Assembly (NCBI GenBank): GCA_016879935.1
Contig: JAACJQ010000137.1
Span: 1 to 64,000 of the forward strand
DNA length: 64,000 bases
Source of the DNA: Archangiaceae bacterium
Lineage (GTDB): Bacteria > Myxococcota > Myxococcia > Myxococcales > Myxococcaceae
Reading direction: 5' to 3'
Below the pieces are notes generated by a model. The model did not search any database and was not told the origin of the DNA. It saw nothing but the letters and a program-made list of their open reading frames with translations. Position 1 is the stretch's first letter, and the number at the start of each line of letters is the position of its first letter. The translations under genes and the position numbers were made by a program. Shown here piece after piece: positions 1 to 64,000 of the stretch.

Positions 1-45
1 GAGCGGCGGCTCCGCGTCACCTGCGAACCCGTGCCGCGGCGAATG

Positions 46-70
46 TGGCTCGCGGAGGCGGGAGTCGAAC
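46..70 (-). other. tRNA 3'-end-like fragment
   Basis: Read on the minus strand, this 25-base stretch has a T-loop-like TTCGACT, a plausible 3' T-stem and acceptor strand, and ends in GCCA. The bases before the T-loop (CCCAG) do not pair with the 3' T-stem (CCCGC), and the rest of a tRNA would have to lie inside the neighbouring coding sequence. It is therefore at most a 3' remnant, such as an old attachment-site scar, and could be chance. No integrase is nearby. Confidence 0.25.
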
Positions 71-82
71 TGGGAAAACCAG

Positions 83-1441
83 CTACTCCGACTCGGTCTG
101 CACCATGCCGTACTTGTGCAGCAGCGAGTACAGGTGCTTGCGGTCGAGCCCCGCGTCGCGCGCGGCCTTGGCGATGTTGTTTCGCGTCTTGGCGATGAGC
201 CGCGTGAGGTACTCGCGCTCGAACCCGCGAATCAGCTCGTCCTTCGCTTCCTTGAAAGGCGACGCGTAGTTGACCGGCAACGTCTCGCCCTGCGGCTGTG
301 ACGGCCCGTTGTACTCCCGCAGGAACGACTCGCTCGCGAGCTCGGGAATGTCGGCGACGTGGCGCAGGCGCTCCACCGCGTTGCGCAGCTCACGCACGTT
401 GCCCGGCCAGGTGTGGCCCTGGAACTGGTCGCGCTGCTTCTCGGTGAGCCGGTTCCACAGCGGGCCGCCGGCCATCGCGTCGACGAGCAGGGGAATGTCC
501 TCTTTGCGGTCGCGCAGGCTGGGCAGCGTGAGCGTGAAGACCGAGAGGCGGAAGTAGAGGTCTTCGCGGAAGCGGCCGGCCTGGGTCTCGGCCCAGAGGT
601 CTTTCTTCGAAGCGGCCACGACGCGGGTGTCGAACTTCTGCGCGCCACCCGACTGCCCGAGCCGGCGGAACTCACGGTCTTCGAGCGCGCGGAGCAGCTT
701 GGGCTGCAGGTCGAGCGGCAGGTCGTCGATTTCGTCGAGGAAGAGCGTGCCGCCGTTGGAGCGCTCGAGGCAGCCGACGCGCTGGGCGACGGCGCCGGTG
801 AAGGCGCCCTTCTCGTGACCGAACAGCTCGCTCTCGATGAGGTTCTCGCTCACGGCGGCGCAGTCGAAGACGACGAACGGGCCGGTCGCGCGCGGAGACT
901 GTTTGTGAATCGTGCGTGCGGCAGCGCCCTTGCCCGAGCCCGTCTCGCCAATCAGCAACAACGTGGAGTCGGTCGGCGCGATGCGCTGAATGAGCGCGAA
1001 GATCTGCCGCATCGGCACCGACTTGCCGACGAGGTCGCCCAGCCGGTCGTTGTCGGTCGGAGAGACCTCGAGCGCCTTGACCTGCGGCTGGAAACGCAGC
1101 TGCACGTCACCAACCTCGAGCAACGCGCCCGCGCGAAGGAACGCCTCGCGAACCTGGGCGCCGTCGATGAAGGTGCCGTTGGTGCTGCCGAGGTCCTGCA
1201 CGAGAAACTGCTCGCCCTGGCGGCGCACGACGAGGTGATTGCGGCTGACGGTCGGGTGCTCGATGACGACGTCGTTGTTCTCGGTCACCTTGCCGATGCG
1301 GAGCAGCTCACCCAGCGGGTAGCTCTTGCCTGCGTCGGGCGTGTTGATCAGCACCAGGTGGTACTCCTGCGAGGCGAAGCGCTCGAGGTTGGCGGCGCGC
1401 GCGCCCAGCACGGTGCGTTGCGGAATCGAAGGACCTGACAT
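83..1441 (-). CDS. FHA-domain sigma-54-dependent transcriptional activator
   Basis: This 452-residue protein should activate RNA polymerase-sigma54 promoters in response to a phospho-threonine partner. An FHA domain spans about residues 40-110 (RIGK, SRNHL, STNGT). The AAA+ ATPase that follows has Walker A GETGSGK (165-171), the sigma-54-contacting loop GAFTGA (212-217) and Walker B LFLDEID (233-239). A Fis-type helix-turn-helix lies at 422-443. Domain order and length match the myxobacterial FHA-enhancer-binding proteins, which are usually paired with Ser/Thr kinases; kinases occur later in the window but none is adjacent. It is divergent from the gene at 1631, so it may control that operon. 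Its target promoters are not evident here. Confidence 0.93.
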   Translation of the reverse strand: MSGPSIPQRTVLGARAANLERFASQEYHLVLINTPDAGKSYPLGELLRIGKVTENNDVVIEHPTVSRNHLVVRRQGEQFLVQDLGSTNGTFIDGAQVREAFLRAGALLEVGDVQLRFQPQVKALEVSPTDNDRLGDLVGKSVPMRQIFALIQRIAPTDSTLLLIGETGSGKGAAARTIHKQSPRATGPFVVFDCAAVSENLIESELFGHEKGAFTGAVAQRVGCLERSNGGTLFLDEIDDLPLDLQPKLLRALEDREFRRLGQSGGAQKFDTRVVAASKKDLWAETQAGRFREDLYFRLSVFTLTLPSLRDRKEDIPLLVDAMAGGPLWNRLTEKQRDQFQGHTWPGNVRELRNAVERLRHVADIPELASESFLREYNGPSQPQGETLPVNYASPFKEAKDELIRGFEREYLTRLIAKTRNNIAKAARDAGLDRKHLYSLLHKYGMVQTESE

Positions 1442-1630
1442 GGACCGCGAGAGTGTAGGCGGGAAAGCGCCGTGCCGTCATGAGAATGCTCAGGTGATCC
1501 ACTGCTGGAGGACCGTGATCTTCCAGGTGCCGCCCACCCGGTCGGCGCGCGCAGTTCCGCCCCGCCAGCGTTCAGTCGAGATGATCAGCGCCATCGCCAC
1601 TGCCCGTGTTCCTGTCAGGATGTGGCGCTC

Positions 1631-2104
1631 ATGCGTGCCCTCCTGCTCGTGCTCTTCGTTGCGTCGCCTTCGCTCGCTGGCCCGGTGCTGGTCGACCGGG
1701 TCGCAGCCGTCGTCGATGGCCAGCTCGTGTTCCTGTCTCAGGTCGAGAAGCGGGCGTCGGTGCAGAAGGTCTCTCGCCAGGTCGCGCGTGCCGAGCTCAT
1801 CGACGCGCTGCTCATCACGAAAGACGCGCACCTCACGACCTCGGAGAGCGAGATCGACCGCGCGCTCGACACCATTCTGAAGGAGAACAACCTCAGCCGC
1901 GCAGACTTCGAAGCCCTGCTCAAACGGCAGGGAAGCAACCTCGGGGAGTACCGGGAACAGATCGGTTTTCAGCTGCTCGAGATGCGGTGGCTGCTCGCGC
2001 ACGCCAACGGTGCCTCGTTGCAGGCCGACGACGTTCGAATGGCGCTGCGGGAAAAGTTGCTGACGCAGCTGCGCAAGCGCGCCGTCATCGAGGTGTTCGA
2101 ATGA
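1631..2104 (+). CDS. SurA N-terminal-domain periplasmic chaperone-like protein
   Basis: This 157-residue exported protein has a hydrophobic signal peptide (MRALLLVLFVASPSLAG). The mature start VDRVAAVVDGQLVFLSQVEK is the hallmark of the SurA/PpiD N-terminal chaperone fold. It lacks the parvulin prolyl-isomerase domains that follow in full SurA, so it is a chaperone-only version. ATG 1631 is preferred over the in-frame GTG at 1622 because it gives the cleaner signal peptide. The stop overlaps the next start (ATGA), implying translational coupling with the POTRA lipoprotein. Together they suggest a role in handling outer-membrane proteins. Confidence 0.8.
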   Translation: MRALLLVLFVASPSLAGPVLVDRVAAVVDGQLVFLSQVEKRASVQKVSRQVARAELIDALLITKDAHLTTSESEIDRALDTILKENNLSRADFEALLKRQGSNLGEYREQIGFQLLEMRWLLAHANGASLQADDVRMALREKLLTQLRKRAVIEVFE

Positions 2105-3174
2105 ACCGGCTCGCGCTCCTGCTGACACTCTGCTCCTGCGCGACCCAGCAGGTCGTCGTTCGCTCCGAGCCACCGGCAGCGCCTCCAACGCCCACGGCCA
2201 CCTGTCCGACGACCGCGCCTTCGAGCGCGGCGTTCGCACCCGAGACGGTCTTCGGCGCGAAAGTCGAGAAGCTCTGTCTGCTTGGCGCTGGAGACGAGAC
2301 CTCACTGCGTCTGCGTGAGGCCGTCGCGCCGCGTGAAGGTCTGTCGCTCGATGCCGAAGGCGTGCGCAGCGATCTCACCGCGCTCGTCGACACCGGGTTG
2401 ATCAGCCAGGCCGCCGTCTTCGCCGAGCTGCTCGACTCCAAGCGCGTCATCGTCACCTACGTCGTGGTCGAGCGTGCGCTCATCGACACCGTGCGCGTCG
2501 AAGGAGGCACCTCACTGCCGGCCGAGATCCGCCAGCAGCTCGAGGGGAAGAACTTTCGCGACACGCTCACTCAGCGCAATCAACGCAGGGACGCGCTCCG
2601 TGACTTCTACGACTCGAAGGGCTTTCACGACGCCACCATCGACTTCCAGGCGGCTGGCACCGAGCTGATCATCTCCATCACCGAGGGTCCGCGCTTCGTC
2701 GTCGAGGCCGTGCGGTTTGATGGCGCGAAAGCGGTCTCGGTGAAAGACCTCGAGCAGGTGGTCGCCACGAAGGCAGCCGGGCCGGTGCTGCCCGACGTGC
2801 TCGAGGTCGACGTGATGCGGCTCACGAGCCTCTACTTCGACCGCGGCCACGTGACGGTCTCGGTGACCACTCAACAGCGTCCGCACGGTGAAACGCCCGG
2901 GCCGACTGACATCGTCTTCACCATCGCCGAGGGCCCCGTTTTTCGCATTGGTGCCATCTCGCTGAAGGGCCTGCCGCTCGACGCGAAGGCGCTCGGCAGC
3001 CTCGAGACGAAGAAGGGCGCCGTGTTCTCGCGCACCGTCATTCAGCGCGACCTCGAGAAGCTCCGGGAGCGCGCGAAGAAGCAGGGCAAGGACGTCGAGG
3101 TGTTGCCGATGACCGAGATCGACCAGACGAAGCACACGGTCGGCCTCACCTTCGAGCTCACCGAGAAGCACTGA
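2101..3174 (+). CDS. POTRA-repeat lipoprotein without a beta-barrel
   Basis: This 357-residue product starts with a short hydrophobic segment and a lipobox-like LCSC, then a Pro/Thr-rich linker. It continues with about four POTRA-like modules resembling BamA/TamA periplasmic repeats; segments such as IDTVRVEG, VVEAVRFDG and FRIGAISLKG begin modules, and ISITEGP and VFTIAEGP end them. It stops right after the last module, so no Omp85 beta-barrel is present and it cannot itself insert proteins. It starts inside the stop of the SurA-like gene and ends directly against the deacetylase start. An accessory role in outer-membrane assembly is an inference. Confidence 0.8.
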   Translation: MNRLALLLTLCSCATQQVVVRSEPPAAPPTPTATCPTTAPSSAAFAPETVFGAKVEKLCLLGAGDETSLRLREAVAPREGLSLDAEGVRSDLTALVDTGLISQAAVFAELLDSKRVIVTYVVVERALIDTVRVEGGTSLPAEIRQQLEGKNFRDTLTQRNQRRDALRDFYDSKGFHDATIDFQAAGTELIISITEGPRFVVEAVRFDGAKAVSVKDLEQVVATKAAGPVLPDVLEVDVMRLTSLYFDRGHVTVSVTTQQRPHGETPGPTDIVFTIAEGPVFRIGAISLKGLPLDAKALGSLETKKGAVFSRTVIQRDLEKLRERAKKQGKDVEVLPMTEIDQTKHTVGLTFELTEKH

Positions 3175-4074
3175 ATGCGGGTCTGGTACTCCGACCCATT
3201 CGAGGTGCCGCTGCCCGAGGGGCACCGCTTCCCCATGGGCAAGTACCGCCGCGTGCGCGAGCAGCTGCTCGAGCGTGGCGTGCTCACGGCTGATCAGCTC
3301 GAGCGCTCGGAGCCCATCGCCCGCGCGTTTCTCGAGAAGGTGCACGGCCGCGCGTACCTCGACGCGTGTTTCGACGGCACGCTCGACGAAGCCGCGCTGC
3401 GGCGCATCGGCTTTCCCTGGTCTCCCGGGTTGCTCCTGCGCTCGCTCGCGTCTGCGGGTGGAACGCTCTCGGCCGCGCGATGGGCGCTCGAGCACGGCGT
3501 CGCCGGCAACCTCGCAGGCGGCACGCACCACGCGTACGCCGACTTCGGCTCGGGCTACTGCGTCTTCAACGACCTCGCCGTCACCGCCGCGACGCTGCTC
3601 GAAGAGCGCCGGGTGGAGCGGGTGCTCGTCGTCGACCTCGACGTGCACCAGGGCGACGGCACCGCGAGCATCTTCACGAACGAGCAGCGCGTCTTCACCT
3701 TCTCGATGCACGGCGCGAAGAACTTCCCGTTTCGAAAGCAGGTCTCGACCCGCGACGTCGAGCTGGCCGACGGCTGTGACGACGCGCACTACCTCGGCCT
3801 GCTCGACCAGCACCTGCCCGAGGTCTTCGAGGCGTCGGCGCCGTCACTCGTGCTGTACCAGGCGGGCGTCGATGCGTTGCGCGAAGACGCGCTGGGGCGG
3901 CTGCACCTCTCGCACGAAGGCCTGCGCCAACGTGACCGCCGCGTCTTCGACCTCTGCTGGAGCCGCGCCGTGCCCATCGCCGTCACGCTCGGTGGCGGCT
4001 ACGCGAAGCCCATCGAGGCGACCATCGAGGCCTGCGTAGGCACCTACGTCGAGCTGCGAAGGCGGTACGGCTGA
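3175..4074 (+). CDS. Histone-deacetylase-family (class I/II-like) deacetylase
   Basis: This 299-residue zinc hydrolase has the HDAC/AcuC fold. Visible active-site elements are the double histidine in GGTHHA (118-119), the zinc ligands in DLDVHQGDG (D156, H158), D233 in QAGVDAL, and the transition-state tyrosine in GGGY (Y276). Bacterial members remove acetyl groups from proteins, polyamines or small amides; the substrate here is unknown. The ATG follows the preceding stop with no spacing, so it is in the operon with the POTRA protein. No signal peptide is seen, so it should be cytoplasmic, unlike its two operon partners. Confidence 0.92.
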   Translation: MRVWYSDPFEVPLPEGHRFPMGKYRRVREQLLERGVLTADQLERSEPIARAFLEKVHGRAYLDACFDGTLDEAALRRIGFPWSPGLLLRSLASAGGTLSAARWALEHGVAGNLAGGTHHAYADFGSGYCVFNDLAVTAATLLEERRVERVLVVDLDVHQGDGTASIFTNEQRVFTFSMHGAKNFPFRKQVSTRDVELADGCDDAHYLGLLDQHLPEVFEASAPSLVLYQAGVDALREDALGRLHLSHEGLRQRDRRVFDLCWSRAVPIAVTLGGGYAKPIEATIEACVGTYVELRRRYG

Positions 4075-4110
4075 AGTGTCCTTCTTTCCCTGCGCGGCAT
4101 ACCCGTCGAG

Positions 4111-4395
4111 ATGATGCGCTTCGCGTTGCTGTTCTTCGTGTTGCTCGGTGCTTGCGGCCGCTCTGACTCGCTGCTGCCAGACATGGCGCCCGACGCCGGC
4201 CTCGTGATGGACGCAGGGCTCCCAGACGCGGGCGCAGCAGACGCAGCCCCTGCAGACGCCGGTCGATGGTGTGCCGCTGAAGCGGCGAGCTGTCTGGCCG
4301 ATGGCTGGCGCTTCGAGGAGCCGGGCCGCTGCTGCAACTCGCGCATGACCTGCAAACGCGTCGACGCCGGCGTGCCCGGCGCCTGCGAATACTGA
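4111..4395 (+). CDS. Small Cys-rich secreted lipoprotein with Asp-Ala-Gly linker
   Basis: A 94-residue product with a signal peptide ending in a lipobox (LLGAC), an acidic Asp-Ala-Gly/Pro linker (about residues 26-50), and a short C-terminal cysteine cluster of six residues including CC. The linker style recurs in other exported proteins of this window. It has no recognised catalytic motif. Two tandem ATGs open the gene. Its TGA is followed directly by the minus-strand stop of the next gene, giving the palindrome TGATCA. Confidence 0.75.
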   Translation: MMRFALLFFVLLGACGRSDSLLPDMAPDAGLVMDAGLPDAGAADAAPADAGRWCAAEAASCLADGWRFEEPGRCCNSRMTCKRVDAGVPGACEY

Positions 4396-6369
4396 TCAGC
4401 CGTTCGACATGTTCACGGTGTACGTGGTGCACGTCGGCGCCGCGTTGGCGCGCCGGTAGATCTTGATGTCGAAGTCAGCGCCGTCTTCCGAGCCGATGCT
4501 GCCGCTGCGGCGGAAGCTGCGCGTGCCGCACGTCTCACCCTGCATGTAACAGCTCGAGTCGTGCGAGGTGCCGCCCTTGCGGTAGATGCACATCTCGATG
4601 CTCGGGTCGCTCGTGGTGAGGGTGATGCGCACGTCGAAGTCGTCGCTCAAGAAGTTCGTCGCGTCTTCGGCGTGAAACCGAATCCAGTCGACGTCGTTCG
4701 CTTCGGGCAGCATGCCCTGGTGCTGCGCGGTCTGGCCCGAGGTGTCCTTCAGGTTGCCCTTGTACTCACCCATCGAGCAGAAGCCTGACGGGTCGGTGCC
4801 GGTCTCCTGGCACTCGCAGCCGTTCGAGGCCATGGCGTCGGTGTTGTAGTAGCCGGCGTTGCACGCCGCGATGCCGCACTGACCGTTCATGCACGAGGGC
4901 GTGGCGTTGGCCACCGTGCAGCCCGAGTTGCAGTCGACGCCGGTGGCCGTCAGGGGAATCTCGACGATCTGCTGCACGGGGTCGTCGGTCTCGATGCTGA
5001 CGCTGCCGTTGAACGAGGCCATCGCGTCGGCGCGGAACTCGATCTCGATGTTGCCGCGCGCAGCCGTCGCCAACGTGAAGGGCAGGGCCGGCAGGTTCTT
5101 GAACGAGTACAGGTTGCTGGTGCCGCCGACGAAGGTGATGCGCTTCACCGTCAGTGCGCCGAAGCCCACGTTCTTGAGCTCGAGGTTCTTGCTGACCTGC
5201 CAGCCGAGCGGCGTGTTGCCCCACGCGAGCATGGTGGGCCGCACCTCGAGGCGGGGCTCGGTGACGACGCCGCGCACGGGAATCTCGAGCGTGGGCCGCG
5301 TCGCGTCGGTCGAGGTGATGACGAGCATCGCGTCGACGATGCCGGGCTGGCTGGCGTCGAGGTCGAGCGTGAGCGGAATGCGCTTGAGCGAGTCGAGCGT
5401 GGCCGTCATCGCCATGTTGGGCAACGAGACGCGCACGTTGTTCGACGGGTCACGCACCGTCACGTTGCTGATGAACAACGAATTGCCGCCCAGGTTGGCG
5501 GCCTGCACCGTCACCTGCCGGCGCTGGCGCCGGGGCACGTCACCGAAGTCGATGGCGCGCTCCTCGGGCTCCACCGCGATGACGCCGTCGATGAAGCTGG
5601 TGCCCTCGACCTCGAAGCTGACGGGGTTCACCGCGGGCGTCGTGGAGCCGATGACGACGTCGCCCTGGTAGTAGCCGCGCGTCGTCGGTTTGAAGACGAC
5701 GGGAATCGACAGGCCGGCGTCGGGCACGAGCGCCGAGAACGCGGGGAGCGTCACCGACACCCACGGGTGGCCGGCGTCGACCTGGTCGACCGCGAGCGCG
5801 ATGTTGCCGAAGCCCACGTTGCGCGCGATGGCCGGCAGCGACTTCATCTCGCCCTGACGCACGAGCCCGAAGTTGAGCGAGCGCGGCTGCACGTCGAGGG
5901 CGGGCTCTCCGACGAGGCGGCGCACGAGGGGAATCTCGAGCTCACCGGGTTCGAGGCGGTCGGGGTCTTCGGAGTCGGGCGATGCGTCGGTGTACGTCAC
6001 CAGCACGCGCAGGTCGTCGGCCGCTGGCGCCGACTGCGGGGCGTACTTCACGTCGATGGAGAACTCGGCCGCGGCGCCGAGAATGAACGGCGTCGCGATG
6101 CTGGGCGTCAGCATGTACTCGCCGCTGTCCTTCGAGAGCACCACGCGCTTGACGGCCACGCGGCGGTTCACCGTCGACTGCACCTTCACCGCGAGCGTGG
6201 TGTCGCAGCCGGGCGTCACGCACGTGAAGGCGAGCTGCCGCGGAATCGCGCGCAGACCACGGAACGGGCCGATGCCGTTGCTGTTGGTGACGCTGGTGGG
6301 CGGCTTCGTGCCGCAGGCAGTGACGGCGGCGAGCAGCAGGAGCAGGTGAGTTCGCATGGTGGGCTCCAT
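4396..6369 (-). CDS. Choice-of-anchor D domain lipoprotein
   Basis: This 657-residue exported protein has a lipobox (LAAVTACG) and then several ASH/choice-of-anchor-D beta-sandwich repeats, each beginning with motifs such as LNFGLVRQG or IDFGDVPRRQ and containing N-x-G turns. A Cys-rich spacer (about 515-570) follows, and then a C-terminal beta domain with further cysteines. Such proteins are probably cell-surface scaffolds or adhesins. The ATG at 6369 sits in the stop of the upstream gene (ATGA), so the pair is translationally coupled. An inner ATG at 6357 is also possible. Confidence 0.85.
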   Translation of the reverse strand: MEPTMRTHLLLLLAAVTACGTKPPTSVTNSNGIGPFRGLRAIPRQLAFTCVTPGCDTTLAVKVQSTVNRRVAVKRVVLSKDSGEYMLTPSIATPFILGAAAEFSIDVKYAPQSAPAADDLRVLVTYTDASPDSEDPDRLEPGELEIPLVRRLVGEPALDVQPRSLNFGLVRQGEMKSLPAIARNVGFGNIALAVDQVDAGHPWVSVTLPAFSALVPDAGLSIPVVFKPTTRGYYQGDVVIGSTTPAVNPVSFEVEGTSFIDGVIAVEPEERAIDFGDVPRRQRRQVTVQAANLGGNSLFISNVTVRDPSNNVRVSLPNMAMTATLDSLKRIPLTLDLDASQPGIVDAMLVITSTDATRPTLEIPVRGVVTEPRLEVRPTMLAWGNTPLGWQVSKNLELKNVGFGALTVKRITFVGGTSNLYSFKNLPALPFTLATAARGNIEIEFRADAMASFNGSVSIETDDPVQQIVEIPLTATGVDCNSGCTVANATPSCMNGQCGIAACNAGYYNTDAMASNGCECQETGTDPSGFCSMGEYKGNLKDTSGQTAQHQGMLPEANDVDWIRFHAEDATNFLSDDFDVRITLTTSDPSIEMCIYRKGGTSHDSSCYMQGETCGTRSFRRSGSIGSEDGADFDIKIYRRANAAPTCTTYTVNMSNG

Positions 6370-8126
6370 CACGGCACCGAGAAGACGCCGTTCTGCCGCA
6401 CGAGGTTGAGAATGTACGCGCTGTCGCCCTTGCGCCCGAGGCTGGTGTTCTTCTCGGACACGAGCATGCCGTTGACGAACACCTTCACGTTCACGGCGGA
6501 GCTCGCCTTGTTGAGGCACACCTGCTCGATGAGATGGCCCACGTCCTGACCGGGAATGGGAATCGCTCCGCCGGTGAGCACGTCGACGAGAATGTCGATG
6601 CTGATGCCGAGAATGCCCGCGAGCAGCGCCGTCGGCAGCGACTTGCAGTCCTGCTGGTAGTTCACCATCACGCGGTAGGTGCCGTCGGCGCGCGCGTCGG
6701 CGAGCACGATGCGCTCGGGCTCCTCTTTCGGCGCAAACGCGAGCCACGTCGGGTTGCCGTAGGTGCCCCAGTTCATCGGGGCCGGCGTGCGCTCGTTGCA
6801 GACGTAGCCAAACGGGTGCTCGAGGGTCATGTCGACGTCGCGCACGTCGTTGTCGAAGGCCGAGTCACTGCCGTTGTCGTAGGTCATCTCGAGCTTCACG
6901 ACCTCGGGGCCCGGGCCCATCACGCCGTTGGCCGTGACGGGAATGGTGACGACGGAGCGCGAGGGGTCGTTCGAGTCGAGCTGGAGCAGCCCGCTGATGG
7001 GCCCGGCCGCGGTGGCGGTCACGACGACCTGCAGCTCGCTGAAGGTGCCGCCCGCGATGGCGGGGATGATCTGTGGAGCCGTCGACAGGTCGGTCGAGGG
7101 GCGCGTGCCTGCCCAGCTCGCGCGCACGGAGAGAGGCGCGCCGCCGCTGTTGGTGATGGTGAGCGGCCGCGAGAGCGTGGTGCCGAGCCGCACGTCGCCG
7201 AGGTCGATCATCATCGGCGTCACCGAGATGACCGGCGGGGTGGCCGAGTTGCCCTGCATGGGAATGCGCAGCTCGCCTTCGCTGGTCTGCAGCACCAGCG
7301 TGCTGAGCGTGTCTCCGCCGCCGTCAGGAGCGCCCGAGGAGCGCGGCGTGAACCGCGTCTCGAAGGTGAAGAGCGCGGCGTTGTCCTGCGTGATGGGGCG
7401 CAGCGTCTTGGGCAGCGAGCCCATGGGGAGCACCACCTCGAAGTCGGAGTTCATCGCCGGCTCGACCGCGATGGCGGTGATGGTGACGGGAGCCGTGCCG
7501 GTGCCGCGGTTCGACAGCGAGACGTTGCGCTTCGACTGCCGACCCACCGCGACGTAGCCGAAGTTCACCGGGTTCGGCGCAGCCGTCAGCTTCGGCTCGC
7601 CGATGTAGTTGGTGCGAATCGGCAGGCGGAAGGTGGGGTACTCCTTGTCGTCCGAGAGAATGCGCAGCTCGTTCGATTGCGGCGTTGGATCACCGGGCGC
7701 CCAGACGATGGAGAGCTCTTCGCTGCGGCCGGGGAAGATCTCCTTGGGGAAGTTCGAGCCACAGAACTCGCACCCGATGCCACCGTCGGCCTTCGCCAGG
7801 TTGGCCTCGAAGAGCGTCAACGTGCAGTTGCCGATGTTCGAGAGCAGCACCGTCTTCGTCTGCGGCGCGTTCGACGTCGTCATGCCGAAGTCCACCGTGT
7901 GCGGGGTGGGCTGCAGAATGGGCGTGCCGTCGTTGACGTTTTCACACGTCTTCGCGTTCTTCGGCACGCACTCGAAGGACTCACACAGGTAGCCAGAGGG
8001 ACAGTCGACGTCCATGCGGCAATAGGTGACGTCCATCACGCGGGTGGTCTTCTCGCAGCCCGTCGCGCAGACGAGGAGCAGCACGACGCCAGCGAGGGCG
8101 GGGGCAACGGTTCGCTTCGAGTCCAT
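6369..8126 (-). CDS. Choice-of-anchor D domain lipoprotein, paralogue of downstream gene
   Basis: This 585-residue lipoprotein has lipobox ATGC near residue 24 and a Cys-containing segment (C..DVDCPSGYLC). Several choice-of-anchor-D modules follow, for example VDFGMTTSN, VNFGYVAVGRQS and IDLGDVRLGTT. The last about 180 residues resemble a beta-rich surface domain. The start at 8126 has AGGAA five bases upstream, which makes it better than a GTG or ATG further out. It shares architecture with the overlapping downstream gene, and the two are probably products of duplication. No enzyme motif is visible. Confidence 0.85.
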   Translation of the reverse strand: MDSKRTVAPALAGVVLLLVCATGCEKTTRVMDVTYCRMDVDCPSGYLCESFECVPKNAKTCENVNDGTPILQPTPHTVDFGMTTSNAPQTKTVLLSNIGNCTLTLFEANLAKADGGIGCEFCGSNFPKEIFPGRSEELSIVWAPGDPTPQSNELRILSDDKEYPTFRLPIRTNYIGEPKLTAAPNPVNFGYVAVGRQSKRNVSLSNRGTGTAPVTITAIAVEPAMNSDFEVVLPMGSLPKTLRPITQDNAALFTFETRFTPRSSGAPDGGGDTLSTLVLQTSEGELRIPMQGNSATPPVISVTPMMIDLGDVRLGTTLSRPLTITNSGGAPLSVRASWAGTRPSTDLSTAPQIIPAIAGGTFSELQVVVTATAAGPISGLLQLDSNDPSRSVVTIPVTANGVMGPGPEVVKLEMTYDNGSDSAFDNDVRDVDMTLEHPFGYVCNERTPAPMNWGTYGNPTWLAFAPKEEPERIVLADARADGTYRVMVNYQQDCKSLPTALLAGILGISIDILVDVLTGGAIPIPGQDVGHLIEQVCLNKASSAVNVKVFVNGMLVSEKNTSLGRKGDSAYILNLVRQNGVFSVP

Positions 8127-8277
8127 GGGGGTTCCTGACTCTACCATCTGGCACCCCGGGGCGAAGGAGGTGCAACTTTCCAGCGGCGTTCGTCGGTTCT
8201 ACCGCCTGCCGGGCCGTGGGGACAAATCGTGGCCGGGGCTTCCGGTTCGGGGTCTGACTCGGGCGCTGCGCGATATC

Positions 8278-9318
8278 GTGCGGGCGGTGCGCGTCCTGCT
8301 CCTGCTGTTGCTGACGGTGTCGCTGGCGGCCCGCGCCGAACCCGAGCGGGTGACGGTGGGCTCGTTTCTCCGCAACGTCGAAGCCATCGACCTCGACCAG
8401 AACGCGTACCACCTCAGCGCCGTCGTCTGGTTCAAGTGGAAGGGTGAGCGTGACCCGACGAAGTCGCTGCGCTTCGTGAACCTGCTCGAGGCGTGGGCGC
8501 TCACCCAGGTGCCGGTCTACGAAGAGCCGCTCACGTTGCCCGACGGGAGCCGCTACCAGCGCCTGCTCGTCGAGGGCCGCTTCTTTCACAAGTTCGCGCT
8601 CGGCACGTTCCCGCTCGATTGGCAGAAGGTGATGCTCGAGCTCGAAGACTCCCAGCGCGGGGCTGATCAGCTCGTCTTCGAGCTCGACCCCGCCAGCGGC
8701 GTGTTGCCCGAGCTGTCGGTACCGGGCTGGGTGGTGAAGGCGCCCATCGTCGAAGAGAAGCGGGTCGAGGTGCCGGGCAGCTTCGGGCTGGCGGGCAAGC
8801 TGGAGCACTCGCGCGTTCGGTTCGGGGTGTTGCTCCAGCGGCCGCTGCGCGTGTTGTTCACCACCATGCTGCCGCCGATTCTGCTGGTGCTCATGTGCTG
8901 CTGGTTCGTGTTCTTCTTGAAGCCCATTCACGTCGAGGCCCGCGTCGGCACCGTCATCACCGCGCTGCTCACCATCGTGTTCCTGCAGCTCGCCTTCACC
9001 GACGACCTGCCGTACCTGGGCAGCACGGTGCTGCTCGATCAGCTCTTCAACCTCTCGTACGTCGTCATCACCGCCATCTTGTTCGAGTGCGTGACGGTGA
9101 CGCGGCTGTTCGACAAGGCGCAGACGCTCGAGGCGCGGCTGGCAGGGCTCGTGGAGGGCGACAAGGCGAAGGCCGAAGCCGAGCTGCTCTCGGTGCGGGG
9201 GCGGGTGGAGTCGCTCGACGCGCGCTCCCGCCGCTGGTTCCCCATCGCGTACCTGCTGGGCTGCGCGTTGATCATCTTCTTCGCGCGCGGGCCCGAGGTC
9301 TTCTCGATTCCCCTGTAG
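8278..9318 (+). CDS. Prokaryotic pentameric ligand-gated ion channel (Cys-loop receptor family)
   Basis: The protein is about 346 residues. A signal peptide (1-20) precedes an extracellular beta-sandwich; its loop near LGTFPLDWQK (108-117) matches the eukaryotic Cys-loop but lacks both cysteines, as in GLIC/ELIC. Four membrane helices follow: M1 (193-215, with the conserved PP), M2 (222-240), M3 (255-275) and M4 (320-336). M2 begins with ARVG and has I5', T6', L9' and T10' in register with animal receptors. The M3-M4 segment (276-318) is charged and helical. GTG 8278 gives a full signal peptide; GTG 8287 is an alternative. The gated ion and the ligand are unknown. Confidence 0.88.
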   Translation: MRAVRVLLLLLLTVSLAARAEPERVTVGSFLRNVEAIDLDQNAYHLSAVVWFKWKGERDPTKSLRFVNLLEAWALTQVPVYEEPLTLPDGSRYQRLLVEGRFFHKFALGTFPLDWQKVMLELEDSQRGADQLVFELDPASGVLPELSVPGWVVKAPIVEEKRVEVPGSFGLAGKLEHSRVRFGVLLQRPLRVLFTTMLPPILLVLMCCWFVFFLKPIHVEARVGTVITALLTIVFLQLAFTDDLPYLGSTVLLDQLFNLSYVVITAILFECVTVTRLFDKAQTLEARLAGLVEGDKAKAEAELLSVRGRVESLDARSRRWFPIAYLLGCALIIFFARGPEVFSIPL

Positions 9319-9335
9319 CCTACGTCGGCGGCTAC
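9315..9335. terminator. Short hairpin across two convergent stops
   Basis: GTAGCC and GGCTAC form a 6-bp stem with a 9-base loop between the channel gene and the Kef gene. The arms contain the stop codons of both genes. There is no T-run, so a terminator role in either direction is only possible. Confidence 0.3.
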
Positions 9336-11104
9336 TGGGCGTCGGCTTCGAACAGCTTCTCGAGGTCGGCACGGGCCTGCTTCGCGCGCTCCTGCAGCGT
9401 GCTCACGTCATCGCGGTGCTGGAAGCTGTCCATCAGCAGCTGCTCGTCGTGCGAGCGGAACGTCGCCAGCGTGCGCGCCACCTCGGACGACGGCATGCCG
9501 AGCAGCGACAACACGTCGCCCGTCATCTCGAGGCTCGACGAGAACGTCTCGCGCATGAGGTGCGTGACGCCCAGCGCGAGCAGCTCGTACGCGTGCTGGC
9601 GGTTGCGGGCGCGGGCCACGATGGTGACGTGGGGGAAGTGCTTCTGCAGCGTGCGCGCGACCTCGACCGACTTCTCGACGTCGTCGATGGCCAGCACGAA
9701 CAGGCGCGCCTTCGCCGTGCCTGCGGCCTCGAGCAGCTCGAGCCGTGACGCGTCGCCATAGAAGACCTTGTTGCCGAAGCGCCGCACGAAGTCGACGTGC
9801 TCACTCGACGCATCGAGCGCCACGAAGGGAATGTGCCGGGCCGTCAGCACGCGGCCCACCACCTGGCCCACGCGCCCGAAGCCGGCGATGACGACGGGAA
9901 TCTCTCCGTCCTGCACGAGCACGTCGAAGGCCTTCTCCTCCTTCTTCGGCATCAGCCGCGGCGCGAGCAGCTTCTCGAAGAGCGTGAAGGCCACCGGCGT
10001 CACCGCGAGCGAGAGCCCGACGACGAGCACCAGCAGCTCGGACATCTGGGTGGTGAGCGCGGCCGTCGAGGTGGCGAGCCCGAACACGACGAACGCGAAC
10101 TCACCGCCCTGCGAGGTCGAGATGGCGAGGCGCAGGGCTCCGAGCGTGGTGCCACCACGACGTTTGCCGATGAAGAACAGCACCGCGCTCTTCACCAGCA
10201 GCAGGCCGACGACGAGCGACACCACCTGCGCGGGCTTCGCGGCCAGCAACGACAGGTTCACCGACATGCCGACCGCCATGAAGAAGAGCCCGAGCAGCAG
10301 GCCCTTGAAGGGCTCGATGTCGGCCTCGAGCTCGTGCCGGTATTCGGAGTCGGCCAGCAGCACGCCTGCCGAGAACGCGCCGAGGGTGGCTGAGAGGCCA
10401 ATCGTCTCCATCAACACCGCCGTGCCTGCGACGACGAGCAGCGCGAAGGCGGTGAAGAGCTCCTGGCTGTGCAGCGCGGCGACCTGCTTGAGCACTGGCC
10501 GCAGCACGAACCGGCTCGCCACCACCATCGTGCCGAAGGTCGCGAGCACCTTGAGCAGCCCGAGGCCCACGCTCTGCTCCTGTGCGGGCGCAGCGTGGGT
10601 GCCCAGCAACGGCAGCAACGCGAGGAAGGGAATCGCCGCGAGGTCCTGGAACAGCAGAATGCCGAACGCGACGCGGCCGTGCTGCGAGGTGAGCTGGTTC
10701 TTCTCGGCCAGCACCTGCACCGCGAGCGCCGTCGACGAGAGCGAGAGCGCGAAGCCCGTGACGAGGGCCGCCACCGGCGTCAGCCCCATCGCGAGGCTCG
10801 CCAGCGCGAGCAGCCCCGTCGTCACGCCCACCTGCAGCCCGCCCAGCCCGAAGACGTGCCCGCGCATCTGCCACAGGCGCGACGGCTGCAGCTCGAGCCC
10901 GATGATGAAGAGCAGCAGCACCACGCCGAGCTCGCTGAACTTCATCACGCTCTCGACGTCGCTCACGAAGCGGAACGCCGACGGCCCGATGGCGACGCCC
11001 GCGACGAGGTAGCCGAGCACGCTGCCCAGGCCCGTGCGTTTGAAGAGCGAGACGGCGATGACGGCCGCGACGAGGAAGATGACGGCGTCGTGAAGAAAGC
11101 CCAT
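9332..11104 (-). CDS. Kef-type monovalent cation:proton antiporter with RCK domain
   Basis: This 590-residue CPA2-family protein has about twelve hydrophobic segments in residues 1-385, including GRVAFGILLFQDLAAIP, the Q/D-containing helix typical of KefB/KefC. A cytoplasmic TrkA-N/RCK domain follows, with the nucleotide-binding GFGRVGQVVG and an acidic residue at the next strand end (ALDA). The family expels K+ or Na+ in exchange for H+ under nucleotide or thiol control. The start MGFLHDAVIFL at 11104 is preferred to more distal codons. It is convergent with the ligand-gated channel. Confidence 0.92.
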   Translation of the reverse strand: MGFLHDAVIFLVAAVIAVSLFKRTGLGSVLGYLVAGVAIGPSAFRFVSDVESVMKFSELGVVLLLFIIGLELQPSRLWQMRGHVFGLGGLQVGVTTGLLALASLAMGLTPVAALVTGFALSLSSTALAVQVLAEKNQLTSQHGRVAFGILLFQDLAAIPFLALLPLLGTHAAPAQEQSVGLGLLKVLATFGTMVVASRFVLRPVLKQVAALHSQELFTAFALLVVAGTAVLMETIGLSATLGAFSAGVLLADSEYRHELEADIEPFKGLLLGLFFMAVGMSVNLSLLAAKPAQVVSLVVGLLLVKSAVLFFIGKRRGGTTLGALRLAISTSQGGEFAFVVFGLATSTAALTTQMSELLVLVVGLSLAVTPVAFTLFEKLLAPRLMPKKEEKAFDVLVQDGEIPVVIAGFGRVGQVVGRVLTARHIPFVALDASSEHVDFVRRFGNKVFYGDASRLELLEAAGTAKARLFVLAIDDVEKSVEVARTLQKHFPHVTIVARARNRQHAYELLALGVTHLMRETFSSSLEMTGDVLSLLGMPSSEVARTLATFRSHDEQLLMDSFQHRDDVSTLQERAKQARADLEKLFEADAQ

Positions 11105-11246
11105 GAGCGTTGGTGTCGGCGGTTGCGGGGGAGCCGCGGGGATAATCACCTCGGCCGAACCTGGCGAGGCGTTTCCCAGCCGTTCATCGGGGCGTGGGGT
11201 TGGAAAGTCGCCGCGCGGGCCTGCTCTGCGTAGAGTGCAAAGCCTC

Positions 11247-11516
11247 GTGAGCGAAGCGACCTACACCATTCCCAACGCGCTCGGTCTGCACGCCCGCGCC
11301 GCTGCGCAGCTCGTGAAAGCGGCGAACAAGTACCCGTGCGAAGTCGACGTCGAGTGCGAGGGCCAGACCGTCAACGGCAAGTCCATCATGGGCGTGCTGA
11401 TGCTGGCCGCCGCGCAGGGCATGGTGGTGAAGGTGTCGTGCCGCGGCGACGGCGCCGATGACTGTCAGAAGGAGATCGGCGCGCTCATCAACAACAAGTT
11501 CGGCGAGCCGCGCTGA
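11247..11516 (+). CDS. ptsH: Phosphocarrier protein HPr
   Basis: An 89-residue HPr of the PEP phosphotransferase system. Starting at GTG 11247 puts the phospho-accepting histidine of GLHAR at position 15 and the regulatory serine of NGKSIMG at position 46, matching canonical numbering; this decides against the GTG 12 bases upstream. The partner Enzyme I gene lies 2.8 kb downstream on the same strand, separated by two oppositely oriented genes. No EII component is visible, so a regulatory PTS is likely. The Ser46 site suggests regulation by an HPr kinase encoded elsewhere. Confidence 0.95.
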   Translation: MSEATYTIPNALGLHARAAAQLVKAANKYPCEVDVECEGQTVNGKSIMGVLMLAAAQGMVVKVSCRGDGADDCQKEIGALINNKFGEPR

Positions 11517-11519
11517 GCC

Positions 11520-13508
11520 TCACTTCTGCTTCGCCGCCCACCAGCGCTTGACGTCGTCGAGCCGTGAGAAGCGCGTCGCCGGGGGCAGGCTCGCGACCAG
11601 CTGCTTGCCGTAGCGCTTGGTGAGCACCCGCGTGTCTCCGAGCGCGACGATGCCGTGGTCGGTGCGCGTACGAATGAGCCGGCCGAAGCCCTGGCGCAGC
11701 GAGAGCGCCGCTTGCGGCACCTGGTACTCGTCGAAGGGGTTGCCGCCCTCTTTGCGCACGGCCTCGATGCGGGCGGCCTGCAGCGGCTCGTTCGGCGGCG
11801 CGAAGGGCACCTTGTCCATCACCACCAGCGAGAGCGCGTCACCCGGTACGTCGACGCCCTCCCAGAAGCTGTGAGACGCGAAGAGCACCGACGGCTTCTC
11901 TTTGAACTGCTCGAGCAACACCGTGCGCGGCGCGTCGCCCTGCTTGAAGACGGGCACCTCGACGTGTGGCGAGACGAGCGCGTGCACCTCGTCGAGGTGT
12001 CTGAGGCTGGTGCACAAGACGAACGCGCGGCCGCCCATCAACCGAATGAGCCGCAGCACCTCGCGCGAGAACTGCAACGTGAAGTCGGGAGCGTTGGGCT
12101 CGGGCAGGTGTGACGGCACGTAGAAGGCCGCCTGCGAGGGGAAGTCGAAGGGCGACTCCACCGAGACTGTCGCGGTGGCCTTCGGGTCGAGGCCGAAGCG
12201 GCGGGCGACGTACTCGAAGGAGCGCTCCTGCCGGCCCGACGACGAGGTGAGGGTGGCCGAGGTGAAGATGACGGCGCCGACGTCTTCGTAGAGGAAGCGC
12301 GCGAGGCTCTCGCCGACGTCGATGGGCGCGGCCCGCAGCGCGAGGGAGCGCCCACGCGTCTCGGCCCAGTACACCTGCCTCACGTCGTCGGCCTGCACCA
12401 CGTGCTCGAGGGCCGCGGCCGTCTCCACCGCGCGCCGGTTGAGCGCGCCGAGGTCGGGGTCATCGTCTCCCGTGAGCGCGGCGATGGCGGCGAGCGTCTC
12501 GAGGGTGGCGGCGGCTGGCGGGCGGAGCTGGTCGACCACCTCGGGCGTCAGCGTGAAGTCGCCCTGCCGGCGCTGCGTGTCGAGGGGCTCGACGGGAAAC
12601 GCGAGCGAGAGCTCACGAAACAGCGCCTCGCTCCGGCTGCGCAGGGTGACCGAGAGCGCTGCCAGGTGACTCGCGCGCGCGTCGGTGACCGGCAACACGC
12701 CCACCAGGTCTTGCGCGAGGCTGGTGAGCCGCCCCGACGAGACCGAGACGCCGAAGTGCTCGGTCGCCACGTCTTCGAGCGCGTGCGCCTCGTCGAACAC
12801 CACCGCGTCGTACGGCGGCAGAATGCCCAGCTTCTCTTCGCCGCCCCGTGAGCGCAGCGAGAGGTCGGAGAAGAAGAGGGCGTGGTTCACCACGATGACG
12901 TCGCAGTCTGCAGCCGCGCGCCGGCCCTTCGTCACGAAGCACGACTCGTACAGCGGGCACTTGCCGCCGAGGCACGCGTCGCTGGTGGTCGAGACGAGCG
13001 GCCAGCCGCTCCAGTTCTCGGGCACGCGCGTCTCGCCGCGGTCGCCGGTCTCGGTCATCATGGCCCACTCCCGAAACGCGGGCCACCAGGTGGCGTCTTC
13101 GGGCGTCGCGAAGCTGGGCGCCTGGTCGAAGGCCTCGAAGCGGTGGGCGCACAGGTAGTTGGAGCGCCCTTTGAGCAGCGCCGCTTCGAACGGCAGCCCC
13201 ACCACGTCTCGCAGCAGGGGAATGTCCTTCGTGAAGACCTGGTCTTGCAGGGTGCGGGTCGCGGTGGAGACGACGACGCGTTTGCCCGAGAGCACCGCCG
13301 GCACGAGGTAGCCGAGCGTCTTTCCGGTGCCGGTGCCCGCCTCGGCGAGCAGCGCGGTGCCCGTCTCGAGCGCGACCTCGACGCCCTTCGCCATCTCGAG
13401 CTGCGCGGGCCGGTGTTCGTACCCCGACAGCACGGCCGACAACGCGCCGCCCTGCCCGAGCACGCCTTCGACCGTCGCCTGGTGAAGCTCTCTGCGCTTC
13501 GCGGTCAC
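11520..13508 (-). CDS. DinG/XPD-family ATP-dependent DNA helicase
   Basis: This 662-residue superfamily 2 helicase has Walker A AGTGTGKT (57-64), the DEAH box in VVFDEAHALEDV and a C-terminal helicase domain with QGFGRLIR (motif VI). Between motifs I and II lie cysteines (NYLC, LGGKC, YESC, AADC) arranged as in the 4Fe-4S domain of DinG/XPD. It should unwind 5' to 3' on damaged or structured DNA. It starts inside the stop of the zinc-ribbon gene (4-base overlap), so the two are co-transcribed. Confidence 0.93.
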   Translation of the reverse strand: MTAKRRELHQATVEGVLGQGGALSAVLSGYEHRPAQLEMAKGVEVALETGTALLAEAGTGTGKTLGYLVPAVLSGKRVVVSTATRTLQDQVFTKDIPLLRDVVGLPFEAALLKGRSNYLCAHRFEAFDQAPSFATPEDATWWPAFREWAMMTETGDRGETRVPENWSGWPLVSTTSDACLGGKCPLYESCFVTKGRRAAADCDVIVVNHALFFSDLSLRSRGGEEKLGILPPYDAVVFDEAHALEDVATEHFGVSVSSGRLTSLAQDLVGVLPVTDARASHLAALSVTLRSRSEALFRELSLAFPVEPLDTQRRQGDFTLTPEVVDQLRPPAAATLETLAAIAALTGDDDPDLGALNRRAVETAAALEHVVQADDVRQVYWAETRGRSLALRAAPIDVGESLARFLYEDVGAVIFTSATLTSSSGRQERSFEYVARRFGLDPKATATVSVESPFDFPSQAAFYVPSHLPEPNAPDFTLQFSREVLRLIRLMGGRAFVLCTSLRHLDEVHALVSPHVEVPVFKQGDAPRTVLLEQFKEKPSVLFASHSFWEGVDVPGDALSLVVMDKVPFAPPNEPLQAARIEAVRKEGGNPFDEYQVPQAALSLRQGFGRLIRTRTDHGIVALGDTRVLTKRYGKQLVASLPPATRFSRLDDVKRWWAAKQK

Positions 13509-14260
13509 GAGAGCAGCCGGAACATCGCGAAGAACGCGCCGAAGGTGACGGCGAGCGCGAGCCCGCCCACGATGACCTTCACGAACATCGGCGCCTGAGC
13601 CGCTTCTTTCGGGTCGCCGCGCGGCATCAACATCACCGACGAGGCCATGGTGAAGACGTCGTCGCGGCCGCGCTGGGCGATGGGGTCTTCGGGCATCGCA
13701 GCGAGGCGCAGCCGGTAGAGGCGCGCGAGGGCTGGCAGCTGGTTGCGCTCCGAGGCGAGGCGGCGCACGGCCGAATGGCGCGCGTCGTCACCCCACTCGC
13801 GCAGCAGCTCCTTCCACATCGCCGAGAGGTCGGGCGGCGGCAGCAGCTCGTCGAACTCGACGCGGTCGAACGACAGCCCGCACGTGGGGCACGCGGCCGA
13901 GCCGTCGCGCTTCGAGATGCACTTGGGGCACAGGCCCTCGGGCACCTGAAACGGGTCGCTCTCGGCGAAGACGCGCGCCGACTCCACCGCAGCCGCCGTC
14001 GGTGCGCGCAACATCACCACGTTGCTCGCCTCGGCCGACGACGCCAGCACCAGCGCCCGCGGGCCCGGCGTCTTGCGTGACGACATCGGCAGCGGCGGCG
14101 CGGCCTTCGGCGTCTCGGCGAGCGGGGGCAGCGCCTCGGTGGTGATGGGCAACGACGACTCGACGCCACACTTCGGGCAGCCGACGAAGGCGTCTGAGCC
14201 GACGACCTTCACCGCCGTCACCTCGATGAGCCGCTCGCAGCTGGGACAGACGGCCTTCAT
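13505..14260 (-). CDS. Zinc-ribbon membrane protein of unknown function
   Basis: A 251-residue protein with two Cys4 zinc ribbons: CPSC...CPKCG at residues 5-32, and CPKC...CPTCG in the middle, before RVEFDELLPP. The central region is helical, and a single C-terminal membrane helix (VIVGGLALAVTFGAFFAMF) anchors it. It is probably a tail-anchored protein facing the cytoplasm. It overlaps the helicase start by four bases (ATGA). No known family was recognised beyond the ribbons. Confidence 0.8.
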   Translation of the reverse strand: MKAVCPSCERLIEVTAVKVVGSDAFVGCPKCGVESSLPITTEALPPLAETPKAAPPLPMSSRKTPGPRALVLASSAEASNVVMLRAPTAAAVESARVFAESDPFQVPEGLCPKCISKRDGSAACPTCGLSFDRVEFDELLPPPDLSAMWKELLREWGDDARHSAVRRLASERNQLPALARLYRLRLAAMPEDPIAQRGRDDVFTMASSVMLMPRGDPKEAAQAPMFVKVIVGGLALAVTFGAFFAMFRLLS

Positions 14261-14364
14261 GCGGCCCCGAGTGTAGCGCTGGCGCAGCCTGCCGACCGAC
14301 TTCTTCTGACACCCACCCGCCTGCCCGGCCTTGTGCGCGGCCGAGCGCGGGCTACGGTTCGGTC

Positions 14365-16116
14365 GTGTCAGCCACGGTCTCGTTTCAGGGCATCGGCGCC
14401 AGCCCCGGAGTGGCGGTCGGCCACGCCTTCGTCATCGACGCACGCAAGGTGCGCACGCCGAAGGTGAAGCTGAAGCCCACCGACGCGGAAGCCGAGGTGA
14501 TGCGCTTTCGTACGGCCATCTCCTTGTCGGACAAGCAGCTCGAGGACCTCAAGACGAAGCTGTCGACGGGCGCCGAGAACGAGCACGCGCTCATTCTCGA
14601 AGCGCACCGCATGATGCTCCACGACCCGATGTTCCTCGTCGAGGTGACGCGGCTCATCAAGGAAGAGACCATCAACGCCGAGTGGGCCGTGCGGCGTGTC
14701 TGCCGGCGGCTGCGGCACCAGTTCGACAACCTCGAAGACGAGTACTTCCGCGAGCGGAAGAGCGACATCGAGTTCGTCGCCGACCGCCTCGTGCGCAACC
14801 TCATGGGCGAGGTCGTCGACCAGGAGCTCGAGGTGCCCGTGGGCGCCGTCGTCGTCGCGCACGACATCAGCCCGGCCGACGCAGCCATGCTGGTGAAGAC
14901 GGGCAAGGTGGGCGCGTTCGTCACCGACCTCGGCGGCCACACGAGCCACACGGCCATCGTCGCCCGCGCGCGTGACGTGCCGGCGGTGCTGGGCCTGGGC
15001 AACGCCGCCGAGGCGATTCGCAGCGGAGACGTGGTGGCCGTCGACGGCCGCCGCGGGCTGGTGCTGGTGAACCCCACCGAGGCGCAGCTCGCGTTGTTCC
15101 GCGAGACGATGCGCCGGCAGCTGGCGACCGAGGCCCTCGCGCTCAAGACGGCCGAGCTGCCGTCGGTCACCATCGACGGCGTGCGCGTTCGGCTCAACGG
15201 CAACATCGAGTTCGCCGACGAGATTCCGTCGCTGCTCGCGCACGGTGCCGAAGGCATCGGCCTGTACCGCACCGAGTTCCTCTTCCTCGACCGGCCCGCG
15301 CCGCCGACCGAAGAGGAGCACTACCAGGCCTACAAGGCCGTGCTCGAGGCGATGGGCGAGCGGCCGGTGACGATTCGCACGCTCGACCTCGGCGGCGACA
15401 AGGTGCCGAGCAACAAGAAGTGGGAGAAGGAGACGAACCCGGCGCTGGGCCTGCGCGCGATTCGCTACTGCCTGCAGCACCGCGACCTGTTCCGCGCGCA
15501 GCTGCGGGCGCTCTTGCGGGCGAGCGTGCACGGCAACCTCAAGGTGATGTTCCCGATGGTGTCGGGCATCTCCGAGCTGCGTGAGGCGCGCAGCGAGCTC
15601 GAGGCGTGCCGCTCCGAGCTCTCGCGACAGGGCGTGCCGCTGGGCCGCCGGGTGCCGGTCGGCATCATGGTCGAGACGCCGAGCGCCGCGTGGATCGCCG
15701 ACCGCCTCGCGCAGGAGGCCGAGTTCTTCAGCATCGGCACCAACGACCTCATTCAGTATTCGTTGGCCATCGACCGGCAGAACCGCGACGTCGCGTACCT
15801 CTACCGCCCGATGCACCTGTCGATTCTGCGCATGGTGCAGCACATCACCGACGCCGCGAAGAAGGCCGGCATTCCCGTGTCGATGTGCGGCGAGATGGCG
15901 GGTGACTCGTCGCTCACGCTGGTGCTGCTCGCGCTCGGCCTCGACGAGTTCTCGATGACGAGCGGCCAGATTCCCGTGGTGAAGCGCATCATTCGCAGCG
16001 TGTCGATGACCGAGGCGAAGGAGCTGCTCACGAAGGCGATGCAGTTCTCGACGGCCGAGGAGATCGAGCGCTTCGTGAAGAACGAGATGGACAAGCGCTT
16101 TGCCAATGAAGCGTGA
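14365..16116 (+). CDS. ptsI: PTS Enzyme I (phosphoenolpyruvate-protein phosphotransferase)
   Basis: This 583-residue cytoplasmic Enzyme I transfers phosphate from PEP to HPr. The N-terminal domain carries the phospho-histidine motif GGHTSHTAIVARA (active His about 195), and the helical HPr-binding part precedes it. The C-terminal PEP-binding barrel shows EGIGLYRTEFLF, the EFFSIGTNDL segment with D and N ligands, and the catalytic cysteine in VSMCGEMAGD. Length matches the usual 570-590. The start is GTG 14365. Its partner HPr is at 11247. Confidence 0.96.
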   Translation: MSATVSFQGIGASPGVAVGHAFVIDARKVRTPKVKLKPTDAEAEVMRFRTAISLSDKQLEDLKTKLSTGAENEHALILEAHRMMLHDPMFLVEVTRLIKEETINAEWAVRRVCRRLRHQFDNLEDEYFRERKSDIEFVADRLVRNLMGEVVDQELEVPVGAVVVAHDISPADAAMLVKTGKVGAFVTDLGGHTSHTAIVARARDVPAVLGLGNAAEAIRSGDVVAVDGRRGLVLVNPTEAQLALFRETMRRQLATEALALKTAELPSVTIDGVRVRLNGNIEFADEIPSLLAHGAEGIGLYRTEFLFLDRPAPPTEEEHYQAYKAVLEAMGERPVTIRTLDLGGDKVPSNKKWEKETNPALGLRAIRYCLQHRDLFRAQLRALLRASVHGNLKVMFPMVSGISELREARSELEACRSELSRQGVPLGRRVPVGIMVETPSAAWIADRLAQEAEFFSIGTNDLIQYSLAIDRQNRDVAYLYRPMHLSILRMVQHITDAAKKAGIPVSMCGEMAGDSSLTLVLLALGLDEFSMTSGQIPVVKRIIRSVSMTEAKELLTKAMQFSTAEEIERFVKNEMDKRFANEA

Positions 16117-16134
16117 GCGGGTGTGCTGATCAGC

Positions 16135-16911
16135 TCACCACGTCAGAATCGCGCCCGTGCCCAGACCTGCGGCGACGACGCCTGAGGCAATCGCGGCTCC
16201 GGTGAGCGCGTTGGCGGTCGAGGCCGTCGTCTGCGCCTGTGCCGCCGTCATCGACGACAGCTTGAGGCCATCGGGCCCGGTGGTGACCTGATTGAGCTGG
16301 CCAGCCGTGACGGCGCTCCCGATGGCGAGGCCAACGGCTGCGGCTGCGGCAACTCCGGCGCCGATGAGCAGAATCTTGGGCAGGGGCTTCGACGCGGCAG
16401 GTTCGACCACCACGAGCGGAGGCGGTGGAGGTGGCTGCGGGTCGAGCTTCGCCACCACGGGCGCGTCCTTCTGAACCGGCTTCACGAGGGGCGCGAGCCG
16501 ATCTGCGAAGCGCACCACCGGCACCGAGACGTCGCCGTTGGTCTCGTCGAGCCAGTCTTCGCGCGCGAGCAGGCTGCCGCTCGCGACGTCGAACCCAGCC
16601 AGCGCCCACGCGCGATCGCGCCCGACCTTCGAGACCGACAGCAGCACCACGAACCGCGCCTGCAGCTTCTTCGACAGCTCGAGCAGACACGCCTGCTTGC
16701 CGCCGCACGTCGACGCATCGCCGAGCCCCGCGGCCTTCAGGCGCTTCTGGGTGTCTTCGAGCGACCACGCGTCGCCGACCCGCGACAACTCCGCGTCGAT
16801 GACGGTCGTGGCCTTCTTGAACTCGTCGACCGAGATGCCGGAGCGAGCCTGCACGAGCACGGCCGTTGGCTCAGCCGAGAGAACTGCGACCAACGTCACG
16901 AAGGTCACCAT
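16135..16911 (-). CDS. Exported protein with C-terminal transmembrane pair
   Basis: A 258-residue product with a signal peptide (VTFVTLVAVLSAEP), a first domain of about 120 residues containing two cysteines, a Pro-rich linker (PQPPPPPPL), and two Gly/Ala-rich membrane helices separated by about 40 residues. It lies 30 bases after the kinase at 16942 on the same strand, so they are probably co-transcribed. The C-terminal hairpin resembles that of the protein at 28888. Function is unknown. Confidence 0.75.
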   Translation of the reverse strand: MVTFVTLVAVLSAEPTAVLVQARSGISVDEFKKATTVIDAELSRVGDAWSLEDTQKRLKAAGLGDASTCGGKQACLLELSKKLQARFVVLLSVSKVGRDRAWALAGFDVASGSLLAREDWLDETNGDVSVPVVRFADRLAPLVKPVQKDAPVVAKLDPQPPPPPPLVVVEPAASKPLPKILLIGAGVAAAAAVGLAIGSAVTAGQLNQVTTGPDGLKLSSMTAAQAQTTASTANALTGAAIASGVVAAGLGTGAILTW

Positions 16912-16941
16912 GCGCCCAGAACCATGCCACGCAGGCAGGCT

Positions 16942-18753
<1,812 letters not shown>

Positions 18754-18910
18754 GGAGTTCCTCGACGCTAGACCGACTGTCGACCCTTCGCGAGACGACT
18801 GTCAGCTGACGGCGGTTCCCCCACCTGTTGGTGCAGCGCGGCCCCTCGACCGCGGCCCCGCAGAAATGCGTTGCAGCGCGCGCCTCGTCGCCACTAGTCG
18901 GCGGATCACC

Positions 18911-20248
18911 ATGAGCCGCATCTACCGCCAGCTTCCCACCGCAGGAACCCGCATTGGCCTCGCCTTCTCGGGCGGTCTCGACACCCGCGCCGCCGTCGCA
19001 TGGATGACGAAGAAGGGCCTCGACGTCTACGCGTACACCGCCGACCTCGCGCAGCCCGACGAGAAGAACGCCTCCGACATTCCGCCCATCGCGACGAAGC
19101 ACGGCGCGAAGGCTGCGCGGCTCATCGACTGCCGCGCGCAGCTCGCGCACGAAGGCCTCACGGCGATTCAGTGCGGGGCGTTTCACCTGAGCGTCGGCGG
19201 CCGCAAGTACTTCAACACCACGCCGCTGGGCCGCGCGGTCACCGCGACCGCCATCGTGCGCGCGATGAAGCACGACGGCGTGCACGTCTTCGGAGACGGC
19301 TCCACGCACCGCGGCAACGACATTCAGCGGTTCTACCGGTACGGCATTCTCGTCGACCCCGATCTGCGCATCTACAAGCCGTGGCTCGACCAGCAGTTCG
19401 TCAACGAGCTCGGCGGCCGCACCGAGATGTCGAAGTTCCTCGAGTCGGTCGGCCTGCCGTACTCGATGAGCACCGAGAAGGCGTACTCCACCGACTCGAA
19501 CATGCTGGGCGCGACGCACGAGGCGAAGGCGCTCGAGCACCTCGACAGCTCGATGCACCTGGTGGCGCCCATCATGGGCGTCGCCCACTGGAAGCCCGAG
19601 ACCCGCGTCGACGCCGAGACCATCACGGTGACGTGGGAGGCCGGCGTGCCGGTCGCGCTCAACGGCAAGCGCCAGCCCGACCTGGTGCAGCTGTTCCTCG
19701 AGGCGAACGCCATCGGCGGCCGTCACGGCCTGGGCATGTCTGATCAGATCGAGAACCGCGTCATCGACGCGAAGAGCCGCGGCATCTACGAGGCGCCGGC
19801 GATGGCGCTGCTGCACCTGACGTACGAGCGCCTGCTGTCGGCGGTGCACAACGAGAACACGACCGACCTCTACATGACGCTCGGCCGCCGCCTCGGCCGC
19901 CTCTTGTACGAGGGCAAGTGGTTCGACCCTGAGTCGATGCTGCTCAAGGAGTCGCTGTCTCGCTGGGTGGGCACGGCCGTGACGGGAGAGGTGAAGGTCG
20001 AGCTGCGGCGCGGCGACGACTACACGATTCTCTCCACCAACGCGGCGCAGTCGGCCTACGCGCCCGAGAAGCTGTCGATGGAGAAGACCGTCGGCGCCTT
20101 CTCGCCCGAAGACCGCATCGGCGCGCTCGAGCTGCAGAACCTGTCGGTGGGCGACAACCGGTCGCTGCTGCTCCACTACGCGCAGGCGCTCGCGCTGCCC
20201 ACGGGCTCGACGAACGAGCTCAAGCAGCTGGTCGGCGGAGACGACTGA
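18911..20248 (+). CDS. argG: Argininosuccinate synthase
   Basis: This 445-residue cytoplasmic enzyme joins citrulline and aspartate with ATP to form argininosuccinate. The PP-loop motif AFSGGLDT is at residues 18-25. Other conserved segments are [17 protein letters not shown] and [18 protein letters not shown]. The sequence and length match the longer E. coli-type ArgG subgroup rather than the 400-residue form. ATG 18911 gives the family-typical N-terminus; further upstream in-frame codons do not. No ArgR box or attenuator was noticed in the 157-base upstream gap. A small membrane protein gene follows after three bases. Confidence 0.96.
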
Positions 20249-20251
20249 CCG

Positions 20252-20884
20252 GTGCGGCAGCCCGTCGACGCGGCCCACCTCGAGCGCGCACGGCGGGAGC
20301 TGGTCGCGGCGATGCGGGTGCAGATCGAACGGTTCCGCCTCGTCGGCCGTGTCACCGAGGCTGGCGCCATCACGCGTGTCGAGAGCCTGCGGCGGGTGTT
20401 GCTCGCAGGGACCGGCCTCGGCCTCGTCGCCTGCCTCGTGTTGCTGCTCGCGCAGCCCGTCACACCGCTGATGGTCGCACTGCTGGCCATCTACACGGGC
20501 ATCGGCGCGGTGGCGTTGGGGCTGTACCGGGTGCGGCGGCTCGTCTCGGTCTTGTTCGAGCGGCGCGTCGAGCCCTTCGCCGAGAAGACGCTCGGGCCGT
20601 TGAAGCCGACGGTGCCGGCAGACGTGGAGTACCGCTTCGAGGCGAAGACCTGCCACATCACCTGGTCGAGAGCAGGCGCCGTGCTCCGGACGAGAGCGGT
20701 CGACATCTCGAAGGCGCGGTTCGCACTGGAGGGCGGGTCGGTCATCGCCCTGTTCAACGGCAGCGGCTCGGTGCGGGCGCGGGTGGTGCTGTTCTGCTCC
20801 GAGGCGAACCTCGCCGAGCTGCGCGCCGCCATCGACGCACTGGCGATTCCGCGCGAGCTGCTCGCTGCACGCCCGACGCCCTGA
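20252..20884 (+). CDS. Membrane protein of unknown function
   Basis: A 210-residue protein from GTG 20252, three bases after argG. It has two adjacent membrane helices (about residues 50-90: VLLAGTGLGLVACLVLLLA and LMVALLAIYTGIGAVALG), a basic stretch after them (RVRRLV), and a C-terminal soluble beta-rich part of about 100 residues. The topology suggests a cytoplasmic C-terminal domain. No family was recognised and no link with arginine metabolism is evident. Confidence 0.7.
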   Translation: MRQPVDAAHLERARRELVAAMRVQIERFRLVGRVTEAGAITRVESLRRVLLAGTGLGLVACLVLLLAQPVTPLMVALLAIYTGIGAVALGLYRVRRLVSVLFERRVEPFAEKTLGPLKPTVPADVEYRFEAKTCHITWSRAGAVLRTRAVDISKARFALEGGSVIALFNGSGSVRARVVLFCSEANLAELRAAIDALAIPRELLAARPTP

Positions 20885-20924
20885 CGCGGTGAGCGGCTCA
20901 CGCGTCGTTCTGGGTCGAGTTCGG

Positions 20925-20955
20925 AACCACGTCGCCATTCTGGAACCGCGTGGTT
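20925..20955 (+). terminator. Candidate intrinsic terminator
   Basis: AACCACG and CGTGGTT form a perfect 7-bp stem with a 17-base loop, followed by TTCACTTTT. It lies 41 bases after the membrane-protein stop and just ahead of the desaturase gene, so it fits a terminator for the argG transcript. Confidence 0.45.
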
Positions 20956-20988
20956 TTCACTTTTCGCCTCGCGCGGTGTCCTCCCCGC

Positions 20989-21747
20989 ATGGAGCTGATC
21001 AGGAACCCCGTCGGCCTGCTGGTGCTCGCGGTCTTGTTCGTGCCGCTCGAGCGGTCGTGGCCGCTGCGCAGGGCGCCAGTGTTGCGTGCGGGCTGGAAGA
21101 CCGACGTCGCGCACTTCTTCGTCTCACACACGCTGCAGCAGCTCGCGTTGGTGCTCTGCATCGGGTTGATCGTCTCGGTCGTCGACCCGTTCGCCGCGAG
21201 TGTCGTGCAGCGCCAGCCCGCTGGACTCCAGGTGGTCGAGGCGCTGCTCCTGGTCGAGTTGGTCGGCTACGGCATGCATCGCGCCTTTCACACGGTGCCG
21301 TGGCTGTGGCGCATTCACGCGGTGCACCACTCCAGCGAACGGTTGGACTGGTTGGCATCGCTGCGCGTGCACCCGCTCGACCAGACGCTGACGCGCTCGG
21401 TGCAGTTTCTCGTGCTGACGCTGCTGGGCTTTCCCGTCACCATCTTCGGCGCAGCGACCGTGCTGCTTGGGCTGTGGGCCATCTTCCTGCACGCGAACGT
21501 GCGGTTTCGGTTCGGAGTCCTCGAGCGCTTCATCGCGACGCCCGCGTTTCATCACTGGCACCACGCTCGAGGCGCGCGCGGAAACTACGCCGGGCTGTTT
21601 CCGTGGGTCGACACGCTGTTCCGTACCAACGTGACGGCGGCGCAGTGGCCCGAAGACGCGGGCACCGACGACGCTCCGCCCGAGCGGTACTGGGCGCACC
21701 TGCTGTTGCGGAAGAGCACTGGACCTCGCGCGGTCGGTGATGCCTGA
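20989..21747 (+). CDS. Sterol desaturase / fatty acid hydroxylase family protein
   Basis: This 252-residue integral membrane di-iron enzyme has histidine boxes HRAFH, HAVHH and HHWHHARG lying between hydrophobic segments, as in the family (HxxxH, HxxHH, HxxHH types). These enzymes introduce hydroxyl or double bonds in lipids or sterols. The start at 20989 (MELIRNPVG) is taken because it begins just before the first membrane helix and is the best ATG. The next gene begins within or just after the stop. Substrate cannot be told from sequence. Confidence 0.88.
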   Translation: MELIRNPVGLLVLAVLFVPLERSWPLRRAPVLRAGWKTDVAHFFVSHTLQQLALVLCIGLIVSVVDPFAASVVQRQPAGLQVVEALLLVELVGYGMHRAFHTVPWLWRIHAVHHSSERLDWLASLRVHPLDQTLTRSVQFLVLTLLGFPVTIFGAATVLLGLWAIFLHANVRFRFGVLERFIATPAFHHWHHARGARGNYAGLFPWVDTLFRTNVTAAQWPEDAGTDDAPPERYWAHLLLRKSTGPRAVGDA

Positions 21748-21754
21748 TGCGCGC

Positions 21755-22066
21755 ATGGCTCAGCACCACGTCGCGACGAAGGCCCAGCTCGACACGTTTC
21801 TCTCGAAGCATGCTGCCTGGAAGGTCGACGGCGGCATGCTCGTTCGCACCTACGAAGCGCCTTCGTTTCTCGAGGGCATCGTCTTCGTCGACCACGTGGC
21901 GAAGCTGGCCGAGGCCGCCGACCACCACCCCGACATCGACATTCGCTGGCGCAAGGTGACGCTGCGCTTCGTCACCCACGACGCAGGCAACGCCATCACC
22001 ACGCTCGACACGCGGCTGGCTGGAGAGTGTGACGCGCTCTTCTCGGCGCACCTCAAGCTGGGCTGA
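21755..22066 (+). CDS. Pterin-4a-carbinolamine dehydratase
   Basis: A roughly 103-residue member of the PCD/DCoH/PhhB family. The signature region contains EAADHHPDIDIRWRKVTLRF, with the histidine pair and trailing aromatic and histidine (FVTHDAG). The enzyme dehydrates 4a-hydroxytetrahydropterin after phenylalanine hydroxylation; in many bacteria it also serves in other pterin or molybdopterin roles. Start choice among GTG 21737, ATG 21740 and ATG 21755 is uncertain; 21755 gives the usual length before the conserved WKVDG. It sits between the desaturase and an amidohydrolase gene. Confidence 0.9.
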   Translation: MAQHHVATKAQLDTFLSKHAAWKVDGGMLVRTYEAPSFLEGIVFVDHVAKLAEAADHHPDIDIRWRKVTLRFVTHDAGNAITTLDTRLAGECDALFSAHLKLG

Positions 22067-22070
22067 GCCG

Positions 22071-23141
22071 ATGCGCCTCTGGGTGCTCGGCCTGCTGGTC
22101 GTCGGCTGCACCTGCAAGGAGACCCGCCGCTCCGACGCCGGCACGCGCCTTCGCAAGGTCGACGTGCACGTGCACGCAGAGCCCGCCGCCGTGCCGCACC
22201 TGCTCGCGTTGATGAACACGCACGGCATCGACGTGGCGTGGAACCTGTCGGGCGGCTGGCCGGGCTCGGGGCTCGAAGACGCGCTCGCGGCGGCGAACGC
22301 CACGAACGGGCGCGTGCTCGTGTTCGCGAACCCACCGCTGGGCATGCTGCGGCAGGGCGCCGACGTGAACGCGATGGCGGAGCAGCTCCGAGTGGCGCAC
22401 GACCTCGGCGCGCGCGGCGTGAAGTTCTTCAAGTCACTCGGCCTCGGAGCGCGCTGGCCTGATGGCAGTCTCGTCGCCGTCGACGACCCGCGGCTCGACC
22501 CGTTGTTCGAGCAGGCCGGCGCGCTGGGAATGCCGGTCGCGATTCACACGGGAGACCCGAAGGCGTTCTGGTTGCCCGCGACGCAGGAGAACGAGCGCTT
22601 CGACGAGCTCTCGGTGCATCCCGGGTGGAGCTACGCGGGCCGCCCCGTGCCGACGTGGAGCGCGCTCTACGAGGCGTTTCTTCGCCGCGTCGCCCGTCAC
22701 CCGCACACCACCTTCGTCGGCGTGCACTTCGGTAACGACCCGGAGGACCCGGGCGCAGTCTCTGCCGCGCTCGACCAGTACCCGAACCTCTTCGTCGACA
22801 CCGCCGCGCGTGTTCCCGAGCTGGGCCGACGGCCTGAGGTGATGCGTGCGGTGTTGGCGAAGCACCCGACGCGCGTGCTCTTCGGCACCGATCTCGGCGT
22901 CGGCGTCGGCGTCGGCGAGTTCGACCTCATGCTGGGCTCGGCGGGAGCGACCCCTCCTGGTCCATCAGACGTCGCGCACTTCTTCTCGTCGACCTGGCGC
23001 TTCTTCGAGACGAACGATCGCGACTTCGAACACCCGACGCCGATTCAGGGGCGCTGGCGAATCTCGGGGCTGGGGTTGTCGCGTGAGGCGCTCGAGCGGC
23101 TCTACTCGGGCAACGCCGATCAGCTGATGCGTTCACGCTGA
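22071..23141 (+). CDS. Amidohydrolase-2 family lipoprotein
   Basis: This 356-residue exported protein has a lipobox (LLVVGCTC) and a TIM-barrel metal hydrolase resembling the amidohydrolase 2 (ACMSD/decarboxylase-like) group. DVHVHAEP gives two metal histidines (H-x-H), PVAIHTGDP a third, FVGVHFGN a further one, and LFGTDLG the metal aspartate. ATG 22071 lies four bases after the preceding stop. It should act in the periplasm or at the outer membrane. The substrate is unknown. Confidence 0.85.
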   Translation: MRLWVLGLLVVGCTCKETRRSDAGTRLRKVDVHVHAEPAAVPHLLALMNTHGIDVAWNLSGGWPGSGLEDALAAANATNGRVLVFANPPLGMLRQGADVNAMAEQLRVAHDLGARGVKFFKSLGLGARWPDGSLVAVDDPRLDPLFEQAGALGMPVAIHTGDPKAFWLPATQENERFDELSVHPGWSYAGRPVPTWSALYEAFLRRVARHPHTTFVGVHFGNDPEDPGAVSAALDQYPNLFVDTAARVPELGRRPEVMRAVLAKHPTRVLFGTDLGVGVGVGEFDLMLGSAGATPPGPSDVAHFFSSTWRFFETNDRDFEHPTPIQGRWRISGLGLSREALERLYSGNADQLMRSR

Positions 23142-23561
23142 TCGACCGCGCGCGCACAGCAAAAGACCGCTCCCGAGCATGAGGGACGAGCCGACGTTCA
23201 CGGCGAAGTTGGGGTTGCCGAGGCATGCGTCACTGGCGAAGCCGGCCGCCAGCAGCAGCACCCCGATGACCGACAGCGACGGGAGCGCCCAGCGGAGCCC
23301 CGCCACCACGCCCTTCCACGTCACCACCAGCGCCAGCGCACAGAAGGCCGCCGCGCAGGCGTTCGCGAACACCCCCAGTGCATCGACGAGCGCGAGCGCG
23401 TGCGGGTGGAGCGTCGAACGAACACCAGCCTCGACGTACAACTCGAGCGAGGGCGGGTGGCGGCCCAGCACGACGATGGCCACCACGATTCCCAGCGCGA
23501 GCACGAGGTTCAGCCCCATCCAGCAGGTGACGATGATGGCTCCAGTCTGTCGAAGGCGCAT
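23133..23561 (-). CDS. Four-helix membrane protein of unknown function
   Basis: A 142-residue protein with four hydrophobic helices: near residues 7-33, 57-80, 90-108 and 120-138. There are three cysteines. It has no recognised family. Its stop overlaps the last nine bases of the convergent amidohydrolase gene. It lies downstream of the operon that starts at 29865, after an 84-base gap. Confidence 0.65.
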   Translation of the reverse strand: MRLRQTGAIIVTCWMGLNLVLALGIVVAIVVLGRHPPSLELYVEAGVRSTLHPHALALVDALGVFANACAAAFCALALVVTWKGVVAGLRWALPSLSVIGVLLLAAGFASDACLGNPNFAVNVGSSLMLGSGLLLCARGRSA

Positions 23562-23645
23562 GCGCGGGGCCGTAGCAATTCCCGCACCGCTCGCGCCCGT
23601 GGGAGCGAGTGCGCTCCAGCGCGTCGCCGAGTGACACTTTGGCAG

Positions 23646-24218
23646 TCAGCGCTGGGCGCCGAAGTGCACGGAGTCGAGGCAGGCCGTGTCTTTCGGCCCA
23701 TCGACGAACTCGCCGCGAATGCGAAACGAGGTCAGGTCGCGCAGCACCGAGCGCACGTCTTCGTCGGTCGCCGGCAAGCCGCTCTCGTCGACGATCCACC
23801 CTGACGAGCCATCGAGCGACACGCGGCGCGCCGTCCACTCCATCGCGGGCGCCGTCGGGTAGCTCTTCGACAACGAGAGCCCGTTGCCCGAGATGACGAC
23901 GTCACGCCCGTGCTGCAGGTTGAACTGCTGGTTGATTCGAACGTTGAAGGTGATGAGCAGCCCTTCGGCTTCGAGCCGCGGGCCCAGGTAGCTCGGTGGC
24001 GCGACGAACGAGAAGAACCCCACCGGGTCGGCGTCGGTCGCGCAGATGTTGCCATTGGGCGTGCCGCCGGTGGCGCGGTAGGCCGGGCGCGTCTCGTCGC
24101 CGTTGCCCGAGATGAGCCAGCCCTCGTCGTCACCTTCGAAGAGCGAGGTGGGGCTTGATGGTGCGCACGAGCAACCCAGCGCGATGATGATCAGCAGCAG
24201 GAAGCCGAGGCGCCGCAC
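23646..24218 (-). CDS. Laminin B-type domain lipoprotein
   Basis: A 190-residue lipoprotein with lipobox ALGC/SC near residue 17. The rest fits a laminin IV/B beta-sandwich: FEGDDEGWLI at the start, a glycine-rich GGTPNGNICATDAD segment, FVAPPSYLGP, and LITFNVRI. Such domains in bacteria occur in surface carbohydrate-binding or matrix proteins. It is the last clear gene of the leftward operon, 18 bases after the ligase-like gene. A role in surface matrix attachment is inferred. Confidence 0.75.
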   Translation of the reverse strand: MRRLGFLLLIIIALGCSCAPSSPTSLFEGDDEGWLISGNGDETRPAYRATGGTPNGNICATDADPVGFFSFVAPPSYLGPRLEAEGLLITFNVRINQQFNLQHGRDVVISGNGLSLSKSYPTAPAMEWTARRVSLDGSSGWIVDESGLPATDEDVRSVLRDLTSFRIRGEFVDGPKDTACLDSVHFGAQR

Positions 24219-24236
24219 GCCTTGCTCATAGCAGAC

Positions 24237-26039
24237 TCACCGCAGCCTCGCGGGAGCCCCACACGCATCAGCCGGGAGCTGCGCCACGGCAGGTCCCTTC
24301 GCAACGAGTGACGCAGCGTCTTCGAGCCCGGCCTCGAGCAGCACCGCGGTCAGCAGCTGTCGCGACGCGCCGAGTCCTTCGGGCCAGTCGCGCCAATCCA
24401 TCTCGAGCGAGGCCTCGAGCATCGCGCGGGCTTCGAGTCGCCGGTGCTGCAGCACCCGCACGCGCCCGAGCGTGAACCAGGCGGGACCATCGGAGGGGTA
24501 CGTTCGAACGAGCCACTCCAACGTCGCCCCCGCCAGCTCGAGCTCGTCGAGTCGAAGGCTGGCCTCTGCGCTCTCGAGCGCGAGGCGCGCATCCAGCGGG
24601 GCCAGCCGCCGCGCCCGCTCGAAGGCCTCACGCGAAGTCGTCACGTCGTGCTGCTTGCTCGCGACGCGGCCCACGTTCGCCAGCGAGACCGCCAGCATCG
24701 GCGCCCGCGACACTGCCGCTTCGTACGAGGTGCGAGCCGCGTCGAGGTGCCCCTGCTCCTCGAGCACCGCGCCGCGCAGGGCTGGCCACGTGGGGCTCCA
24801 CGGCTCGAGCCGCGCTGCCGTCTCGAGCCCGTCGTCGGAGCGGCCCACCATCGAAGCCGTCAGCATCACCAGTGCGACCGCCAGCACCGGGGCGGCGACG
24901 AAACGGCTCCAGGTCGGCAGAAGCCTGGCGTCGTCGCCGTCGAGCGAGCGCACCACCACCATCAGCAGCAGCGCCGAGCCCAGCACGCCCAGAAACGTCA
25001 CCTGGGCCGCCGCCGCGAGGGCCAACGCGACCGCCACCTCGGCCGGTGCCGTGCGATGCGCTCCACCGCGATGCCACGCTCGCAGCACGAGCACCATGGC
25101 GACGCCCATGACGACCGCGCCGAGCAGGCCCTGCGTCGCCAGCACCTGCGCGGGAAACGAGTGCGCGTGCGCGGCCGTCACGCCCCACTCGTACTGCCAC
25201 GCTTCGGGTTGCCGCAGCTGCTGGTCGACGAGCAGGAAGGTGTCGAACCCCCAGCCGAGCAGCGGGTGCTCCCGAAACGCGGCGAGCGACGTCTTCCACA
25301 ACGCCAGCCGGGTCGGCGCGACGAGCACGTTCGTCACTCGCTCCACCACCGCGTCGAAGCCGACGAGCGCCATGACGAGCGCGGTGACGAGGCCGAGGAG
25401 CGCGACGCCGCCGAGCACCTGCCGGGCCGTCACCGTGCGTCGAGCGCCGATCAGCAGCACATACGAGCCACCGCCCACCAGCAGGGCAAGCCAGCCCGCG
25501 CGAGAGAGCGTGGCCACGCAGACGATGGCGGTGAGCGCCGCGATGACGAAGAAGCCGCGCGCCCTCCGCCGCCCCAGGTCGAGCGCGAACACCGTCATCG
25601 CCGCCAGCCACACGCCCAGCTGCGTCGGGTGCCCCAGCGTGGCGAAGGGTCGCATGCCGCCACACCAGCGCGCGACGTCAGCCCACTCGAAGACGTCGTG
25701 CCCAGTCGCCTGCAGCAGCGCCCACGCCGAGACGGGCACCGCGGCCCAGACGAGCGCCCGCGGCTCGACGCCCGACGACACCGACGCGAACAGCAGCACC
25801 CCGCAGAGCGTCACGAAGCCGGGAACACCGAGCGCAGGCGAGCTCGACGTGAGCCACGACACCAGCGCCGCGCCGAACACCAACCCCAGCACCGCCCGCG
25901 CCGTGCCCGAGAGCCTCGCCTGCGTGGTGAGCAACACTCCGAGCAGCAACACCACGAGGTGCGGCAGCTCGAAGGCGTCTCTGGCGAAGGGAAAGAACGA
26001 GACGCTCGCGGCGGCGAACGCGAGGCCCGCGCGGTTCAC
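24237..26039 (-). CDS. O-antigen ligase/polymerase-family membrane protein with C-terminal TPR
   Basis: A 600-residue protein. Residues 1-440 hold about a dozen membrane helices and a large periplasmic loop with HPLLGWGFDTF, the WaaL/Wzy/PglL-family signature, plus THP and SRAGW segments. The remaining about 160 residues are TPR-like (SLANVGRV, AWFTLGRVRVLQHRRLEARA). Family members transfer or polymerise lipid-linked glycans on lipid A, proteins or polysaccharides. The GTG start at 26039 overlaps the preceding stop (GTGA). The TPR tail may bind a partner. The glycan acceptor is unknown. Confidence 0.85.
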   Translation of the reverse strand: MNRAGLAFAAASVSFFPFARDAFELPHLVVLLLGVLLTTQARLSGTARAVLGLVFGAALVSWLTSSSPALGVPGFVTLCGVLLFASVSSGVEPRALVWAAVPVSAWALLQATGHDVFEWADVARWCGGMRPFATLGHPTQLGVWLAAMTVFALDLGRRRARGFFVIAALTAIVCVATLSRAGWLALLVGGGSYVLLIGARRTVTARQVLGGVALLGLVTALVMALVGFDAVVERVTNVLVAPTRLALWKTSLAAFREHPLLGWGFDTFLLVDQQLRQPEAWQYEWGVTAAHAHSFPAQVLATQGLLGAVVMGVAMVLVLRAWHRGGAHRTAPAEVAVALALAAAAQVTFLGVLGSALLLMVVVRSLDGDDARLLPTWSRFVAAPVLAVALVMLTASMVGRSDDGLETAARLEPWSPTWPALRGAVLEEQGHLDAARTSYEAAVSRAPMLAVSLANVGRVASKQHDVTTSREAFERARRLAPLDARLALESAEASLRLDELELAGATLEWLVRTYPSDGPAWFTLGRVRVLQHRRLEARAMLEASLEMDWRDWPEGLGASRQLLTAVLLEAGLEDAASLVAKGPAVAQLPADACGAPARLR

Positions 26040-27091
26040 TGCACGACGATGGTGGCGAGCGCGTACTGCGAGCCGGCCGTGGCCTGCACCAGGAACACGC
26101 CGGGCGTGTTGGGCGCCGTGTACGTGCCCGTCGAGTTGACCGAGCCTCCGTTCGGCGAGACCCGCCACGTCACCGCCGCTCCAGAAGACACCATCGCCGT
26201 CAGCTGCACGACACCGCCGCGCGTGACGGTGCTGACCGCCGGCGAGATGGCGATGGCGTTCGTGTTCGTCGCCGTCACCGTGACGTCGGCGCTGCTCCAC
26301 AGGTTCGTCGAGGGCTCACGCGCATAGACGCGCTCGTCGGTCGTCGCGGCCGTCAACGTGCCGGTGCCGTCGATGGTGCCGCTGGGCCACACGAACCACT
26401 GCAGCCCACTCACGCCGACGACCATCGAGCTCGGGCTCGGCGAGTTGGGAATGGTGGTGGTGCGCACGCCCGAGAACGTCTGCTTGGAGCCGGGCGGCAA
26501 CAGCAGCGCGTTGCTCGACGGAGACTCCGGAGCCACGGAGAAGCGCTCGAGCGTCGGGCTGACGTTGAGGTCGATGAAGCGGCTGAGCGAGGTGTTCTGC
26601 ACCGAGGTCGCGAGGATGCGCACCGTCGAGTTGCCGGAGGCCGCGTAGAAGATGGCCGTCGAGGGGCTCGTTCGAGAGAGGCTGCCGCCGCCCTGTGCGA
26701 GCGAGAAGGCGACGCCGTTGTCGACTCCGCCCACCACACGGCCCGAGAGCGTGAGCGCGCCACCACTCACCACCGTCGCCGACGACGGCATCACCTCGAC
26801 TTGAGGGCCTGACGAGCCGCCCCCGGTGCCGCTGAAGCCGCCGCCTGCGCCGGTGCCTGCCCCCGAGTTCGAGCCGATGCACTGGCCCTGCGAACACGTC
26901 TGCGTCACCGAGCACACCGAGCACGTCGCGCCGCCGATGCCGCACGCCGCCGAGAAGCTGCCGGTCTGACAGCGGCCGCTCGAGTCGCAACAGCCGACGG
27001 CGCACGTCGCAGACGAGCACGGCCTGTTGCCACCACAGCCAGAAGCGATGACGAAGAAGAGCGAGAGCAGGGCCGCGAGAGTCACGCGCAT
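26036..27091 (-). CDS. Ten-cysteine-module lipoprotein with Ig-like domains
   Basis: A 351-residue lipoprotein (lipobox IASGC). It continues with a ten-cysteine module (C-x4-C-x3-CC-x5-C-x8-C-x6-C-x2-C-x5-C-x4-C) including GCCDSSGRC, then a Gly/Ser linker. Beta-sandwich repeats resembling bacterial Ig-like (Big) domains follow: VEVMPSSATVVSGGALTLSG and, later, ISPAVSTVTRGGVVQLTA. The same cysteine module recurs in the protein at 35857. Its stop overlaps the O-antigen-ligase-type start, so it is probably made together with that enzyme. Confidence 0.82.
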   Translation of the reverse strand: MRVTLAALLSLFFVIASGCGGNRPCSSATCAVGCCDSSGRCQTGSFSAACGIGGATCSVCSVTQTCSQGQCIGSNSGAGTGAGGGFSGTGGGSSGPQVEVMPSSATVVSGGALTLSGRVVGGVDNGVAFSLAQGGGSLSRTSPSTAIFYAASGNSTVRILATSVQNTSLSRFIDLNVSPTLERFSVAPESPSSNALLLPPGSKQTFSGVRTTTIPNSPSPSSMVVGVSGLQWFVWPSGTIDGTGTLTAATTDERVYAREPSTNLWSSADVTVTATNTNAIAISPAVSTVTRGGVVQLTAMVSSGAAVTWRVSPNGGSVNSTGTYTAPNTPGVFLVQATAGSQYALATIVVQ

Positions 27092-27123
27092 GGCGCGACT
27101 TCTGACACACGGCCCAGCCGCCG

Positions 27124-27696
27124 TCACCGCACCTGCGCGCGTTCGAGGTGCAGCGTCAGCGAGAGCGTCGAAGGCTTCTTCTGCGGCGGAAACACGAGCT
27201 CCCGAAGCCGGCCCGAGAGGCAGTCCATTCCCCGAAGCGCGCCAGCGTCTCCCGGGTCGAGGCGGAGGGCGCTGACGGCACCGGCCGAAGAGACCTCGAG
27301 CGTCGCGCGCACGTCGCCAGTGGAGAAGACGCAGGGCTCTTCACCGAAGTGCGTGCCCAGGCGGTCGCGCACCAACCGTTCGACGACCTCTCGTGACTGA
27401 GGGCCCGACACCTCGACGTCGTCGAGCCGCGCGTGTGGAGCGACGAAGGTTCCGCCGCCGATGGAGCCCACGCCTTTGAAGCCGGGTGGAGTCACCGGGG
27501 CGCCGAACGCTTTCGAGCCAGCCAGCGCGTCACGGTCGGGCGGACTGCCGAGCAGGTCGCTCAGGCTGTGCTGGCCCGCGTCGCCGCCACCGTCGGGCCG
27601 GCCGGGAGGCGCTGCGCGAACGGAGAAGGCGAGCGTGGCGGCGATGACGAAGCCAGCGAAGGAGACCACCGTGAGCAGCCGGAGCAGGCGCGCCAC
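27124..27696 (-). CDS. Membrane-anchored AgmX/TonB C-terminal-like protein
   Basis: A 190-residue protein from GTG 27696, one base after the upstream stop. It has one N-terminal membrane helix (LLTVVSFAGFVIAATLAF), a Pro/Gly/Asp linker, and a C-terminal domain whose pattern (RATLEVSSAGAVSALRLD, MDCLSGRLRELVFPP) resembles the AgmX/PglI or TonB C-terminal domain of myxobacteria, though the usual Cys-Tyr is missing. It may transmit force or contact envelope partners. The family assignment is tentative. Confidence 0.65.
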   Translation of the reverse strand: MARLLRLLTVVSFAGFVIAATLAFSVRAAPPGRPDGGGDAGQHSLSDLLGSPPDRDALAGSKAFGAPVTPPGFKGVGSIGGGTFVAPHARLDDVEVSGPQSREVVERLVRDRLGTHFGEEPCVFSTGDVRATLEVSSAGAVSALRLDPGDAGALRGMDCLSGRLRELVFPPQKKPSTLSLTLHLERAQVR

Positions 27697-27697
27697 G

Positions 27698-28891
27698 TCA
27701 CGGGCCCAGGTTGATGTTGTCGATGCCGAACGAGGTGCGGTCTCCGCCGGGCTGTGCGGGGTACGAGGCCTGTGCGCGCAGCACCATCGAGTCGAGCGGC
27801 TCGGCGTGCGAGACGGACTGCACGGTGGTGAAGCTCGTGCCCGAGGCGGTGCGGAAACGAACCTGCCCGCCACTCTCTTCGATGCGGAGCCAGCGGGGCC
27901 AGGTGGCGGGAGCTCCGGCGGTGACGACCTGAGCGCCGACGCCGCCGTCAGAGAGCGACCACGCTGCGACGAGGCCGCGGCTGTCCATCTCCCAGCGAAA
28001 CGAGGGCAGCGGTTGTGCTGGGCGGAACAGCCCGATGTGACCGGTGAAGTTGTTGGTGACGTCGGGTCTGGTGGTGAGCTCGACCGTCACGCCGCAGCCG
28101 CGAAGTGGGAGCGGCGCCGTGACCTGCGCAGACGAAGTGTCGGCCATCGTGTTGCGGCTCATCACGCTCATCACCAGGTCACCGGCCGTCACCGCAGCCT
28201 GGTTCAGCGTCCACAGCGTGGCGCCGCTCGAGAAGTCGTCGGTGAAGGCAGACCAGCAGCGCACGCACGCGCTGTTGACGCAGCTCGCGCCCTGGGCACA
28301 GCCGCCTCCGGTGCAGGTGGTCGGGCAGGTGGTCGTCATGCCGGTGCAGAGAAAGAGGCCACACGCCTCGCCGGGGGAGGAAGCGACGCAGCGGCCCGGC
28401 TGCACGCCGTTGCAGCGTTCGCAGGCGGCCGTGCAGGCGCTCTCGCAGCAGACCTGGTCGACGCAGGTAAGCCCGCTTCGGCACGTCGTGCTCGACTGAC
28501 ACGAGCCGCCGAGGGCTGTGCCTGCGTCTGCGCTTCCACCGGCCGTTGTCGAGCCACCCGCCGTCGCAGAGCCACCCGCGATTGCGGAGCCACCGGCCGT
28601 GGCGGAGCCGCCCGCCGTCGCGGAGCCGCCCGCCGTCGCGGAGCCGCCCGCCGTCGCGGAACCGCCCGCCGTCGCAGCGCCGCCTGCCGTCGCTGACCCG
28701 CCAGCCGTCGCTGATCCGCCAGCCGTGGTCGACCCACCGCCAGTCGCGCCCGTCTGCTGACACTGCCCCATCACGCACGTCCACCCGTCGGCGCATTCAC
28801 CGCTGCTGGCGCAGGCGAACTGCTCGTTCTGGAACGTCGGCGTGCGTTGGCATCCGATGATCACGAGGCTGATCAACAGGGCACGGTTCAT
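27698..28891 (-). CDS. Cys-rich lipoprotein with TAGGSA repeats and C-terminal lectin-like domain
   Basis: A 397-residue lipoprotein (lipobox VIIGC). After a short four-cysteine segment (CASSGECADGWTCVMGQC) come about eleven TAGGSA units, then a Cys-rich region (CCESACTAACERC), and a C-terminal domain with the look of a concanavalin-like/LamG fold (FSSGATLWTLN, GHIGLFRPA, IDNINLGP). It starts in the stop of the upstream gene (ATGA) and is followed one base later by the next. It is probably a surface-displayed binding protein. Confidence 0.78.
   Translation of the reverse strand: MNRALLISLVIIGCQRTPTFQNEQFACASSGECADGWTCVMGQCQQTGATGGGSTTAGGSATAGGSATAGGAATAGGSATAGGSATAGGSATAGGSATAGGSAIAGGSATAGGSTTAGGSADAGTALGGSCQSSTTCRSGLTCVDQVCCESACTAACERCNGVQPGRCVASSPGEACGLFLCTGMTTTCPTTCTGGGCAQGASCVNSACVRCWSAFTDDFSSGATLWTLNQAAVTAGDLVMSVMSRNTMADTSSAQVTAPLPLRGCGVTVELTTRPDVTNNFTGHIGLFRPAQPLPSFRWEMDSRGLVAAWSLSDGGVGAQVVTAGAPATWPRWLRIEESGGQVRFRTASGTSFTTVQSVSHAEPLDSMVLRAQASYPAQPGGDRTSFGIDNINLGP
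28537..28752 (-). repeat. 18-bp tandem coding repeat
   Basis: About eleven copies of an 18-bp unit encode TAGGSA on the minus strand, with small codon and residue changes (TAGGAA, IAGGSA, TAGGST). It forms the flexible linker of the lipoprotein at 27698. Confidence 0.92.
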
Positions 28892-29865
28892 CGTAGCGCT
28901 CCCACGGCAAAGTCGGCATCGAAGGGCACCATGAGAGAGGCTCCCGACGGCGACGCGCTCACCGTGACCGGCCCGATGAGAAACAGCGTCACGCCAGCGG
29001 CCAGAGCGACCCCACCGGCGACGAGCAGTACGCCCGCGGCCTGCCATGCCCCGTTGGCTCGCGCGTCGAGCAGAAAGGCCTCGCGCTGCGTGAGTGACGT
29101 GATGCGACCTTCAGCATCACGCGTCGCCGCTGCCAGCGCCGCACGTGGTTGATCAGCCTGCGTGAGCGCGAAGACGCCACTGCCGAGCGCAGCGACACCG
29201 ACCCCCGCCGCGATGATGCCGGCGATGCCGAAGGTCGAGAGGCGCGTGGGCGTTTGGGCGGGCCCGGGCGTGCTCGCGACCACCGCCGGTGCGAGGTGTT
29301 TCGGTGCCGCCGCGGTTCCCCACTCGAGCAGCACCGAGTCGGCCGGACCCAGCAGCGTGAGCCACACGTCGACCGGCTCGCTGCTGCTCCATGGCGGCTC
29401 GATGCGATTGGCGACCGGAGCCTTCACTGACTTCGTCTCTCCTGCCATGCGCCACGACATCGCGACCGATTGCGCGAGACCGAAGGCGTCTCCGCCGATG
29501 ACGACGGCACCCGACTCGACGGCGAGCGAGAGCCGCCCACCGCGACTGACCGCGTCTTTCGCTTCGAGCACGAGCGTTCTCACGCGCGGCCCGAACTGAT
29601 CAGGCAACTGCCACCCGGGCTCGAGCGCCAGCAACTGACGGAACGCGAGCCGTGCCTCGTCGTCACGTTTCACCGAGGCCAGACACAGCGCGCGCAGGGT
29701 GAGCGCGTGAACGACCTCTTCGCGCGAGAAGCCGCTCCAGTTGGCTGGAGGCGGAGTCAACGTGAGGGCGCGCTCGAACTGAAGCTCGTCGAAGGCCCGT
29801 TGCGCCTCAGCGAGGGGATCGACGGACTGCGCGAGGAGCAGCAAGGCGACGAGAGTCGACGACAC
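28888..29865 (-). CDS. TPR-like exported protein with C-terminal transmembrane pair
   Basis: A 325-residue protein from GTG 29865. A signal peptide (STLVALLLLAQSVDP) precedes TPR-like helices (about residues 18-100), a beta-rich middle, and two membrane helices (FGIAGIIAAGVGVAALGSG and GVLLVAGGVALAAGVTLF) separated by a 45-residue helical segment. It is the first gene of the leftward operon; the kinase at 29947 is divergent from it. The membrane pair resembles that of the protein at 16135. It may be an assembly or docking factor, but this is a guess. Confidence 0.75.
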   Translation of the reverse strand: MSSTLVALLLLAQSVDPLAEAQRAFDELQFERALTLTPPPANWSGFSREEVVHALTLRALCLASVKRDDEARLAFRQLLALEPGWQLPDQFGPRVRTLVLEAKDAVSRGGRLSLAVESGAVVIGGDAFGLAQSVAMSWRMAGETKSVKAPVANRIEPPWSSSEPVDVWLTLLGPADSVLLEWGTAAAPKHLAPAVVASTPGPAQTPTRLSTFGIAGIIAAGVGVAALGSGVFALTQADQPRAALAAATRDAEGRITSLTQREAFLLDARANGAWQAAGVLLVAGGVALAAGVTLFLIGPVTVSASPSGASLMVPFDADFAVGALR

Positions 29866-29946
29866 CGCGCGAGCTTAGCCGCTCCTTCACGTCTGGCGCC
29901 CCCGAACACTTGACGCGTTCGTCAGCCGTACCCAAGCTGCCGAAGC

Positions 29947-31458
29947 TTGTCCTTCACGCCCTGGCACCCTGGAGATCGCGTCGGTGCCTACACGCTCTCG
30001 CGGCTGGTGGCGTCAGGCGGCATGGCCGAGGTGTGGGAGGCGCGGCTCGACGGGCCGGTGGGCTTCGCCAAACGCGTCGCCGTCAAACGGCTGATGCCCT
30101 CGTTGTCCGACGACCCGCAGTTCGTCGCGTTGTTTCTCGACGAGGCGCGGCTGATGGCGAGCCTCACGCACCCGCACATCTGTCAGGTGCTCGAGCTCGG
30201 CGAGAAGGACGGCTGCTACTGGGTCGCGATGGAGTTCCTCGCCGGCCACACTGCCTACCAGCTCATTCGCGAGACGCTGAAGCGCGGCTGGCGGCTGCCC
30301 ATCGAGCTCGGCGTGCTCATCGCGCGCGACACCGCCGAAGCGCTCGCCTACGCACACGCGAAGACCGACGAGTCGGGCAAGTCACTGGGCATCATCCACC
30401 GTGACGTGTCTCCGCAGAACGTGATGGTGACGTACGAGGGCGTGGTGAAGCTGGTCGACTTCGGCATCGCGAAGGCGGCCACGCGCACCGTCATCACCGA
30501 GACCGGCCAGCTGCGCGGCAAGATGGCCTACATGCCGCCCGAGCAGGCCCGCGGCGACCCGCTCGATGGCCGGGCTGATCAGTTCTCGCTCGGCGCGACG
30601 ATGTTCGAGCTGGTCACCCACACGCGGCTCTACGGCACGCTCAAGGAGATGGACCTGTTTCGCGAGGTGGCGGTGAAGGAGGACCCGCTGCCCAGAGGTC
30701 GTTCGCGTGCGCCCGAGCTGCCCGAGGTGCTCGACGAGGTCTTGGCGCGCATGCTCGAGCGCGATCGCGAGAAGCGCTACGGCACGATGATCGAGGTGCG
30801 TGACGCGCTGTCGGCGTTCCTCAACGACAACTCGCACTCGCTGCCCAGCACCGAGTCGCTCGCGCGGTACATGGCGAGCTGCTTTCCGCCCGAGTCGAGA
30901 CCGGCCTTCACCACGCAGACGGGCACGCCCATCAGCCTCAGCCGGCCGACGGCGCAAAAACCGGTGCCGCGCCGGCGCAAAGCCCTCGTCGCCGGAGTCA
31001 TCGCCGCGCTCGTGCTCGTGGGCGCCGTGTGGTGGGGCGCGTCGTCGAGAGCACCTGCTGCCACGCCCGTCGCGCTCGCCGAGCCCGTTCGCCCAGTCGA
31101 GCCACCACCCGCGCCCATCGGTCCCGTGGTGCCGCCGCCCGTGGAGCCCGTCGTCGAAGTCGAGCTCGACGCTGGCCTCGACCTCGACCTTGCGCCGCTC
31201 GCGGCCTCCGACCCGAAGCGCCGGCCCGCCCCTGGGAAGCGCGTGGTCGCGAAGCCGGGCTTTCTCTCGCTGCAGACCACTCCGTGGACGCTGGTCTTCC
31301 TCGGCAAGAAGAACCTCGGCGAGACGCCATTGGCGAACGTCGCGCTGCCCGCCGGCGTTCACCGCCTCAAGCTCGTGAACGACGAGAAGAAGCTGTCGAC
31401 GACCATCGAGGTCGAGATCAAACCCGGCCAGACGACGACGAAGCGGCTGAGCTTCTGA
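29947..31458 (+). CDS. Ser/Thr protein kinase with PEGA-like C-terminal domain
   Basis: A 503-residue eukaryote-like kinase: residues 14-280 contain VASGGMAEVWEA (a degenerate glycine loop), VAVKR, HRDVSPQN, DFGIAK and YMPPEQA. One membrane helix follows (about residues 345-365), then a Pro/Val-rich linker and a beta-rich PEGA-like tail (SLQTTPWTLVFLGKKN...GETPL). The start is an unusual TTG; no better in-frame codon precedes the kinase domain. It is divergent from the surface operon at 28888, and convergent with a second kinase. Its regulatory targets are unknown. Confidence 0.92.
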   Translation: MSFTPWHPGDRVGAYTLSRLVASGGMAEVWEARLDGPVGFAKRVAVKRLMPSLSDDPQFVALFLDEARLMASLTHPHICQVLELGEKDGCYWVAMEFLAGHTAYQLIRETLKRGWRLPIELGVLIARDTAEALAYAHAKTDESGKSLGIIHRDVSPQNVMVTYEGVVKLVDFGIAKAATRTVITETGQLRGKMAYMPPEQARGDPLDGRADQFSLGATMFELVTHTRLYGTLKEMDLFREVAVKEDPLPRGRSRAPELPEVLDEVLARMLERDREKRYGTMIEVRDALSAFLNDNSHSLPSTESLARYMASCFPPESRPAFTTQTGTPISLSRPTAQKPVPRRRKALVAGVIAALVLVGAVWWGASSRAPAATPVALAEPVRPVEPPPAPIGPVVPPPVEPVVEVELDAGLDLDLAPLAASDPKRRPAPGKRVVAKPGFLSLQTTPWTLVFLGKKNLGETPLANVALPAGVHRLKLVNDEKKLSTTIEVEIKPGQTTTKRLSF

Positions 31459-31464
31459 GCCCGG

Positions 31465-33465
31465 TCACGGCGCCACTACTGCCCGCAGCGGGAAGTGGAG
31501 CGTCACCGCCTCCTCTGCAGCGACCGGCACCCGCTCGGTGATCGACTCGAAGCCCTCGGCCCACACCATCACCAGATGGGTCGAGGCGCCGATGTTGGTG
31601 AGCTCGAGCGGCGTGTAGCCGACCGGCAGACCGTCGACGAACACCTGCGCACGCACGGTCGCGGTGATGTGCAACGTGGAGCTGCCCGGGCGGCGCTGGC
31701 GCTGCACACCGACCGGGGTGTGCGGCCTGGCGACGGGAGGGGGCTCGAAGAGCTCGGCCGGTGGCGTCGACGAGACCGGTGTGGCGAGCGGGGCTTCGAC
31801 GGGTGACGCCGCCTCGGGAGTCGTCGACGCCGTCACCGGCCCCTGCGGCACGCGCGAGCGGCGCGAGGCGAGTCGCGAGAGCCCGGCGTCGACCGACAGA
31901 ACTCGGGCGGCCTGGGAGCGCGTGGGCTCCGGCTCGAGCTCGGCACCCCCATCGGGGTCGACGCCAGCGTCGGCACCCGCGTGCAGCCGCGCCGCTTCGA
32001 CCCCCCGCAGCTCCTTCGCCAGCGCGAGCGCGCGTTCGTCATTTGCCTCGAGGCTCATCACCGTCTGGAGCAGCGTGCTCGCTGCGTCGAGCTCTCCTGC
32101 GGCCATGGCTGCGCGCGCGGCCGCGAGCGAGCGCGAGACCCGCAGATCTGACTCGAGCCGGGTCAGGTGCAGCTCGTCGGCCTGGGTTGGTTCAGGCATC
32201 GCCGCCACCCGACGCACGAGCTCTTCGGTGCGGCCGAAGTGGCCCTGGGCCAGCTCCCGCTCCGCCTCGGCGAAGAACGAGGCGCGCTCGGTCTGTCGAC
32301 GCCGCTCCTCCTTCACCTGCGACCAGCCGAGGCCCACGGCGCCCAGCTTCAGCGCCACCGCGAAGGCGAACGCGAAGACGCCCCAGCGCCGGTTGGAGCG
32401 CGTCGTCATGGTGGTGAGGTTCGACACGACGATGTCGATCTCCGAGACCGCCAGCTCGGCCTCGACGAGGGGCAGCTGCGAGGTGGCGAGCTGGGCCGAG
32501 GGTGCTCGCAGCGCTCCAGAAGGCGGCGGCGGCGGCGCTTCGGTGGTCGAGGCGCTCAGGCCTTTCACCCACGGGCCCAGCTCGGCGTCGGTGCTGCCGG
32601 GCGTCTGGGTGAGCCACTCGCGGAGCGCGTCGGCCGCGGCGAGGGCCGAGGGACAGCGGCGCTGCGGCTCGTGCTCGAGCAACCACAACACCACGCGCTC
32701 GAGCCCCTTCGGGTAGTCGGGCACCAGCTCGGAGGGCGCGCGGTACGTACCGAGGTTGATGGCCTCCATCACCTTCAAGTCGGTGGAGCCGCTGAACGGC
32801 GTCTGCCCCGTCGTCGCGACGTAGAGGCACACGCCCAGGCTGAAGACGTCGGTGCGCGGGTCGACGCAGTGGTCGGGGTCGACGAGCAGCTCGGGCGCGG
32901 TGAAGCGCACCTTGCCTTTGACGACGCCCGACTTCGTGTGCGTGAGCCGCCCCTCGGCCTTGGCGACGCCGAAGTCAGCCACCTTCGCGACGCCGTCGAG
33001 CGTGACGAGGATGTTCTGCGGGCTGATGTCGCGGTGAATGATGTGGAGCGGCCGGCCTTCGGTGTCGCTCGCGTGGTGCGCGTGGTGCAGCCCGCGTGCG
33101 GCTCCCTCGATGAGGCGGGCCATGTGGCGATGGTCGAGCCGGTTCGAGGTCTGCGCGGCGCGAATGAGCTGCGCCATCGACGGGCCCGAGACGAACTCCA
33201 TCACGATGTACGGAACGCCCTGTTCGTCGGCGGTCAGCTCGAACGTCTGCACGATGTTCTGGTGCGAGAGGTTCGCGGCGATGCGCGCCTCGTCGAGGAA
33301 CATCTCGACGAAGGCCTGCTCCGAGAGCAGATGCGGGAGAATTCTCTTCAGCACGACCAGCTTCTCGAAGCCGCCGAGCCCGGTCTGCTTGCACTTGAAG
33401 ACCTCGGCCATGCCCCCGGCACCCAGACGCTGCAGCACGGTGAAGCGGTCGAGCGGAGAGGACAT
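31465..33465 (-). CDS. Ser/Thr protein kinase with C-terminal PEGA domain
   Basis: A 666-residue kinase: residues 8-280 carry RLGAGGMAEVFKC, VVLKR (Lys), HRDISPQN, ADFGVAK and TAPELL. A membrane helix (WGVFAFAFAVALKLGAVGLGW) is followed by a helical/TPR-like region with acidic charge (about 400-510), a Pro/Ser linker, and a PEGA domain at the end (VRAQVFVDGLPVGYTPLEL). Kinase and PEGA lie on opposite sides of the membrane, as in many myxobacterial kinases. It is convergent, six bases away, with the first kinase. Confidence 0.93.
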   Translation of the reverse strand: MSSPLDRFTVLQRLGAGGMAEVFKCKQTGLGGFEKLVVLKRILPHLLSEQAFVEMFLDEARIAANLSHQNIVQTFELTADEQGVPYIVMEFVSGPSMAQLIRAAQTSNRLDHRHMARLIEGAARGLHHAHHASDTEGRPLHIIHRDISPQNILVTLDGVAKVADFGVAKAEGRLTHTKSGVVKGKVRFTAPELLVDPDHCVDPRTDVFSLGVCLYVATTGQTPFSGSTDLKVMEAINLGTYRAPSELVPDYPKGLERVVLWLLEHEPQRRCPSALAAADALREWLTQTPGSTDAELGPWVKGLSASTTEAPPPPPSGALRAPSAQLATSQLPLVEAELAVSEIDIVVSNLTTMTTRSNRRWGVFAFAFAVALKLGAVGLGWSQVKEERRRQTERASFFAEAERELAQGHFGRTEELVRRVAAMPEPTQADELHLTRLESDLRVSRSLAAARAAMAAGELDAASTLLQTVMSLEANDERALALAKELRGVEAARLHAGADAGVDPDGGAELEPEPTRSQAARVLSVDAGLSRLASRRSRVPQGPVTASTTPEAASPVEAPLATPVSSTPPAELFEPPPVARPHTPVGVQRQRRPGSSTLHITATVRAQVFVDGLPVGYTPLELTNIGASTHLVMVWAEGFESITERVPVAAEEAVTLHFPLRAVVAP

Positions 33466-33598
33466 GGCTTCGCCTGACGTGGTGGGTGCAACGCATGTGC
33501 GCGCCCGTCAGACGAAGCTGACTCGAACGGCCTTCGCGACCGTCGAAGCACAGCGCACAAGTTGCAGCGGGGTGCTCCGGCCGCGCGACCGATGCGAG

Positions 33599-33616
33599 TG
33601 TCAGGTTGGCCTGACA
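33599..33616 (-). terminator. TGTCAGG inverted repeat
   Basis: TGTCAGG and CCTGACA pair over seven bases with a TTGG loop. It lies 23 bases after the phosphodiesterase stop and 133 bases before the kinase start, both on the minus strand. It could be a terminator of the first (though no T-run follows) or an operator of the second. Confidence 0.3.
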
Positions 33617-33638
33617 GGGCGGCTCGACGCCCGTGACG

Positions 33639-34241
33639 TCAGCCGCCGGGCGGTGCCCAGCGCTTGCCCGTCTCACAGTCGACGTGATGCAGCGACACGC
33701 CTGCTTCGGTGATGCGCATCACACCGTACAGAATCGGCAGGGTGAACCGTCGCGGCCCGATGGAGCCGGGGTTGAACACCGTCAGCCCCCGGTCTTGCCC
33801 GAAGAACGGCACGTGCGAGTGGCCGCACAGAATGAGCGAGGCCTTCTCCGTTCTCGCCAGCCGCGCGGCGTCGGCTCTCACCCTGGGCCCCGCCACTGCG
33901 ATGTGCGTGAGCAACACCGTCAGCTGCGTGCGCGCCTCGTGCGTGAGCTCGAGCACCAGCGCGTCGGGCAGGTCGTGCAGCCGCACGTCGATGTTCCCGC
34001 GAACCGCGTGCACCGGTGCGATGGCCGAGAAGGTGTCGAGCACCGAGAGGTCGCCGATGTCTCCACCGTGCACGATGGCGTCTGGCTTCAGCGCAGCGAG
34101 CTGCTCGACGCCGCGCGGGTCGGGCCTGGAGTGCGTGTCGGCCACCAGGCCGAGCGTCAACGTGCCGTCGGGCCGCAGGCTGCGCTGCGCGCGCGTCACC
34201 ACGAACGGCGGTCCACGGCGGGTCTTCGCGCTGGCCTTCAC
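33639..34241 (-). CDS. YfcE/MJ0936-type metallophosphoesterase
   Basis: A 200-residue calcineurin-like phosphoesterase. Metal-binding motifs are GLVADTHSRPD, HGGDIGD, RGNID, LLTH and CGHSH. Family members hydrolyse phosphodiesters with Mn2+ or similar. The GTG at 34241 with GGAG eight bases upstream is preferred: an earlier TTG at 34274 would place the start inside the hairpin that ends the rpmB transcript. It lies downstream of rpmB on the same strand, behind that terminator, so it is probably independently expressed. Confidence 0.87.
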   Translation of the reverse strand: MKASAKTRRGPPFVVTRAQRSLRPDGTLTLGLVADTHSRPDPRGVEQLAALKPDAIVHGGDIGDLSVLDTFSAIAPVHAVRGNIDVRLHDLPDALVLELTHEARTQLTVLLTHIAVAGPRVRADAARLARTEKASLILCGHSHVPFFGQDRGLTVFNPGSIGPRRFTLPILYGVMRITEAGVSLHHVDCETGKRWAPPGG

Positions 34242-34261
34242 GGGGAGACTCCAGACATGAA

Positions 34262-34297
34262 GAAGCCGCCGCAAGTCCGAAGACCCACGACGGCTTC
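34262..34297 (-). terminator. Intrinsic terminator after rpmB
   Basis: Read on the minus strand, GAAGCCG and CGGCTTC pair with an inner GTC-TTCG-GAC hairpin, and are followed by TTCATGTC. It lies 23 bases after the rpmB stop. The tail TTCTTCATGTC also follows the terminator at 35499. Confidence 0.55.
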
Positions 34298-34320
34298 ACG
34301 AGAACGACGACGGAGAAGTC

Positions 34321-34554
34321 TTAGACTTCGCCAGCTCGCTCGAGCTCGGCGTACACCTTCTCGATGCCGCGCTTGTTGATGATGCGGAGCGCGTGCGCCG
34401 AAACGCGCAGCGTCACCCACTTCTTCTTGTTGGCCAGCCAGAACCGGTGCTTCTGGAGGTTCGGCAGCGAGCGGGTCTTCGACTTGTTGTTGGCGTGGCT
34501 GACGTTGTTGCCAACCATCGGGCGCTTGCCCGTCACCTGACATACGCGGGACAT
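34321..34554 (-). CDS. rpmB: 50S ribosomal protein L28
   Basis: A 77-residue L28 beginning [20 protein letters not shown], with the family's PNLQKHRFW and [18 protein letters not shown]. It lacks the paired CxxC zinc motifs of the zinc-binding version, so it is the zinc-independent type. It follows rpsN by 30 bases on the same strand. The rpsN-rpmB pairing often belongs to zinc-sparing sets controlled by Zur elsewhere, but no Zur box was noticed. Confidence 0.97.
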
Positions 34555-34584
34555 GGGGTTTCCTTTGGTTCTTCGAAAAGAGGG

Positions 34585-34890
34585 TTACCAGCTCGCCTTG
34601 ACGACGCCGGTGAGCTCGCCCGCGAGCGCCTTCTCACGGAACTGAATGCGCGAGAGGCCGAACTTGCGAAGGTTGCCACGGGGACGGCCCGTGACGAGGC
34701 AGCGGGCGACGACGCGAATCGCGCTCGCGTCGCGGGGCTGCTTCTGCAGCTTCACGATGGCCGCCGCGCGGTCCTCGGCAGAGGTCGCGGGGTTCTTGAT
34801 GGTCGCCTTCAGCTCGAGGCGCTTGGCGCGGAACTTCTGCGAGAGCGCACGGCGGCGGTTGTTCTTGATGATGGAAGAGGTCTTGGCCAT
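34585..34890 (-). CDS. rpsN: 30S ribosomal protein S14, zinc-independent type
   Basis: A 101-residue S14 with [18 protein letters not shown] at the start and C-terminal [15 protein letters not shown]-type segment (here [18 protein letters not shown]). There is a single Cys ([11 protein letters not shown]) and no CxxC zinc finger; the long form of about 100 residues matches the C-minus class. ATG 34890 is supported by the family N-terminus. Upstream lies a possible sigma-70-like promoter. It is divergent from the lysine-rich protein gene. Confidence 0.97.
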
Positions 34891-34945
34891 GGAAGAGGTG
34901 CTGCCCTTACGGAAAAGATGGTGAACCGGAACGGAAGGCGAGCCC

Positions 34946-34973
34946 CTTACACACAAACGCCTGTTGCGATCAA
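34946..34973 (-). promoter_or_regulatory. rpsN: Possible sigma-70 promoter for rpsN-rpmB
   Basis: On the minus strand TTGATC and TGTAAG are separated by 16 bases. They lie 56 bases before the rpsN start. The match to consensus is partial, so this is a suggestion. Confidence 0.35.
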
Positions 34974-35080
34974 GTTCGATGGCTGTCGCGGGTTGCATTC
35001 CCCTCGCACGTGGGGCAAGAGAGCCGCCCTTTCCCGATCAGACCGTCATTGGTCCGTCACTTCCAGGAGCACGAGTTCGC

Positions 35081-35470
35081 ATGGGCACGCTGAAGAGCTT
35101 CCTCGAGTCGAAGAAGATCACCACGAAGCAGGTTCACACCACCTCCAAGCGCATCGAGTCGTCCGACGCCGCCGCGCGCGTGCTGCTCGTCAAGCGCGTC
35201 GCCAAGCGCGCCAACAAGGAGCTCGCGGCCAAGAAGTACGCCGAGCTCGACCTCGCGAAGCCGACGTCGATGGGCCGTGGCGTGACCGTCAAGCAGGTCG
35301 AGGCCGCCTCCGCCGAGGTCGCCGTCTCCCGCAAGGTGCGCGCGAAGATCCTCCGCGCCGTGAACACGATTCTGACCTCGAAGAAGGAAGCCGCCGTCGA
35401 CATGAAGGCGCTCTTCGAAGGCACGAAGGCGAAGCCGGGCAAGAAGCCGAAGGAAGAGGCGAAGAAGTAA
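35081..35470 (+). CDS. Lysine-rich basic protein of unknown function
   Basis: A 129-residue, strongly basic, mostly helical protein without a signal peptide. It starts MGTLKSFLESKKITTKQV and ends in a lysine/proline tail (KAKPGKKPKEEAKK) reminiscent of H1-type histone tails. AGGAG lies upstream of the ATG. It is divergent from rpsN and followed by a strong terminator. It could bind nucleic acid or ribosomes, but no family was recognised. Confidence 0.75.
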   Translation: MGTLKSFLESKKITTKQVHTTSKRIESSDAAARVLLVKRVAKRANKELAAKKYAELDLAKPTSMGRGVTVKQVEAASAEVAVSRKVRAKILRAVNTILTSKKEAAVDMKALFEGTKAKPGKKPKEEAKK

Positions 35471-35498
35471 TCGCCGCTCCGTCGTGCTGAAGCACAGA

Positions 35499-35529
35499 GC
35501 CCGCTCGTTCCCTCATGGGAGCGGCGGGC
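35499..35529 (+). terminator. Intrinsic terminator
   Basis: GCCCGC pairs with GCGGGC and CGTTCCC with GGGAGCG around a TCAT loop, followed by TTCTTC. It lies 28 bases after the lysine-rich gene stop, and is the clearest terminator in the window. Confidence 0.7.
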
Positions 35530-35620
35530 TTCTTCATGTCAGGCGTTTTCGCTTCGCCATCGGCGGAGGCCCACGCAGACTCCGTCGGCCGTTCGAACAC
35601 CAACCTCAAGGGGAACCTCC

Positions 35621-35857
35621 ATGAAGAAGATGCTCTTCGTCGCCGTCGTGTCCGCAGCGCTGGGTGGTCTGGCCACGCAGGCCTTTGCCGACCCGCAGCC
35701 CAACATGAAGAAGGCGCTCGTCTCGCTCGAAGAAGCGAAGAACCACCTCGAGAAGGCCACGGCCGACAAGGGCGGCCACCGCGTGAAGGCCATGGCGCTC
35801 GTCGCCGACGCCATCGCCGAGGTGAAGGCCGGCATCGAGTTCGACAACAAGCACTGA
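35621..35857 (+). CDS. Small exported helical protein
   Basis: A 78-residue protein with signal peptide (KKMLFVAVVSAALGGLATQAFA) cleaved after AFA. The mature part is an amphipathic two-helix hairpin (NMKKALVSLEEAKNHLEKA...HRVKAMALVADAIAEVKAGI). An A/G-rich SD (AAGGGGA) is present upstream. The pattern DKGGHRVKA recalls small periplasmic helical proteins common in proteobacteria with no settled function. Its stop overlaps the next gene's start (TGATG). Confidence 0.78.
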   Translation: MKKMLFVAVVSAALGGLATQAFADPQPNMKKALVSLEEAKNHLEKATADKGGHRVKAMALVADAIAEVKAGIEFDNKH

Positions 35858-36573
35858 TGCTGCGCACCGCGGCCATCGTGTTGCTGCTGTCGCTCGTGGC
35901 GGCCTGTCAGTGCACTCCGCGCTGTGACGGCGTGAACTGCGGAGGCTGCTGCGATTCGTCTGGCGAGTGCCTGTTGGGCACCAACACGGTGGCGTGTGGC
36001 GTCGACGGCCAGCGCTGTTTCACCTGTCGCACCGCTGACCAGGCGTGCTCGAAGGGGGGCTGTGTCGCAGCCCCGCACGGCGCGGCTGGAATCCTGGCGG
36101 GCGGGGCCGCAGGTGGCGCAGCGGGTGGCGCGTCGGGAGGTGGTGCGGCAGCGGGCGGTGCGGCAGGCGGCAGCGCGCTCCAACCCTTCGGTGATTTGCT
36201 CGCGAACGTCGGCCGCCCCTGCACGGCGCTCGCCGATGCGCCCGGCGGAGAGTGCAGCCCCGAGCTCACCTGTCTGCCCATCGTCGGGACGTCGCGGTTC
36301 GCCTGCCAGTACGCCTGTGTGAGTGGCATGTGTGGCGGCACCGGCCGGTGTCAGCTCGTGGTGGAAGGTGCCCGTTCGTGCACCGACTGCCAGCGGCCCT
36401 GCGTCGACAGCACCACCTGTCTGCCCGACGAGCTCTGCGTGGCGCGGGGCACTGGCCGCGTCTGCATGCCCAACTGTCTGCTCGTCGGAGCGCTGTGCCC
36501 GGGCTCGCAGCAGTGTCTTCCGGGCGGGCTCTGTTCGCAGGGCGGCCTCGTCTCCTACTGCCAGCGGTTCTGA
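35857..36573 (+). CDS. Ten-cysteine-module lipoprotein
   Basis: A 238-residue lipoprotein (lipobox VAAC). A ten-cysteine module containing GCCDSSGEC aligns with the one in the protein at 26036. A Gly/Ala linker (ILAGGAAGGAAGGASGGG) follows, and then a second, longer Cys-rich domain with about fourteen cysteines (GECSPELTCLP, CTDCQRPCVDSTTCLPDELC). It starts at 35857 inside the preceding stop, so it is coupled with the small helical protein. A surface location is inferred. Confidence 0.8.
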   Translation: MLRTAAIVLLLSLVAACQCTPRCDGVNCGGCCDSSGECLLGTNTVACGVDGQRCFTCRTADQACSKGGCVAAPHGAAGILAGGAAGGAAGGASGGGAAAGGAAGGSALQPFGDLLANVGRPCTALADAPGGECSPELTCLPIVGTSRFACQYACVSGMCGGTGRCQLVVEGARSCTDCQRPCVDSTTCLPDELCVARGTGRVCMPNCLLVGALCPGSQQCLPGGLCSQGGLVSYCQRF

Positions 36574-36576
36574 GTC

Positions 36577-37353
36577 ATGTCGAACGCGCTCCAGGGCTTG
36601 AGGCTTCGCCTCGGCGTGGAGGGCTTCCGCAGGCCGGTGGAGTCGTTCGCGCTCCCGTCGCTGCGTCGCGCCCTGCTCGTGTTCGCGCACATGGACGACG
36701 AGATCAACGCCGTGGGGCTCGTGCGCCGGCTGCGCGCGGCCGACGTCGAGGTCGACCTCGTGGTGTTGACCGACGGCGCGGCGAACCCGTGGACCGACGC
36801 TCGCGTCGTGGGCGAACGCACGCACTTCGAGTGCCGGCGTGACGAGCTCCTCGAGGCCACGGCCCTGCTCGGCGTGAACGCGCCAGTGCTCCCGGCGTTG
36901 CCCGACTCGAAGCTCAACGCGCACCTCGACGACGCCACCACCGCCGTCCACCGCGTGCTGGAGCAGCGTCGGCCCGGGCTCGTCGTCACCTTCGACCCGA
37001 AGGGCGTGAACGCGCACCCCGACCACATGGCGGCGCACGAAGCGACGAAGCGCGCGCTGGCTCGTACGAATGAACCGGCTGCGCTCGCCATGTTGCTGCC
37101 GCCGCCGCCGTTCTCGTTCGCGCTCGGAGCGGGCTTCCGCTCCGAGGCACCGCCCGACGTCGCGACGTTGCGCGTGACCGACGAGGAGCTCGAGCTGAAG
37201 GCCCGCGTGTTCGACGGCTACCGCTCGCAGCGCAAGACGCTCAAGCTGCTCACGGGCGGGCTCTCGCCGCGCACCTTCTTCGGCCTCTTTCGTGCCGAGT
37301 GGTACCTGTGGCTGTCGGCCGAGCAGACGCGTGGGTGGGTGGGCTCCAGCTGA
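36577..37353 (+). CDS. PIG-L (LmbE-like) family deacetylase
   Basis: A 258-residue zinc-dependent N-acetyl-sugar or similar amide deacetylase. The metal motif AHMDDEINAVG is a variant of AHPDDE; a second histidine motif is HPDHMAAHEATKRAL. The family includes LmbE, MshB and PIG-L. It follows the lipoprotein gene by three bases. No signal peptide is seen, so a cytoplasmic role in glycan or small-molecule processing is likely. Confidence 0.88.
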   Translation: MSNALQGLRLRLGVEGFRRPVESFALPSLRRALLVFAHMDDEINAVGLVRRLRAADVEVDLVVLTDGAANPWTDARVVGERTHFECRRDELLEATALLGVNAPVLPALPDSKLNAHLDDATTAVHRVLEQRRPGLVVTFDPKGVNAHPDHMAAHEATKRALARTNEPAALAMLLPPPPFSFALGAGFRSEAPPDVATLRVTDEELELKARVFDGYRSQRKTLKLLTGGLSPRTFFGLFRAEWYLWLSAEQTRGWVGSS

Positions 37354-37413
37354 TGGGCGCACGCCGGCGTGGTGCGCGCATCGTCGACGGGTAAGGTGCC
37401 GCGCCTTTCCCGA

Positions 37414-39756
37414 ATGAAGTCACTCCCGCTCACGCTCATGTCGTCTCTGCTCGCGGCCGCCGCGTTCGCGCAAGACGCTGCGCCCCACGAGGAGCGTCGC
37501 GGCCTCGCGCTGTCGGACCGGCTCGTGCTCGACGCCGACTCCATGTCGCGGCTGCCCGGAGAGACGTCGACGAACAACGTGCTCTCGCGCGTCTTCCTGC
37601 CGTCGCTGTTCGCGCTCGAAGAGAGCATGGGCTTCTCGGACATCGAGCACGAGCGCTTCTCGCTCGCCGGCAACTCGCCGATGTGGAGCGAGTTTCACCT
37701 CGAAGCGTTCAACGTCACCGACCCGTTCTTCGACGGCGCCTCGGCCTTCAAGGTGCCCACGGTGTTCCTCTCGGAGCTCGAGCTGCTGGCGGCGGAGTCT
37801 CCGTTTCACCGGTTCGGCGGCGGGCTTCGGTACGGCGTCACACCACGACCGGGCGCTCCGGCGCGCCGGGCCCGCGTCTCGTTCGGCATCGGCGGCGTGG
37901 GCGGCACCATTCCCGGCGCCGAGCCCATCTCCGACTTCATCACCACGAAGCACACCCGAAACCGCGCCACCCAACCCGAGGAGGATCGGCGCCGCTTCCT
38001 CGGCCGGTTGCAGGCAAGCCTGCTCGACACCGAGACCGTCGGCAGCCTCACGCTCCGCTCGGCCCTCGAGGTCGATGGCAACGTTCGCCATCACCAGTCG
38101 TTTCCCACCGCGGTTCGCGAGCAGCCCGGCCTTCCATTCGACGAGCGCACCTTGCGGGTCTCGGGCATCGCCGAGCTGGCGCCGAAGGACCGCTCGTGGC
38201 GCGCGTACGTGCTCTCGGAGTTTCGTCAGCGTGACAACCTCTTCACCGAGCGGCGCTACGCCCGCGACGAGACGCTCGGCCTGCGCAGCGGCGGCGTGAT
38301 GCTGGGCTTCACGTCGGGCGGCTTCCACGCAGGGCTGACGTACAAACACGACCGCCTCACCTCGAACGCGTGGAACTTCTCGCGTGAGGTGCGCGACGTC
38401 GACGGCGAGGGCTTCTTCCCCTTTCACCCGACGGGCGCGATGAACGCCGTGCGCGTCGACCTCGGCTACCGCGCACACGACGCCTACGTCTCGAGCGACA
38501 CGCGCGTGCTGGGGTGGACGGGGGGCACCACGCAGGAGCACGCGCTCACGCTCGACGGCGTTCCCATGGGCAGCGTCACCGTCGGCTCGAGCGCCACCAC
38601 CACCGTCATCGGCTCGCACCGCGTCGGCTATTCGCGCGCGTTTCGCTGGCGCCACGTCGAGCTCGCGGTCGATGGCTACGCCGTCATCAACCACGCCAAC
38701 GCGGCCGGCACCTCGGGCCTCTTTCTGCCCGACGTCGGCGCCGAGGTGATGGCCATCGGGCACGTGACGCCGTGGTTCCAGCCCTTCCTCGCGGTGGGGC
38801 GCACGCCCATCGGCGTCACCTCGCAGACGGCGCTCGCGCTCACGCCGGGGAACTTCACCGCCACCACCCACCGCGCCGACGGCCGCCTCGTGCAGACGTT
38901 CGGCGGCGAGTTCACCCGCATCGACCGGCTGCAGGGGCCCAGCATTCTCTCGGCGACGTTCGGCATCACCAGCCAACTCGGCCCGAAGTGGAAGTTCAGC
39001 GGGCAGGCGCTCGCGAAGGCGTGGCACGGGCTGGCGCGGCTCACCTTCGATGGAGCGCCCGAGCAGTACGGCCACTTCACCGGCGGCGTCTTCTTCTTCG
39101 ACGGCGCGCCGACGCGCTACCGGCTGGTGAACGACCCGCTCAACGAGACGCCCTACGGCGGGCAGGTGCAGCTCGAGGTCTCGCGCGTGCGTGACGAGAA
39201 CGGCTTCTTCTCGGCCGGCTTCTCGGCGGCGAACTTCTTCGGGCACCCGCCGTTCGGCAACGGCGCCTTCGGCAACGACATCGGGCTCGTCGACTGGCTG
39301 GGCGCGAACCCCAACGCCCGCTACCGGAGCGTGTCGAACACCGACGCCGATCGCGCCTTCATCTTGAAGGTGGCCGGCGGGCTCCGGCTGTGGCGCGCGC
39401 TGTGGGGCTCGTTCACCGTCTTCTACAAAGATGGGCAGCCGTTCGGCTTCTTCGACACCTTCGTCGAAGACGGGCAGGTGGCGACGCGGCTGCGCTCGAA
39501 CCGCGGCTCGGCCATGCAGATTTCGTCGCCCCTCATCGGCTGGCGCGAGGACTACCAGGTCGAGGTCGACCTTCGGCTCGGCTACGACTTCGAGCTCGGC
39601 CGCGGGTGGCAGCTGCGCGCGGGGCTGGTGGTGGCGAACGTGTTCGACCTGGGCAACGAGGTGAGCGAGCGCCACTGGGAGCCGTACGACCGCTCGGCCC
39701 TCGAGCTGCAACTGCCGCGCAGCATGAACTTGAGCCTCGAGCTGCTGGGCCCGTGA
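37414..39756 (+). CDS. TonB-dependent-receptor-like outer membrane protein
   Basis: A 780-residue outer-membrane protein. Signal peptide ends at AAAFA. Residues about 30-125 resemble a plug: RFSLAGNSPMWSEFHLEAFNVTDPFF and a VFLSELELL strand. The remainder alternates amphipathic strands and ends in LSLELLGP without a terminal aromatic. The N-terminal carboxypeptidase-like domain that many such receptors have is absent. A 21-base gap separates it from the next gene. It may move or bind a large substrate across the outer membrane. Confidence 0.75.
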   Translation: MKSLPLTLMSSLLAAAAFAQDAAPHEERRGLALSDRLVLDADSMSRLPGETSTNNVLSRVFLPSLFALEESMGFSDIEHERFSLAGNSPMWSEFHLEAFNVTDPFFDGASAFKVPTVFLSELELLAAESPFHRFGGGLRYGVTPRPGAPARRARVSFGIGGVGGTIPGAEPISDFITTKHTRNRATQPEEDRRRFLGRLQASLLDTETVGSLTLRSALEVDGNVRHHQSFPTAVREQPGLPFDERTLRVSGIAELAPKDRSWRAYVLSEFRQRDNLFTERRYARDETLGLRSGGVMLGFTSGGFHAGLTYKHDRLTSNAWNFSREVRDVDGEGFFPFHPTGAMNAVRVDLGYRAHDAYVSSDTRVLGWTGGTTQEHALTLDGVPMGSVTVGSSATTTVIGSHRVGYSRAFRWRHVELAVDGYAVINHANAAGTSGLFLPDVGAEVMAIGHVTPWFQPFLAVGRTPIGVTSQTALALTPGNFTATTHRADGRLVQTFGGEFTRIDRLQGPSILSATFGITSQLGPKWKFSGQALAKAWHGLARLTFDGAPEQYGHFTGGVFFFDGAPTRYRLVNDPLNETPYGGQVQLEVSRVRDENGFFSAGFSAANFFGHPPFGNGAFGNDIGLVDWLGANPNARYRSVSNTDADRAFILKVAGGLRLWRALWGSFTVFYKDGQPFGFFDTFVEDGQVATRLRSNRGSAMQISSPLIGWREDYQVEVDLRLGYDFELGRGWQLRAGLVVANVFDLGNEVSERHWEPYDRSALELQLPRSMNLSLELLGP

Positions 39757-39777
39757 GTTTGCGCGTAGGCTCGCGTC

Positions 39778-42285
39778 GTGCCGTTCCTTCTGCTGCTCGC
39801 GCTCGCGGCGACGCCTGAACTGCAGCTCGAGCCCGCAGGGCCGGTGACGCTCGCGCTGGGCCAGACGTTTCGGGCACGCGCGGCGGCGGGCCCGGCGACG
39901 ACGCTGGTGGTGTGGGAGTCGGGTGGGCGCCTCGGCATTCGGGCTGGCTCGGTGCACGCCGCGCGCTTCGACCCCGCGGCGAACACGCTGCTCGACCCCG
40001 AGGGTCTGCTCGTCTCGGCACCGCTGGGCTCGAACCCGGCGGTGGCCTGGCAGAACGACCTCGGCGTGTGGCTCGTGGTGTACGAGTTCGACACCGACGT
40101 CTGGCTGCGGCTCGTTCGCCCCGACGGCACGTTTCACCCCGCGACGTCGACGCCGCTGCGGGTGGGGCCGGGTCGGGCGCCCCGCGTGGCGAGCGTGTCG
40201 ATGGGGTACGTGGTGACGGCCGAGGCGGTGCAGCCGGTGGTGTGGCGGTTCGCGCTCGCGACGACCCGCCTCGACGCGTCGGCCGTTCGGCTCTCACAGA
40301 GCGCGCTGCCCTGGGAGAGCACGGTGGCCGTCAGCGGCTTCCAGACCGACGTGAGCTCGGCGTTCTGGGTGACGCAGCAGACGCTCTTCAGGGCGACGGT
40401 GCCGCTGCTCGGCGCGCCGTCGGTTCCAGCCGGGGTGCTCAACGGCGCGCGCACCCTCGACGGCGTCGTGGCGGTGACACCCGGGTTCGTCGTCGCGACG
40501 CGGCTGGCCACCGACGCGGGCCTCCTGGTGCCCCAGCTCGTCGTCGTGAGCGATGGGGCGTCGCCTCAGCTCGTCACGCTGCCCATCGCGGAGTCCTCGG
40601 TCGAGACATCGGTGACGCAGGGCGTGGCTGGCGAAGCCTACGCGGTGAGCGTGCAGGAGGGCGCCGGTGCCAGGTTCTGGAAGTACGTCGACGGTGGCGC
40701 GTTCGAGCTGAGCCCGTCCATCGTCTTCTCGGCGAACGCGGCCGCGGTGGCCTTCCACCCGGCGATGGGCTCCATGTCGGCGTGGTCGACGTTCAATGAC
40801 GGCGTGTTCGCGCGGAAGGGCCCGCTCGAAGCAGGGCCGGCGGCGAGCAGCCGGCAGCTCGGCTTCGCGCGCGGTGGGCACGCCAACGCCAGCGTCGCGT
40901 CATGGGCGGGCGGAGACGTCGCCGTCTGGCAGGTGGTGGGTGGCAGCCCTCCGTCGGTCAACGCGACGAACGTGGCGCGGCACATTCTGGGCGACGGCGG
41001 AGTCGAGCCGATGCGCGCCGTCGCTCACGCCGTCACGCGCTTCGACGACGTCTCGGTAGCCGCGGCCGGTCGCGAGTACGGGGTGCTCTCGGGCACGCGG
41101 CTGTACGTGAACACCGTCGGCACCTCCACGTTCCTTCCGCTCGCGCCGGGTCTGCTCTACCCGCGCGTGACGACCGACCGGAGCGGGCGCCTTCTCGTGA
41201 CGGGCATGCTGCAGGTCGGGGTCGAAGAGGAGGCGTGGGTGTTTCGCCGCGACGCCGGCGCGACTGCGTTCAGCCAGCAGCAGCTCTTCCCCGCCGCCTC
41301 GCCGCAGCCCCTCAGGCCGCGCCTCGCGCTCGACCGCGCCGGCACCTCGGGCCTCGCCATCATCAACCCCGCCGAAGAACTCTGGGGCACGCGACTGACG
41401 GCAGACCTCGTCGCGCGCGACGATGGTGGCTTTCTCATCACCAACGCGACCTCGGCGTACCCCGAGCTGGTGGCTGATGAAGCAGGCGGCTTCCTCGTGC
41501 TGTCGACCGACTACGACAACGTCTGGGTTCGGCGTGTCGTCGACGGGGGGCTCGCCGACGAGCGAATGATTCTCACCGGCTTCTGGGACCTGGGGAGCGT
41601 CATCGAGGTGCCGGGTGGTGCCCTGGCAATGGCGACGTCACGCACGACGGGCGACGCGGTGGCGGTGACGCTCTCGCTCGATGGCGGTGTCGTCGTCGCG
41701 CGCCAGCAGACGGTGGCGGCGGGCCTCCCCCACACCAACCACGCAGCTGCAGCGGTGGCCGACGACCACGTCACGTTCGTCTTCGGTCGTTACGACGTCG
41801 ACGCGGGCGCGCCAACGACGCGCTTCATTCAGTGGCCTCGCGGTGGGCCCGGCGCCACCTGTCGTGAGTCGTGGGAGTGCCGGCTCATGGCGACCTGTAC
41901 CTTCGGCATCTGCGTGGTGCCCCTGTCCGATGCGGGCGTCGAGGTCGATCCTGACGGCGGAACGGACGCAGGTGTCGATGCGGGAGCGATGGAGGATGCA
42001 GGCGCGGTGGGGGACGCGGGCGTCGACGCTGGCCTCACCGTGGTCGACGCAGGAACTGGCGATGCAGGCGCACCGGATTCGGGAGTCGAGGACGCGGGCA
42101 CCATCGACGCGGGCGTGATGCTTGAAGATGCGGGAGTCATCGATGGTGGTTCGCCTGGTGATGGTGTTCCTACCGAGCATCAGTACCGCGCGGGCTGTGA
42201 CTGTCAGCAGACAGGTGGAGCGCCTGTGGTGCTGCTCGGAGTGCTGCTGCTGTGGTGGCGGCGGCGATCTGGCCGAGGTGGTTAG
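39778..42285 (+). CDS. Large surface protein with MYXO-CTERM-like sorting tail
   Basis: An 835-residue protein from GTG 39778 with a short N-terminal signal segment. The bulk is beta-rich, with many W- and D-containing repeats that look like a propeller (VVWESGG, PAVAWQND, VAFHPAMGSMSAWSTF). About 700-715 is a Cys-rich segment (CRESWECRLMATC). It is followed by an Asp-Ala-Gly linker (about 720-800), and then GCDCQQTGG, a hydrophobic run and WWRRRSGRGG: the tripartite form of a MYXO-CTERM sorting signal (Cys motif, helix, Arg). It follows the outer-membrane protein closely. Confidence 0.78.
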   Translation: MPFLLLLALAATPELQLEPAGPVTLALGQTFRARAAAGPATTLVVWESGGRLGIRAGSVHAARFDPAANTLLDPEGLLVSAPLGSNPAVAWQNDLGVWLVVYEFDTDVWLRLVRPDGTFHPATSTPLRVGPGRAPRVASVSMGYVVTAEAVQPVVWRFALATTRLDASAVRLSQSALPWESTVAVSGFQTDVSSAFWVTQQTLFRATVPLLGAPSVPAGVLNGARTLDGVVAVTPGFVVATRLATDAGLLVPQLVVVSDGASPQLVTLPIAESSVETSVTQGVAGEAYAVSVQEGAGARFWKYVDGGAFELSPSIVFSANAAAVAFHPAMGSMSAWSTFNDGVFARKGPLEAGPAASSRQLGFARGGHANASVASWAGGDVAVWQVVGGSPPSVNATNVARHILGDGGVEPMRAVAHAVTRFDDVSVAAAGREYGVLSGTRLYVNTVGTSTFLPLAPGLLYPRVTTDRSGRLLVTGMLQVGVEEEAWVFRRDAGATAFSQQQLFPAASPQPLRPRLALDRAGTSGLAIINPAEELWGTRLTADLVARDDGGFLITNATSAYPELVADEAGGFLVLSTDYDNVWVRRVVDGGLADERMILTGFWDLGSVIEVPGGALAMATSRTTGDAVAVTLSLDGGVVVARQQTVAAGLPHTNHAAAAVADDHVTFVFGRYDVDAGAPTTRFIQWPRGGPGATCRESWECRLMATCTFGICVVPLSDAGVEVDPDGGTDAGVDAGAMEDAGAVGDAGVDAGLTVVDAGTGDAGAPDSGVEDAGTIDAGVMLEDAGVIDGGSPGDGVPTEHQYRAGCDCQQTGGAPVVLLGVLLLWWRRRSGRGG

Positions 42286-42607
42286 GCGCAGACCTGAGCG
42301 GTCGTGACGGTTCGGCCGAACGTCGTGTCGAGTTGCTCGACTTCTTCGCACGGGCCCCGCGACGGCAATCGCACCGGTCAGTGCCCACCACGTACGGCAG
42401 CCGTCTGCTGTGGTGGCGACGCCTTCACCGAGTCGTCGCGTGCCGGCATTTCTGAAGGCAGCGCTGGATTCGCAGCACAAGAAGCTCGCGAACATCAGAC
42501 GACGCCTCTCGTGGTGCGACGTCTTGCCGTGTGTCGTCCACGAGATGACGCCTGTGAAGCCTCCGTTGGGCTCGGCCATGAGCGGTGGCGGCAGCATCGG
42601 CCCCACC

Positions 42608-42659
42608 GCGTGCCGGCATTCCTGAACGCCATGCGGCACCGAAAGCTCGCGAACGGCAA
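42608..42659. repeat. Hairpin-bearing degenerate repeat, copy B
   Basis: The best preserved copy. GTGCCGGCAT pairs with ATGCGGCAC (one bulge) around an 11-base loop, followed by GAAAGCTCGCGAACGGCAA. A weaker copy begins near 42441 (GTGCCGGCATTTCTGAAG) and has AAGCTCGCGAAC as well. Confidence 0.65.
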
Positions 42660-42713
42660 ACAGCTCCTGTCGTGGCGCAACGTCTTCATGGATCCCTGCG
42701 CGTGACGTCACCG

Positions 42714-42751
42714 CTGAACGCCATGCGGCACTGAAAGCTGGCGAACAGCAA
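42714..42751. repeat. Degenerate repeat, copy C
   Basis: Thirty-eight bases that match copy B at 42622-42659 with only four differences: CTGAACGCCATGCGGCAC, then GAAAGCT and GCGAAC. The left arm of the hairpin is degraded here. A fourth partial copy follows near 42805 (ATTCCTGAACG, CTCCTGTCGTG). Confidence 0.65.
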
Positions 42752-43094
42752 TGAGGCTTCAGCGAGTCGTTGCGTGCGGGCCGCCGAGAGCCCGTCGTCG
42801 TCGATTCCTGAACGGCTCGCGAGCCTCCTGTCGTGACGCGACTTTCCTCACGGAGTCCTCGCGTGCAACGTCGGCCCCGGTCGTGCGCGAGCTTTCGGCG
42901 CAGCGGGCCAGGTTCAGGGGTCGAGTGGCCCCGGGTCCCCTCGCGGTGAAAGGGCACGGACTGCGCACGTTCCATCTGAGCTGGCGCCCCTCGATGCTTC
43001 TGAGCCCACGCCTTCACCGCTCACCCAGGTGCCCGAAGGTTGCGGTCGACCGAACCTGCCCGAGTGTTGGTTGCCCGCGAAGGCACGTCGTCCT

Positions 43095-43916
43095 TCAGCC
43101 CGACGGAACCCAGACACCTCGCGTGTGCGCGAAGAACTCGAGCACCTCTCCACTCCTCCGCGCACGAGAGAAGGGGGCGCCCTCGTACAGTTCCCGCTCG
43201 AGTCGTTGCAGCAGCGCGTGCGGCAGTGGCGCGGTGCTCGGGTCGAGGCGCTGCCGCAGTTCACGAAGCGCGGAGCGGCTCTCGTCGACGAACTCCCCGT
43301 TTTCCTCTGGCTCGTTGAACAGCGCGATGCCCTCGTCGACGCACGCCCACGCGTCGGTCGCCTTCGTCACTGGAGCAGCCTCCCGTGCCCGCTCGAGCCA
43401 CACGCCGAGCAGGTGCGCGGTTCGCTCGAGGAACGCGGTGAAGTCGGCCGCGTCTCCTTGCGACAGCGGCTTCTCGGTGTAGCTGCGCACGGTCTCGGGC
43501 CGCCTGCCGCCGCGCTTCCCCGGCGGGGCGAGCAGCACGAAGGCCTGACCAGGGCCGCCCCCGATGACGAGCGCGGTCTGCACATCGCGGTTCGTCCTGT
43601 TGCCTCTCCACGCGCGGAAGGTGTCGACGAAGTGCGCCGTCTCGGATGAAGCGAAGTCGGCGCACGAGAAGAGGTTCGTGCGCGCCGCGTGGCCGGGGAA
43701 GCCCTGCCAGCCGTCGTGCAACGAGAGGAACGCGCGGTACGCCTTCGGCAACGGTCCATGCAGCGCTTCGAGGTCGCGCAGCGCCGAAGCAGTCGCAGGC
43801 GCGCCACGGCGAACGGTGGCCCCGCCCCGAAACCCCGGAGGCGCCGACGGCAGCGCCCGCAGCGATGCGTCGCGTTCGTCGATGAGGTCGATGAGTCGCC
43901 GCAGGGCCGTCGTCAT
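43095..43916 (-). CDS. SMI1/KNR4 (SUKH) family protein
   Basis: A 273-residue cytoplasmic protein with a SUKH signature at about residues 45-75: LRDLEALHGPLPKAYRAFL and LHDGWQGFPG. SUKH proteins are often immunity proteins for polymorphic toxins, but no toxin gene is next to this one. The C-terminal 100 residues are helical and have no recognised motif. It is divergent from the metalloprotease gene. Confidence 0.75.
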   Translation of the reverse strand: MTTALRRLIDLIDERDASLRALPSAPPGFRGGATVRRGAPATASALRDLEALHGPLPKAYRAFLSLHDGWQGFPGHAARTNLFSCADFASSETAHFVDTFRAWRGNRTNRDVQTALVIGGGPGQAFVLLAPPGKRGGRRPETVRSYTEKPLSQGDAADFTAFLERTAHLLGVWLERAREAAPVTKATDAWACVDEGIALFNEPEENGEFVDESRSALRELRQRLDPSTAPLPHALLQRLERELYEGAPFSRARRSGEVLEFFAHTRGVWVPSG

Positions 43917-43960
43917 GCCCTGATGCTACGCGCTTCGCCCGGCGCGATGCCTGACGCACA

Positions 43961-45316
43961 ATGGGTGGCATGCGATGGGCGGGGGTCGTTTCGTCGATGG
44001 TGTTGTCGGGCTGCGCGGCGCAGCGCTTCGGCGCCGGGGTCGACGTGATGCAGGTGACGAGCCCGCACTTCGAGGCCATCGGAGACGTGCCTACGCAGCG
44101 GCTCGAGCTCGAGGTCGGCCGGCTCGAGCAGCTCTACGACGTGTTCGCGGTGTTCTTCAAAGCCGAGCCACATCTCGGCCAGCGCATTCGCGTCGCGGTG
44201 ATGCGCGAGCAGGAGCCCGCGGAGTTCGTCGACGATGCGGGCGGCTTCGTCACCACGGGCGCGCTCGAGCCCTTCGTCATCACGAGCGTGGGTGAAGACT
44301 CGCGCTTCTTCGTCACCAACGCCCACGAGCTGGTGCACCTGCTCAGTGCGTACGCGCTGCCCGGCCAGCCGCGCTGGTTCTCCGAGGGCATCGCCAGCTT
44401 CTTCGAGGACGCGCACTTTCAGACCGACGGCTCCATCAAGATGGGCACCTGGCGCGACGTCTACGTGTGGACGAGCGTCGACGACCTGCTCTCGTGGGAC
44501 TCGCGCCCCGTTCGGCTGGCCGACAGCGGTCCGCTCTACGCGACGGCGCGCGCGCTGCTCTTCTATCTGGCGAACCGTGACGAGCAGCGGCTCGAGCGCC
44601 TGCTCGAGGGGCTCCGGGGCCGACGGCCGGTCGCCGAGCTGTACGCCGAGCTCTTTCCTGCCGAGGAGCGGGTGGCGTTGCTCGAGCGCGTGAAGGCCTT
44701 CGTGGCCGAGCAGAAGTTCTCGGCCTGGCGAACCCGGCTGCTGCGAGAGAGTTCGTTGTCGACGCCGCGCCGGCTCGAGCCGTGGGAGGTCGCCTTGTGG
44801 CGCAGTCAGCTCTTTCGGGCGACGGGCCGGTACGCCCTCGCACACACGGCCCTCGTCGAAGCGAAGACGCGGGCGCCCACCCCCGAGCCACCTGCGCTGA
44901 TGGCCGAGCGCATCGAGCGCGGCGAATGGGTCGACGCCCCCGACGCGCCAGAGCCCCTCGTGCAGCTCGCGCTCTCCGAAGCCGATGACCGCTCGTACGC
45001 CGAGCGCCTCTTCGCAGCACGGGCGGCCACCACGCAGCTGCCCACCTCGGCGCTCGCGTTCTTGAGGCTGGCACGCGCTGCACGAACCGTGCGGCAGTAC
45101 GACGAGGCGCTGGTGGCCGCGCGGCAGGCGGCGGCGCTCGCTCCCTGGTCGACCGCCGCGGTGTTCGAACAGAGCCGGGCGCTCTCGGGGCTCGGCCGGT
45201 GCCGCGAGGCTTCCGCTGCGTTCTCGCTCGCGGTGGGCATGCTCGAGTCTCCCGAGCCATCGTGGGTGACGAAGCAGCAGAAGGCCATCGTGCAGGGCTG
45301 CCGGGAGCGCACGTGA
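43961..45316 (+). CDS. Putative zinc metalloprotease lipoprotein with TPR tail
   Basis: A 451-residue lipoprotein (lipobox VLSGC). The motif HELVHLLSAY gives the zinc HExxH, and WFSEGIASFFE may supply the third ligand as in gluzincins. Residues about 250-445 are TPR-like (LALSEADDRSYAERLFAARAA, AFLRLARAARTVRQYDEALVAAR). The stop overlaps a small downstream frame (GTGA at 45313). The substrate is unknown. It was probably co-transcribed with the Sel1-type lipoprotein gene downstream. Confidence 0.8.
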   Translation: MGGMRWAGVVSSMVLSGCAAQRFGAGVDVMQVTSPHFEAIGDVPTQRLELEVGRLEQLYDVFAVFFKAEPHLGQRIRVAVMREQEPAEFVDDAGGFVTTGALEPFVITSVGEDSRFFVTNAHELVHLLSAYALPGQPRWFSEGIASFFEDAHFQTDGSIKMGTWRDVYVWTSVDDLLSWDSRPVRLADSGPLYATARALLFYLANRDEQRLERLLEGLRGRRPVAELYAELFPAEERVALLERVKAFVAEQKFSAWRTRLLRESSLSTPRRLEPWEVALWRSQLFRATGRYALAHTALVEAKTRAPTPEPPALMAERIERGEWVDAPDAPEPLVQLALSEADDRSYAERLFAARAATTQLPTSALAFLRLARAARTVRQYDEALVAARQAAALAPWSTAAVFEQSRALSGLGRCREASAAFSLAVGMLESPEPSWVTKQQKAIVQGCRERT

Positions 45317-45423
45317 GGCGGGCGGTGACGGTCGCGGTGGTGGCGGCGGCGGCGTGCCGAACCTGGCGGCCCATCGAGGCCGACGACGAGTTTCGGCGCG
45401 CTGATCAGGCGTGTACGGCCGAG
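45290..45423 (+). repeat. Tandem duplication, unit 1
   Basis: A 134-base unit that includes the last codons of the metalloprotease gene (GCRERT and stop) and the signal peptide plus first about 30 residues of a Sel1-type lipoprotein. It is followed immediately by the second unit (45424-45566), with close to 90 percent matching bases by eye. Confidence 0.9.
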
Positions 45424-45450
45424 GTGCAGGGCTGCCGGGAGCGCACCTGA
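45313..45450 (+). pseudogene. Duplicated 5' fragment of the Sel1-type lipoprotein gene
   Basis: A 45-codon frame from GTG 45313, which overlaps the metalloprotease stop. It encodes a lipoprotein signal (RRAVTVAVVAAAAC), RTWRPIEADDEF and FRRADQAC, and then runs into the repeated GCRERT end of the upstream gene and stops. It is the original coupled start of the lipoprotein, now cut off by the duplication. A tiny secreted lipoprotein could still be made from it. Confidence 0.7.
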
Positions 45451-46613
45451 GGCGGGCGCTGACAGTCGCGGTGGTGGCGGCGGTGACGGTGGCGGCGTGC
45501 CGAACCTGGCGGCCCATCGAGACCGACGACGACTTTCGGCGGGCTGATCAGGCGTGCGCGGCCGATGATCAGGTCGCGTGCGGCTACCTCGCCGAATCGT
45601 TGCGGGCCGCGCATCGCTACGAGCGCGCATCAAAGCTGGCCTCAGCGAGCTGCGACGCGGGCACCGCGGTCGGTTGTGCCTCGTTTGGTTTGTTCCTCGC
45701 GGATGGCCTTGGCGACGTGCCCCAGGACAAGGCCCGCGCGGTCGCGCTCCTCGAATTCGCCTGCCAGAAGGGCTTGCCGTGGGCGTGCGCCGATCTCGGA
45801 ATGACACTGCTGGAACTCGATGACCCGACATCCGAGCAGCTCGCGCGCGCCGCAGCAGCGCTCGAGCTGGGGTGTGATGGAGGCAGTCTGATGGGCTGCA
45901 CCAACCTCGGCCACATGTTGAGCGAACGATGGGACGGCCACCTCGACCCCGTGCGTGCCCGCGCGGTGCTGCTCGCCGCGTGCGACGCCGGCAGCACGCC
46001 TTCGTGTCGGCGCGCAGGCCTGAGCCTGCTCGAGAGCCGGGGTGGGCCTGCCGACCCAGATGCCGGCTATCTCGTGCTCGAGGCCGCGTGTCTTCGGAGA
46101 GACGCCCGTGCCTGCCGCGCGCTCGGGGAGCGTGATGAGGATCTGGAGTCGACGATGCCGCGCGCAAGACGCGCCTTCCGGGTCGCCTGCGCCGCCGACT
46201 CGCGATACGGCTGTGCGGGCCTCGCGAACTCCCTGCTGTTCATCGATGCTGGGCTCGACCAGTGGGAAGGGCTCGACGCGGCCGAGAACGCCTGTCGGCA
46301 TGACGAGAAGGCAGGCTGTGCAATCCTCGCGGACTTCTTGTTGAGAAACGACCTCGCTCCAGATGCATCGCGTGCTCGCAGGCTGGCAGAGAACAGCTGC
46401 GATGCAGGTTGGCGGTATGGGTGCTTCGTTCGCTCACGCATCGACGACGGCGGTCTTCCCTGGCTCCGTCTCGCGGCCCAGTGGGGCTGGAGCCCCGCGC
46501 TGGGTCCCTACCTCTCGCTGCTCGAAAGCGCCGAACGTCGCGCCGAAGCCGCTCGCCTCTGTGACGCCGGAGTGGAGGGAGCCTGTGGCCTGCCAGACGG
46601 TGGCGCCTGGTGA
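45411..46613 (+). CDS. Sel1-like repeat lipoprotein
   Basis: A roughly 400-residue exported protein with cysteine-paired Sel1/TPR-like repeats (GYLAESLRAAHRYERASKLASASCDAG and ACADLGMTLLEL shape), about nine units with two cysteines each, as in Helicobacter Hcp proteins. The lipobox is VTVAAC. The expected start is changed: in the second copy of the duplication the original GTG is CTG (45447). The likely start is GTG 45411, giving a long N-region (YGRGAGLPGAHLRRA), or the CTG itself. Confidence 0.8.
   Translation: MYGRGAGLPGAHLRRALTVAVVAAVTVAACRTWRPIETDDDFRRADQACAADDQVACGYLAESLRAAHRYERASKLASASCDAGTAVGCASFGLFLADGLGDVPQDKARAVALLEFACQKGLPWACADLGMTLLELDDPTSEQLARAAAALELGCDGGSLMGCTNLGHMLSERWDGHLDPVRARAVLLAACDAGSTPSCRRAGLSLLESRGGPADPDAGYLVLEAACLRRDARACRALGERDEDLESTMPRARRAFRVACAADSRYGCAGLANSLLFIDAGLDQWEGLDAAENACRHDEKAGCAILADFLLRNDLAPDASRARRLAENSCDAGWRYGCFVRSRIDDGGLPWLRLAAQWGWSPALGPYLSLLESAERRAEAARLCDAGVEGACGLPDGGAW
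45424..45566 (+). repeat. Tandem duplication, unit 2
   Basis: The second unit, 143 bases: it matches unit 1 but has a 9-base insertion (GTGACGGTG) in the signal-peptide codons and scattered single changes, including GTG to CTG at the former start. Confidence 0.9.
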
Positions 46614-46732
46614 CCAAAGGCCTGAAACATCTCGCCTCCAACGCCTTGAAATGTGTGCCTGAATAGCCCCATCACGCTGACGTCGATGTCATGCCGGCGC
46701 GACACACTTGCCGGTCTGGAGGTCGAACTCAG

Positions 46733-47491
46733 ATGCAGCGGCTCACGATGGCGGCAGCGGTTCTCGTCACCACCTCGGCGTTCGCGTTGACGCAGCAGGT
46801 GCCGTTCGGGCCCGGCGAGCAGGCCACCTACGAGGTCAGCTTTCTCGGCGTGCCCAGCGGCATCGCGCAGATCACCGTCGGGCTGCGAACCGATCAGTAC
46901 GGCGCGCGGGTGCTGCCGCTGGTGTGCGTGGGCCAGTCGACGTCGGTCGCGAGCGTCTTCCAAATCAAAGACCGCTTCGTCAGCTACTTCGACCCGGCCC
47001 AGAAGAAGTCGGTCGGCGTCGACTACTTCATCGACGAGAACCGGGCGCGCCGCAAAGAGCAGTTCCGCTTCAACCAGGAGCCGCAGAAGGTCTTCGCCCA
47101 CAAGAAGAAGGAGGGGCAGGGCCCGTACGACGTCACCTACGACGTGCCCGACGGGACGATGGACCTCGCGGCGGCGGCGTTCTGGCTGCGCTCCCACGAC
47201 ATCGTCGTCGGCGCCGTGCACGAGATGCCCATCTTCACCGGCGCGAAGTGGTACCCGATGAAGGCCACCATCGAAGCGAAAGAGACCATCACCACCAAGC
47301 TCGGCGAGACGAGCGCGTACCGCGTGAGCATCAGCACCGACTTCCAGGGCAACGCGGCGACGAAGGGCAACATCCTCGTCTGGTACACGGCCGACGAGAA
47401 GAAGCTGCCGGTGCGCGTGCGGGCCGACTTCGTGGTGGGTAACGCGACCGCCGACATCGTGCAGTACATGCCCGGCAGCACGCTGCTCTGA
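46733..47491 (+). CDS. DUF3108-family exported protein
   Basis: A 252-residue protein with signal peptide (QRLTMAAAVLVTTSAFA) cleaved near AFA. Features of DUF3108 are PFGPGEQATYEVSFLGVPSG at the mature start, FQIKDRFVSYFD, and ILVWYTADEKKLPVRVRADF near the end. These proteins are periplasmic and poorly characterised. GGAGG lies 12 bases upstream of ATG 46733, supporting that start. Its role here is unknown. Confidence 0.85.
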   Translation: MQRLTMAAAVLVTTSAFALTQQVPFGPGEQATYEVSFLGVPSGIAQITVGLRTDQYGARVLPLVCVGQSTSVASVFQIKDRFVSYFDPAQKKSVGVDYFIDENRARRKEQFRFNQEPQKVFAHKKKEGQGPYDVTYDVPDGTMDLAAAAFWLRSHDIVVGAVHEMPIFTGAKWYPMKATIEAKETITTKLGETSAYRVSISTDFQGNAATKGNILVWYTADEKKLPVRVRADFVVGNATADIVQYMPGSTLL

Positions 47492-47583
47492 GCGCGGCGC
47501 ATTCCACGCGCCTCCGTCACCGCCACGCCCCAGTGTCTTCGGCCGATTGAAGTCACGGCGAGTGGCTTGCAGCATCGGTCGAC

Positions 47584-50004
47584 ATGGCGGCTCCTGCGAC
47601 GAGCGGACTGACGCAGGTCGAAGCTTCTGCGCGCTTGGCGGCTGACGGCCCGAACGCGCTGACGCAAAGACCGGGCACGCCCTGGTGGAGGTTGTTGCTC
47701 AACCAGTTCGCGTCACCGCTCATCTGGCTGCTCCTCGTCGCCGCCATCGTGTCTGGAGCCCTGAAAGAGGTCGTCGAGGCCATCGCCATCGTCGCCATCG
47801 TCCTGGTGAACGCGACCGTGGGCTTCGTGCAGGAGTTTCGCGCGCAGGCCTCCGTGCTCGCCTTGCGTGCGTTGACGGCCCCGAGGGCGCGGGTGGTTCG
47901 CGACCACGCGACGGTGCAGCTGGCTGCCTCCGAGGTCGTCGTCGGTGACGTGCTGCTGCTCGAGTCGGGAGACGTCGTCGCTGCCGACGCCGAGCTGCTC
48001 GAGGCGCACCGCTTGTCGACGGTCGAGGCGATGCTGACGGGCGAGAGCGTGCCGAGCGAGAAGTCGATGGAGGCCGTCGCGCCAGGCGCTCCGCTGGCCG
48101 AGCAGTCGAACCGGGTGTTCATGGGCACGGCCGTCGCGACCGGCACCGCGCGCGCCGTCGTCACCGCGACCGGGCAGCGCACCGAGCTCGGGAAGATCGC
48201 GACGTTGCTCGACAGCGCGACCGAGGTGAAGACCCCGCTGCAGCTGCAGCTCGAGAAGATGAGCCGCACGTTGATGTTCGTGTGCCTTGCCGTCGTCGCG
48301 CTGGTGGCGGTGATGGGCGCCATGCGCAGCCTGCCGTGGCTCGACGTCTTCATCTCGTCGGTCTCGCTCGCCGTCGCGGTGGTGCCCGAAGGCCTGCCCG
48401 CGGTCGTCACCATCGCGCTGGCCATCGGCGTGCGGCGCATGGCCGTTCGGCACGTGCTGGTGCGGCGCTTGAGCTCGGTCGAGACGCTCGGCAGCGCCAC
48501 CGTCATCGTCACCGACAAGACGGGCACCCTCACCACCGGCCAGATGGAGCTGCGTGAGGTCTGGGGTGACGAGCAGCAGGTGCTCACGAGCGCGGTGGCG
48601 AACGTCGAGGCGGCGCTCGACGCAACGGGAGCGTGGGGTGTCGGCGATCCCACCGAGCTCGCGCTGCTGGTGGCGGCGAAGAAGCGCGGGCTGTCGCTCG
48701 AGCCCGACCCCAAGAACCCGCGCGTGCACGTGAACCCGTTCGACGCCGAACGAAAGCGCATGAGCGTGCTGCTGGCCGATGGGGTGCTGAACGTGAAGGG
48801 CGCTCCGCTGACGGTGCTGCCGTTGTGCGTCGCGGGTACCGAAGGCGCGTCGGAGGCCGCGAAGGCGCTCGCCTCCAAAGGCCTGCGGGTGCTCGCCATC
48901 GCGAAGGGCCGGGGCGCGAAGGAGGAGTCGCTCACGTTGCTGGGGCTCGTCGGCATCGCAGACCCACCGCGGCCCGAAGCCATCGTCGCGGTCGCGGCCG
49001 CACGGAAGGCTGGCGTGCGCACGGTGATGGCGACGGGCGACGCACGCGAGACGGCCGAGGCCATCGCGAAAGAGATGGGGCTGCTCCTGCCCGGCGACGA
49101 CCCGAAAGACGTCGTGCACGCGCGCGTCACGCCCGAAGACAAGCTGCTGCTGGTGCGCACCCTGACGGCGAAAGACGACGTCGTGGCGATGGTGGGTGAC
49201 GGCACCAACGACGCGCCTGCGCTGAAGGAGGCCCACATCGGCATCGCGATGGGCGTCGGCGGCAGTGAGGTGACGAGAGAAGCGGCCGACCTCGTGCTGG
49301 CCGACGACAACTTCGCCAGCATCGTCGCGGCCCTCAAGGAAGGCCGTGGCATCGCCGACAACATTCAGAAGACGCTCAGCTACCTGCTCGCCGGCAACGC
49401 AGGAGAGCTGCTCACGCTCTTCGTGGCCGCGGCGGTGGGGTGGCCGTTGCCGCTCCTGCCGCTCCAGCTGTTGTGGGTGAACCTGGTGACCGACGGCTTC
49501 CCCGCGCTCGCGCTCGTGATGGACCCGGCGGGTGACGAGGTGCTCAGCCGACCTCCGAAGGCGCAGTCGCAGCCGATGCTGGGCCGGCGGGAATGGACGG
49601 CCATCGCGCTCGTCGGCGTCGTCATCGGCGCCGTCACCTTGAGCGTCTTCCGGTACGAGCTCTCGAGCGACACGCTCGACCACGCCCGCACCGTCGCGTT
49701 CTCGTCGCTCGTCTTCGCGCAGGTCTTCAACGCCTTCGGCGCACGCAGCTTCACCCGCACGTTCCTCGAGGTGGGCTCGTTCACCAACCTGAGGCTCGTC
49801 GCCGTGGTGGTGAGCACCGCGCTGCTGCAGGTGGGGTTGATGGCGTTGCCGCTCACGCAGCGGCTCTTCGGGCTGGGCAGCTTCAGCTGGCGGGTGCTGC
49901 TCATCAGCGTGGTCGCGGGCCTCGTGCCCATCACGCTCGTCGAGCTGGCGAAGCTGGTGCGCCGGCTGGTGACGACGACGCGGGTCTCGCCGACACCTGC
50001 GTGA
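47584..50004 (+). CDS. P2A-type (Ca2+-transporting-like) ATPase
   Basis: An 806-residue cation pump. TGES is at 152-155, PEGLP (M4) at 268-272, the phosphorylated aspartate in DKTGT at 311, and the hinge motif GDGTNDAP about 540. Residues that bind calcium in SERCA are present: the Glu of PEGLP, N and E in GNAGELL (M5), and N, T, D in WVNLVTDG (M6). The nucleotide domain is short (about 165 residues between the DKTGT and MATGDA motifs), so the protein is about 100 residues shorter than typical SERCA. Confidence 0.92.
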   Translation: MAAPATSGLTQVEASARLAADGPNALTQRPGTPWWRLLLNQFASPLIWLLLVAAIVSGALKEVVEAIAIVAIVLVNATVGFVQEFRAQASVLALRALTAPRARVVRDHATVQLAASEVVVGDVLLLESGDVVAADAELLEAHRLSTVEAMLTGESVPSEKSMEAVAPGAPLAEQSNRVFMGTAVATGTARAVVTATGQRTELGKIATLLDSATEVKTPLQLQLEKMSRTLMFVCLAVVALVAVMGAMRSLPWLDVFISSVSLAVAVVPEGLPAVVTIALAIGVRRMAVRHVLVRRLSSVETLGSATVIVTDKTGTLTTGQMELREVWGDEQQVLTSAVANVEAALDATGAWGVGDPTELALLVAAKKRGLSLEPDPKNPRVHVNPFDAERKRMSVLLADGVLNVKGAPLTVLPLCVAGTEGASEAAKALASKGLRVLAIAKGRGAKEESLTLLGLVGIADPPRPEAIVAVAAARKAGVRTVMATGDARETAEAIAKEMGLLLPGDDPKDVVHARVTPEDKLLLVRTLTAKDDVVAMVGDGTNDAPALKEAHIGIAMGVGGSEVTREAADLVLADDNFASIVAALKEGRGIADNIQKTLSYLLAGNAGELLTLFVAAAVGWPLPLLPLQLLWVNLVTDGFPALALVMDPAGDEVLSRPPKAQSQPMLGRREWTAIALVGVVIGAVTLSVFRYELSSDTLDHARTVAFSSLVFAQVFNAFGARSFTRTFLEVGSFTNLRLVAVVVSTALLQVGLMALPLTQRLFGLGSFSWRVLLISVVAGLVPITLVELAKLVRRLVTTTRVSPTPA

Positions 50005-50061
50005 CCCGCTCGGGTGCTGCAGTTCGAGGACGCTCCACGCGCTCTGGTACCGTCAGCGCGC

Positions 50062-50643
50062 ATGAACGACTGCACCACGTGCGGCTCCCTCGGCGACTCG
50101 CAGTACGCGAACACCGGGCGCGACGAATCGCTGCCAGCCGCCATGAGCGGGTTGAAGTCGCTGTGGGAGGCGTCTGGCAGCAACGCCCACGACCTGCTGC
50201 TCTGCCCGACCTGCGGCGCGTGGTTCGAGTTCACCGACGACACGGCCTTCACCGGCAGCGGCAACAACGACTCACAGACGCTGAAGCGTCTGCCACCCCA
50301 GGCGTGGATTCTGCTCGAGAAGCTGCTGCACGGTGACGTGTCGCAGCCCGAGACGCTGCTCTCCGATGCGATGGCTCACCTGTCGAGCGACCTGTTCTTC
50401 GACGTCATCGCGCGGGTGCCGCCGGCCGCGTTCGCGGCGCTGCTGCCGTGGCTGACGCGTCGGTTCTTCACCACGCCCAACGACCAGGAGAACCACGCGC
50501 TCTACGGCACGCTCAACCGCGTCATCACCAGACCGGCGCTGCGCACGAAGTACCTGACGCTCGCGAAGGCGCACGGCACGCTGCCGCCCCGCGCGAAGTT
50601 CCTCGTCGAGCTGTGTGAGAAGGAGATCGCGAAGTCGCGGTGA
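50062..50643 (+). CDS. Zinc-ribbon-like protein of unknown function
   Basis: A 193-residue cytoplasmic protein. CTTCGS (residues 4-9) and CPTCGAWFEF (about 51-60) could together form a Cys4 zinc site. The remainder is helical with no recognised motif. ATG 50062 is chosen as the first codon before the CxxC. The stop meets the convergent pilT-type stop with no gap. Confidence 0.7.
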   Translation: MNDCTTCGSLGDSQYANTGRDESLPAAMSGLKSLWEASGSNAHDLLLCPTCGAWFEFTDDTAFTGSGNNDSQTLKRLPPQAWILLEKLLHGDVSQPETLLSDAMAHLSSDLFFDVIARVPPAAFAALLPWLTRRFFTTPNDQENHALYGTLNRVITRPALRTKYLTLAKAHGTLPPRAKFLVELCEKEIAKSR

Positions 50644-51816
50644 CTACTTCTTGCCGGGCGCGGGCGGCGGCGCGTCGTCGACCTCGTGCAGCAGCCCCTT
50701 CTCTTTGAGGAACTGGCGGAAGCTGTCCTTGTCGACGGCCTTGTCGAGCGCGTCGTGGTGGTCGACGAGGTCGTCTTCGACGAAGCCCTTGAGCGTCTCG
50801 TCCATGGCAATCATTCCGTCCTTCTTGCCCTGAGCGATGGCGCTGTTCACCTGGTGCGTCTTGCCTTCACGAATCATCGAGGCGACGGCGAAGTTCGAGA
50901 ACATCACCTCGACGGCGGCGATGCGCCCGCCCACCTTCTTGCGGAGCAGCTGTTGCGCGAGCACGCCACGCAGCACGTTCGAGAGCGTGTTGCGCACGCC
51001 GGGCTGACGGTCTGAGGGGAACGCGCTGATGAGGCGGTCGATGGTCTTCGCGGCCGAGTTCGTGTGCAGCGTGCCGAAGACGAGGGTGCCCGTCTCTGCG
51101 GCCGAGAGCGCCGCGTCGATGGTCTCGAGGTCTCGCATCTCGCCGACGAGCACGACGTCGGGGTTCTCGCGCATGGCGGCCTTGAGCGCGGGCGCGAAGC
51201 CCTCGGCGTGCGTGCCCACCTCGCGCTGCGACACCATCGACTTCTTGTTCTCGTGCACGAACTCGATGGGGTCTTCGATGGTGATGAAGTGCAGCGGGCG
51301 CTTCGTGTTCATCTCGTTGATGACGGCCGCGAGCGTCGTCGACTTGCCCGAGCCGGTGGGGCCGGTGACGAGCACGAGGCCCGAGCGCATCTCGACGAAG
51401 CGGTGCACCTGCTCGGGCAGGTTCAACCGATCGATGCTCACGAGCGTGGAGGACAGGTTGCGGAACACGGCCGCCATGCCGCGCTGCTGGCGGAACAGGT
51501 TCACGCGGTACCGTGAAACGCCGGGCAGGTCGTACGCAAAGTCGACGTCGCCGGTGCGCTCGTACTGGTTCCACAAGTGCGGCGGCGTGATGGGCTCGAT
51601 GAGGGTGCGGAAGTCACCGTCGGTGAGGTTGCGGTAGCGCACCTCGCTGATGACGCCGTCGACGCGGAAGAGGGGCGGGCGGCCCACCGAGAGGTGCAGG
51701 TCGCTCGCGCCCCAGTCCTTCATCAGCTTCAAGAAGCGGCCGATGCGGTCGTTCACGCGAATGGCGCGCTCGCCGGGCGTCTGGCGCGCGAGGTTCGGCC
51801 CCGGAGCGTTGCTCAT
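50644..51816 (-). CDS. PilT-family type IV pilus retraction ATPase
   Basis: A 390-residue secretion-type ATPase: GPTGSGKS (152-159), the Asp-box-like ITIEDPIEFVH, GEMRD (225-229) and the His-box TLHTNSAAKTIDR. PilT powers pilus retraction in twitching motility, and PilU is a related accessory motor; this could be either. The ATG sits in the stop of the HEAT-PilT gene (4-base overlap), so the two motors are translated together. The N-terminal PAS-like domain is present (SDLHLSVGRPPLFRVDG). Confidence 0.93.
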   Translation of the reverse strand: MSNAPGPNLARQTPGERAIRVNDRIGRFLKLMKDWGASDLHLSVGRPPLFRVDGVISEVRYRNLTDGDFRTLIEPITPPHLWNQYERTGDVDFAYDLPGVSRYRVNLFRQQRGMAAVFRNLSSTLVSIDRLNLPEQVHRFVEMRSGLVLVTGPTGSGKSTTLAAVINEMNTKRPLHFITIEDPIEFVHENKKSMVSQREVGTHAEGFAPALKAAMRENPDVVLVGEMRDLETIDAALSAAETGTLVFGTLHTNSAAKTIDRLISAFPSDRQPGVRNTLSNVLRGVLAQQLLRKKVGGRIAAVEVMFSNFAVASMIREGKTHQVNSAIAQGKKDGMIAMDETLKGFVEDDLVDHHDALDKAVDKDSFRQFLKEKGLLHEVDDAPPPAPGKK

Positions 51817-54326
51817 GACGGCCTCCGCACCTGCGTCGCGCCGGGCGCTGCAGGCTTCTGCGGTGGTGCTGCCGCAGCCGCAGGTGCCGCCGGTTTGCCG
51901 GGCGTGACGTTCGACAGCTTCGAGAAGTTCTCCTTGCTCTGCGCGTACTGCATGGCCGTCTCGAAGGTGATGTCTCCGGCGCGCAGCCGTTCTTCGAGCG
52001 AGCCGTCGATGGTCTGCATGCCGACGCCGCGGCCGATGAGCATCGCGCTCGCGAGCTGGAGCGTGCGGCCATCACGAATGAGCGCGCGCACCGACGAGGT
52101 GCTGGTGAGCAGCTCGAAGATGCCGACGCGGCTGGTGCCGTTCGCGTGCGGCACCAGCACCTGCGAGACGATGAGCTTGAGCGACTCCGAGAGGCCGGTG
52201 CGCACCTGCTGCTGCTCTTCGGAGGGGAACGACTCGACCAGCTTGTCGATGGTGGCCGCGGCGCCCGTCGTCTGCATGGTGGCGACGACGAGGTGGCCCG
52301 TCTCGGAGGCGAGCAGCGCCAGCCGAATCGTCTCGGGGTCGCGCATGTCGCCGACGACGATGATGTCGGGGTCTTCTCGCAGCGCGCCGCGCATGGCCGA
52401 GGCGTAGCTGACCGAGTCCTTACCAATCTCTCGCTGGTTCACGAGCGCCTTCTTCGAGACGTGCACGAACTCCACCGGGTCTTCGAAGGTGAGCACGTGC
52501 GCGTGGCGCGACTCGTTGATGAGGTCGATGAGTGAGGTGAGCGTCGTCGTCTTGCCGCAGCCCGCGGGGCCGGTGACGAGCACGATGCCCTGGTGCAGGG
52601 TGCCGATGTCGGCGAGGCGTTTGGGCAGGCCCAGCTGCGCGAGCGACGGCGCGACGTTGGGAATGCAGCGGAACGCGCCCGCGTAGCCGCGCTTCATCTT
52701 GAAGACGTTGGCGCGGTACCGGCCAACGCCTGGAATCGGGTAGCAGAAGTCGACCGAGCCGTGCTTCTCGAGCAGCGGCGCGCGCACCGGGTCGAGCAGG
52801 TCGACGAGCATCACGCGCACCTGCTCGTTGTCGAGCTTCGGCGACTCGAGGCGCACGAGGGCGCCGTTGATGCGCATGAGCGGCGGCTCTCCCGGCGTGA
52901 GGTGCAGGTCGCTGGCGCCTTTTTCACGCGCGAAGGCGAGCAGCCGCTCGATGGGCTTGGTGAGGTCTTTCGAGGCGACGACGGCGCCCGAGCCAGGGCC
53001 GGCTCCTTTCAGCGCGCGCAGCACCTCGACCGACTTCAGCTTCACGTCGACGGCGCCATCGGTCTTCGCGACCTCGATGAGCGCTGCCTCTACCCGCGGG
53101 TCCTTCACGCGGCCCAGCGCGGTGACGGTGGCGCTGCGCACCTCGGGCATCGGGTCTTTCAGCAGTGGAATGAGCGCGCCTGCTGCGTCGGCTCCACCGA
53201 TGGTGGCGACCGCGTCGATGGCGGCCCAGCGCGCGTCCGCGTCGGACAACATGCGCTGCAGCGCGGGTACGGTCTTCGGCTCCTTGAGCCGGCCCATCGT
53301 CTCGCAGGCGACGATGCGCACCCACCAGTCGGGGTCGTTCAGCATCTGCAGCATCGGGCCGATGGTGGCGGGGTCTTCGTAGGCCTCGAGCAGGTAGACG
53401 GCCTGCACGCGCAGGTCGGCGTCGGAGTTGCTCAACAGCTGCACCGCGAGGGGAATGAGCGACTTGCCCACGGTCTGCAGCGACTCCATGACGGTGCGGT
53501 GCTGCTGGCCCGTGAGCGTCTTGCAGAAGGCGAGCACGCCGAAGAGCAGATCGGCCGGGTTGCCCTGCGAGAACATGCTCTTCACGAGCGCGGTGCGCTG
53601 CTCGGGCGTGCCCGCGAGGAGGAGTTTGCCCAGCACGCGCGGGCGCACGTCGGCAGGGGCCTTCGCGATGTAGCGCTGCAGCCACGCGCCGGCGATGTCG
53701 CGCAGCTCTTTGCTGTCGTCGGCGCCGAGGCGCTCGAGCATGGCCGCGAAGACGTCGTCACCTTCGAGCGTCGAGAGGTGCGTCATCGCCTCTTTGCGAA
53801 CGGCGACCTCGCGGTTCTCGGCCGCTTCGAGGAGCAGCGGCTTGAGCGCCGGCACGCCCTTCGTCTTGATCATTCGCCGAATGGCGATGACGCGCTGCGG
53901 GCCCGGCGCCTCTTTCACCGCGCGCTCGAGCAGCGGGTCACTCACGCCGGGCTGCAGGTCGAGCGCGAGCTCCCACAGCTTGCGGGTGAGGTCGGCGCGC
54001 GGCCGCGCCATGGCGCTCGAGAGCGTCGCCGTCACCATGTCGTCGCGGCACTTCTGGAAGACCTTCGAGACGACGGTGATGGCGTTCTTGCCGAGGCCTT
54101 CGTCGAGCAGCGTGCCCATGGCCGACGGCGTCGCCTTGCCGACGAAGAGCTGCGCGCCGCGGCTCTGCACGGTGCTGTCGTCACAGAGGATGAGGGGAAT
54201 CACCTCTTCGGCCGAGGGTGAGCCCAGGCTCGCGAGCAGCTGCTGCTTCTCCTGCTCGTTCTTCACCTTGCCTGACGCAAGGCGCTCGATGGGTGTCTCT
54301 TTGCTGCCGAAAAGTCCAAAGGCCAT
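51813..54326 (-). CDS. HEAT-repeat/PilT fusion ATPase
   Basis: An 837-residue protein. Residues about 40-460 are HEAT repeats (for example DPDWWVRIVACETMGRL, DPMPEVRSATVTALGRV). Residues about 475-800 form a PilT-type motor with SDLHLTPGEPPLM, Walker A GPAGCGKT, ITFEDPVEFVH-like LTFEDPVEFVH, and GDMRD. The His-box of PilT, T-L-H-T, is here TMQTTGAA, so the catalytic histidine is missing. A Pro/Ala tail follows. ATG 54326 starts a sensible N-terminus (AFGLFGSKETP). It may be a regulatory or defective motor that pairs with the downstream PilT. Confidence 0.9.
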   Translation of the reverse strand: MAFGLFGSKETPIERLASGKVKNEQEKQQLLASLGSPSAEEVIPLILCDDSTVQSRGAQLFVGKATPSAMGTLLDEGLGKNAITVVSKVFQKCRDDMVTATLSSAMARPRADLTRKLWELALDLQPGVSDPLLERAVKEAPGPQRVIAIRRMIKTKGVPALKPLLLEAAENREVAVRKEAMTHLSTLEGDDVFAAMLERLGADDSKELRDIAGAWLQRYIAKAPADVRPRVLGKLLLAGTPEQRTALVKSMFSQGNPADLLFGVLAFCKTLTGQQHRTVMESLQTVGKSLIPLAVQLLSNSDADLRVQAVYLLEAYEDPATIGPMLQMLNDPDWWVRIVACETMGRLKEPKTVPALQRMLSDADARWAAIDAVATIGGADAAGALIPLLKDPMPEVRSATVTALGRVKDPRVEAALIEVAKTDGAVDVKLKSVEVLRALKGAGPGSGAVVASKDLTKPIERLLAFAREKGASDLHLTPGEPPLMRINGALVRLESPKLDNEQVRVMLVDLLDPVRAPLLEKHGSVDFCYPIPGVGRYRANVFKMKRGYAGAFRCIPNVAPSLAQLGLPKRLADIGTLHQGIVLVTGPAGCGKTTTLTSLIDLINESRHAHVLTFEDPVEFVHVSKKALVNQREIGKDSVSYASAMRGALREDPDIIVVGDMRDPETIRLALLASETGHLVVATMQTTGAAATIDKLVESFPSEEQQQVRTGLSESLKLIVSQVLVPHANGTSRVGIFELLTSTSSVRALIRDGRTLQLASAMLIGRGVGMQTIDGSLEERLRAGDITFETAMQYAQSKENFSKLSNVTPGKPAAPAAAAAPPQKPAAPGATQVRRPS

Positions 54327-54405
54327 GGCGGAGCGGGAAGTGTAACGACCCACCGCCGCTCGTAAACCAACAGTGGAAAATTCCACTGTCAGAAGATTCC
54401 GACAC

Positions 54406-54825
54406 TCACCGCCGGCTGCCCACCTCTTTCACCCGGCGCACGAGGGCCAGCATCATCTGGTGCTGCAGGGCGGGGCGGGTGGCGAGCAGCTCGCGGAGGT
54501 CGCTCGCGCGCAGCTTGAGCAGCTCGCACGACTCGTCGCAGATGGCGTCGGCGCTGCGCTCTTCGTTCGAGAGCACGGCGAGCTCACCGAAACACTCGGG
54601 GGCGGTGATGGTGACGAGCAGGCGCGCGCGGTCACGAATGGCCACCTTGCCGCGCACCAGCAGGAACATGGAGTCGCCCGGGTCGCCCGCGCGGAAGATG
54701 GTGGAGCCCTTGTCGAACGAGGCCTCGGTGAGCTTCGCGGCCACGAGCTCGAGGTCGGCGTCGGCGAGGCCGCTGAAGAGCGCGAGGCTTCGCAAGAGAC
54801 GAACGCGTTCGGCGGCGGGGCGCAT
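54406..54825 (-). CDS. Stand-alone cyclic-nucleotide-binding domain protein
   Basis: A 139-residue CNB (CAP-type) domain without a DNA-binding part. Motifs: FDKGSTIFRAGDPGDSMFLL, VRGKVAI and the phosphate-binding-cassette-like FGELAVLSNEERSADA, in which the PBC Arg may be R in ERSA. It precedes the HEAT-PilT gene by 79 bases on the same strand, suggesting it regulates those motors in response to cAMP or c-di-GMP; the ligand is not evident. Confidence 0.88.
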   Translation of the reverse strand: MRPAAERVRLLRSLALFSGLADADLELVAAKLTEASFDKGSTIFRAGDPGDSMFLLVRGKVAIRDRARLLVTITAPECFGELAVLSNEERSADAICDESCELLKLRASDLRELLATRPALQHQMMLALVRRVKEVGSRR

Positions 54826-54845
54826 GGTCGCTCGAGTGTAGCCCG

Positions 54846-56609
54846 TCAGGCCGTCAGACCGAGCCCCTGCGCTGTGGCCCAGGTCTCGATCTTCGCGCGG
54901 TTGTCGTCATCGAACGGGTCGGGAAAGCGCACCGTCGTGAGCATGCCTTTGGGCACCCGCGCGCCGAGGAGCTGCTCTGCAGTTCGCCCAGAGCGCACGT
55001 TCTCGATGGTGAGCGTGGTGCCCTTCAGTTCGTACTCACCGATGTCGCTTCGAACGACGACGGCGCGGACCTTCGTCTTCGTGATCAGCCTCTGAATCAC
55101 TTCGAGCGTCGCCCACTCGGGGCTGGAGAGCTCGAGCCTCTCGACGTTGGGCAGCGCTGCGAGACCTGCCGCGACCTGGTCCTGCTTCAGGAAGTTCGCG
55201 CCCAGGACGAGCGTTCGCACCGTCTTCGAGGTCGACGAGAAGAGGTCACCCAGCGGGAGCCGTGATGCGGCCCACACCTCGAGCACCTCGAGCCCCGTGA
55301 GCGGCTTCAGCAGGCCGGAGACCGGAGGCGAGCCGTCGAGCCCGAGGCGAAGGCGCTTCAACTTCGGCAACGCGGCCAACGCGTCTGGCGCGAGCATCTT
55401 GTCGTCGACGCCGAGCTCGACGAGCTTCGTCAACGGCGCGAGGACTTCGGCCGTGAGCTTCGGCTGCTCCTCGTCGCCCCAGAGCTCGAGCACCTCGAGC
55501 GCGCTCCAGCTCGTCGTCTGTTCCACCGTGGGTGTGAAGTCGGCTTTCAGCGAAGTCCATGCACGCGGCTTCACCTCGAGCAACGCGGCGAGGTTCGGCT
55601 TGAGCGTGCGCAGCTCGCGCACGCGTGAGAACGCAGGGTGGTCGACGAGCTCGGCGCCCACCTTCGCCGAGAGGGTCTCGAGGCCAGCGACCTGGCGAAT
55701 CGTGGCCCAGGCCGGGTCGCCGATGATCTTCTTCGCGGTGGCGGTCTTGAGCACGATGCGCGCGGGGAAGCCGCGCTCGAGCGTGCAGTCGCCACCATTC
55801 GCGAGGGGCAGCGCCCAGGCCGTGCGCCGCTTCTTGTCGAGGGCGAGGTCTTCTTCGCGCGCGAGCTGTTCCGGAGTGGCCTGGCCCCTGGCGCGGGCGA
55901 TCTGCAGCGAGATGAACTCGCCCCGCTCGTCGCCGCGTTCGGTGAGCGCATCGGCGAACACGAGCCTCGGCTGATCATCGTCGGGCGAGGCGTAGATCAA
56001 CGAGAGCAGCTCCTGCTCGTTGCGGCTCTTGCCCTGCTTCGGCTTGACCACGGCCGCGGGGAGCGTTGCTTCGATGCCCGCCAGCTTCTTCTCGTCAGCA
56101 GCCGAGAGCGGCTTTGGCTCGAGGGGCTCGAGCTCCTTCGCGGCGAGGGCCAGCTTCGTGCCGACGAAGTCACCGACGCTCGACTCGATGATGCCTTTGT
56201 AGCGGGGCGCGAGGTCGGCGAGCACGTCTCGGGCGCGCACGTCGCGGGCCTTCACGATGAGGGCGAGCGCCTGCGTGACGAAGCCCTTGAACACGTTCGC
56301 GCGCCACGGCGGTGCTTCGAAGGCCGCGAGGATCAGCGTCGTCAGTCGCGGGTCGTCGAGCTTCGCGAGCACCTTGAGCCGGTCGGTGGCCTCTTCGGCG
56401 TTCGTCGTGAGCGTGGCCGCGAAGAGGCGGGGCAGGTCGCGCACGTCGGCCTTCTTCGCGAGCGCGCTCCACGCGGCGGTGTCGGCCTTCTTTCTTCCTG
56501 CGCCGACGATGGGCCGCTCGGGCTCCTGCTTCGCGAGCAGCTCGACGGCCGCTGCCCAACGTGGGTGCCGGGTCTTCCGCCAGCCAGCGAGTGCCTGATC
56601 GAGGGTCAT
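54846..56609 (-). CDS. TIGR02996 domain protein with leucine-rich-type repeats
   Basis: A 587-residue protein. The N-terminal about 190 residues are helical and HEAT-like. Residues about 205-245 match the TIGR02996 repeat-companion domain (ELLSLIYASPDDDQPRLVFADAL, RGDERGEFISLQ). The remainder reads as irregular leucine-rich repeats (SALEVLELWGDEEQPKL, LTKLVELGVDDKML, KLKRLRLGLDGS). Such proteins occur in myxobacteria and Planctomycetes; their function is unknown. A paralogue is at 59155. Confidence 0.85.
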   Translation of the reverse strand: MTLDQALAGWRKTRHPRWAAAVELLAKQEPERPIVGAGRKKADTAAWSALAKKADVRDLPRLFAATLTTNAEEATDRLKVLAKLDDPRLTTLILAAFEAPPWRANVFKGFVTQALALIVKARDVRARDVLADLAPRYKGIIESSVGDFVGTKLALAAKELEPLEPKPLSAADEKKLAGIEATLPAAVVKPKQGKSRNEQELLSLIYASPDDDQPRLVFADALTERGDERGEFISLQIARARGQATPEQLAREEDLALDKKRRTAWALPLANGGDCTLERGFPARIVLKTATAKKIIGDPAWATIRQVAGLETLSAKVGAELVDHPAFSRVRELRTLKPNLAALLEVKPRAWTSLKADFTPTVEQTTSWSALEVLELWGDEEQPKLTAEVLAPLTKLVELGVDDKMLAPDALAALPKLKRLRLGLDGSPPVSGLLKPLTGLEVLEVWAASRLPLGDLFSSTSKTVRTLVLGANFLKQDQVAAGLAALPNVERLELSSPEWATLEVIQRLITKTKVRAVVVRSDIGEYELKGTTLTIENVRSGRTAEQLLGARVPKGMLTTVRFPDPFDDDNRAKIETWATAQGLGLTA

Positions 56610-56679
56610 GCGTGGAAGCTCTCGCGAGTGCGCGAAGCAGGGAAGCCAAAGATCGGTTCCGTGTCAGAGTTCCACGCGC

Positions 56680-57378
56680 ATGCACTGGCTTGCGTTCCTG
56701 GCTGCGCTGAGCCTTCCCTTCGTCGTTCGCGTGGTGCGAATCGTTCGCGCCGCCCGGTGGATGGGCCACGTGCGGACCACGGAGACTCCCGCTCGCACCC
56801 TGGTCGTCACGCGCACGACCGGAGCGCTGGTCGAGAAGGAGCTTCGCAGCGTGCAGCTCTTTCAATCGGAGCGGGAGATCGTCGACTTTGCACGACGCGA
56901 GGGCTTCGCGCGTCTGGTGCTCTGGCCGGGCCATTCGGCCATCACCTTCGAGTTGCCCGCCGACGAAGGCGTGGGCGCCGCGACCGTGCGGCTCTCGAAC
57001 ACGCTGCTCTCGAACGCCGAGGAGCAACTGCCTGGGCTGCGGTTCGTCGACGTGGCTCCGCTGGTCGTCATCGTCATCGCCGCAGGGCTCGTGATGCTGC
57101 TCACCGTCGCCGACCCGTTCGAGCGGCGGCGCACGTCCTTCACCCTTCCGCCCGCGCAGCACGCCGCGGCGTTGCGGGTGGCGTGCGAGACCAGTCTCTG
57201 CCCGGTCGCGACCGAGGTGTTCACGAACACCGACCGCCGCGCGTGCGCTGCCGCAGAAGCCTCAGCGGTGAAGCTGAACGAAGCGTTCGAGCAGCTGCCC
57301 GAAGCCGAGCGGCGCCCGGAACTCGCCAACGCGGTGGACGTGCTCTGCGGCTGCGCCGAGGTCTGTCGAATCCGCTGA
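56680..57378 (+). CDS. Membrane protein of unknown function
   Basis: A 232-residue protein with an N-terminal membrane helix (HWLAFLAALSLPFVVRVV) followed by a basic stretch, a soluble part of about 100 residues, a second helix (APLVVIVIAAGLVMLLTVA), and a soluble C-terminal domain with six cysteines (CETSLCPVA, CGCAEVC). It is divergent from the TIGR02996 gene at 54846. No family was recognised. Confidence 0.65.
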   Translation: MHWLAFLAALSLPFVVRVVRIVRAARWMGHVRTTETPARTLVVTRTTGALVEKELRSVQLFQSEREIVDFARREGFARLVLWPGHSAITFELPADEGVGAATVRLSNTLLSNAEEQLPGLRFVDVAPLVVIVIAAGLVMLLTVADPFERRRTSFTLPPAQHAAALRVACETSLCPVATEVFTNTDRRACAAAEASAVKLNEAFEQLPEAERRPELANAVDVLCGCAEVCRIR

Positions 57379-57380
57379 GT

Positions 57381-57426
57381 GTTTCTCATTCCAGCCAAAG
57401 TCAGCCGTTTGACCAGAATGAGAAAC
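57381..57426. terminator. Perfect 11-bp inverted repeat between convergent genes
   Basis: GTTTCTCATTC and GAATGAGAAAC are perfect complements, with a 24-base loop. The repeat fills most of the 56-base gap between two convergent stops, so it may be a bidirectional terminator, or a protein-binding site. The arms are AT-richer than the surroundings. Confidence 0.5.
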
Positions 57427-57434
57427 AGTTCCCG

Positions 57435-59111
<1,677 letters not shown>

Positions 59112-59154
59112 GCGCGGCACGTAGTCCGTCGGCGTGCACGAGGCAAAGCGTTCG

Positions 59155-60831
59155 TCAGAGCGTGAGGGTGGTGGGCTTCGCCGTCGCAACGAGCAGCTCC
59201 GTGCCGTCGGGAGAGCGTGCGAGCGGGCCCGACTCCTTCCAGCCGGGTTTGCGTGAACGTTCACGGCCGGTGGCGAGGTCGATGCGCACGATGGCGTCGG
59301 TCGAGAGCAACACGACGTCGCTGCCGAGCATCACGAGCTCGGAGTACAGAAACTCGGGCTTGCCGATCTTTCTCGGGGTCTGGCCCTCGAACACGACGAG
59401 CTGATCGACCGCGACCGCGCCGAGCGTTCCATCGGGCAGGAAGAACGGCCTGCGCAAGTCGCCCTTGAACGTCTCGGCGCGCGCCTTCTTCGCGTCATGG
59501 AGGAAGAGCGCGTCGCCCTTGAGGTCACCCTGCACGGCCCAGCGCCCGCCGTCGGCTGTGATGGCCGCGGAGTAATACGAACTCGCGCGCTTCTCGGTCT
59601 TGAGCCACTTGCCGGTGGTGAGGTCGAAGAGCTGAGCCTGGAGCTGCATGCCGACGATGAGGAAGCGACCGTCGGCCGAGGCGACCAGTGTCTCGGGCAC
59701 GCCAGTCGAGTCGAGCCGCTTTGTCTTCTTCCCCGTCGCGAGGGCGTAGAGCAGCACGGCGCCGTCTCCGTGCTGGCAGGCGACCTGATCTCCCACGAAC
59801 AGCGCGCGCTCGGCGCTCGTCACCTTGAAGGAGCGCACGGCCTTTCCGCTCTTCGGGTCGACGAGCGTGACGCTGCGCGAATCGGCGAACCACCAACCCT
59901 CGTTCGTCCAGGCCGCGGCGATGACGCCTTCGCAGGAGAAGCGCTGCTCGCTGCTCTTCGCGGGAGCAGTCGTTTCTGGAACGACCGCTCCGCCTTCCAG
60001 CTTCGCCGCTTGCAACACCTCTGCAGGCAGCGCTTCGAGCTGGGCCGTGAGCCGCTTTGGCTCTTTGAACTGCTCGATCGTCATCGCGTCGCGCGTCTGC
60101 ACCCAGCGCGATTGGTCGTTGCACTCGAGCTCGAGGCGCTCGAGGCCGAGGTGCTTCGCGTTCGCGAGCCAGCCTGCAGGATCCGACGGCCGCTGCGGGT
60201 TGATGTGGAGCCTCAGTTCCTTCACGGCGACGCGCTTCACGTCGTCGAGCCACGAGGGATCCTCGAAGCCGCTGCCGTGGTTCCACGACAGCTCGAGGCG
60301 CCGCAGTTTCGGGAGCAGCTTCGAGGCGAAGAGCGCAGCGAGTTCTTCTTCGTCGACGACGCTCGTCACGAGGTGCTCCACCGAGAACGTGCCCGTCTGC
60401 TCGAGCAGGTTCGACGCGTGATTGACCGTCAACCGGCTCGCTGTGCGCACGGCTCTGACGAACGCCCTCGTCGCGGGGAACTTCGCGAACCCATCGAAGT
60501 CGTAGTGCAGGTCGTCGAGCGTGGCCCACTCCTCGAGGTCGAGTGCTGAGGGCAGCGCCTCGCTCATCACCACGCCGCCCGCCACGAACCCGCGCTCGAA
60601 GACTGGCTTGCGCAGCAGCTTCACTTGAAACGGCCCGAGCCACTTCTTGCCGTGCGCTTTGAGCAGCTTCTTCTCGCGTTTCAGGTCGCGCGGCGACGCG
60701 AGCTGGAGGTTGATGAACTCCCCGCGCGGGTCTTCGCGCTCGAGCAGAAAGTCGGCGTAGACGCGACGAGGCGCGTCGTCTCTCGGCCGTGAGGAGATCG
60801 CCCGCAGCAGCCCAGCCTCGTTCGTCGCCAT
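59155..60831 (-). CDS. TIGR02996 domain protein with propeller-like C-terminus
   Basis: A 558-residue protein beginning directly with the TIGR02996 domain (GLLRAISSRPRDDAPRRVYA, DFLLEREDPRGEFINLQ). A leucine-rich-type region follows (LPKLRRLELSWNHGSG, HLGLERLELECNDQ), and then about 300 residues with WD-like blades (VASADGRFLIVGMQLQA, AITADGGRWAVQGD). It differs from the other member at 54846 by domain order and by this propeller. The two flank ettA and a small membrane protein. No function is known. Confidence 0.85.
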   Translation of the reverse strand: MATNEAGLLRAISSRPRDDAPRRVYADFLLEREDPRGEFINLQLASPRDLKREKKLLKAHGKKWLGPFQVKLLRKPVFERGFVAGGVVMSEALPSALDLEEWATLDDLHYDFDGFAKFPATRAFVRAVRTASRLTVNHASNLLEQTGTFSVEHLVTSVVDEEELAALFASKLLPKLRRLELSWNHGSGFEDPSWLDDVKRVAVKELRLHINPQRPSDPAGWLANAKHLGLERLELECNDQSRWVQTRDAMTIEQFKEPKRLTAQLEALPAEVLQAAKLEGGAVVPETTAPAKSSEQRFSCEGVIAAAWTNEGWWFADSRSVTLVDPKSGKAVRSFKVTSAERALFVGDQVACQHGDGAVLLYALATGKKTKRLDSTGVPETLVASADGRFLIVGMQLQAQLFDLTTGKWLKTEKRASSYYSAAITADGGRWAVQGDLKGDALFLHDAKKARAETFKGDLRRPFFLPDGTLGAVAVDQLVVFEGQTPRKIGKPEFLYSELVMLGSDVVLLSTDAIVRIDLATGRERSRKPGWKESGPLARSPDGTELLVATAKPTTLTL

Positions 60832-60863
60832 GTGTTCCCCCGTGCGCGCAGTCCACTCGCGCG

Positions 60864-60877
60864 TTGCGAATTGTCAA
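60864..60877 (+). promoter_or_regulatory. Weak FNR-like site
   Basis: TTGCGAATTGTCAA matches 7 of 10 positions of the FNR consensus TTGAT-N4-ATCAA. It lies 61 bases before the radical SAM start and is close to a promoter-type position. Evidence is weak. Confidence 0.25.
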
Positions 60878-60938
60878 TGCACGCGAGGGTTCGTTCCATC
60901 ACGGTCCGCGCTCCCTTTCACCCCGGAGCCCGCTTCGC

Positions 60939-62222
60939 ATGACGACGCTCGATCACCGCTCGTTGTACCGCCTGCCGTGGACCGCCTCTGACAACGTGCT
61001 CTCGTGGCTCGAGCCGACCAACAAGTGCAACCTCGCCTGTGAGGGCTGCTACCGGGCGAACGACGGCACCCACAAGTCGCTCTCCGAAGTGCAGGCCGAC
61101 CTCGACGTGTTCAACAGGTGGCGCACCTACGACAGCGTCTCCATCGCCGGCGGCGATCCCCTGCTGCACCCCGACGTCGTCGAGATCGTCCGCATGATCG
61201 TGCGCGGCGGCCACAAGCCCATCATCAACACCAACGGCGTCGCGCTGACGAAGCCGCTGCTCGAAGAGCTCAAACGCGCGGGTCTCGTGGGGCTCACCTT
61301 TCACGTCGACTCGCACCAGGGCCGCGCGGGCCAGTGGCGCAAGAAGAGCGAGCTCGAGCTCAACGAGCTGCGCCTCGAGTACGCCCAGCTCGTCGCGAGC
61401 GTCGGCGGCCTGTCGTGCGCGTTCAACGCCACCATCTACGAAGACACGCTGCCGTTCGTGCCCGACCTCGTGCAGTTCGCGGCCGACCACATCGACATCA
61501 TCAACTCGATCATCTTCATCATGTACCGGGCGGCCATCACCGAAGGTGACTTCGAGTTCTTCCGCGACGGCAAGAAGGTCGAGGCCCAGCCGCTCGTGTA
61601 CGCGGTCGATCAGGCGAAGCAGCGCACCGACATCAACGCGCCCGAGCTGGTGAAGCTCATTCAGCGCCGGTTTCCCGACTTCGCTCCGTCGGCGTACCTC
61701 GGCGGCACCGAGAAGCCCGACAGCTTCAAGTGGCTCTTCACCGGGCGCTTCGGCTTCCCAAAGAACGGAAGCCCCAGCGAGGTGATGGGCTACGTCGGCC
61801 CGAAGTTCATGGAGCTCGTGCAGAACGCGCACCACCTCGTGAAGGGCACCTACCTCGCGTACGCCCCGCAATGGACGCTCGAGGCCGGCCGCTCGGCGCT
61901 GGCCATGGGCCTCATCGAGCCGGGTGTTCGCCGCATCGCGAAGCGTTGGCTCAAACACGTGGCGCGCCACCCGCTCGACGCGCGCAAGAAGCTGCACTTC
62001 CAGTCGGTGATGATGATTCAGCCCATCGACCTGCTCGACGACGGCCGGCAGAACATGTGTGACGGCTGCCCCGACGTCACCGCGCACGACGGGAAGATCG
62101 TCTTCAGCTGCCGCCTGGAGGAGTACCGCACGTGGGGCGGGCTCGTGACCTCTGTGCCGAAGGTGCGGTGCCACGCAGCGTCGTCATGCGCGAAGGAGTG
62201 CCCGTCGAAAGAAGCCAGCTGA
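60939..62222 (+). CDS. Radical SAM protein with C-terminal cysteine cluster
   Basis: A 427-residue enzyme with the 4Fe-4S motif CNLACEGC (C30, C34, C37) and SIAGGDPLLHPD, the usual GGEP equivalent. A C-terminal cysteine-rich stretch (CDGC, then SC, RC, SSC and KEC) resembles a SPASM-type auxiliary cluster region. The substrate is unknown. The start at ATG 60939 gives a normal N-terminus with a GGAG upstream. It runs convergent into the FNR-like gene with no gap (TGATCA). Confidence 0.92.
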   Translation: MTTLDHRSLYRLPWTASDNVLSWLEPTNKCNLACEGCYRANDGTHKSLSEVQADLDVFNRWRTYDSVSIAGGDPLLHPDVVEIVRMIVRGGHKPIINTNGVALTKPLLEELKRAGLVGLTFHVDSHQGRAGQWRKKSELELNELRLEYAQLVASVGGLSCAFNATIYEDTLPFVPDLVQFAADHIDIINSIIFIMYRAAITEGDFEFFRDGKKVEAQPLVYAVDQAKQRTDINAPELVKLIQRRFPDFAPSAYLGGTEKPDSFKWLFTGRFGFPKNGSPSEVMGYVGPKFMELVQNAHHLVKGTYLAYAPQWTLEAGRSALAMGLIEPGVRRIAKRWLKHVARHPLDARKKLHFQSVMMIQPIDLLDDGRQNMCDGCPDVTAHDGKIVFSCRLEEYRTWGGLVTSVPKVRCHAASSCAKECPSKEAS

Positions 62223-62870
62223 TCAACGCGCGCCGCGAGCGACCTCGCCCAGCGCCACTTCGTCAATCACCTCGAGGCGGTCTGCTCCGATGAGCCCTTC
62301 TTCGGACAGCTTGCGCAGACACCGCGACAACGTCTCGGGCCTGATGCCGAGCAGCGCCGCCACGTGCGCCTTCGAGAACGCCGACTTCTTGCCCGGCTTC
62401 ACCAGCCGCGCGGCCGCCACGAGGAACTTGGCGACCCGCGCTCTCGCCTGACCCGCGCGCAGGTCGGCGTCACGCTGCGTGTTCGCGTGTTCGGCCAGCA
62501 CCAGCCCGAGGAACGAGCTCGTCAGGTTCGAGGTCGCGTCGAGATCGGTCTCGCGCCGCACCTGCAACGCGCTCGCGGAGCACACCGTCGTGTCTTCGAG
62601 TGCCGTCACCGTGAAGGGGGCAGGGCGCTCCTGCAACGACTCGAGGCCCAGCACGGTGTTCGGCCCGCGCACGCTCGAGAGCACCTCTTCTCCCGTCGCG
62701 TCGGTCGCCGTGAGGCCCACCACGCCGTCCTTCACGAAGTGCACGCTGCGGTTCACCTCGCCCTGGTGCAGCAGGCCCGAGCCCGCCTTGAACGCGCGCG
62801 GCCGAAACAGGCACGGCCCGTTCTTTCCCAACGCACAGCGCTCGCACGACTCGATGGGGCTCGCGAACAT
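62223..62870 (-). CDS. FNR-like Crp/Fnr-family regulator
   Basis: A 215-residue transcription factor. Cysteines 9, 12, 20 (CERCALGKNGPC) and 97 (EDTTVCSAS) align with the four cluster ligands of E. coli FNR, in which the first two are also spaced x2, but here the third is x7 instead of x5. The C-terminal helix-turn-helix has FNR-type recognition residues E179, S182, R183 (RPETLSRCLRKL), which in FNR read TTGAT half-sites. An oxygen-responsive or NO-responsive role is inferred. It may act on itself through the palindrome at 62925. Confidence 0.9.
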   Translation of the reverse strand: MFASPIESCERCALGKNGPCLFRPRAFKAGSGLLHQGEVNRSVHFVKDGVVGLTATDATGEEVLSSVRGPNTVLGLESLQERPAPFTVTALEDTTVCSASALQVRRETDLDATSNLTSSFLGLVLAEHANTQRDADLRAGQARARVAKFLVAAARLVKPGKKSAFSKAHVAALLGIRPETLSRCLRKLSEEGLIGADRLEVIDEVALGEVARGAR

Positions 62871-62924
62871 GGGAGTGGCCTACCACGCGCATCGTGAATC
62901 GGAGTCGAGGGGCGATTTCGCGGA

Positions 62925-62938
62925 GTGATCAGGATCAC
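62925..62938. promoter_or_regulatory. Perfect palindromic operator GTGAT-N4-ATCAC
   Basis: GTGATCAGGATCAC lies in the divergent gap between the FNR-like gene (start 62870) and the degV-type gene (start 62964). It keeps the core GAT/ATC spacing of FNR boxes (TTGAT-N4-ATCAA). It also resembles CRP sites (TGTGA-N6-TCACA). It is therefore a strong candidate for autoregulation of the FNR-like gene. Confidence 0.65.
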
Positions 62939-62963
62939 GCCGCGAACCTAGACTCGTCGCCTC

Positions 62964-63836
62964 ATGCGAATTCTCACGAACCCCGGCTCGAACCTGACCG
63001 ACGAGGTCGCGCACTCGCTCGACGTCGATCTCACGCCGCAGAAGATCGTGGTCGACGGCATCTCGCACGACACGCGCAACGCGCTCGACTTCTCGACCGT
63101 CGATCGCTGGGTGAAGGGCGCCGCGAAGCACCCGTTCGTGCAGGGCACCACCGAGCCCGAGTTCGCCGAGCACTTCGCGCGCCTCGTGCAGAAAGACCCC
63201 GAGGTGCTCACCATCATGACGTCGCGGCAGATCATCGGTTCGCACGACGCCGCCGTGGCCGCCGCGAGCAAGGTGAAGGACGCAACAATCGAGATCGTCG
63301 ACACCACCGTCACCGACGTCGGCGCGGGGCTCGTCACGCTCGCCGCGGTGCAGTGGCGCAAGGCGGGCCTGCCGATGCCCGTCATCGCGGCCGCCTGCCG
63401 CGCCTTCGTCGCTTCGGGCCGCAGCCTCGTCACCGTCGCCACCCTCGAGAACCTCATCAAGGGCGGGCGCGCCTCGTTTCTGCAGGGCTGGGTCGCGAAC
63501 TTCTTGAACGTGCGGCCGCTGCTCACCTTCGAGGGCGGCAAGCCCGTGTCGGTGGGCCGGGTGAGCGCGAGCGTCGACTCGGCCAAACGCGTCGACGACT
63601 GGTTCGCCGAGCGCTTCGAGCCGAAGGAGCGTGTCTGGGTGGGCATCGCGCACGGAGACGTCGAGCCGCTCGCGAACCGCACCGTCGCGTTGCTGAAGGA
63701 GCGCTTCACCGTCGAGTTCGCGCTCGTGCGGCCGCTCTCGCCCAGCATCTACCTGCACATCGGTCGCGGGGGCATGGGTGTCTTCGTGCACGCCCTCTCG
63801 AAGCTGCCGCAGGCCCTCACGCCGCCGACGCTCTGA
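62964..63836 (+). CDS. DegV family (fatty-acid-binding) protein
   Basis: A 290-residue cytoplasmic protein. DegV features: RILTNPGSNLTDEVAHSL at the start, VQGTTEPEFAEHF (FakB T/S-Q-P region), IMTSRQIIGSHDAA in place of the usual SSxxSGTxxSA, LENLIKGGRAS, and IYLHIGRGGMG near the end. FakB members hold an acyl chain for FakA kinase; no fakA is adjacent. The changed serine region means lipid binding should be tested. It is divergent from the FNR-like gene. Confidence 0.87.
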   Translation: MRILTNPGSNLTDEVAHSLDVDLTPQKIVVDGISHDTRNALDFSTVDRWVKGAAKHPFVQGTTEPEFAEHFARLVQKDPEVLTIMTSRQIIGSHDAAVAAASKVKDATIEIVDTTVTDVGAGLVTLAAVQWRKAGLPMPVIAAACRAFVASGRSLVTVATLENLIKGGRASFLQGWVANFLNVRPLLTFEGGKPVSVGRVSASVDSAKRVDDWFAERFEPKERVWVGIAHGDVEPLANRTVALLKERFTVEFALVRPLSPSIYLHIGRGGMGVFVHALSKLPQALTPPTL

Positions 63837-63842
63837 GCGTCG

Positions 63843-64000
63843 TCACTGCCCCGGAAAAGCAGGTGGTGGCATCACGGCTGGCGGAGGCGGAGGTGGAGGC
63901 GGTGGCGTGTTCGGCTGCGACCCGTCTGGCGGCGGAGGCACGTAGCGGCGCGGCTGCTCCTGCGGCGGCTCGTCGGCGGGCTGCTCTTCGATGGAGCCGC
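63843..64000 (-). CDS. Proline-rich protein, C-terminal part only
   Basis: Only the last about 52 codons are inside the window; the gene continues past its right edge. The readable part is EEQPADEPPQEQPRRYVPP, then DGSQPN, a run of prolines and PPPAFPGQ before the stop. Codon use is consistent with a real gene and the frame stays open to the edge. The protein is probably disordered there. Nothing can be said about its main domain. Confidence 0.55.
   Translation of the reverse strand, partial: GSIEEQPADEPPQEQPRRYVPPPPDGSQPNTPPPPPPPPPAVMPPPAFPGQ

Follow-up and report, generated by a model that had tools for sequence, protein, structure and literature searches.

A myxobacterial pentameric ligand-gated ion channel with glutamate at −2′ of its pore and a clade-specific long M3–M4 segment

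The gene at 8278–9318 (+) of the window, the 64,000-nucleotide stretch of contig JAACJQ010000137.1 that was analysed, encodes a bacterial pentameric ligand-gated ion channel (pLGIC, or Pro-loop receptor), a relative of the neurotransmitter-gated ion channels. It is a sound and fairly ordinary member of the family, with a pore filter that is ordinary for bacterial pLGICs, and it belongs to a clade marked by a long M3–M4 segment. A signal peptide, a β-rich domain some 168 residues long and four hydrophobic helices make up the protein (Table 1). In-frame GTG codons also lie upstream, and the signal peptide VRVLLLLLLTVSLAARA, followed by EPERV, suits the GTG start at 8278. The orthologues are 60–79% identical and lack internal stops, and the ORF is therefore coding and under constraint. 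No match to an RNA element, promoter or terminator was found around the gene. The host had been taken for a myxobacterium in a sequence-only reading, and the named relatives of the channel are indeed Myxococcaceae/Archangium MAGs.

Table 1. Coordinates of the channel gene, its parts and a fused paralogue (window positions, except for the last row, which is numbered within its own locus)
Feature	Coordinates	Strand	Basis
pLGIC subunit gene, 346 aa, GTG start	8278..9318	+	Profile, PDB-sequence and fold searches
Predicted signal peptide VRAVRVLLLLLLTVSLAARA	8278..8337	+	Sequence reading; orthologues also hydrophobic N-terminally
Periplasmic ligand-binding β-sandwich domain, aa 21–188, up to pre-M1 Arg188	8338..8841	+	AF2 strands; ELIC/GABA-A ECD structural matches
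Pro-loop motif FPLD, aa 111–114	8608..8619	+	ELIC alignment; motif per PMC4795631 Table 1
M1 helix with kink proline(s), aa 189–214	8842..8919	+	
Pre-M2 charge filter E−2′ A−1′ R0′, aa 220–222	8935..8943	+	
M2 pore helix, aa 221–243 (G2′, T6′, L9′, F13′, L16′, D20′)	8938..9006	+	
M3 helix, transmembrane part, aa 247–275	9016..9102	+	
Long M3–M4 segment, aa 275–318, predicted helical hairpin (M3 extension, turn, MA-like M4 extension), clade-specific	9100..9231	+	
M4 helix, aa 318–343	9229..9306	+	
pLGIC-SBP_bac_5 fusion L019 (G000:C48), window's own genome	1-2313	−	Pfam SBP_bac_5 E 2.3e-32

Membership of the superfamily, as proposed earlier from the sequence, is borne out by concordant profile, PDB-sequence and fold searches and by the presence of all five superfamily signature residues. 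The pLGIC profile search, named beforehand as the point on which the assignment could fail, returned NCBIfam LIC (TIGR00860) at E 4.8e-13, below its 280-bit cut-off, and Pfam Neur_chan_memb at E 4.8e-6, with 27.4 bits lying just under the cut-off of 28.1. Pfam Neur_chan_LBD gave no match to the channel ORF, and with Neur_chan_memb just under its cut-off, assignment of the extracellular domain (ECD) therefore rests on the PDB-sequence and fold matches. A Neur_chan_LBD search of the channel's own genome was likewise empty, which is uninformative, as it was empty in 14 control genomes too. The best PDB sequence match is ELIC (E 5.7e-9 for the sequence alone and 1e-12 when the orthologue profile was used), followed by the glycine (GlyR) and GABA-A receptors. 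The AlphaFold2 (AF2) monomer model (mean pLDDT 77) has a β-sandwich ECD, mostly at 84–95 with weaker loops, and a four-helix transmembrane domain resembling those of ELIC, GLIC, GlyR and GABA-A receptors; it is a single chain with its lowest confidence in the M1/M2 region (48–73), and its domain orientation is unreliable. Foldseek matches the model to GlyR, GLIC and ELIC at E of about 1e-15 (VIA Z about 17), and its ECD fits those of ELIC and the GABA-A receptor with an rmsd of 2.5–2.7. The signature residues of Jaiteh et al. (PMC4795631) are FPLD, W151 of the β9 aromatic core, R188, the M1 prolines P199/P200 and the M2–M3 proline P245; in Table 1 of that paper, the signature at the tip of the β6–β7 loop is [F/Y]PxD, of which the proline is 100% conserved. 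The ECD of the channel ORF holds no cysteine, and hence no Cys-loop pair of the metazoan type, as in other bacterial pLGICs.

With Arg222 as 0′, the pore segment reads E−2′ (E220), A−1′ (A221), R0′, V1′ (V223), G2′ (G224), T3′, V4′, I5′ (I227), T6′ (T228), A7′, L8′, L9′ (L231) and T10′ (T232), and further on D20′ (D242), D21′, L22′ and P23′ (P245). This register is fixed because the M2–M3 proline 23′ and the pre-M1 Arg188 occur in 54/54 relatives, and the GlyR-like register that had been read from the sequence (A-R-V-G, I5′, T6′, L9′, T10′, with Glu at −2′) proved correct. That reading depended on ARVG being in the pore, and the M2 helix of the monomer model begins at A−1′, so that ARVG belongs to the pore helix. 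M2 is nearly identical among the orthologues, and no other part of the protein is as well conserved; since all nine aligned orthologues carry HVEARVGT unchanged, the filter motif is not due to chance.

The filter was surveyed in 54 distinct pLGICs, nearly all from Myxococcota, which were gathered by a search of 195 genomes of the phylum and by earlier searches. The −2′ residue is Asp in 29, Glu in 16, Gly in five, Ser in two and Ala in two; an acid thus occupies −2′ in 45 and −1′ in five more, and Arg occupies 0′ in 49. The pre-M2 triads are EAR (14), DVR (12), DPR (5), GER (5), DTA (4), DAR (3) and others, and DPR is also carried by an Azospirillum pLGIC from another phylum. According to Jaiteh et al. 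(PMC4795631), 79% of pLGICs have a basic residue at 0′, and the two preceding residues are variable in prokaryotes. The mix of filter residues had been called unusual for a bacterial channel; this view has to be corrected, because GLIC has the same E−2′ A−1′ and because the relatives as a rule combine an acid at −2′ with Arg at 0′, the usual layout in these bacteria. The five myxobacterial sequences with G−2′ E−1′ R0′ (L080–L083 and L022) follow the animal cation-type order, and both filter layouts thus occur in one family.

The channel probably passes cations, to judge from GLIC, the proton-gated channel of Gloeobacter violaceus, which shares E−2′ A−1′, and from the acidic rings that line both pore mouths (E220, and D20′/D21′). 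GLIC chains read SYEANVT at residues 220–226, placing E222 at −2′ and A223 at −1′, as in the channel; E222 is described as belonging to the filter that sets selectivity in cationic pLGICs (PMC5760087), and E220 is its counterpart, giving an acidic ring at one of the two positions, −1′ or −2′, that mark the cation type. The prevalence of acids at −2′ among the relatives points the same way. The earlier statement that cation-type channels have Glu at −1′ thus holds for metazoan channels and ELIC and fails for GLIC. GLIC further shares V1′, L22′ P23′, a Pro-loop of the FPxD/YPxD type and the lack of both Cys-loop cysteines and an accessory N-terminal domain, whereas it differs in its N0′, in the absence of a long M3–M4 segment, in an overall identity of about 19–20% and in an M1–M2 linker shorter by two residues (32 from R192 to N224, against 34 from the pre-M1 Arg to 0′ in the channel). 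Against passage of cations it counts that R0′ and A−1′ occur in anion receptors too and that GLIC has N at 0′, and no characterised precedent for the E−2′/R0′ pair was found in the literature consulted.

Selectivity for anions, with the filter set by R0′, A−1′ and the GlyR-length linker and with the E−2′ side chains pointing away from the pore, is the main alternative and appears rather unlikely. The glycine and GABA-A receptors, which are anion-selective Cys-loop channels with Cys-loop cysteines and a large intracellular domain that the channel lacks, share A−1′ R0′ V1′ G2′ I5′ T6′ L9′ T10′ and the linker length with the channel, A-[RK] before M2 is the anion motif of Tasneem et al. (PMC549065), M1–M2 aligns without gaps to GABA-A delta and with a two-residue gap to ELIC, and Foldseek places GlyR chains at the top. 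However, GLIC is cationic with the same E−2′ A−1′, the P−2′ A−1′ R0′ signature of anion channels is broken by Glu in place of Pro, and D20′/D21′ are acidic. The linker of GlyR length, moreover, is general in the 54-sequence set, since every member, those with the GER filter included, has a distance of 34 between the pre-M1 Arg and 0′. The description of M2 as anion-receptor-like is apt for its length and hydrophobic pattern and does not count as evidence for anion selectivity. A poorly selective or non-conducting receptor, in which the E−2′ and R0′ rings cancel and signalling proceeds through conformation or the cytoplasmic hairpin, would agree with opposite charges two residues apart and with a cytoplasmic segment of conserved length that is unusual in bacteria, but is very improbable given that conservation peaks in M2, as a working pore would predict, and that filters combining an acid with Arg are common among the relatives. 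With E−2′/R0′ channels of GlyR-like M1–M2 length, the clade offers a natural test of the determinants of charge selectivity.

The M3–M4 segment (RLFDKAQ...DARSRR) had been described as charged and about 43 residues long, and it comprises 44 residues, of which 10 are K/R and 8 are D/E. The channel sits in a clade of 16 (support 100/100), in which 67 residues separate the M3 Asp from the M4 Phe (extremes 57 to 84), against 42–44 in most other relatives. Of 147 genomes of the class, 13 carry a member of this clade; two more distant members are L057 and L058, and a survey of the phylum around L057 gave one match in 8 genomes. In the AF2 model, M3 and its extension form one long helix (aa 247–288), the second extension and M4 form another (aa 293–343), and the pLDDT of the hairpin is about 79–86. 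Modelling with the 44%-identical L057 as lead sequence gave the same hairpin, although this is not an independent test because most of the alignment is common to both models. No significant homologue of the hairpin was found in the PDB. Its sequence is variable and its length nearly constant, which suggests a structural element rather than a conserved binding motif, and on the AF2 prediction it would be a cytoplasmic helical hairpin. Prokaryotic channels are said to lack an intracellular domain (PMC12664993). It is tentatively proposed that these channels make up a bacterial pLGIC subfamily whose intracellular domain is structured. Their M3 and M4 would then extend into the cytoplasm much like the MA helices of animal receptors in minimal form, and would either link the pore to a partner there or form the frame of lateral portals for ions; a hairpin this small could be used to model such a domain.

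By analogy with the pLGIC family, a possible mechanism can be outlined. Five subunits, probably as a homopentamer, would sit in the inner membrane with their β-sandwich domains in the periplasm, where a cue such as a small ligand, pH or an ion may act on these domains. The signal could then travel through the FPLD loop, the pre-M1 Arg188 and the M2–M3 loop to open the L9′ gate, as in the mechanism of the family. The open pore would carry the E−2′ ring at its cytoplasmic mouth and D20′/D21′ at its outer mouth, and would most likely pass cations, with a fast local depolarisation as the result. ELIC, the amine-gated channel of Erwinia/Dickeya, is the closest PDB sequence and has R0′, T6′ and L9′ in common with the channel, whereas its filter Glu is at −1′ instead of −2′ and both its M1–M2 linker and its M3–M4 segment are shorter. 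E123 of the channel aligns with E131 of ELIC, the loop-B Glu; Phe133 of ELIC, a loop-B residue of its aromatic box, aligns with Ser125, and the ELIC aromatic box is therefore not kept. Residues of the ECD that are invariant throughout the clade include the EGRFFHKF block and N68/E71/L75 in the NLLEAWAL stretch, which may be the first candidates for the sensor site.

A conserved operon partner was sought and rejected, as no neighbour is kept beside the orthologues, and the channel therefore probably acts alone. The convergent gene for a Na+/H+-exchanger/TrkA_N (Kef-type) antiporter (9332–11149, −) lies beside 0/8 orthologues examined. Upstream and divergent are two genes with ASPM-SPD-2-Hydin (ASH) Ig-like domains (4396–8147, −), whose position next to the channel is limited to close relatives (G000, G003, G006 and G001); both are adjacent to it in the same-genus relatives G006 and G001, and a contig end in G003 leaves only part of the nearer one. 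Genes for HPr and a PEP-utilising enzyme I of the phosphotransferase system also lie close together at 11103–16116, here in a myxobacterium.

More novel than the channel itself is the architecture of some paralogues of the same family, in which a Pfam SBP_bac_5 domain follows M4. It was found in 10/10 paralogues tested, nine above the cut-off and the tenth truncated by the end of the stretch analysed; besides L019 these are L011, L012, L017, L020, L021, L022, L024, L025 and L027 (E down to 1e-38). Within this myxobacterial family, a single clade with full support unites the 15 sequences classed as fusions, five of them assigned by frame length or position, whereas Pfam shows the domain in the ten named. 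Because M4 ends on the periplasmic side, this C-terminal family-5 (peptide-type) solute-binding domain would sit in the periplasm next to the sensor domain of the channel itself. The arrangements reported by Tasneem et al. (PMC549065) are N-terminal PBP-I fusions and operons that contain PBP-II genes; a C-terminal SBP_bac_5 architecture is not among them, and literature searches found no published pLGIC with such a fusion after M4. As read from ORF starts, the flanks of the fusion genes hold no obvious transporter operon. Thirteen genomes carry a fusion, as do 11 of the 13 with the long-loop channel, a co-occurrence that may reflect shared ancestry. The two other pLGICs of the window's own genome, G000:C48 and G000:C75, resemble the channel in their acidic −2′ (Asp), linker length and Pro-loop, and differ in their identity to it (33% and 27%) and in an M3–M4 segment about 24 residues shorter, one of them being fused to a C-terminal SBP_bac_5. 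G000:C75 (L030, 21–1271, −), the third pLGIC of the genome, has DTA before M2 and, in contrast to the other two, lacks a basic residue at 0′.
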